The translations under genes and the position numbers were made by a program. Shown here piece by piece: positions 1 to 33,254 of a stretch of 33,254 bases of DNA. This DNA is from Deltaproteobacteria bacterium (GTDB lineage: Bacteria > Myxococcota_A > UBA796 > SXON01), in the NCBI GenBank assembly GCA_947484175.1, contig CANKOI010000044.1:1-33254 (forward strand), given 5' to 3'. Position 1 is the stretch's first letter. Every line of letters begins with the position of its first letter. A model generated the notes under the pieces. That model saw only the letters and a list, made by a program, of their open reading frames with translations, was not told the DNA's origin and did no database searches.

Positions 1-98
1 CGAGTCCCGGCCGTCGGTTGTCGAGTTTCGACGATCGAACCTCGGTTATCGAATCTCGGTCATCGAATTTCGGCAATCGAGCCTCGGTCATCGATCAG
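1..98. repeat. 14-bp tandem repeat (paired heptamers) at the left edge
   Basis: The first 98 bases divide cleanly into 14 consecutive heptamers, nearly all starting CGG or CGA. From about position 15 they mostly alternate as a 14-mer close to CGGTYAT-CGARYYT. Clear copies are at 43-56, 57-70 and 71-84, with degenerate copies to either side. The array continues to the window edge and may be longer. It is clearly less GC-rich than its surroundings. None of the three plus-strand frames has a stop inside it, so the sequence alone does not tell whether it is coding. Read in the frame of the downstream gene, 42 bp give a degenerate 14-residue repeat. Confidence 0.8.
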
Positions 99-112
99 CG
101 GACGCGCGGACT

Positions 113-517
113 TTGCGACCGCCCTGGGGCTTCGGTGCCCCGTGGGCAAGCGTAGACTACAACGTGCTCGGTGAGACCAGCGCCGAGGCCTGCGGCACCT
201 ACGTGTTCGGCATCGACTTCGGCCACCTCTTCACCGACAAGGCCGGTGGGGTGTCCGGTGGCGGTGGCGGCGATCCGCTGTCGGCCATCCTCGCGATGAT
301 CGGTCTCGGCGGCGGCACCCCCGAAGAGGGGCGCGCGCTCTATGAAGCGCTCGACAAGATGCCCGAGGCCACGAACATCGCCGCCTACCGCGCTCACATC
401 ACCAACGACGGCCTCACCGCTGGCAAGTTCGGTCCCCCGATCTTCGGTCGTCGCTGCGCCACCATCGTGGCGCACGGCGTGAAGATGGGCAAGGGCCCGG
501 TCCCGAACGCCCACTAG
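113..517 (+). CDS. Small hypothetical protein, possibly TRL-like; start uncertain
   Basis: This is a 134-residue reading frame from a TTG at 113; a GTG at 161 is an alternative start. The frame stays open upstream through the 14-bp repeats to the window edge, so the true start may lie outside and the protein may be partial. The core reads VLGETSAEACGTYVFGIDFG near residues 17-37. A Gly-rich insertion (about residues 45-68) and a C-terminal part ending near RCATIVAHG follow. The GE..EACG...FG pattern with a following alanine-rich helix is reminiscent of small TRL-like (tRNA-associated locus) exported proteins, but this is a weak family memory, not a demonstrated match. No signal peptide is visible in the part seen. 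A strong intrinsic terminator follows the stop by 19 bases, which supports a real gene ending here. Confidence 0.55.
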   Translation: MRPPWGFGAPWASVDYNVLGETSAEACGTYVFGIDFGHLFTDKAGGVSGGGGGDPLSAILAMIGLGGGTPEEGRALYEALDKMPEATNIAAYRAHITNDGLTAGKFGPPIFGRRCATIVAHGVKMGKGPVPNAH

Positions 518-535
518 GCGTTCGCGGTCGCGCAC

Positions 536-573
536 CGGAGCCGGCTCCTCGGGGCCGGCTCCGCTCGTTTTTT
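536..573 (+). terminator. Rho-independent terminator
   Basis: A perfect 10-bp GC-rich stem (CGGAGCCGGC at 536-545 with GCCGGCTCCG at 554-563) encloses an 8-nt loop. CTCG and then six T residues (568-573) follow. This is a canonical intrinsic terminator for the plus-strand gene ending at 517, and the clearest one in the window. Confidence 0.9.
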
Positions 574-903
574 GGGCCGGCTTCAGAGCCGCGGATCGCG
601 GTGCGCGTGCGAACTCGGCCCGTATTGAGCCGCAGCAGCAAGCCTCGCGGAGTCTCTTGGCAGCCCGGCCCCTCCTCGTTGGGCACCCCGGTTCGACCGG
701 GCGGTGACGGGCTGGGTGACGCTGTTGGTCGTGCCGACCGAGCCCCGCTGCGGGGCGAGCGGAGGGGCGGCCAATAGCGGCAGGACCGGGTGCAAAGGCC
801 GTATTTTCCTCCTGTGGCGTCACGAGTGCGACCGGCTGGCAATGGACCTCCGCCCCAACGGCGCCGCGTCCTGCGCGGCGAACCGCATCGAGGTCACTCA
901 GCC
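574..903. other. 330-bp gene-free region between convergent genes, with clustered hairpins
   Basis: No convincing gene was found here; the open frames are GC-driven and match no family I recognise. Between 663 and 772 several complementary segments nest. GCCCCTCC (668-675) can pair with GGAGGGGC (761-768), enclosing CCCGG-TTCGA-CCGGG (687-701), GGTCG-TGC-CGACC (727-739) and GCCCCG-CTG-CGGGGC (742-756). This could be a folded RNA or 3' region, but in DNA this rich in GC an 8-bp stem is expected by chance. I saw no match to RNase P RNA, SRP RNA, tmRNA or a tRNA. Confidence 0.4.
862..880 (-). terminator. truD: Hairpin downstream of truD, possible terminator
   Basis: CGCCGCG (862-868) and CGCGGCG (874-880) form a perfect 7-bp stem around a 5-nt loop, 23 bases beyond the truD stop on the minus strand. 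No T-tract follows in the minus direction, so it may only pause transcription or protect the 3' end. Confidence 0.3.
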
Positions 904-1860
904 TCAGAGCAGCTCGTGCAACAGCGACGTCGCGTACACCCCTGGCTCCAGCGTCACGTAGAGGGTGAACCCCGCCGGATGGGGCTCCACCCTCCCCTCG
1001 TGGGTGCGGGCGAACAACGCTCGGCGTCCGCCCGGGAGAATATGCACCGCCCGCTCCAGCTCATCGAGGCCCACGCCCGACTCGGCCAGCACGCCCTCCT
1101 CGAACGCCAGCGCGGCCCCCCGCGGCCAGCGCATCTTGCTGCCGAAGAGCGGCCCCGTACGCTGGCCGCCCTCGACCACGTCGCCCTCGAATCGTTCGTC
1201 GCCTCTCATCGCCAGAGCCCGGTTGAAGCCCTCGGCCTGCCAGGCGAGCATCGCGAAGCGGCGGCGCTGCGCCTCGAGGTGGCCGCCGTGGCCCAAGAGT
1301 ACGTCGCGGCCGATGGCGGGCAGGCCGTTCGCGGTGCGCTGAGGCCCGAAGCGGTTGGGGAAGGTGGTCAGCTTGGCGAGTCGCTGCGCGGCGATCGCCG
1401 GGTTGCCACCGCGCACCACGATGCGGAACCGGTTGCCTTCGAGGTCGCCAGGCTGCAGCGGGAAGCGGGTCTGCCCGCTCGAAACCAGCGTGAGCCCCTC
1501 GGGCAGCTCGCGGAGGCGACGGCCGCGTTCGATCGTGAACCGCTGTTCCGCGACAGCCTCGCGGTCCTTCAACCCCGCGTAGCCGATGTTCTCCGAGGGC
1601 ACATCGGCCGCCCGGGCCAAGAGCCGCACGACGGCAGGGGTGTCGAGCCCCGCACGGCGAACGCGGTACCAGGAGAGTCCGCGGCCCTCGGGGCAGCCCT
1701 CGGGCAGTTCCTCCACCAAGAAGTCTTCGTCGAGCACTTTGTAGCGCCCGCCTGCGCCCGGGCCGGGGAGCCAGCGCGGCAACGTGGGGTCGGCCGTAAA
1801 GCCGTTCGGTCGCGGCGGCGGCGGGCGTGAGGGTCTACGCACGGGCGAGGTCCTGTTCAC
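904..1860 (-). CDS. truD: tRNA pseudouridine(13) synthase TruD
   Basis: TruD isomerises uridine 13 of certain tRNAs to pseudouridine in the cytoplasm. The 318-residue product shows the family signatures in order: VEELP near residues 49-53, GYAGLKDREAV at 93-103 with the catalytic aspartate D99, NRFGPQR in the middle, and a C-terminus ending in SLLHELL. Length is slightly below the usual 340-350 residues, consistent with a compact insertion domain. The GTG start at 1860 overlaps the end of the upstream oxidoreductase gene by 26 bases, and AAGG lies a few bases upstream. A second GTG at 1842 with AGGA upstream is an equally good start and removes only a Pro/Arg-rich tail. The two genes appear cotranscribed on the minus strand. 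Confidence 0.9.
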   Translation of the reverse strand: MNRTSPVRRPSRPPPPRPNGFTADPTLPRWLPGPGAGGRYKVLDEDFLVEELPEGCPEGRGLSWYRVRRAGLDTPAVVRLLARAADVPSENIGYAGLKDREAVAEQRFTIERGRRLRELPEGLTLVSSGQTRFPLQPGDLEGNRFRIVVRGGNPAIAAQRLAKLTTFPNRFGPQRTANGLPAIGRDVLLGHGGHLEAQRRRFAMLAWQAEGFNRALAMRGDERFEGDVVEGGQRTGPLFGSKMRWPRGAALAFEEGVLAESGVGLDELERAVHILPGGRRALFARTHEGRVEPHPAGFTLYVTLEPGVYATSLLHELL

Positions 1861-2812
1861 AGACGACCTTGCCGATCACCGCGCGACTTTCGAGGAGGTC
1901 GTGCGCCTCGCCGAGCCGTGTCAGCGAGCCCTCCGCGAAGAGGATGGGGCGGATGGCGCCGGCGACAACGGCTTCCCAGGCGGCCAGCATGTCAGCGGCG
2001 GTGCCCATCGTGCTCCCGAGCAAGGAGATTTGTTTGAAGAACAGCGCACGCAGGTTGAGCGGCACCTCGGCTCCGGTCGTGGCCCCGCAACAGACCAGTC
2101 GCCCACCCCACCGCAGCGCCCGCAGCGACGACGCCCATGTGTCCTTCCCGACGCTCTCCACGACCACGTCCACCTCGCGGACGCCAATGGACTCGTACGC
2201 CCACGCCCGTGCGCCGAGCGACTCGATGAGCTGGCGCTTCTCGGGTGAGGAGGCGGTCGCGTGCACCTCGCAGCCGGCGAGCAGCGCCACTTGAATCGCC
2301 ATCACCCCCACGCCACTGGCCCCGGCCTGGACCAGCACGCGCTCCCCGCGCCGGATTTCCGCCCGGCGGTGCAGCATGTGCCAGGCTGTGAGGAGGGCCA
2401 GGGGTAGCGCCGCCGCCTGAGCATTGGTCAGGAAGTGCGGCACGGGCAGCACGTGCGTCTGAGGCACAACCAGCACCTCCGCCGCGCCGCCATCGGCGCT
2501 CTCGCCGCGAATTCGAAACTGACGGCAATGGTTGTGCAGTCCGGCGACGCACGCCGCGCAGCTCCCGCAGCCCCACGAGGGGTGGAGCGCAACCCGCTGC
2601 CCGTCCACCGCTCCGGCCACATCGCTGCCGGGTACGCGCGGCAGGTGAAAGTCGTGACCGGCCACCCCGCGCCGCACCCACACATCGAGGTGGTTGAGGC
2701 CCACATGGCTGACGTCCACGCGCACCTCTCCGGCCGCCGCTTCGGGGGTGGGCAGCGACTCGATGTGGAGCACCTCCGGACCGCCATGGGCCCGGATGAC
2801 GACGGCAAGCAC
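1835..2812 (-). CDS. Zinc-type alcohol dehydrogenase / quinone oxidoreductase family protein (MDR)
   Basis: This is a medium-chain dehydrogenase/reductase of about 325 residues, predicted to be a cytoplasmic NAD(P)H-dependent oxidoreductase of unknown substrate. The GroES-like N-terminal half carries the four cysteines of the structural zinc lobe (GCGSCAACVAGLHNHC). The positions normally holding the catalytic zinc ligands are changed: VGLNHLDVW has Asn where ADHs have Cys, and VPGSDVAG has no Glu. That pattern fits zinc-independent quinone-reductase-like members. The Rossmann motif AGASGVGVMAIQVA follows. I chose the GTG at 2812 because GAAGG sits six bases upstream and the family begins right there (LAVVIRAHGG). 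An ATG at 2857 would overlap the divergent kinase gene. The 3' end overlaps truD. Confidence 0.85.
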   Translation of the reverse strand: MLAVVIRAHGGPEVLHIESLPTPEAAAGEVRVDVSHVGLNHLDVWVRRGVAGHDFHLPRVPGSDVAGAVDGQRVALHPSWGCGSCAACVAGLHNHCRQFRIRGESADGGAAEVLVVPQTHVLPVPHFLTNAQAAALPLALLTAWHMLHRRAEIRRGERVLVQAGASGVGVMAIQVALLAGCEVHATASSPEKRQLIESLGARAWAYESIGVREVDVVVESVGKDTWASSLRALRWGGRLVCCGATTGAEVPLNLRALFFKQISLLGSTMGTAADMLAAWEAVVAGAIRPILFAEGSLTRLGEAHDLLESRAVIGKVVCEQDLARA

Positions 2813-2844
2813 GGGGAAGCCTTCTATGCCGCCGTGCCTATCGC

Positions 2845-4962
2845 GTGACGTGGCCACAGGAGCTACGTGCGCCTGTGACCCCCGCCAGCGGGCTCGGCCC
2901 GCTTCGAATCCTGCAGCGTGTCCTCGCCGCCCGGCGTGGCGACCCGCGGGCGAAGGAGGACATCTACCACCTGCGCGGGGCGCTGAAGTTCCTCGCCGTC
3001 TTCGCGGCCACCATCGCGCTCCCCGGGCTCCTGCTCAGCTACTACGGCCTTGCCGGTATCGCGGCGCAGCGAGATGCCGCCCAGGCCCAGGTCGCGCGCG
3101 ACGCAGAGCTCGCTGCCGACACCCTCAGCACCCGCATCGAAGCGGAGTTCGTAGCCTTCGAGAACGCCGCGCTCACCCGACTGAAGACCGGCAAGTCGCT
3201 GCATTTGCGGCTCAACGAGCTCTCTCCTGCGGTTCGAGTCGTGTTCCGTTTTGATCGGCAAGGAACGTTGGCAGCGCCCTTCGTGCGGGCGCCGCCGGCG
3301 GCCAGCGCGGCACGCTGGCGCCTGAGCGAAGCCTGGTCGGAGGCGGGTGCCGCCGAGTTGGCGGGCGACTACAGCGCCGCTGCCGCCGCCTACGCGGCGT
3401 TCGGCAAACACACATCCCTGCCGGCGGCAAAGGGTGACGCTGCATTTGCGCGCGCGAGGTCCCTGTTGCGCGCCGGCGACAGCCGGGCCGCCGAGGCCGC
3501 GTTCAAGGATGTGGAGAGGAACTACCGCGCAGTTCGCTCCGTAGAGGGGTTCCGCCTTGGCGATCTGGCGCGGTACAAGCTGGCCGAACTAGTGGTGGCG
3601 CGCGACCCGCAGGCGGGCCGCTCGGAGTTCGAGAAGCTCATCGCCGGGCTTCTTGCCGAGGACTGGGTGATCGGCGAGGGTGGCGAAGCTCAGGTCGTGA
3701 AGGGCGCGCTCGACAACCTGGAGGCTCTCGGCGGCGATGTGGAACGGCTGCGCCGCGACCGGGAGACGGCGGACGACCGGCAAACCCAGCTGTATTGGGC
3801 CGGCGCGCTTCAGGGTGAACTGGAAGGGCTGGGGGCGAAGGGTCGCCTACTGCCGCAAGACGTGGGGAAGTTTTACTACGTGAGCACGCCGGGTGCCGTG
3901 TGGGCCCGAACGTGGACAGCGAGCGACCTCTACTACGTGGCGCTCGATTCCCAGCAGCTGCTCCACCGCCTCCGCGGACTGGCTTTCACCGCGACGGCGC
4001 CCGGCTCTGACGTTGCCGTGGCGGTTTCGGAGACCGACGACCCCCCGATCCCCGACACGCGAGTGCGGCGAAGCCTCTCGCGGGCGCCGCAGTGGTCGAT
4101 CGTGGCGTATGCGCGCAACCCAGCCGAGTTGGCCGCGCGTCAGGCGGGGGAAGTGCGGAGGGGCCTTGGCAACGTGTTGCTCGCTGTCGGCATGATCGTC
4201 GTGGGCACCTTCCTCAGCGCGGGACTCGTGCGCCGCGAGCTCCACAGCGCGCGGGTGAAGAGTGAGTTCGCGGCGAATGTTTCCCACGAGTTGCGCTCCC
4301 CGATCACCCAGATCCGGCTGAAGGCGGAGGCGCTGCAGCTGGGGCTTGCAGAGTCGCCGGAGGCGCGGGCGCGCCACTACGAGGTGATCGTGCGCGAGGC
4401 GGAGCGGCTCTCGCGGATGGTCGACAACATGCTGGACTTCGCGGCGATCGAGCGCGGCGTGAAGCGGTACGACCTTCGTCCCGGCGATCTCAGCGTGACG
4501 GTGCAAAACGTGGTGGAAACAGCGCGGCTCGCCATGGAGACGCGCTCGATGACCATCGAGGAAACGTACCCCGACGACCTTCCCGCAGTGTGGCACGATG
4601 CCGACGCGGTGGCCCAGGTCGTGGTGAACCTGCTCTCGAACGCAGCGAAGTACGGCCGGGAGGCGAGCTGGATCGGCGTACGCGTGGTGAATGCCGACGA
4701 CGAAGTGCGCGTGGAGGTGTCGGACCGCGGCATCGGCGTGCGGCCCCAGGAGTTAGGCCACATCTTCGAACAGTATTATCGGAGCAATGACCTGCTTGCA
4801 CGGGGCCAGAAGGGCACGGGCATAGGGTTGACCATCGTGAAGTACATTATGGAGGCTCACGGCGGAAGCGTGAGCGTGAGGTCTACGCTGGGCGTAGGGA
4901 CCACTTTTGTGCTTCACTTCCCGATTACCGGTCCGATCCCAACGGATCGACCAGGAGCCTGA
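2845..4962 (+). CDS. Membrane sensor histidine kinase with TPR-like extracytoplasmic domain
   Basis: This 705-residue sensor kinase autophosphorylates on histidine and should phosphorylate the regulator encoded 3 bases downstream. It has a first membrane segment at about residues 47-70 (FLAVFAATIALPGLLLSYYG) and a long extracytoplasmic region. That region contains Ala-rich helical repeats resembling TPRs at about 168-262 (GDYSAAAAAY, RAGDSRAAEAAF). A second membrane segment lies at about 443-464. No HAMP domain separates TM2 from the HisKA box (ANVSHELRSP, phospho-acceptor H481). The ATPase has an N box (NLLSNAAKYG, N595/N599), D627 in DRGIG and the G2 loop GTGIGL at 657-662. The start is GTG at 2845; GTG 2875 with GGAG upstream is possible. 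It is divergent from the oxidoreductase with almost no intergenic space. Confidence 0.92.
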   Translation: MTWPQELRAPVTPASGLGPLRILQRVLAARRGDPRAKEDIYHLRGALKFLAVFAATIALPGLLLSYYGLAGIAAQRDAAQAQVARDAELAADTLSTRIEAEFVAFENAALTRLKTGKSLHLRLNELSPAVRVVFRFDRQGTLAAPFVRAPPAASAARWRLSEAWSEAGAAELAGDYSAAAAAYAAFGKHTSLPAAKGDAAFARARSLLRAGDSRAAEAAFKDVERNYRAVRSVEGFRLGDLARYKLAELVVARDPQAGRSEFEKLIAGLLAEDWVIGEGGEAQVVKGALDNLEALGGDVERLRRDRETADDRQTQLYWAGALQGELEGLGAKGRLLPQDVGKFYYVSTPGAVWARTWTASDLYYVALDSQQLLHRLRGLAFTATAPGSDVAVAVSETDDPPIPDTRVRRSLSRAPQWSIVAYARNPAELAARQAGEVRRGLGNVLLAVGMIVVGTFLSAGLVRRELHSARVKSEFAANVSHELRSPITQIRLKAEALQLGLAESPEARARHYEVIVREAERLSRMVDNMLDFAAIERGVKRYDLRPGDLSVTVQNVVETARLAMETRSMTIEETYPDDLPAVWHDADAVAQVVVNLLSNAAKYGREASWIGVRVVNADDEVRVEVSDRGIGVRPQELGHIFEQYYRSNDLLARGQKGTGIGLTIVKYIMEAHGGSVSVRSTLGVGTTFVLHFPITGPIPTDRPGA

Positions 4963-4965
4963 ACC

Positions 4966-5667
4966 ATGGCACGCATCCTTTTTCTCGAAGACGAAGAAGA
5001 CCTACTCAGTTCGCTGGTGGCGTTCTTCACGCGGGAAGGCTTCGAAGTATTCCACGCTCGCGGTGGCGATGCTGCGATTCAGCTCGCTTCGCGCATGCGT
5101 CCCGACATCGCGGTGATGGACGTGATGCTCCACGAAGGGCCGGAGGGCCCGAACGGAAAGGACGGGTTTGAAGTTCTGCGCGCGCTTCGCGACCTTGACT
5201 TCCAGGGGCCCGTGATCTTCCTCACCGCCCGAACGCTGGAGCACGACAAGCTCCTGGCCTTCGAGTTGGGCGCCGACGACTACATCACCAAGCCCTTCTC
5301 ACTTTTGGAGCTGCGGGCTCGGGTTCGCGCCGCCCTGAAGCGGGCCGGCGGCGGCAAGTCGGTCTACAAGTACGGCCGCGTCGAGGTCGATCTGGACAAC
5401 TACTTCATCCGGCACGGCGATGGCGTCGAGCGGCTCAGCAACCGGGAGCAGGAGCTCTTGAAGTACCTGATCGAACACCGCGGCAAGGTCCTTCAGCGCG
5501 ACGAGCTGCTCACGAGCATCTGGAAGTACAGCGCTGGGGTGACCACGCGCACGGTCGACACGCACATCCTCAACGTGAGGAAGAAGCTGCGTGACGACGC
5601 CTCGGAGCCCGCCTTCATCGAGACGCTGCATGGCATCGGGTACAAGTTCATCGCTCAGGAGTTCTGA
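4966..5667 (+). CDS. OmpR/PhoB-family response regulator
   Basis: This 233-residue DNA-binding regulator is the cognate partner of the upstream kinase. Its receiver domain has the acidic pocket E8/D9/E10, phospho-acceptor D52, switch T87 and K109 (ITKPF). The loop after D52 is about seven residues longer than the usual LPGMDGFE, reading LHEGPEGPNGKDGFE. The C-terminal winged helix (about residues 133-233) carries RLSNREQELLKYL, the recognition helix region TTRTVDTHILNVRKKL and the terminal GIGYKF motif of the Trans_reg_C family. AGGAG lies seven bases before the ATG. The stop overlaps the next ATG (TGATG), so translation of the operon is coupled. Confidence 0.95.
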   Translation: MARILFLEDEEDLLSSLVAFFTREGFEVFHARGGDAAIQLASRMRPDIAVMDVMLHEGPEGPNGKDGFEVLRALRDLDFQGPVIFLTARTLEHDKLLAFELGADDYITKPFSLLELRARVRAALKRAGGGKSVYKYGRVEVDLDNYFIRHGDGVERLSNREQELLKYLIEHRGKVLQRDELLTSIWKYSAGVTTRTVDTHILNVRKKLRDDASEPAFIETLHGIGYKFIAQEF

Positions 5668-6449
5668 TGCTCCTCGCGGTGGGGTTGGGGTGGGCGGTGG
5701 ATCCGTCGAGCGCCTGGAAGGCGCTGTACGAGGCCCGCTTCGTCCAGATCGCCGACGGCGCACCCGAAAATGCCGGGCAACTCTACGCCTCTCTCCTCGC
5801 TGACGGCTCGGAAGGTGAGTCGGCGTCGACCTACTACTGGATGGGCCAGGCGCGCCTCTCGACCGGTGATCTAGAGGGTGCGAGCGAGGTGCTGAAGCTC
5901 GCGCTCGCCGATCCTCGCTACCGAGAAGAAACGCTGGCGTTGCTCGAAGAGGCCAACCTTCGGCTGCGTTCGATCGCGGGGGTGCCCGCTCGCTTCGACT
6001 TTGAAGCGGACACGTTTCCCGGCGTGCGCAGCGGGGCCGGTGCAGGGCGAGGGCAAGCGGGGGTTCAGCAGGTCGACGGGCGAGGGGTGTACGCGTGGAC
6101 CACGACCATCCGCCCCGGCGAGCCGGACGGGGTAGCCTTACGATTCCGGAGCGGCACCGAGGTGACGGGTGTTCGATGGGTGGCGCGCTCGCGTGGCGCG
6201 CCGGCCGTGCTGCAGGTGGTGGCGGTCGATCGGTGGGGGGGCGCCTGGACATCCACCGAGGTGGTGGTTGACGACGACGATTGGTACGACGTACACCTCC
6301 GGATTGCCGACTTCGTGGCTGTGGAGGGGGCATCGAGTCCGCTTCGCATCGGCCGAGTGGTGGAACTCCGCCTCGAAGACGTCACCGGGGAGCGGAGCGA
6401 CGTTCGCGGCCCCCACACCATCCTCCTCGACGATTTCGTGGTGGAGTGA
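5667..6449 (+). CDS. Exported TPR / jelly-roll protein of unknown function
   Basis: I do not recognise a named family for this 260-residue protein. A short hydrophobic start ([13 protein letters not shown]) could be a minimal signal peptide. Residues about 15-105 look like TPR helices ([19 protein letters not shown]). From about residue 112 the chain changes to a beta-rich domain ([12 protein letters not shown] to ILLDDFVVE) with the spacing of a galactose-binding-like or CBM jelly roll. A stretch [18 protein letters not shown] and a terminal LLDDFVVE resemble carbohydrate-binding beta sandwiches. The gene lies between the two-component pair and lysC with TGATG overlaps on both sides. It may therefore be an envelope effector or accessory sensor of the kinase, whose own external domain also looks TPR-like. 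Confidence 0.75.
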
Positions 6450-7582
6450 TGCGGATCGTGCAGAAGTACGGGGGCTCGTCGGTGGCGGACGTTCCCCGGA
6501 TCAAGGGTGTGGCGGCGCGCGTGGCCTCGGCGCGGCAGGCGGGCCACGAGGTGGTGGTCGTCGTATCGGCGATGGGGAACACGACCAACGAGCTCTTAGC
6601 GCTCGCCCGGCAGCTCAGCGCCAGCCCCGGCCGGCGCGAGCTCGACATGCTGCTCAGCGTGGGAGAGCGCGTCACGATGGCACTCCTTGCGATGGCGCTC
6701 CAGGAGCTGGGGGTTTCGGCGCGGAGCTTCACCGGCAGCCAGTCGGGCATCATCACCGACACGGCCCACTCGAGCGCGCGAGTGGTTGAGGTGCGCCCGG
6801 AGCGCATCGAGGCGGCGCTGCAAGCTGGGGAGGTGGTGATCGTGGCGGGGTTCCAGGGGGTGAGCCGGGACCGCGAGGTCACGACGCTGGGGAGGGGAGG
6901 GAGCGACACCACAGCGGTCGTTTTGGCCGCGGCACTTCGCGCCGACGAGTGTGAGCTCTGCTCCGACGTGGACGGCATCTGGTCGGCGGATCCGCGCACT
7001 GTGCCGTCGGCCGTGAAGCTGGATGAACTGAGCCTCGACGAGGCACTCGCCATGGCGAGGAACGGCTCGAGAATCCTGTTCGAAGAAGCGGTTGCCTGGG
7101 CGCACCGCGAGGGAATCCAGCTACGCGCCAGCCGCACCGAGGGCGGCGGGTCCGGCAGCGTCGTACGGCCAGGGGCGGCGCCCCGTCCCTCCCGTGCGCG
7201 CGCAGTGGTCCGGGACTCGGAGCTGCTTTTCGCGCCCATCGGGGTCCTCTCCGGCTTGGAGGTACCGTGCGTGCGGGCCGCCGGCCCGTGGGGCGCTGTG
7301 CTCGACGCCCGCAACCTCCACACCCCCGTTCCAGCCGCCGTTCAGGTCGCGACGGTCGCAGTGGTGGGCGCGGGGATTGGGGCCTCTCCGGAGTGGGTGC
7401 AGAGTGCGCTCGCGGCGGCAGAGGTGTCATTGGCCGAGCCGCCGATCGGTTGGTGGTCGAGCGCCGACGCTGTCGTTCTAGTTGTCAAATCTTCGGCCGC
7501 CGCATCACTGGAGCGTCACCTGCACTTTTCATTCGTCGAGCGTTCCGGTAACAGCGAAGAGTCATGCTCCGACAGTTCCTGA
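6449..7582 (+). CDS. lysC: Aspartate kinase with shortened ACT region
   Basis: Aspartokinase phosphorylates L-aspartate, the first step towards Lys, Met and Thr (and diaminopimelate for peptidoglycan). The 377-residue product begins [14 protein letters not shown] and keeps the catalytic motifs: [10 protein letters not shown], the nucleotide-site segment [12 protein letters not shown] and the [16 protein letters not shown] loop. The regulatory C-terminus is short. The first ACT domain is reduced to about 55 residues before [12 protein letters not shown] (about 300-311), where VxxVSVVGxGM is normal, and the allosteric ligand motifs typical of lysine/threonine-inhibited enzymes are not seen. Total length is some 30 residues below the usual 400-410. 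The ATG is fixed by the TGATG overlap with the previous stop. The 3' end overlaps pssA by 19 bases. Confidence 0.9.
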
Positions 7583-8352
7583 ATCCTCCCAACTGGTTCA
7601 GCGCGGCCAGCCTTTTCTGCGGACTCTACGCCGTGTTTCTGGCGGGTGGCGCCCAAGGCGACGTGAACGCGTTCTACCAAGCCGGCCTGTTTGTCTTCTA
7701 CGCGGGCCTCTTCGACGCGCTCGATGGTCGTGTGGCACGGCTCACGGGCACCGGCGGGGCCTTCGGCGTGCAGCTTGACTCGCTCATCGACATCGTCAGC
7801 TTCGGTGTTGCCCCTGCCAGCCTCGTGTACTTCTGGAAGCTCCACGAACTCGGCCCCATCGGCGTGGTCGGCGCCTTCTGGTTCATGCTCTGTGGCGCCT
7901 TTCGGCTCGCTCGTTTCAACTGCATGGTCGATGGCAAGGTGCACACCTTCGCGCCTGGGTCTACGATTACGGTCACCGGCGGCACGCTCGCTGCGATCGT
8001 GATGTGGCAGGCCGGAGGCGGCGACGGCATTGAGCTTCCCGCGCGTACGCTCCTGGTGTTCAGCGGCCTGATGGGGCTCCTGATGGTGTCGAGTGTGCCC
8101 TACCGCACCATGAAGTCCTTACGCCGGAACAAGGCCACCCTCGCCACCGTGGTGCTTCTGGCGGGTGCGTTCGTATACATGGGTGTCCGGTACGACATCT
8201 CCACGGTACTCGCTCTGTTTGGCACCTTAGCGCTGGTGAGCGGACCGGTGGAGTACGCGCTCTTCTTCCCGGCCCGGCGCCGGGCCCGACGCCGGACGCC
8301 ATCGGCTGTCACGCCTCCGGCCGCGGCTGCGGAAGATGAGCCAAGGCTGTAG
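7564..8352 (+). CDS. pssA: CDP-diacylglycerol--serine O-phosphatidyltransferase
   Basis: PssA joins CDP-diacylglycerol and serine to phosphatidylserine at the inner membrane, on the way to phosphatidylethanolamine. The 262-residue protein has the complete CDP-alcohol phosphotransferase signature D-x2-DG-x2-AR-x8-G-x3-D-x3-D (DALDGRVAR through VQLDSLID, about residues 57-82). Several hydrophobic helices follow. An [15 protein letters not shown]-terminus is typical of the type II (Bacillus-like) PssA group. The C-terminal tail is Arg- then Ala/Pro-rich and probably cytoplasmic. The ATG lies inside the 3' end of lysC, so the pair is translationally coupled. This is the last gene of the kinase-led operon and ends in a hairpin. 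Confidence 0.93.
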
Positions 8353-8358
8353 CCTTGG
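8341..8358. terminator. Perfect inverted repeat between convergent genes, possible bidirectional terminator
   Basis: CCAAGGCT-GT-AGCCTTGG is a perfect palindromic hairpin that includes the pssA stop codon. It lies between the convergent pssA and FYDLN genes. No T-run follows on either strand, so its terminator role is inferred from position only. Confidence 0.45.
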
Positions 8359-8385
8359 TTGCGCCCCTTCGCGGGGTACGCCTCG

Positions 8386-8679
8386 TCAGTCCTCTTCGGC
8401 GACCTCTTCGCCCGGCTCCTCTTCGTCTTCGATCTCTTCTTCTTCGGTCTCGCCGTCCTCTTCGCCCTCTTCTTCGCTCTCGATCTCCTCTTCCGCACGG
8501 CGGGCGAGACCTTTGCCGCGGTAGCGGGCCAAGACCGACTCACGTGGATCGGGGCTGGGATCGTTACGCTGGTCGGCGCCGCACTTCGGACAAAGCGGCT
8601 CCGGACGGGTGAGATCGTAGAACTTCAGTCCGCACTCGTAGCACGTGTAGCGCGTGCCGAGCTTGCTCTTGTCTTGCAT
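8386..8679 (-). CDS. FYDLN-acid family zinc-ribbon protein with polyacidic tail
   Basis: This is a 97-residue protein of the FYDLN_acid family (TIGR02300), whose function is unknown. A single zinc ribbon is formed by C13, C16, C30 and C33 and contains the diagnostic KFYDLTRPEPLCPKCG segment. The rest is a low-complexity tail from about residue 64 made almost only of Glu with some Asp and Gly, predicted to be disordered. Family members typically begin with an LGTKR-like segment, here LGTRYTC. The GAGAGGAAG just before the ATG provides a ribosome site. The gene is divergent from the beta-propeller lipoprotein gene and convergent with pssA. A polyanionic tail on a zinc ribbon suggests a partner for basic proteins or RNA polymerase, but that is speculation. 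Confidence 0.9.
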   Translation of the reverse strand: MQDKSKLGTRYTCYECGLKFYDLTRPEPLCPKCGADQRNDPSPDPRESVLARYRGKGLARRAEEEIESEEEGEEDGETEEEEIEDEEEPGEEVAEED

Positions 8680-8785
8680 CTTCCTCTCGCGGGCGGCCCT
8701 CCTTACCGGCTACACGCGGGTACGCAACCCTGACGAGGGTGACCGCGTGAGTTAGCGTGTGCCCCCCCCCACCACCGGGTTGGAA

Positions 8786-10222
8786 ATGATTCACGGTCTC
8801 GTTTTCAGCCTGCTCGCGTGTACGCCAGAGTCTGGCACGGTCGGCACCGAAGATGTGCGCATCGATCATGCGAAGTCGAAGATCGAGAGCCTTTTGCCCC
8901 GGACGTGTGTCCAGGAACAGGGAATCCTCTTCAGCGTTTGGCAAGACGACCGGGATGGCCACCAGGCGATCTGGTTCAATATGTCGGCCGACGGCGGGGT
9001 CACCTTCCTCGGCAGCGACACCCTGCTCAGCCTTGGTGAAGGCGATGCGCTCAACCCCGCCATCGCTTGCACGGGCGACCACGTGTACGTGGCCTGGGAA
9101 GACAAGCGCGACGGGGAGCTGGGCTACGAGAACATCTACGTCCAGTGGTCCGACGATCGGGGTCGGCACTGGCAGAAGGAGGACCTCAGCCTCGACGCGG
9201 ATCCGGAGGGCAAGACCATCAGCTTGGCCCCTGCGGTGGCCGCAGCGGGCGACGGTGCGTGGGTCGTGTGGTCCGACAGCGTGAACGGGGCGTACGACAT
9301 CTACGTGAGTGGCACCGCAAATGGCGGTGAGGACTGGTCGGAGAAGCCCGTTCGGGTCGATACCGACGAAGCCGGCGTGGCCTACTCGGGGAGCCCTCTG
9401 ATCGTTGGGGGCGACGACGGTCAGGTGGTTGTGGCGTGGGAAGACCGGCGCAGCGGCGGCACGGATATCTACGCGAACGACTCCGACGACGGTGGGGAGA
9501 GCTTCGAGGGGAGCGATACGCGCCTCGACGCGGGCGATGAGGCGGGCTCCCATGACAGCTTCCTTTCGGGTCTCGCGCGCGCAGGCCACAATGCCTACGC
9601 GGTGTGGGCCGACGACCGCTTCGGCCTGAACTCGGACATCCTCCTCAGTTATTCTCACACCGGCGGGAACAACTGGGTGGAGGAGCCCGTGCGGGTCGAG
9701 TCCGACGCCGAAGGCATTGCCGACTCCATCAACGCGACGGTGGTAGCCGTGGAAGATCGCGTCTTTGTGGCCTTCCAGGACAATCGCGCGGGCGGCGGGT
9801 ACGACATCCTGTTGCGCTGGTCCGACGACGCTGGTGAGGCGTGGGCGATCGAGGAGGAGGTGCGCATGGAGACCGACGACCCGGGCGAGGCGCAGAGCTA
9901 CTTCCCCCACCTCGCCGTAGACGGTGACATGTGGGCGGTGCAGTGGATGGACTACCGCGACGACATCAAGGGCGTCGGCTTCAACGACCTCTACTACAAC
10001 TACACCGTCGACGCGGGCACCACGTGGCAGGGCTCCGATGTGCGAATCAACAGCACCTCGCTGGCCACCAGCTTCGCAAACGAAGCCAGTTTTTATCTCC
10101 GCGGTGGTTTCGTGGTGACGGTGTGGGCCGACGGGCGCACCGGTAGCACAGACGTTTTCGCCGCGGGCCGAGAGGTGGGCGAGGAGAGCGTGTGGATTGA
10201 GCCGGAAGCGGCCACCGAGTAG
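8786..10222 (+). CDS. BNR/Asp-box beta-propeller lipoprotein
   Basis: This 478-residue predicted lipoprotein starts MIHGLVFSLLAC, a very short leader ending in a lipobox-like LLAC. It contains seven complete repeats and one half repeat of about 50-55 residues. Each has a V-x-V-x-W-x-D-x-R strand (AWEDKRDG, AWEDRRSG, VWADDRFG, AFQDNRAG) and then an Asp-box-like turn (SADGGVTF, SDDGGESF, SDDAGEAW). This is the BNR/sialidase-type beta-propeller. Catalytic sialidase residues (the Arg triad and FRIP motif) are not recognisable, so it is more likely a surface binding protein than an enzyme. An in-frame GTG at 8759 followed by a run of nine C is a possible earlier start. I prefer 8786 because of the lipobox, though its ribosome site is weak. 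Confidence 0.8.
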   Translation: MIHGLVFSLLACTPESGTVGTEDVRIDHAKSKIESLLPRTCVQEQGILFSVWQDDRDGHQAIWFNMSADGGVTFLGSDTLLSLGEGDALNPAIACTGDHVYVAWEDKRDGELGYENIYVQWSDDRGRHWQKEDLSLDADPEGKTISLAPAVAAAGDGAWVVWSDSVNGAYDIYVSGTANGGEDWSEKPVRVDTDEAGVAYSGSPLIVGGDDGQVVVAWEDRRSGGTDIYANDSDDGGESFEGSDTRLDAGDEAGSHDSFLSGLARAGHNAYAVWADDRFGLNSDILLSYSHTGGNNWVEEPVRVESDAEGIADSINATVVAVEDRVFVAFQDNRAGGGYDILLRWSDDAGEAWAIEEEVRMETDDPGEAQSYFPHLAVDGDMWAVQWMDYRDDIKGVGFNDLYYNYTVDAGTTWQGSDVRINSTSLATSFANEASFYLRGGFVVTVWADGRTGSTDVFAAGREVGEESVWIEPEAATE

Positions 10223-10227
10223 GCTTC

Positions 10228-11532
10228 GTGCTCCTCCTCCTGGTGGCGTGTTCCGCGGGGCCCCCCGACCCGAGGCCCGGCTTGCGTGCTCGCTGGGCTG
10301 GGCTGCGGAGCGTGAAGCTCGACGCGGCTCAGGCCTTCCGCGACGCCCGTTACGGCGAAGCCTGCGCCGCGCTCAAGCTCTCGCTGGCTGGCGCGCCGGG
10401 TGCATCCCCCGCTGAGGAAGCCGGTTGGGCGAGGCTGCTCACGGTGGCTGCGCGCGACCCCGCCTGCCTCGATGGGGTGGACGGCGACGCGATCGCCGAG
10501 TGGGGAGCGGGCCGCAAAGGGTGGACAGATGCGGTGGGGGAGTGGCGTGCGGGCCGCGGCCTCTACGTCGACCCCGTGGGCCTTGCGCCCGATTCCCGGC
10601 TGAGCGTGGCCTTGAGGGGCGATTCGAGGGCGCCCGTGGTGGATGCGGCGCTGTTGGTCCTTGCGGAAGACCCCCAAAACGCACGCGCCTGCTCCCTCCT
10701 GGTGCAGGACGACATCGACCGGGGCGAGCTGCTTCTGGGCCTCGGCCGCTGCCCCGACGTCCACACCTCGGCGCTGGTTCGCCTGCGCGCCGCCGCTCTG
10801 GACGAAGCTGGGCGATTCGAGGAGGCGGTCGCCGCCTACGACACCGCCGGATTCACGCTCCACAGCGCGGCCGTCTTGTACCAGGAGCGTGCCGACCTCG
10901 ACGACGAGGTCGCTCGTCGCCTCGACGAACCCGTGCCGCCCGCCGCCCTCCACCGCGCGTGGTTCGATCTGCTTCGGGGGCGCTCCCCGCGGTTGACCGG
11001 CCTCGACGAGAGCCACGAGGCCCTGCTCGTACGCGCGCTGGCCGGAGATACGGACTCGGTCGCCGCGCTTCAAGGCGTGCCGGGGGTCGAGGCCAAGGTG
11101 CTGCACGCCCGGCTCACCGGTAGCGTCGAGCCGCTCGATGCCTTGTTGGCCGCCGATCCGGACAACGACGTCGTCTGGAGGGCTCGGCTTGGCGTGGCAT
11201 TGGAGCAGGGGTTCGATCTGGAGGAGAGTCTGGGAAGGCTGGCAGCCCGCGATCCCGATCACCTCCGCCTCCGCCACCCCACCCCGCGGCGCGAGGCTCC
11301 TTGGAGCGCCATCGTGCCGTGGACGTGGGAGCGCTTACGTTCCCGCCTCCCTGCGCTGGCCGCTGTCGGTGAGGACGACGTGGGGCGGAACTGGAGAAGG
11401 GCGGTGGCGCAGCCCGAGAGCGAACGATCCGCGGCTCTGGCGGAACTTCAGACGGCCCACCCCGAGCTGAGGGGGCTGGCGCGCTTTCGAGCCGGAGGAT
11501 CGATCCTTGACGGCCCCGCCGGGCTGAGATAA
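10228..11532 (+). CDS. Predicted lipoprotein with TPR-like helical repeats
   Basis: I do not recognise this 434-residue protein. It opens at a GTG with MLLLLVACSAGP, a seven-residue leader before the candidate lipid cysteine, with no positive charge. The rest is Ala/Leu/Arg-rich and helical. It contains several segments with TPR character, such as ARYGEACAALKLSLAG near residue 40 and EAGRFEEAVAAYDTAGF near residue 200. A C-terminal part has WTWERLRSRLPAL. The start is 5 bases after the stop of the propeller lipoprotein, so the two are probably cotranscribed and may act together at the outer membrane. Its last codons overlap a promoter-like sequence for rplM. Confidence 0.7.
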   Translation: MLLLLVACSAGPPDPRPGLRARWAGLRSVKLDAAQAFRDARYGEACAALKLSLAGAPGASPAEEAGWARLLTVAARDPACLDGVDGDAIAEWGAGRKGWTDAVGEWRAGRGLYVDPVGLAPDSRLSVALRGDSRAPVVDAALLVLAEDPQNARACSLLVQDDIDRGELLLGLGRCPDVHTSALVRLRAAALDEAGRFEEAVAAYDTAGFTLHSAAVLYQERADLDDEVARRLDEPVPPAALHRAWFDLLRGRSPRLTGLDESHEALLVRALAGDTDSVAALQGVPGVEAKVLHARLTGSVEPLDALLAADPDNDVVWRARLGVALEQGFDLEESLGRLAARDPDHLRLRHPTPRREAPWSAIVPWTWERLRSRLPALAAVGEDDVGRNWRRAVAQPESERSAALAELQTAHPELRGLARFRAGGSILDGPAGLR

Positions 11533-11533
11533 T
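11507..11533 (+). promoter_or_regulatory. rplM: Putative sigma70-type promoter for rplM-rpsI
   Basis: TTGACG (11507-11512) and GATAAT (11528-11533) are separated by 15 bp, shorter than the ideal 17. They lie 43 bases upstream of the rplM ATG, overlapping the end of the preceding gene. A ribosomal-protein operon would be expected to have its own promoter here. Confidence 0.4.
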
Positions 11534-11576
11534 CGCCGCCCGCTCCGGGGGGTCCTCTCCCTCCGACGGGAATTCT

Positions 11577-12029
11577 ATGCACGCGCACCACACTTGGACC
11601 ACGCACTCCACCTCGCCGCAGGAAGCGACGCACGACTGGTTCGTCGTCGATGCCGCCGGGCAGACGTTGGGGCGCCTCGCCACGCGCATTTCTCAAGTGC
11701 TCCAGGGCAAGCACAAGGCGGCCTACACCCCGCACACCGACACCGGCGACTTCGTGGTGGTGGTGAACGCAGAGAAGATCCACCTCTCGGGCAAGAAGCT
11801 CGACCAGAAGAGCTACCACCGCTACTCCGGCACCCCGGGTGGCCTTCGCTCCATCACGGCGCGTCGCCAGCTCGAAACCCACCCCGAGCGCGTGATCTCG
11901 GCCGCCGTGCAGGGCATGGTTCCCCGCAACCGGCTGGGCCGCCAGATGCTCACGAAGCTGAAGGTGTATGCGGGTGATGCACACCCCCACGTCGCCCAAC
12001 AGCCCAAGCCCTTTCCCGAGTACGTCTGA
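11577..12029 (+). CDS. rplM: 50S ribosomal protein L13
   Basis: L13 is an early-assembling protein of the large ribosomal subunit. The 150-residue product contains the family core [20 protein letters not shown] (about 20-39), [20 protein letters not shown]-like [14 protein letters not shown], and [24 protein letters not shown] near the C-terminus. The ATG at 11577 leaves a slightly long N-terminal tail ([10 protein letters not shown]), with GGGA as a weak ribosome site. The stop overlaps the rpsI start (TGATG), the conserved L13-S9 gene pair, so synthesis of the two proteins is coupled. Confidence 0.97.
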
Positions 12030-12427
12030 TGGCCTCCAAGCAGCTCGTCCAGTTCTGCGCCACCGGCCGCCGCAAGACGGCCTCTGCGCGCATCTTCCTT
12101 CGTCCCGGCACCGGCAAGGTGACCATCAACAAGCGTGAAGCGGCCGAATACGTGCACCGCGCCGTGCTTGAGATGGTCGTTCGCCAGCCGATGGTTGTCA
12201 CGTCGCAGCCCGACTGGGACGTGATTGTCAACGTTCGCGGCGGCGGCAAGTCTGGTCAGGCGCAAGCCATCCGGATGGGCCTCGCTCGTGCGTTGGTGAT
12301 GTCGAACCCCAACCTGCGCCCCGAGCTGAAGAAGGCCGGTTTCCTCACGCGCGACGGCCGCAAGGTGGAGCGTAAGAAGTACGGTCGCGCAGGTGCTCGC
12401 CGTCGGTTCCAGTTCAGCAAGCGCTGA
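12029..12427 (+). CDS. rpsI: 30S ribosomal protein S9
   Basis: S9 sits in the head of the small subunit, with its C-terminal tail reaching the P-site tRNA. The 132-residue sequence has [15 protein letters not shown] at the N-terminus, the conserved [20 protein letters not shown] segment, and the basic tail [17 protein letters not shown] ending in the invariant Lys-Arg. It directly follows rplM with a one-base overlap. The N-terminal extension MASKQLVQ is short and unremarkable. Confidence 0.97.
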
Positions 12428-12532
12428 TCTCTTCGCGTCGTTGCTCGAGGGCCACTTGCGCGCAGCCGACCGCTGCGTGGTAGATTGCGCCACGATGAGT
12501 GCTGGCTGCCGGCTGTCGTGGAGGGGCCCTTG

Positions 12533-14140
12533 GTGAGAGGCGGCCGAAGCTACCGAGTGTCGGCGCTGCTTGGGCAGGGCGCGTTCGGCGAGGTGTTCCT
12601 CGCCGACACGGTGGGCACGGGCATCCGCCGCCGCGTGGCGATCAAGCTGCTGCGTCCAGAAAAGGTGTCCACACCGGGCCTCATCGGCCGCCTCCGCGAC
12701 GAGGCGCGGATGCTCGCGGCGATCCGGCACCGGGCCATCGTTCGGGTGGACGACCTGGTGGAGCTGGATGGCAGCTGGGCGATCGTGATGGAGTACGTCG
12801 AGGGCTGCGACGTCACCGAGCTCCTGCGGCAGGGGGTGGTCCCGCCAGTCGCTGCTCTGGCCATCGTGGAGGAGGTGGCCAGCGCGCTCCACGTCGCGTG
12901 GCATCAGTCTGGCCCCGACGGTACGCCTCTGCGGCTGGTTCATCGCGACATCAAGCCCAGCAACCTCCGCATCACGGCTCAGGGGGAGGTGAAGATCCTC
13001 GACTTCGGGGTGGCGCGAGCCGAGCTCAGCTCTCGGGAGGAACACACCGCAGAGGCGGCGTTCGGAACGGTCCCGTATATGGCGCCGGAGCGGTTCTACG
13101 GCGAGGACACCGTGGCAGGCGACGTGTACGCCCTCGGGGTGACGTTGTTTGAGATGCTCACCGGGGTGAAGCCGGGAAAGACGGCGATGGACGCTGATCG
13201 TGCGCCCCCCGGGGAAAAGTACCGCGCTCAATGGACATGGATGCGCGAGGACATCGCGCAGCCGCTTCACGATCTTGTCGCGTCGATGCTGAGCACCGGT
13301 CCTCACGCCCGGCCCACGCCCCGCGAGGTGGCGCGTCAGAGTGCAGTCATTCGCAGCTCCCTGTCGGGGGCCCCCCTCGACGAGTGGACGGAGTCAGTGG
13401 TGCCGGGGGTGCTCCGCTTGCAGGAGGAGCGCCGCGGCCAGGCGGTGTCGGATCGCACGGGAACTTTGCTGATCGAGCGCACCGGCGCGATCTCGACGTC
13501 GTCTCGGCGGGGCGCCCGGAGCGCCGGGATGACCGCGCTGGTAGCGGCGCCGGCCGCGTTGCTGGTGCTTGGCCTGTCGGCCGCCGCAATCGTGGTTCCG
13601 GCGTTGTACTTTGGCCTTGGCGAGCCCCCCCCCGATGTCGCCGAGAGTGAGTTGGCGGCGCCCGCCTCCTCCTCCCCGGCTGCCCCCGAGGTGGCCGCGC
13701 CTGCGGTCGTTTCGGTTGTGCCCGCGCCGGCCGCGCCACTCGCGCCGGCCGCCCTGCCGGTGGTCACGCCCGCCGCGCCTCCGGCGCGTGCCGGGTCTCC
13801 GCCGTCGTCGTCCGGGTCGCCCGCCAAGCCCGCGGCTCCCCCTTCGGGCGCCGCGGCGGTCCCCGCGCCGACTCCTGAGGTCGTCCCCCCTCCGGTTGAG
13901 GCGCCCGCCGCGGCGGTCGAGTCCGGCCGCCTCGCCTTCGAGGGTGATGCGACGCTCGTTTCCTTGAAGGGGGCGGGTGGAACGTTCGGAGCGGGAGAAC
14001 TGCTGCCGGGGCGGTACAACGCGGAGGTAAGCTTCGGCGGGGGGGGCAGCGTTTCGCAGGTCGTGGACGTGTCGCCGGGGAAGACCACGCGGATGAAGTG
14101 TTCGAGTAAGTTTCAGAACTGCCGAGTTTCCCAAGAGTGA
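12533..14140 (+). CDS. Membrane-anchored Ser/Thr protein kinase with C-terminal PEGA-like domain
   Basis: This is a Hanks-type kinase of about 535 residues. The cytoplasmic domain (about 5-285) has the glycine loop LGQGAFGEVF, ATP lysine K38, catalytic HRDIKPSN (D139), DFG (D157) and the GTVPYMAPER activation segment. A single membrane helix at about 333-362 is followed by a long Pro/Ala/Ser linker (about 365-465). The short C-terminal beta domain (RLAFEGDATLVSL to SQVVDVSPGKT) resembles PEGA repeats. The start is uncertain: GTG 12533 or TTG 12530 follow a good GGAGG, whereas TTG 12485 adds 16 residues. A run of nine C (13625-13633) lies exactly at the junction of membrane helix and linker. 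The stop overlaps the next gene. The kinase may phosphorylate unknown targets in response to an envelope signal. Confidence 0.92.
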   Translation: MRGGRSYRVSALLGQGAFGEVFLADTVGTGIRRRVAIKLLRPEKVSTPGLIGRLRDEARMLAAIRHRAIVRVDDLVELDGSWAIVMEYVEGCDVTELLRQGVVPPVAALAIVEEVASALHVAWHQSGPDGTPLRLVHRDIKPSNLRITAQGEVKILDFGVARAELSSREEHTAEAAFGTVPYMAPERFYGEDTVAGDVYALGVTLFEMLTGVKPGKTAMDADRAPPGEKYRAQWTWMREDIAQPLHDLVASMLSTGPHARPTPREVARQSAVIRSSLSGAPLDEWTESVVPGVLRLQEERRGQAVSDRTGTLLIERTGAISTSSRRGARSAGMTALVAAPAALLVLGLSAAAIVVPALYFGLGEPPPDVAESELAAPASSSPAAPEVAAPAVVSVVPAPAAPLAPAALPVVTPAAPPARAGSPPSSSGSPAKPAAPPSGAAAVPAPTPEVVPPPVEAPAAAVESGRLAFEGDATLVSLKGAGGTFGAGELLPGRYNAEVSFGGGGSVSQVVDVSPGKTTRMKCSSKFQNCRVSQE

Positions 14141-14421
14141 AACGCGCGGACGTGGTCGTGTTTTGCCTGGTCGCGGTCGTGCTTCTGCTCGGGTGGGCGG
14201 CGTGGCGGCATCAGCAGGGGCGCACGATTCCCTTGCTTGCCGGCACCTGTGAAGAACGGTGCTTCGCCAACGACGCCGGGTGCGCCGCCGTGATCAGCAC
14301 CCAGGGCGGGTTTCCCGACGCGGCGCTGGCGCCTCACGATCGGCAGGCGCGCTGCAACGGCATCTGTTTTGTTCTACGTACGAAGAACCCGAACGCGACC
14401 GATGGCTGCCTCGCTAGGTAG
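14137..14421 (+). CDS. Small membrane-anchored Cys-rich protein
   Basis: This 94-residue protein of no recognised family starts at a GTG that overlaps the kinase stop (GTGA). An N-terminal hydrophobic helix (VVVFCLVAVVLLLGWAAW, about 6-23) is preceded by KR, so the rest should face the periplasm. That part contains six cysteines: C38 and C42, C49, C73 and C77, and C91. Two CxxxC pairs flank a 30-residue segment, a layout that suggests disulfide bonds. Translational coupling to the Ser/Thr kinase makes it a candidate partner or ligand-binding companion of the kinase's extracytoplasmic tail. Confidence 0.7.
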   Translation: MKRADVVVFCLVAVVLLLGWAAWRHQQGRTIPLLAGTCEERCFANDAGCAAVISTQGGFPDAALAPHDRQARCNGICFVLRTKNPNATDGCLAR

Positions 14422-14430
14422 CTGGATGGC

Positions 14431-15126
14431 CTACCCCTCTCGGGCTTTCAGCCCAGCGGCCCGAGCGAGGTCGGGCCTCCCCTCGACGGTGCGAGCCTCT
14501 GACTGTTCTCGGCGCCATTGGGCCACACGTGCGTGGTCGCCGGAGAGCAGCACCTCGGGCACCGCGCGCCCCTGCCACTCGGCGGGGCGGGTGTACTGTG
14601 GGTACTCGAGCAGCCCCTCGCTGAAGCTCTCCTCCGTGGGGCTCTCTGCGTTGCCGAGGGCGCCGGGCAACAGCCGCACGATGGCATCCACCACCACGCA
14701 GGCCGCGAGCTCGCCGCCGGTGATCACGTAGTCGCCGATGGAGATCGTCTCGTGCACGAGGCCTTGCCGCACCCTTGCGTCGATGCCTTCGTAATGACCG
14801 CACACCAGCACGAGGTGGGGGAGGGCGGCCAGCCGTCGGGCAGCGGCTTGGCTGAAGGGCGCCCCGCCGGGGTCGAGCAACACCACGTGGCTGTCCTCGC
14901 GAACCACCGCGGCGATGGCTGCGCCGACCACGTCGGCGCGCATCACCATGCCGCTGCCACCGCCGTAGGGGCTGTCGTCAACCGACCGATGGCGACCCAC
15001 CCCGTGCTCGCGGATGTCGTGGAGGCCGAGCGACCACACGTTGGCTCGCAGCGCCCGCCCGAGGATGGAGTGAGTGAGCGCCGGCTCGACCATCGCCGGG
15101 AACAGCGTGAGCACATCTACCCGCAC
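14431..15126 (-). CDS. trmD: tRNA (guanine(37)-N1)-methyltransferase
   Basis: TrmD uses S-adenosylmethionine to methylate G37 next to the anticodon, preventing +1 frameshifts. The 231-residue protein contains the SPOUT trefoil-knot motifs LVCGHYEGIDARV, SIGDYVITGGELAA and ALGNAESPTEESFSEG, then the YPQYTRPAEWQG and VLLSGDHARVAQWRREQS segments. YGGGSGMVM is present at about residues 54-62. It starts at a GTG one base after the rimM stop. The usual next gene, rplS, is absent; trmD ends 9 bases from the convergent Cys-rich protein gene. Confidence 0.97.
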   Translation of the reverse strand: MRVDVLTLFPAMVEPALTHSILGRALRANVWSLGLHDIREHGVGRHRSVDDSPYGGGSGMVMRADVVGAAIAAVVREDSHVVLLDPGGAPFSQAAARRLAALPHLVLVCGHYEGIDARVRQGLVHETISIGDYVITGGELAACVVVDAIVRLLPGALGNAESPTEESFSEGLLEYPQYTRPAEWQGRAVPEVLLSGDHARVAQWRREQSEARTVEGRPDLARAAGLKAREG

Positions 15127-15127
15127 G

Positions 15128-15640
15128 CTACTCGCCCGTCGTGAGAGCCCCTGCGGCCACGACGATCACGCCGGCTTCGGGGTCGACCCGCAGCACGGTG
15201 TCGGGGCCGGGAAGCAAGAAGCCGTCTCCGCTGTCGAGGGCGATCACCCACACGTCGCGGTCGCCGGGAACGACGTCGGCGAGGGTGCCGAGAACAGTGC
15301 CCGCCTCGTCTTCCACGGACAGTCCGAGCAGATCGGCCACGTAGTACTCGCCCTCATCGGTCTGGGGGAGTTGGTCGCGCTCAATCAGCACGAGCGCGCC
15401 GACCAAGGCAGCGGCCGCTTCGGGCGTGGTGATGCCATCCACCCGCCCGATGATTCGCTTTCCTGCCCCCGGGCGAATGCGGATCTCGGCCACACGTTCG
15501 GTTCCGTCACTCTCCTGCAGCACCACGCTCCGCGGCTCGGCCAGAACGGAGTCGATGCGGTTGTGGAGGTGCAGGCGCAGTTCGCCCCGCACGCCGAAGA
15601 CGCCGACTACCGACCCCAGTTCGATGCGGTCGGCAGACAC
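15128..15640 (-). CDS. rimM: Ribosome maturation factor RimM
   Basis: RimM helps assemble the 30S head around S19 and is needed for 16S rRNA maturation. The product from the GTG at 15640 has about 170 residues, the normal size. It has the N-terminal beta barrel (ELGSVVGVFGVRGELRLHLHN) and the PRC-barrel part with EYYVADLLGLSVEDE, LGTLADVVPGDRDVWVI and FLLPGPDTVLRVDPEAG. The reading frame extends upstream inside khpA, but only the GTG at 15640, four bases after the khpA stop, gives a family-like N-terminus. It lies between khpA and trmD in the classic rpsP-khpA-rimM-trmD order. Confidence 0.95.
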   Translation of the reverse strand: MSADRIELGSVVGVFGVRGELRLHLHNRIDSVLAEPRSVVLQESDGTERVAEIRIRPGAGKRIIGRVDGITTPEAAAALVGALVLIERDQLPQTDEGEYYVADLLGLSVEDEAGTVLGTLADVVPGDRDVWVIALDSGDGFLLPGPDTVLRVDPEAGVIVVAAGALTTGE

Positions 15641-15644
15641 CCGA

Positions 15645-15896
15645 CTACTCGTTGGCCGCAGCCCCGCCGTCGGGCTCGACGAGCTCGAGCACCGCGCGAC
15701 GGTCACCGCTGGACGCGCTGAGCACCGTGCGGATCGCCCGCAGGGTTTCGCCATCGGGCCCGTGTACGCTGTCGCGGTCCGCATCGGCCACGGAGAGTTC
15801 GTAGAGGACGCTCGCCTCCCCTTCGACTTCGCGGATTTCTACGGCACTGGGATTCTTCACGATCCCTTGCACGAGATGCCGGAGCAGGGCCTGCAT
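15645..15896 (-). CDS. khpA: KhpA-type KH-domain RNA-binding protein
   Basis: This is a single KH domain of 83 residues in the standard position between rpsP and rimM. The N-terminal helix LLRHLVQGIVKNPSAVEI and the GETLRAIRTVL helix after the GxxG loop match KhpA, which binds RNA together with KhpB in other bacteria. The GxxG loop here reads GPDG (residues 46-49), flanked by Asp and Glu. The usual loop is lysine- or arginine-bearing (GKxG/GRxG type), so RNA binding may be weakened or altered. The ATG is at 15896, 4 bases after the rpsP stop. Confidence 0.88.
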   Translation of the reverse strand: MQALLRHLVQGIVKNPSAVEIREVEGEASVLYELSVADADRDSVHGPDGETLRAIRTVLSASSGDRRAVLELVEPDGGAAANE

Positions 15897-15900
15897 CGGA

Positions 15901-16155
15901 CTACGCCTCTACCGGCAGGGCCTTGCGGGCCTTGGCGATCAGGGCGGTTACCGTCTCTGACGGCTGCGCACCCTTTTGGATCCAGTAGTCCACGCGAGCC
16001 AAGTCGAGGCTGATCACCGGGGGCTCGACCATGGGGTTGTAGTGCCCCAGATATTCGAGGCAGCGCCCATCACGCGGAGAGCGCTTGTCGGCGACCGCGA
16101 AACGGTAGGAGGGCTTCTTCTTCGCGCCGGTGCGGGTGAGGCGAATGCGGACCAT
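15901..16155 (-). CDS. rpsP: 30S ribosomal protein S16
   Basis: S16 is a small-subunit assembly protein. The 84-residue product starts [19 protein letters not shown] and contains the typical [21 protein letters not shown] and later [18 protein letters not shown] segments. I set the start at the ATG at 16155 because AAGGA is seven bases upstream and the sequence then begins exactly like the family; an upstream in-frame start is not supported. It leads the rpsP-khpA-rimM-trmD operon. A 74-bp intergenic space before it contains a perfect palindrome and a weak promoter-like pair (TTGCCA, 17 bp, TAGTCG on the minus strand). Confidence 0.97.
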
Positions 16156-16205
16156 GGTGTTCCTTCTCAGACGAGGGCCGGCGACTAACGCACAGGGGGT
16201 CGGAT

Positions 16206-16217
16206 GGCAAGCTTGCC
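16206..16217. promoter_or_regulatory. 12-bp perfect palindrome upstream of rpsP
   Basis: GGCAAGCTTGCC is a perfect 12-bp palindrome in the 74-bp space between the carboxylase gene stop and the rpsP start. It overlaps the only promoter-like -35 element (TTGCCA on the minus strand). It could be an operator or part of a short terminator stem for the carboxylase gene. Confidence 0.3.
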
Positions 16218-16229
16218 CTCCCTGCGTCC

Positions 16230-17786
16230 TCACAGAGGGATGTTTCCGTGTTTCCGAGGCGGGTTCCGGTCGCGTTTGTTCTCGAGGCTGTCGAAGGCCT
16301 CGACAAGGCGAGCGCGGGTGTCGCTGGGGCGGAGCACTTCGTCGATGAAGCCCAGCTCGGCGGCACGGTAGGGGTTGGCGAACCGTTCACGGTAGGTGGC
16401 CACAAGCTCGGCCTTCCGCGCGACGGGGTCCGCCGCGCGGGCGAGTTCTTGTCGAAAGATGATGTTGACGGCTCCGTCCGCCCCCATCACGGCGATCTCC
16501 GCGGTGGGCCACGCAAGGTTGAAGTCGGCGCGGAGGTGTTTGCTGTTCATCACGCAGTACGCCCCGCCATAGGCCTTGCGGGTGATCAGCGTGATCTTGG
16601 GAACCGTGGCCTCGGCGAAGGCGTAGAGCAGCTTGGCGCCATGCTTGATGATCCCGCCGTGCTCCTGTGCGGTGCCTGGCAGAAAGCCCGGTACGTCTTC
16701 AATCACCCACAAGGGGATGTTGAAGGCATCGCAGAACCGCACGAAGCGGGCAGCCTTGATCGACGCATTCACATCGAGAACACCGGCGAGCACTGCGGGC
16801 TGGTTGGCCACCACACCCACGCTGCGCCCGCCTAGGTGTACGAACCCGACCACCACGTTGGTGGCGTAGTCGGCCTGCACCTCGAGGAACCGCCCCTCGT
16901 CGGCCACCGCGGTGATCAGCTCCTTGATGTCATAGGGGCGATTCGGGTTGGTAGGCACGAGCTCATCGAGATCGGGGATCCGGCGATCGGGCGGATCGTC
17001 CGTGGGGCGCCGCGGGGCCTCTTCCATGTTGTTCTGGGGCAGGTAGCCGAGCAGCGCCCGCAGCACAGCCAACGCAGACTGCTCATCCTCCGTGGCGAAG
17101 TGGGCCACTCCGGACACCGCGGTGTGGGTCGTAGCGCCGCCCAGGGCTTCCTGAGTGACGTCTTCGTGGGTGACCGCACGGATCACGTCGGGCCCCGTCA
17201 CAAACATGAAGCTCGTTCCTTTGGCCATCACGAGGAAGTCGGTGATCGCCGGCGAGTACACCGCGCCCCCCGCGCAGGGGCCCAGGATGCCGCTGAGCTG
17301 GGGAACCACGCCGCTGGCGAGGGTGTTTCGCAAGAAGATGTCGGCGTAGCCGCCGAGGCTCTCCACTCCCTCTTGGATTCTTGCCCCGCCGCTGTCGTTG
17401 AGGCCGATCACGGGTGCGCCGTTCTTCATCGCGAGGTCCATCACCTTGCAGATCTTCTTCGCGTACGCGCCCGAGAGCGAGCCTCCGAAGACGGTGAAGT
17501 CTTGGGCAAAGACGTATACGAGGCGACCGTCGATCCGCCCGTAGCCCGTGACCACGCCATCGCCGGGCACGCGCTTCTCCGCCATTCCGAAGTCGTTGCA
17601 TCGGTGGACGACGAAGCGGTCGAGCTCGCGGAAAGTGCCGGCGTCGAGGAGCGCGTCGACCCGCTCTCGGGCGGTGAGCTTGCCCCCCGCGTGTTGGCGC
17701 AGCACGGCTACGGGACCGCCTCCGGCGATTGCCTTCTCGTTGAGCGCGTCGAGTTGGTGGTAGAGGGCTTCACGTTCCGGCTCCAA
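16230..17786 (-). CDS. pccB: Acyl-CoA carboxylase carboxyltransferase beta subunit (propionyl-CoA carboxylase type)
   Basis: This subunit transfers the carboxyl group from carboxybiotin to an acyl-CoA. The 518-residue protein has the crotonase-fold halves of the family: [15 protein letters not shown] at the start, the [17 protein letters not shown] oxyanion region, [16 protein letters not shown], and the C-terminal half with [20 protein letters not shown]. It ends KHGNIPL, as in PccB and MmdA. The position usually Asp in propionyl-CoA carboxylases (GGAYDVM) is C411 (GGAYCVM), so acyl preference is uncertain. No biotin carboxylase or biotin carrier gene is adjacent; the alpha subunit must lie elsewhere. 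The TTG start at 17786 has GGAGG four bases upstream. It is divergent from the beta-helix lipoprotein gene. Confidence 0.92.
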
Positions 17787-17874
17787 GAGGCCTCCGAAGG
17801 GTGCGCGGGCGTAACCGGCGCGCTTGTGGAATTCTCGCGGCGCGGCTACCTTGGGGTGCCGTTGGAGCCTCTGG

Positions 17875-20631
17875 ATGCGCCTATCTCTTCGCTACGCCCC
17901 GCTCGTTCTCGCCCTCGGCTGCCCTGAAGGTGGGAAGGATGAGGACTCCGGAGGCAGCGACATCGGCTCCGACACGGGTGACATCGACCACGGGCCGCCC
18001 GGCTGCATCAACCTCAACGGTGAAGAGGGCGACTTCGCCACCATCACCGAAGCCATGAAGTACGCCGCAGACGGCGACACCGTGAACGTGTGCGCGGGCG
18101 AGTACTCGGAAACCGTGACGATTCTCAAGGCGGTGGCGGTGGTCGGGGAAGGCAGCCTGCTGAACAGCATCGATGCGCCCGTGAACCAACCCGCATTCGA
18201 CATCGTGGCGAACGACGCGAGTGTGTCGGGCTTCACGATCACCAGCACCCGATCCGGCGTGGTGGTCGAGGATTCCACGAACGTGGCCCTCACCGACCTC
18301 GTGTTTGACGCCCCCGCCAACTACGGTGTCGAGGCGTCGGAGGCCACCAACCTCACGATCAGCGGCTGCACGTTCACCTACGCGGCGTACGGTGGGGTCT
18401 TTCTCAGCGGCGGCTCGGCCACGGTCGACAGCTCGGTGTTCAACGAGCCCACCAGCTACGGAATCTGGGCCACCGACGGCAACGTGCTCATGGCTACGAA
18501 CAACGTGTTCACCGGCGTGGTGGCCACGGCCAACGACGGCAGCGACGGGCACGCGATCTTCGCGCAGAAGAGCACCGTTTCCACGATGCAGAACCAGGTG
18601 AGTGCCACCGAGCTGTTCGGCTTCTGGGTGGAGGATGGTTCGCTCACGATGGATGGCGACGTCATCAATGACGCGGCCTACGGCGTGCTGGCGTTCGACT
18701 CCGTCTTCACCGCCACGGGCGTGTCGATCTACGGCGCGCAGTCTCAGGGAATCTACGCTTCAACGTCCTCCGGGCCCGTTGCGATCACCGATACAAACGT
18801 GCTCTTGAACGGAGGCGCAACCACGGGGCTCACCTCCTGTTCGGCGGGCTACACCGAGTTTGCGGGGTGGTGCGGGGGCATCCTCGTGGCGGCGCCCGAG
18901 CTGAGCCTCTCGGGTGTCAGCATCGCCGACTACGAGAACTACGGCGTCTACTTGGTGCCGTACAAGGCGTCTGGCGAGATGAACCTGTCGATCACCGACA
19001 CTTCGCTCGACAACAACGGGCGCTGGAGCCTTTTCGCGAGCAACGTGGTGGCTGCTGTCGACGGGCTGAGCGTGACGGGACACCGTGAGCCCGACGCCGC
19101 GAACACCCAACCCTGCTACGGCTACGTGAATCAGGGCACCTCCGCGGTGTTCGAGCTCTCCGAATTGACGATGGTGAATTCCACGATTGTGGGCAGCGAG
19201 GGCTGGGGGTTGTCGTTGGTGCAGTCCACGGCCGACGTGGCCGCGTCCACCCTCGGCGCCGCGGAGTGCGCGGGGATCATCTCGTACGAGAGCACGCTGG
19301 TGGGGAGCGGAAACACATTCGGCTCCGGCACCGACTACGGCGCCGTATTCAACTACTCGGGCGCGCTGATCCTCGACGGCAACAGCTTCGTGGACACGAG
19401 GGTGACCGACATCGACACCTACGAAGACACCAGCAATCCCGGTGCCTATACGCGCTACGAGTACACCAACCAGGGCCGCGACGTCACCTCGACCTACGGC
19501 ACGGCCTGCCAGATCAGCAACAACACCTTCACCGGCGGCGGCATCTCGGTGGTCGTGGAGATCAGCGGGTGCGACATCCGTGGCAACTCGTGGAACGACT
19601 ACAACGGCACCCTCGTGCAGGCCTATCAGGGCGACCCGAGCGACCCGGTGGTGGTGAAGGACAACGCGGCGGACGACTTCGGCGGGCAGGCCGTGTATGC
19701 CACCTACGGGTACGTCGAGGTGGAAGACTTCCGAATCGGGGACACCCGGCCGTATTCCTACGGCTACGCCTCATACTACGTGGCCGCGGATGGCACGGAA
19801 ACGCTCAACTACAGCTACGAGGCCAGCTACGGCAACCCCGTGTTTGAGTCGTACGGGTACTACTACGGATACTGGAGCGACACCGACGCCGACGGCATCG
19901 CCGACACGTACACGGAGACGGCGCTCCCCAGCGGGATGTCGCTGAAGAACGTGAGCGTCGGCAACGCGTACTCCACCGTGGTGCAGGGTCAGGAAGCCAC
20001 GCTGGAGATCGTGGACCTCAGCGTGGAGTCGAGCGGCGGCTACGGCCTGTACGCCTACTGGGGCCACTACGCGCCCGAGCTCGAGATCGAGGGCATGGAC
20101 ATCGGCTCCACCGCCTACGCGGGCATTCAGCTCGACGCGAACTCGGCAGACGCGGGCTACGCGCTGCTCACCGACGTGGAGATCGGCGTAGCCGGCGGAG
20201 CCGGCGTGAGCTTGACGGGCTTTGCCGAATGGGCGGTCAGCGAACTTTCGGTGCTCGACGCCGGTTCGCATGGTTTCTACGCTACGGGGGAGAACAGCTA
20301 CTACGACTCCGCCACCTCCACGTGGATGACCACCCCGCTGGAGCACATCGGTTCGCTTCAAGACTCGGTGATCGTCGGCGCCACGTTGGAAGGCGTGTAC
20401 GTGCAGAACGGCACCTTCCTGCTGGAGGGGGTGAATGTCTCGAGCGCCGACACTCACGGCGTGACGTTGGGCTCGCTGACCGCTTGGGTGGAAGACAACG
20501 CGCTGACGGGCAACAATGGCTACGGCATGGCCTGCTCGTCGGTGGTCTTCTCCTACTGCGGTGCGAACGACCTCAGCGGCAACACGGCCGGCGAGCACGA
20601 TGGCTGCTCCGACGACTGCGTCGTCTTCTGA
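17875..20631 (+). CDS. Right-handed beta-helix lipoprotein
   Basis: This is a predicted surface lipoprotein of about 918 residues. From the ATG at 17875 (GGAG seven bases before) it has a proper leader [16 protein letters not shown] with a lipobox-like LALGC and an Asp/Gly/Ser-rich spacer. The entry segment [30 protein letters not shown] is typical of pectate-lyase-like (PbH1/DUF1565) solenoids. About thirty short rungs then repeat the pattern of small strand, turn and G-V/I (for example [19 protein letters not shown]). A Tyr-rich stretch at about residues 605-690 breaks the rungs. It includes DTDADGIAD (669-677), a thrombospondin type 3-like calcium motif. No catalytic site is evident. It may bind polysaccharide or mediate adhesion. 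Confidence 0.85.
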
Positions 20632-20634
20632 ACC

Positions 20635-23045
<2,411 letters not shown>

Positions 23046-23046
23046 C

Positions 23047-23658
23047 GTGCGCGCGGGCCGCGTCACCCTCTGTTGGGCGGCGACGGCTTGTGCATCGGCG
23101 GCGCTGGAACCGCTTCCGGCGAAGGTGGTGGCGGAAGGGGTGACGGTGCAGGCGCGCAGTGAGCACGGTGCGTACGAGGTGCACCTCGCGGGCGCTGAGG
23201 GAGAACCGGGGAGCGGCGTGCAGGCGACCGGAACTCGGGTGTCAGCGCGCGCCCCTACCGGCCCCGAACTGGAGATCGTGGCGGCGCGCTCCTCGTGGGA
23301 CCTCAAGGGGCGCACGGCGCACTTCGAGGGCAACGTGATTGCCACTCGCGGCGACGTGACGATGCGCTGCTCCACGCTGGATGTGGTGTACGCAGGTGCA
23401 GATGCGATCGAAACGGTCGTGGCCAGCGGCGGCGTGAGGGTGGAGAGGGGCGCACGGCTCGCCGAGGCGAGCCGTGCCGAGCTGGTCGGGAAGACCGGCC
23501 GCATCACGCTCACCGGGGAGCCCCGACTTGCGGAAGGCGTGAACGTGCTCGTGGGCGAACGCATCGTCCTCTGGCTGGACGATGAACGTGCCGACTGTGA
23601 AGGGGGGGCGACTGGGCCCTGTCGCCTCGTCGTGGCGCCTGGTGCGCTCGGGGGGTGA
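23047..23658 (+). CDS. lptA: LptA/OstA-like LPS transport protein
   Basis: This is a predicted periplasmic protein of 203 residues with a signal-peptide-like start (RAGRVTLCWAATACASAA) from a GTG one base after the pyrG stop. The mature part is the beta-jelly-roll pattern of the OstA/LptA-like N-terminal domain: AHFEGNVIATRGDVTMRCS, VVYAGADAIETVVASGGVRV, and ARLAEASRAELVGKTGRITL followed by TGEPRL. LptA bridges LPS from the inner-membrane LptBFGC complex to LptD. LptC shares the fold and cannot be fully excluded, but the cleavable-looking leader and the gene neighbours kdsB and pyrG favour LptA. The lptB and rpoN genes that often follow are absent. Confidence 0.72.
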   Translation: MRAGRVTLCWAATACASAALEPLPAKVVAEGVTVQARSEHGAYEVHLAGAEGEPGSGVQATGTRVSARAPTGPELEIVAARSSWDLKGRTAHFEGNVIATRGDVTMRCSTLDVVYAGADAIETVVASGGVRVERGARLAEASRAELVGKTGRITLTGEPRLAEGVNVLVGERIVLWLDDERADCEGGATGPCRLVVAPGALGG

Positions 23659-23700
23659 GTGGGGGCACCTGCCGGGCTACGATGCCGCAGCGAGGTACCC

Positions 23701-24138
23701 ATGAAGATCATTGCCGGTTCGGATCACGGTGGGCTGTCGCTGAAGCGCGTGCTCGTGGAGCGAATGCGGGGCCAGGGGCACGAGGTGGTGGACGCGGGCA
23801 CCGACTCCACGGCGAGCTGCGATTACCCCGACTACGCCTTTCTCGTGGCTCGGGCCGTGGCCGCCGGCGAAGCCGAGTTCGGCCTGCTCGTGTGCGGCAC
23901 CGGCCAGGGGATGGCGATGGCGGCCAACCGGGTTCCCGGTGTGCGTGCTGCGGTGGTGAGCGACAGTTTCACCGCCCACGCCACGCGGGAGCACAACGAC
24001 GCGAATGTGCTCTGCCTCGGGGAGCGCGTCGTGGGCGCGGGCCTCGCCGCGGAGCTGCTCGACACCTTCCTGAGCGCCCGATTCGAGGGCGGTCGCCACG
24101 CCGGACGGGTGGCAAAGATGGGGCAGCTCGGCGGGTGA
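23701..24138 (+). CDS. rpiB: Ribose-5-phosphate isomerase B
   Basis: RpiB interconverts ribose-5-P and ribulose-5-P. The 145-residue product starts [16 protein letters not shown] and contains C65 in [23 protein letters not shown]98-region [19 protein letters not shown], and DYPDYA, all typical of the RpiB/LacAB family. CGAGG precedes the ATG by six bases, so an upstream in-frame GTG is unlikely. Ribulose-5-P is the substrate of DHBP synthase (ribB, downstream) and the precursor of arabinose-5-P for Kdo, which may explain its place in this operon. Confidence 0.95.
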
Positions 24139-24181
24139 CCAGGGGATCGGGTTAGGCCCCCGCGCGCCCGCGGAGCCGCCT

Positions 24182-25420
24182 GTGACCCTGACTCGTCAAG
24201 ACCCCGAAGTGGCCGCGTTGATCGCCCGGGAAGGGGTACGTCAGCGAGAAGATATCGAGCTGATTGCCTCCGAGAACTACGTGTCGGCAGCCGTGATGGA
24301 GGCCGCCGGGAGCGCGCTCACCAACAAGTACGCCGAGGGCTTGCCGGGCAAGCGGTACTACGGCGGCTGCGAAGTGGTCGACGAGGTGGAGGAGCTCGCC
24401 CGATCGCGGGTGAAGCGCTTGTTCGCGGGCAGCGAAGGCGTCAACGTGCAGCCCCACTCGGGCGCCCAGGCCAACGGCGCGGTCTATCTGGCAGCCTTGA
24501 AGCCGGGAGATACGCTCCTCGGCCTCGATCTGAGCAACGGCGGCCACCTCACCCATGGCTCCCCTGCGAACAGCTCGGGAAAGCTGTACCGGGCCGTGCA
24601 CTACAAGGTCGACGACCGTGGGCGCATCGACCTCGATCAGGTGCGGGAGTTGGCCCTTCGGGAGCGCCCGAAGATGATTGTGACGGGCGCGAGTGCCTAC
24701 CCCCGACACTGGGACTTCGCGGGGTTTCGCACCATTGCCGATGAAGTGGGCGCCTTGCTCCTCGCCGACATGGCGCACGTCGCGGGCCTCGTGGCCGCAG
24801 GGCTCCACCCCACCCCCTTCGGCCACTGCGACTACGTGACGACCACCACGCACAAGACGCTGCGTGGGCCGCGCGGCGGCGTGGCGTTCGCTCGTGAGGA
24901 CTTGATGAAGGGCCTGAACAGCGCGGTTTTCCCGGGCTCGCAGGGGGGCCCGCTCATGCACATCATCGCCGCCAAGGCTGTGGCGTTCGAGGAAGCGCTC
25001 CAACCCTCCTTCCGGGTGTACGCGCAGGCGGTGCTCGACAACGCTCAGGCCATGGCTGCTGAGCTCACCCGCCGGGGTTTTGGCCTGGTGTCCGGCGGCA
25101 CCGACAACCACCTCCTGCTGCTCGACCTCTCCTCGCGCGAGACCAGCGGCAAAGACGCCGAGATCGCTCTGGGAAAAGCGGGCATCACCGTGAACAAGAA
25201 CACCGTCCCCAACGAGAAGCGCAGCCCGTTTGTGACCAGCGGGATCCGCGTCGGCACTCCTGCGATGACCACGCGCGGGCTCGGAGTGGCCGAGGCTACC
25301 CTTGTGGCCGGATGGATGGCCGACGTTCTGGAGCACCATTCTGACGACGGTCGGCTCTCCGCAATCCGCGCAGACGTGCACGCATTGAGCGCACGATTCC
25401 CGGTCCCGGGGCTGGGGTAG
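24182..25420 (+). CDS. glyA: Serine hydroxymethyltransferase
   Basis: GlyA converts serine and tetrahydrofolate to glycine and methylene-THF, with PLP bound to lysine. The 412-residue protein contains [19 protein letters not shown], the [12 protein letters not shown] segment, [22 protein letters not shown] and the PLP site [14 protein letters not shown] with K225. C-terminal [14 protein letters not shown] is also present. A GTG start with GGAG seven bases upstream is used. It ends three bases before the nrdR GTG. The glyA-nrdR-ribD-ribE order is common in Gram-negative bacteria. Confidence 0.98.
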
Positions 25421-25423
25421 CCG

Positions 25424-25879
25424 GTGGACTGCCCGAGCTGCCAAAACGGCGACACCCGGGTGGTCGACAGCCGCGAGGCCGTGGACAGCATCCGGCGTCG
25501 TCGTGAGTGCCAGCGCTGCGAGTTTCGGTTCACCACATTCGAAAGGGTAGAGTTTCGCCTTCCAGATGTGCTGAAGCGTGATGGTCGCCGCCAACATTTT
25601 AATCGCGACAAGCTTCTCGCTGGCCTTCGCCTCGCGTGCCGGAAGCGCCCCGTCGCCGAGGAGCAGCTCGATGCTGCCTGTGCTCGGGTGGAGGCCGAAC
25701 TGGCGCGCCGCTCCGGAGACGTCGAGACTCGGGAGATTGGTGATCTTGCACTTTTGGAGCTCGGAAAGCTCGACGACGTAGCCTATCTACGCTTCGCGTC
25801 GGTGTACCACGAGATCACCTCTCCCAGCGATTTCCTCGCCGTGCTTCAGCCCTTGCTGGAGCGGAGGCGGGAGGGGTGA
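25424..25879 (+). CDS. nrdR: Transcriptional repressor NrdR
   Basis: NrdR represses ribonucleotide reductase genes in response to dATP/ATP. The 151-residue sequence has the zinc ribbon C3/C6 and C29/C32 (MDCPSC, RRRRECQRCEFRFTTFE). The ATP-cone domain has VLKRDGRRQHFNRDKLLAGL, and the C-terminal DDVAYLRFASVYHEI is typical. The GTG start is three bases after the glyA stop. No NrdR box is seen in this window, so its targets are elsewhere. Its stop overlaps the ribD start (GTGA). Confidence 0.96.
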   Translation: MDCPSCQNGDTRVVDSREAVDSIRRRRECQRCEFRFTTFERVEFRLPDVLKRDGRRQHFNRDKLLAGLRLACRKRPVAEEQLDAACARVEAELARRSGDVETREIGDLALLELGKLDDVAYLRFASVYHEITSPSDFLAVLQPLLERRREG

Positions 25880-26943
25880 GAAACGACGACCGCTTCATGG
25901 GGCTGGCGCTCGATCTCGCCCGTCGCGGCCTTGGCCGCACCACCCCAAATCCGCCCGTGGGGGCCGTGATCGTGCAGGATGGCGTAGTGGTCGCGGAGGG
26001 CTGGACCCAACCGCCAGGGTTGGCGCACGCGGAGCCCTACGCCCTCGCCGCCGCCGATCGGGCCGGAGTGAAGCTGCACGACGCCACGATGTACGTCACG
26101 CTGGAACCCTGCTGCCATCACGGTCGTACGGCCCCCTGTACCGACGCCATCCTCCGCACGGGGGTGTCGCGCGTGGTGATCGGAACCATCGACCCCTTTC
26201 CTCTGGTGGCCGGCCGAGGGATTGCACAGCTCCGGGAGGCGGGGCTCGACGTCGTGGTGGGCACCCGTGAGGCCGAGTGCCGCCGCCTGATGCTGGGGTT
26301 CATCCGGGCCCACACCGAGGGGCTCCCGGAGGTAACGCTGAAGGCGGCAATCACCCTCGACGGGCGGATTGCGAGTTCAACGGGGGAGGCGCGCTGGATC
26401 ACGGGGCCCGCCGCACGCGAACTGAGCCACCGGCTGCGCGATCAGCACGATGCCATCGTCGTGGGCGTGGGTACTGTACTCGCCGACGACCCGGAGTTGA
26501 CCACGCGGATTCCCGGCGGCCGCGATGCCGTGCCGGTGGTGCTGGACTCCTCGTTACGAACGCCGCCGGGGGCGGCCGTGTTGCGCCGAGGCACTGCGTT
26601 GGTGTACTGCGCGACAGAGGCGCCCGAACGCGGCCTTCCCGGCGCCACCCTCATTCGTGTGCCGAGCGGACCCTCCGGGGTAGACCTCCAGTCGGTGCTG
26701 AGGGATCTCGCGGCCCGCGGGCTCCATCGCGTGCTTGTCGACGGAGGCGCGCATGTGCACCGCAGCTTCATCGACGCGGGCTGCGCCGATCGCCTCGAGC
26801 TGTTTGTGAACGCGCGGGTGCTCGCCGGCGGCCCGGGCTTCTTGGCGGGACCAGGCTACGCGCTCGCCCAGGCACCCTCGTTCCGGATCGACCTCGTAGA
26901 GCGCGTGGGTGACGACCTGCGACTGGCTCTCGAACGCGGGTGA
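25876..26943 (+). CDS. ribD: Bifunctional riboflavin deaminase/reductase RibD
   Basis: RibD deaminates and then reduces the pyrimidine product of GTP cyclohydrolase II. The deaminase domain (about 1-145) has the zinc site H51-A-E53, and C79 and C88 in PCCHHGRTAPC; the Asn normally after HAE is replaced by Pro (HAEPYAL). The reductase domain starts near LKAAITLDGRIASSTGEARWITG and includes HDAIVVGVGTVLADDPELTTR and LVDGGAHVHRSFI. The total of 355 residues is normal. The GTG overlaps the nrdR stop. No FMN riboswitch was found before the gene. Confidence 0.96.
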   Translation: MRNDDRFMGLALDLARRGLGRTTPNPPVGAVIVQDGVVVAEGWTQPPGLAHAEPYALAAADRAGVKLHDATMYVTLEPCCHHGRTAPCTDAILRTGVSRVVIGTIDPFPLVAGRGIAQLREAGLDVVVGTREAECRRLMLGFIRAHTEGLPEVTLKAAITLDGRIASSTGEARWITGPAARELSHRLRDQHDAIVVGVGTVLADDPELTTRIPGGRDAVPVVLDSSLRTPPGAAVLRRGTALVYCATEAPERGLPGATLIRVPSGPSGVDLQSVLRDLAARGLHRVLVDGGAHVHRSFIDAGCADRLELFVNARVLAGGPGFLAGPGYALAQAPSFRIDLVERVGDDLRLALERG

Positions 26944-27003
26944 ACCACCCCGTGCTGAGCCGCTGCCGTGGCCGCCCGCGCCCTAGTGCGGTATGCGCCG
27001 CCG

Positions 27004-27663
27004 ATGTTCACGGGGCTCGTTCAAGCAGTCGGAACGGTCCGCTCGGCACGCAAGGCTGGAACGGGCCGCGTACTATGGGTGGAGGCTGAGTTCAACGACC
27101 TGCAACGCGGCGAGTCGATCTCGCACGACGGAGTGTGCCTCACGGTGGAGGCGGTTGAAGGCAGGGCGTTCCAGGTGACCACGGGGGAGGAAACCCGAAG
27201 GCGAACCACCTTAGCTGACTGCGCACGGGGCTTCCGTGTTCACCTAGAACGCGCCTTGCTACCCACGGATCGGATCGGCGGGCATTTGGTAACAGGGCAT
27301 GTCGATGGAATTGGCAAAATTGTTCGGGTGGACCACCGCCCTGGATTCGTTGAAGTAGAGGTTGAAGTACCAGAAGGTCTGGGTGTGTATGTCGCAGAAA
27401 AAGGCTGCGTGACGATCGACGGCGTAAGCCTGACGGTGAACCGGGCCGCGGGGGACCGACTGGTGGTCGGCATCATTCCCCACACCGCCTCGGTCACCAA
27501 GTTCGGCGGCATCCTCGTTGGCACCGCGGTCAACATCGAAGTGGACCTCGTGGCCCGCTATGTGCGCCAGATGTTGTCTCCATGGCTCGGCGCGTCGCCG
27601 CCAGCCGAAACGAACCTGCTTCAGGTCTTGCAGGCGAACGGATTTTTGAAGGAGTCGAGATGA
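27004..27663 (+). CDS. ribE: Riboflavin synthase alpha chain
   Basis: Riboflavin synthase dismutates two lumazine molecules to riboflavin. The product of about 219 residues has the canonical start [10 protein letters not shown] and two homologous lumazine-binding repeats: residues 1-96 with [12 protein letters not shown], and 97-195 with [13 protein letters not shown] and [13 protein letters not shown]. The C-terminus has [15 protein letters not shown]. The start at 27004 follows the family; a GTG at 26968 adds twelve residues. Its stop overlaps the ribBX-type start (ATGA). Confidence 0.96.
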
Positions 27664-28877
27664 ACTTCGAAGTGATGGCCCCGAGCCCCGAAGCGCGTGT
27701 GGAGCAGGCGATCATCGACATCCGGGCGGGCCGGATGGTGATCCTCGTGGACGACGAAGATCGGGAGAACGAAGGCGATCTCGTGCTCGCCAGTGAGTTG
27801 GTGACTCCCGAGCACATCAACTTCATGGCCACTCACGCACGGGGGCTCATCTGCATCACCCTCACCGAGGCGCGCGTGGACGCACTCGCGCTCCCGATGA
27901 TGGCCACGAACAACAAGTCGCCGTTCTCGACAGCGTTTACCGTCTCGATCGAGGCGCGAGAGGGCGTGAGTACCGGAATCTCGGCCGCCGATCGGGCGCG
28001 CACGTGTCGCGTAGCGGTCGACCCTACGAAGGGCGGCAACGACCTCGTTACGCCGGGCCACGTTTTCCCCTTGCGGGCGCGCGACGGGGGGGTACTCGTG
28101 CGCACCGGCCAGACCGAAGGCAGCGTGGACCTCGCGCGCCTCGCCGGCCTCGCGCCCAGCGGGGTGATCTGCGAAATCATGAACGCCGATGGCACCATGG
28201 CCCGCCTTCCCGAGCTGAAGCTCTTCGGCGAGCAGCACGGCATTCACATCGTGGCGGTGGCCGACCTTATTCGTTGGCGGCTCACTCACGAGCGGCTGGT
28301 GAAGTGTGAGATCGATACCGTGATCGCCACGCCGGACCATGGGGAGTTCCGGGCGCGGGTGTACCGCGCCACGGGCGGCGGCTTGCACCTAGCGCTGGTA
28401 CGGGGGGACCTTTCGGGGGATGCGCCGGTGCTCACGAGGGTGCAGACCGCGGCGGGTCCGGCCGACGTGTTCAAGGCGCTCACCAGCGACAGCGCGGCCC
28501 AGATTGACGCCGCGCTCGCGGCCATCGCCGCCGAAGGCCGCGGCGTGTTGCTCTACTTGCACCTCGACGGCGGCGGCGATGCCGCGCTTCTCGAGCGGAT
28601 GCGAGAACACCTCACGCCCGAGTCCGCGGCGCCCCGTGCCCCGGATGCCCTCCGCGAACTCGGTACGGGCGCACAGATGCTGGTTGATCTCGGTGTGCGG
28701 CGGCTGCGGCTGCTCACCAACAATCCTCGCAAGATCGTGGGGCTTGAGGGTTTCGGGCTCACCGTGGCGGAGCGCGTACCGCTGGCCATCGCGCCGCACC
28801 CGGATAGGCGTCGCTTTCTCGAATCTCGCCGCACCCAGCTCGGGCACCTGCTCGGGCCGGCCGGCGCGCAGGAGTAA
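27660..28877 (+). CDS. ribB: DHBP synthase fused to a degenerate GTP cyclohydrolase II domain (RibBX type)
   Basis: This product of about 405 residues has an intact N-terminal DHBP synthase (about 10-210). Visible motifs are [32 protein letters not shown], and the [28 protein letters not shown] substrate segment. It forms 3,4-dihydroxy-2-butanone 4-P from ribulose-5-P. The C-terminal RibA-like half is recognisable by EGRGVLLY and LLTNNPRKI, but the zinc cysteines are lost. Where RibA has SEC and RCDCG, this protein has TAA and TSDSA (about residues 263-281). The EGRxIGL catalytic loop reads DGGGDAA. It therefore should not act as GTP cyclohydrolase II. AAGGAG five bases before the ATG is a strong ribosome site. 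The earlier open reading frame overlaps ribE and is not used. Confidence 0.93.
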
Positions 28878-28880
28878 GCC

Positions 28881-29348
28881 TTGCCCCGTATCCTCGAAGG
28901 AAAGCTGGTAGACAAAGGGGGGCGCTACGCCCTCGTGGCCGCGCGCTTCAACGACTTCATCGTAGAGAAGCTGGTCGCCGGTGCGGTGGACACGCTGCTG
29001 CGCCACGGGGCGGAGGATGCCAATATCGACATCGTGCGCGTGCCTGGCGCCTTCGAGTTGGGTCTGATCTGCAAACGACTCGCAGAGAGTGGCGACTACG
29101 ACGCCGTGATCGCGCTGGGCTGTGTCATCCGCGGCGGTACGGCTCACTTCGAACACGTGGCGGGAGAGGCGGCCAAGGGCATCGGGGCGGCCGGCCTTTC
29201 GTCGGGCGTGCCGGTCATCTTCGGGGTGCTTACCACCGAGAACATCGAGCAGGCGATCGAGCGGGCCGGCACGAAGATGGGCAACAAGGGCGCGGAAGCG
29301 GCCCTCAGCGCAATCGAAATGGTGGATCTCTTGCGGAAGCTCGAGTGA
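28881..29348 (+). CDS. ribH: 6,7-dimethyl-8-ribityllumazine synthase
   Basis: RibH condenses DHBP with the RibD product to lumazine, usually in a 60-subunit or pentameric shell. The 155-residue sequence has [18 protein letters not shown], and [15 protein letters not shown] with the catalytic H89. [23 protein letters not shown] follows near the C-terminus. The TTG start has AGGAG seven bases upstream and lies three bases after the ribBX-type stop. The stop overlaps the nusB GTG. Confidence 0.97.
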
Positions 29349-29809
29349 CCCTCCGCCCCGGTCGGCGCCGCGCGCGAGAGTTCGCTCTGCAGGCCCTGTA
29401 CGCCGCCGACATCGCCGGGACAGCCGCACCCGCGGCCCTCGCCGGCCTGTGGTCGAGCCAGCTCGACGCGTTGGGGGAGGGGCTCGATGAGCCCGTTGGG
29501 CCTGAGGAGACCGAGTTCGCCACCGAGCTGGTGCGAGGCGTCATGGAGCAACGCGAAGCGATCGACGCACGCATCGAAGCCGCCAGTGAACACTGGCGCC
29601 TCCCGCGCATGCCGACCGTGGACAGAAACATTCTGCGCCTCGGCACGTGGGAGCTTCTGCAGCGGCCCGACATCCCGGCGAGTGTCACCATCAACGAGGC
29701 CATCGAGCTCGCCAAACGGTTTGGCGGCGCCGAGTCGCGTGCGTTCGTGAACGGGCTGCTCGACCGTGTCGCCGGCGAAGTGGGGCGCGGCGGCCGTCGC
29801 AAGAAGTGA
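29345..29809 (+). CDS. nusB: Transcription antitermination factor NusB
   Basis: NusB with NusE (S10) binds boxA RNA in rRNA antitermination. The 154-residue all-helical protein has [20 protein letters not shown] at the start, [18 protein letters not shown] in the middle, and [18 protein letters not shown], followed by [12 protein letters not shown]. All fit the family. The GTG overlaps the ribH stop; ribH-nusB coupling is common. It is the last gene of the long plus-strand run and ends 10 bases before the convergent trpG/pabA-type gene, with no visible terminator. Confidence 0.96.
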
Positions 29810-29819
29810 GGCTTCAGGA

Positions 29820-30383
29820 TCAGCGCACCGGGGCCCCGGCGAACTCTCGGAGTACGTTCGCCATGAGCTGCTGGCCGTGTTGGGAGCGCACCGACTCGGG
29901 ATGAAACTGGACCCCCCCGATGGGGAGGGAGCGGTGGCGCAGCGCCATCACCTCGCCGTCCTCGGCGCGGGCCAGCACCGTGAGCTCCTCGGGGAGGTCG
30001 GTCACGGCGAGGGAGTGGTAGCGGGTGGCGGAGAACGGGGAGGGGAGGCCGGCAAAGAAGGACTCGCCGGTGTGGATGACTCGCCGAGTCCGCCCATGCA
30101 CGAGCTCGCGCGCGGGGACCAAGCGGCCGCCAAAACGCTCCGCGATGCCCTGCATGCCTAAACAGACGCCGAAGATTGGCGCGGGGAGGCCGGTGAGGGC
30201 CCCGACGGTCCCCAGATGTTCTTCGGGGCGCCCAGGGCCAGGAGACAGAAGGATCAGATCGTACCGAGCGGCATCGGAGGGCAGTCCATCGCGGACCACC
30301 TCCACGTCCGTGCCGAGCACAAGCAGGATCTGCACGAGGGAGTGGGTAAAACTGTCCAGATTGTCGACGACGAGTACGCGCAC
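29820..30383 (-). CDS. trpG: Anthranilate/aminodeoxychorismate synthase glutamine amidotransferase subunit
   Basis: This class I glutamine amidotransferase of about 187 residues feeds ammonia to a chorismate-using partner. The triad is C74 in FGVCLGMQ and H161/E163 in QFHPES. The N-terminus VLVVDNLDSFTHSLVQ and SPGPGRPEE are the TrpG/PabA pattern. A GTG at 30383 gives the family start; a TTG at 30401 adds six residues, and neither has a clear ribosome site. No trpE or pabB lies next to it, so tryptophan and folate roles cannot be told apart. It is divergent from erpA. Confidence 0.9.
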   Translation of the reverse strand: MRVLVVDNLDSFTHSLVQILLVLGTDVEVVRDGLPSDAARYDLILLSPGPGRPEEHLGTVGALTGLPAPIFGVCLGMQGIAERFGGRLVPARELVHGRTRRVIHTGESFFAGLPSPFSATRYHSLAVTDLPEELTVLARAEDGEVMALRHRSLPIGGVQFHPESVRSQHGQQLMANVLREFAGAPVR

Positions 30384-30462
30384 GGTGGGCTGGCTAACCA
30401 AGCGGCGCGGGCGTTGTTGATTACACTATGCGCGGCAGGCCCATTCCGGCTACGGAGTAATC

Positions 30463-30840
30463 ATGGACGCACAACCCGCACTCGAGTTTTCGCCGGTCGT
30501 CGACCTCAACGCACCCACTGTGCAGCTCACTGCTGGCGCGGTCAAGCACATCCGGCGCATGCTCACCGAGAACGGGATGGAGGGTTTCGGACTGCGCTTT
30601 GGCCTTCAGGGCGGCGGCTGTTCTGGCTACTCCTACCAGCTCGAGTTCGAGGAGGCCGCGCAGCCCGATGACGAGGTCTACACGTTCGACGGGGTGGCCG
30701 TCTTCCTGAACCCGCTGCACAAGGAGTACCTTCGGGGCTCCGAGATCGATTTCAAAGACGAGTTGATCGGTGCGGGCTTTCACATCGAGAACCCGAACGT
30801 GAAGCGAAAGTGCGGCTGCGGCACTAGCTTCGACGTGTAG
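30463..30840 (+). CDS. erpA: A-type iron-sulfur insertion protein (ErpA/IscA family)
   Basis: This 125-residue carrier delivers Fe-S clusters to target apoproteins. The three cluster cysteines are C53 in GGGCSGYSY and C117/C119 in KCGCGTSFDV. The beta-rich core has LRFGLQGGGCSG and FLNPLHKEYLRGSEIDF. An N-terminal extension of about 18 residues precedes the usual VQLTAGAVKHIRRML start. GGAG lies six bases before the ATG. The upstream 80-bp divergent region has a weak -10-like TACACT (30422-30427) but no clear -35. A ferredoxin gene follows by 5 bases. Confidence 0.94.
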   Translation: MDAQPALEFSPVVDLNAPTVQLTAGAVKHIRRMLTENGMEGFGLRFGLQGGGCSGYSYQLEFEEAAQPDDEVYTFDGVAVFLNPLHKEYLRGSEIDFKDELIGAGFHIENPNVKRKCGCGTSFDV

Positions 30841-30845
30841 AGCGG

Positions 30846-31115
30846 ATGGAGGTCCGTTTTGCGGACCTCGGGCTCTGCCTTGCTGGCGCGATCGGCGACA
30901 CCGTCTTGGAGGTCGCGGAGGCCGGTGGGGTGGCGATCGAGGCGGCCTGTGGCGGGTTCGCGGGCTGCAACACCTGCCGAGTGCGGGTGCTCTCCGGTGA
31001 GCTCTCGCCGTGCGATCCGGTGGAAGAGCCGTTCCTCGACTCTCCGGGTCAGCGACTCGCCTGCCAGGCACGCCTCGTGGGCCCCGTGACGCTCCGGCTC
31101 GACCCCGGTGCGTGA
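30846..31115 (+). CDS. 2Fe-2S ferredoxin, Cx5Cx2C type
   Basis: This is an 89-residue one-electron carrier. The 2Fe-2S cluster ligands are C35, C41, C44 (CGGFAGCNTC, spacing Cx5Cx2C as in adrenodoxin-type ferredoxins) and C73 (RLACQARL). The N-terminal beta sheet and the VLEVAEAGGVAIEAACGG approach to the loop are standard. It starts five bases after erpA, so the pair is probably cotranscribed and may take part in Fe-S biogenesis. A ferredoxin of another electron-transfer chain remains possible. Confidence 0.9.
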   Translation: MEVRFADLGLCLAGAIGDTVLEVAEAGGVAIEAACGGFAGCNTCRVRVLSGELSPCDPVEEPFLDSPGQRLACQARLVGPVTLRLDPGA

Positions 31116-31117
31116 TC

Positions 31118-31146
31118 TTGACGGGGCTGTGCGGCGCGCATAGGAG
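31118..31146 (+). promoter_or_regulatory. Promoter for tRNA-Phe
   Basis: TTGACG (31118-31123), a 17-bp spacer and TAGGAG (31141-31146) place a start site close to 31153, six bases before the mature tRNA 5' end. The -10 is weak, but spacing and position are ideal. Confidence 0.5.
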
Positions 31147-31158
31147 CGGTGCGCTCTT

Positions 31159-31234
31159 GGCCGGGTAGCTCAGTTGGTAGAGCAGGGGACTGAAAATCCC
31201 CGTGTCGGCGGTTCGATCCCGTCCCCGGCCACCA
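31159..31234 (+). tRNA. tRNA-Phe (GAA)
   Basis: This 76-nt tRNA includes an encoded CCA end. The acceptor stem GGCCGGG/CCCGGCC is perfect. The D arm contains AGTTGGTAGA and the anticodon stem GGGGA/TCCCC frames CTGAAAA with anticodon GAA at 31192-31194. The T arm is GGCGG-TTCGATC-CCGTC with TTCGA; its stem has one wobble or mismatch. A short hairpin (ACCAGC/GCTGGT, 31231-31248) starts at the CCA and may help 3' processing. It stands alone, not in a tRNA array. Confidence 0.97.
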
Positions 31235-31254
31235 GCTTTTCCGCTGGTCCCCCG

Positions 31255-31545
31255 ATGGTGCTCCTCGTACTCCTCGGCTGCGGTGCCGACAGTTGTTACC
31301 AGCTGTGCGCCACGACGGCTCAGGCGCTTGAGCCCTGCTTCGCTGAGTGGGGCGCGACATGGGAGGATTTCGACGCGGCCACCCGTGTGGCGTGGGGCGA
31401 TCGCTGCCGGGCCCAGTGGGAGGAGCAGCGGGTTCAGATGGAGCTGCGCCAAGTGGACGTCGCGAGTGCCGCGTGCACCGAGGCCAGTGACGAGGTTCGC
31501 CGGCTGTCGTGTGATGAGCTTCGTGCGCTCTACTTCGACCCGTGA
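31255..31545 (+). CDS. Small Cys-rich predicted lipoprotein
   Basis: This 96-residue protein of no recognised family begins MVLLVLLGC, so the candidate lipid cysteine is residue 9 after a leader with no positive charge. The mature part has six more cysteines (C14, C18, C28, C51, C74, C86) in a helical, charged sequence, probably held by disulfides. The ATG at 31255 lies 20 bases after the tRNA-Phe gene, and an open frame extends backward through the tRNA. I placed the start at the lipobox. A weak ribosome site leaves some doubt. Confidence 0.6.
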   Translation: MVLLVLLGCGADSCYQLCATTAQALEPCFAEWGATWEDFDAATRVAWGDRCRAQWEEQRVQMELRQVDVASAACTEASDEVRRLSCDELRALYFDP

Positions 31546-31554
31546 CCCGCCGCT

Positions 31555-32967
31555 CTATCCGAACTTCACATCCTGAAGCGTGACCCGGAGCCGGCCGATG
31601 CGGTAGTTCAGGTTGCTGCGGCTGATGCCGAGGCGTCGGGCGGCGCGCGCCTGCACCCCGCCCTCCGCCTCCAGCGCCGCCACGATCAGCCCGCGCTCCC
31701 ACCGGTCCAAGAGCGCAGGGAGGCCGCCTTCGTCGAGCTCGTCGAGGGGGTCGTCGGAGCCGCCGGTGCCCGTCGTGGGGAGGTCGCCCTCGTCGGGAAG
31801 GTGGATGCTGCGGATCAGGCCGCCGCCGCCGCTGAGCAGCAGCGTTCGCTCCATGAGGTGTTCCAGTTCGCGCACGTTGCCCGGCCAACGCCAGGATCGC
31901 AGGGTGCGGAGCGCGTCTTCGTGCAGCGTGGGAGCCTGGCGGCGGTGGCGCTCGGCAAAGCGGCCGAGAAAGTGCTCGGCGAGCAGGGAGATATCGTCGA
32001 CCCGCTCGCGCAGGGCGGGGAGGCGGATGGGAAAGACGTTCAGCCGATAGAAAAGGTCGGCGCGAAACCCTCCGGACTTCACGTCGGCCCGCAAATCGCG
32101 GTTGGTGGCCGCGATCACCCTGACGTCCACCTTTACGGGGCGCTCGCCGCCTACGCGCGTGATGCTGCCCCCTTCCAAGACCCGAAGGAGCCGCACCTGC
32201 ACGCTGGCTGGAATTTCCCCGATCTCGTCGAGAAAGAGCGTTCCGCCGTCGGCCTGTTCGAACTTTCCCTGGTGCGTTCGCGTGGCACCCGTGAAGGCTC
32301 CCTTCTCATGCCCGAACAACTCCGACTCCAACAGGTTCTCAGGTAGCGCTCCACAGTTCACCACCACGAGCGGCGCGCGTGCCCGGGGGCTCCGGTAGTG
32401 GATGGCGTGAGCGATCAGCTCCTTCCCCGTGCCGGTCTCCCCGTGGATGAGCACGAGCGTGCTTGACTCGGCCACTGCGTTGACCTGTTCGTAGAGCTCC
32501 TGCATCACGGGGGTGACGCCGATGAGGTTCTCAAACCCGTAGCGAGCGTCGACCTCGCGCCGGAGACGTTGGACTTCGCGCGCGAGCGCCCGGCTCTCCA
32601 GGGCTCGTTCAAGGAGCAGCAGCAGCTCGTCGCGGCCGATCGGTTTGATCAGATAGTCGGCGGCGCCCGCTTTCATGGCGCCCACAGCGTCGCTTACCGA
32701 CCCGAACCCGGTCATGACCACGACGCGGGTGTCCGGCCAGTGGGTGCGCACCTCGGAGAGCAGCTCGAGACCGGTCAGGCCGGTCATCTTCACATCGGTG
32801 AGCAGCACGTCGTACGGCTCCGCGCGCAGGCGTTCGAGGCCTTCCTCGCCGCTCTCGCAAACGGTCACCACGTAGCCGGCCTTCGTGAGGTTCACCGTGA
32901 GCGCACTGCGGACCGCCCGGTCATCGTCGCAGACCAGGATGCGCGCGGAATGTGCCGAACTCGTCAA
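31555..32967 (-). CDS. NtrC-family sigma54-dependent response regulator
   Basis: This is a regulator of about 470 residues. The receiver has D14/D15, phospho-acceptor D58, T86 and K108. The AAA+ domain has Walker A GETGTGKE (176-183), the sigma54-contact GAFTGA (223-228), and Walker B GGTLFLDEIGE. The C-terminal Fis-type helix-turn-helix is at about 438-460 (ARAARRLGISRSNLNYRIGRL). It activates sigma54 promoters after phosphorylation. A TTG start at 32967 overlaps the upstream gene's stop (TTGA) and gives a standard N-terminus. An open frame reaching to 33138 is an out-of-frame read of the peptidase gene. No cognate kinase is present in the window. Confidence 0.93.
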   Translation of the reverse strand: MTSSAHSARILVCDDDRAVRSALTVNLTKAGYVVTVCESGEEGLERLRAEPYDVLLTDVKMTGLTGLELLSEVRTHWPDTRVVVMTGFGSVSDAVGAMKAGAADYLIKPIGRDELLLLLERALESRALAREVQRLRREVDARYGFENLIGVTPVMQELYEQVNAVAESSTLVLIHGETGTGKELIAHAIHYRSPRARAPLVVVNCGALPENLLESELFGHEKGAFTGATRTHQGKFEQADGGTLFLDEIGEIPASVQVRLLRVLEGGSITRVGGERPVKVDVRVIAATNRDLRADVKSGGFRADLFYRLNVFPIRLPALRERVDDISLLAEHFLGRFAERHRRQAPTLHEDALRTLRSWRWPGNVRELEHLMERTLLLSGGGGLIRSIHLPDEGDLPTTGTGGSDDPLDELDEGGLPALLDRWERGLIVAALEAEGGVQARAARRLGISRSNLNYRIGRLRVTLQDVKFG

Positions 32968-33254
32968 CGGACGCTCAGCTGGTAGGGCATCAGGGCGAAA
33001 ACGCGGGTGTCCCGAAGGGCGCTGAGCTGCCAGAACCGGCTCACTTCCGCCGGGACCGCGATCTCTGGGGCCGCTGCGGCCTTCAGGAGGCGGCCCATGT
33101 GAGCGACCCTTCCGGGGAGGGAGGTGGGCCCGCTCCACGGGTCCATCAGGACGAGTGTGTAGGGCGCCTTGGGGTCCATGCCGGCGCGAAGGCGTGCGTC
33201 GTCGAGGGCCTCGAAGAAGCCTCCATGGTTGTCGACCAGCCGTTGCTCCTTCGC
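32964..33254 (-). CDS. C-terminal part of an S49 (SppA-like) signal peptide peptidase, cut by window edge
   Basis: The gene continues beyond the right end; 96 residues of its C-terminus are visible. The segment QRLVDNHGGFFEALDDARLRAGM has the gLVDxxGGxxxAlxxA pattern that follows the catalytic lysine region in SppA/protease IV (peptidase S49) proteins. About 70 unassigned residues then follow to PYQLSVR. The catalytic serine and lysine would lie outside the window, so the assignment rests on this motif. Its stop overlaps the TTG start of the NtrC-like regulator, implying coupled translation. Confidence 0.65.
   Translation of the reverse strand, partial: AKEQRLVDNHGGFFEALDDARLRAGMDPKAPYTLVLMDPWSGPTSLPGRVAHMGRLLKAAAAPEIAVPAEVSRFWQLSALRDTRVFALMPYQLSVR

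Follow-up and report, generated by a model that had tools for sequence, protein, structure and literature searches.

What is the least that a bacterium can use as a lipoprotein signal peptide? The question is raised by three predicted proteins in the window (the whole 33,254-nucleotide stretch of DNA analysed here, which is contig C44 of the source genome G000, a 4.37 Mb assembly of 167 contigs with a G+C content of 67.7%). The first-pass annotation had reported short N-termini without positive charge at positions 8786, 10228, and 31255, and all three lie where it placed them. We refer to these proteins as A, B, and C; their leaders have 11, 7, and 8 residues, respectively, and contain neither lysine nor arginine. 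We consider it about 80% probable, on the basis of sequence comparisons, that all three are real lipoproteins with a "naked h-region" leader that has no n-region, and that the relaxed requirement behind them lies at the level of the Sec pathway.

Protein B (10228..11532, forward strand, 434 aa) has no Pfam match at E ≤ 0.01. Its leader, MLLLLVA (10228..10248, forward strand), begins with a GTG start codon and has 7 residues and no K/R. The lipobox cysteine codon follows at 10249..10251 (forward strand), with L-V-A at positions -3 to -1, so that the lipobox L-V-A-C fits the pattern [LV]-[ASTVI]-[GAS]-C given in a passage of PMC8048626. An in-frame TGA stop codon is located at 10198-10200, and the nine codons from there to the GTG at 10228 include no ATG, GTG, or TTG. 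The predicted leader thus has 7 residues before the cysteine, because GTG 10228 is the only one of these codons between the stop and the lipobox. We searched 58 genomes (G000 included) for homologs and found B in 19 of them, its own included. Loci L018-L021, in which the N-terminus was not covered, were dropped, and the lipobox cysteine is present in all 16 B homologs that were counted. In homologs L006, L009, and L012 only 10 or 11 codons separate the stop from the cysteine, which bounds the leader tightly whatever the start codon.

Protein C is a cysteine-rich protein of 96 aa (31255..31545, forward strand) and has no Pfam match at E ≤ 0.01. Its leader, MVLLVLLG (31255..31278, forward strand; ATG start, 8 residues, no K/R), is followed by a lipobox cysteine codon at 31279..31281 (forward strand) that is supported by both the sequence and the homologs. 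The lipobox is L-L-G-C, with a leucine at -2 that falls outside [LV]-[ASTVI]-[GAS]-C. Homologs of C occur in 51 of the 58 genomes (its own included), and the cysteine is present in 30 of 30 homologs inspected, the best-scoring 30 of 59 places. The distance from stop to cysteine is 10 or 11 codons in L057, L059, L060, L061, and L069, again bounding the leader whatever the start codon.

An obvious rival explanation is that translation begins further upstream, at a standard or an unusual codon, and that the true leaders are of ordinary length. B, with no upstream ATG, GTG, or TTG, speaks against it, and the evidence from C points both ways. A tRNA-Phe (GAA) gene (31159..31234, forward strand) lies 20 nt upstream of C, and the sole in-frame start that would give a longer leader is a TTG within this gene. 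In 19 C loci the lipobox cysteine is within 60 nt of the GGCCACC end of the tRNA, and in 18 of these 19 it is in frame with the tRNA, the frame running into the tRNA gene. At five C loci (L062, L065, L076, L080, and L081) there is no ATG, GTG, or TTG at least 6 codons before the cysteine between the tRNA and the lipobox. In some relatives, translation of the C leader may therefore start within the tRNA gene or use an unusual codon. Either is less likely for C in the window, because its nearest homolog (L054, 79% identical) has an ATG at the same leader position, -8, but another reading frame with respect to the tRNA. The B homolog L017 (ITPLLPLLLAC), which has no ATG, GTG, or TTG at 5 or more codons before the cysteine within the 40 codons upstream of the lipobox, may likewise begin at an unusual codon.

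Protein A (8786..10222, forward strand, 478 aa) is encoded directly upstream of B, and this adjacency is also found in relatives. It is a BNR-repeat protein that passes the curated cut-off of BNR_2 (PF13088) with 36.1 bits against 31.4. The leader MIHGLVFSLLA (8786..8818, forward strand; ATG start, 11 residues, no K/R) precedes a lipobox cysteine codon (8819..8821, forward strand) that is again supported by sequence and homologs; as in C, the lipobox (L-L-A-C) has a leucine at -2, outside [LV]-[ASTVI]-[GAS]-C. The start of A is the least certain of the three and longer starts are possible, as the in-frame codons GTG 8759 and TTG 8780 lie between a stop at 8753 and the ATG at 8786, and our gene caller preferred GTG 8759, which gives a leader of 20. 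The nearest homolog (L024) likewise has an ATG at -11, with different residues upstream. Homologs of A were found in 34 of the 58 genomes (its own included), and 30 of 30 inspected (the best-scoring 30 of 37 places) have the lipobox cysteine. Genomes are grouped here into families f1 (the family of G000) to f6, all of the same order. Among f1 homologs of A, 14 of 20 have a start at -10 or -11 (10 ATG, 4 TTG) and no K/R in these 14 leaders, several of which also have longer possible starts. In all 10 f3 homologs the start lies between -12 and -15, and the leader contains an arginine. A run of nine C is present at 8762-8770, between GTG 8759 and ATG 8786, and would count as a slippage site only if an upstream start were in use.

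The first-pass annotation had suggested a survey of leader lengths in related genomes. A simple codon-usage gene caller was applied to stretches of 15 genomes; the stretches were mostly contig starts, with seven genomes (G011, G019, G022, G038, G049, G060, and G066) giving at most 71 kb each. For each lipobox gene we kept the first cysteine at least 5 residues past the called start (reducing 50 rows to 46 in G000), and the chance expectation was taken from the frequency of cysteine after the same hydrophobic pattern. In G000 (20 sampled stretches and the window), called leaders of at most 10 residues were found in 23 of 46 lipobox genes, against 1.13 expected, and 8 such leaders were fixed by the first start after a stop codon, against 0.51 expected. 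We then pooled nine genomes from f1, f4, f5, and f6 (996 genes, 131 of them lipobox genes). The called leader has at most 10 residues in 68 of the 131, a count that does not include protein A, and is longer than 10 in the remaining 63. None of the 68 short leaders contains lysine or arginine. A first possible start after a stop bounds 33 of the 131 at 10 residues or fewer (1.83 expected), and in 13 lipobox genes the stop and the cysteine are no more than 14 codons apart. In six other genomes (one each from f2 and f3, two of the same class, and two of the same phylum; 417 genes), 1 of 26 lipobox genes is short and none is start-bounded. When the two samples are compared, Fisher's test gives P = 1.7e-6 for the short leaders and P = 0.0026 for the bounded leaders, values to be read with the caveat that genes and genomes are not independent.

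These counts also bear on a second rival explanation, namely that the short leaders are not signal peptides and merely reflect hydrophobic N-termini and chance cysteines in a high-G+C genome. At 67.7% G+C, the codons CTC, CTG, and GTG are plentiful, and a short hydrophobic start can easily come about. Nevertheless, chance would account for only 3.66 of the 68 short leaders in the nine genomes, where cysteine is about 18-fold over its chance frequency. We also counted a 24-base motif encoding Met-[FLIMV]5-[Ala/Gly]-Cys over whole genomes, without gene calling. It occurs 678 times in the 22 genomes of f1 (range 2-106; 25 in G000), 138 times in 4 genomes of f5 (90 in G029, 40 in G041, and 4 each in G025 and G034), and 64 times in 4 genomes of f6 (59 in G038 and 1-3 in the rest). 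There are 14 occurrences in 10 genomes of f4, 27 in 16 genomes of f3, and 1 in 2 genomes of f2. Outside the order, 47 genomes contain 39 occurrences, with 0 to 4 in each, and both controls are near zero: a motif with tryptophan in place of cysteine occurs 12 times in f1 (22 genomes) and 23 times over all 58 genomes, and the reversed motif 0 or 1 times per genome. Taken with these controls, a chance origin is very improbable. Short leaders are dense in f1, and their presence in f5 and f6 is patchy. Its density does not simply follow the tree, since G021 (f1) has 2 occurrences and G025 and G034 (f5) have 4 each. Extrapolating from the 23 cases in about a tenth of G000, there are probably a couple of hundred short-leader proteins per genome.

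The survey further constrains the position of the starts. Across the DNA sampled from the nine genomes, the same hydrophobic core is immediately preceded by ATG in 8 of 35 cases and by GTG in 7 of 35, and 12 of these 15 codons are called gene starts; in the six other genomes, neither codon precedes the core in any of 5 cases. ATG and GTG are thus over-represented exactly before the core. Ribosome-binding sites do not favour the short starts: in G000, a Shine-Dalgarno-like site precedes 9 of the 23 short starts, compared with 130 of the 328 other genes and 494 of the 1640 random sites; for a strict Shine-Dalgarno motif, the counts are 0 of 23 short starts and 43 of 328 other genes. Weighing these against the stop-bounded leaders, we regard upstream initiation as improbable for the three proteins, and as a general cause of the short leaders we reject a start-codon error on the strength of the stop-bounded cases. 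The first-pass annotation had left a choice between wrong starts and acceptance of minimal leaders by this lineage. The latter is well supported by the stop-bounded leaders, the conserved start positions, and motif counts that are high in one family and in parts of two others and low outside the order; for A, a wrong start is a possibility.

To ask whether proteins with such leaders are exported, we scanned 30 of the 68 short-leader proteins against Pfam. A family was matched at E ≤ 0.01 in 19 cases, and 16 of the 19 scored above a curated cut-off. The matches include subtilase, sulfatase, FG-GAP repeats, MopE repeats, YceG, GDSL lipase, lysyl oxidase, and a fusion of a di-haem oxidoreductase with cytochrome c. 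This fusion protein (L217:10812-13142) has four CXXCH haem-binding motifs and a GGAGG upstream of its start. Its predicted leader cannot exceed 8 residues, because the GTG start directly follows a stop codon. Haem is attached to CXXCH motifs outside the cytoplasm, and for this reason the cytochrome is very likely to be exported.

A third rival explanation holds that a specialised LspA or Lgt, rather than a relaxed Sec pathway, permits the short leaders. Matches to LspA were found in 56 of the 58 genomes and to Lgt in all 58; among these genomes, no lspA match was found in G023 and G036. G000 has two lspA matches (C56 and C68) and four lgt matches (C56, C87, C27, and C35), and the number of lgt matches ranges from 2 to 9 per genome across the order. 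The Lgt copy number is uninformative because it is high throughout the order. We aligned one LspA from G000 to a solved LspA, and the aspartates aligned to the catalytic pair, which is named in a passage of PMC8048626, are kept in all 18 LspA sequences aligned. Between these two presumed catalytic aspartates, the loop in LspA of this class exceeds that of two outgroup copies by about 12 residues.

Both the extra gene copies and the longer loop could be read as signs of specialisation, and neither tracks the trait. G013 has a single lspA copy and 106 motif hits, whereas G025 and G034, each with two copies, show 4 hits apiece, so we rejected LspA copy number as the cause. The longer loop was rejected as well, since it is shared with f3 and with a genome of the same class, both of which lack abundant short leaders. 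Moreover, leaders of the signal peptidase I (SPase I) type are shortened too, in the genus of G000 and in f4-f6. A specialised LspA or Lgt is therefore an unlikely explanation, if a slightly better one than upstream initiation.

To identify the shortened SPase-I-type leaders, we took proteins that have no lipobox and whose hydrophobic N-termini are uncharged and near-bounded, and looked for an AxA-like site at a leader length of 10-20; some of the rows counted are lipoproteins that escaped the filter. In the two genomes of the genus, 20 of 28 have such a site, against a shuffled mean of 7.9 (sd 2.2), and in f4-f6 the count is 11 of 11 against 4.2 (sd 1.5). No enrichment was seen in four other genera of f1 (4 of 10 against a shuffled 4.2), and f3 and four outside genomes contributed 2 rows each, too small a number for a judgement. 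This is moderate evidence that the n-region may be dispensable for Sec more generally, beyond Lsp substrates. The first-pass annotation had treated minimal leaders as a matter of Lsp, which appears too narrow given that SPase-I-type leaders also often start at the hydrophobic core, with moderate support and not in those four f1 genera. For the same reason, the step that is relaxed is most likely targeting or translocation and not Lsp alone. We judge it slightly better than an even bet that this lineage largely does without the n-region, with some couple of hundred exported proteins per genome using about 6-10 uncharged residues, through the Lsp route and in part the SPase I route, a reading that would give Sec signals a new lower bound in nature.

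Ordinary leaders occur in the same genomes, as the first-pass annotation had noted. One in the window (17875..17919, forward strand) has 15 residues, 2 of them arginine, and 11 of 12 f1 loci inspected for BamD-type proteins have an n-region with K/R. In E. coli, BamD is a lipoprotein, and we considered the BamD-type proteins (PF13525) as a yardstick for lipoprotein leaders. This was dropped because the 30 loci inspected (L239-L268, the G000 copy not among them) have SPase-I-like leaders and no lipobox by eye.

We propose that a hydrophobic core of about 6-8 residues would by itself suffice for Sec targeting. The predicted leader consists of a methionine, 5 to 9 mostly hydrophobic residues, a small residue, and the lipobox cysteine, and its only positive charge would be the free (deformylated) amino group of the methionine. 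The cysteine would next be lipidated by Lgt, and cleavage by LspA would then free a peptide some 6 to 11 residues long. Ordinary basic leaders persist alongside the short ones.

The short leaders share with known type II (LspA-cleaved) Sec signals an uncharged hydrophobic core, a small residue at -1, a cysteine at +1, a residue at -3 that is mostly leucine, and genomes that encode Lgt and LspA. They differ in lacking the expected basic n-region, which a passage of PMC8048626 describes as a feature of lipoprotein signals, and in length, at 7-11 residues against the usual 16-25 quoted in the first-pass annotation. In one published bacterial set, the position of the cysteine averages 21.4 +/- 2.7, according to a section of PMC13068155, and the search motif given there has R or K close to the start, a feature missing from all 68 short leaders. 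The residue at -2 also differs, from [ASTVI] in the pattern quoted from PMC8048626: leucine is the commonest in the short leaders (37 of 68). With leucine also allowed at -2, 93 of the 131 sampled lipobox genes pass, 52 of them short. Judged by these features, the short leaders are a variant of the lipoprotein signal peptide and not a canonical member, because both the basic n-region and the usual length are wanting. Among type I (SPase I) Sec signals, the n-region-less leaders of 10-16 residues with AxA-like sites in these genomes resemble them. Type I signals differ in that they end in an AxA-like site and not in a lipobox cysteine, and their normal members in the same genomes have a basic n-region.

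Enterococcal peptide pheromones are hydrophobic peptides of about 7-8 residues that are cut from lipoprotein leaders of ordinary length. The likeness to the short leaders is one of size and composition only, as here the whole leader has that size. Searches of open-licence PMC papers gave no description of such leaders. If our reading is correct, natural leaders of 7-8 residues would show the minimum usable by Sec, Lgt, and LspA, and ready-made hydrophobic heptapeptides would be set free when they are cleaved. A basic n-region and a clearly longer leader are built into current models and motif rules, so the secretomes of these bacteria would be badly under-predicted, and a lower limit of Sec would have been invisible to such rules, which these leaders escape. 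The role of n-region charge could be addressed with natural pairs, namely the orthologs of A with and without an Arg-containing n-region within one order.

The gene for C is located downstream of tRNA-Phe at all 30 loci inspected (L053-L082). In the window, the encoded ACCA end of the tRNA pairs with the sequence just 5' of the C start codon in a 6-bp hairpin at 31231-31248 (-9.2 kcal/mol; the 30-nt stretch has z -3.4), which may be linked to 3' processing of the tRNA or be a short terminator.
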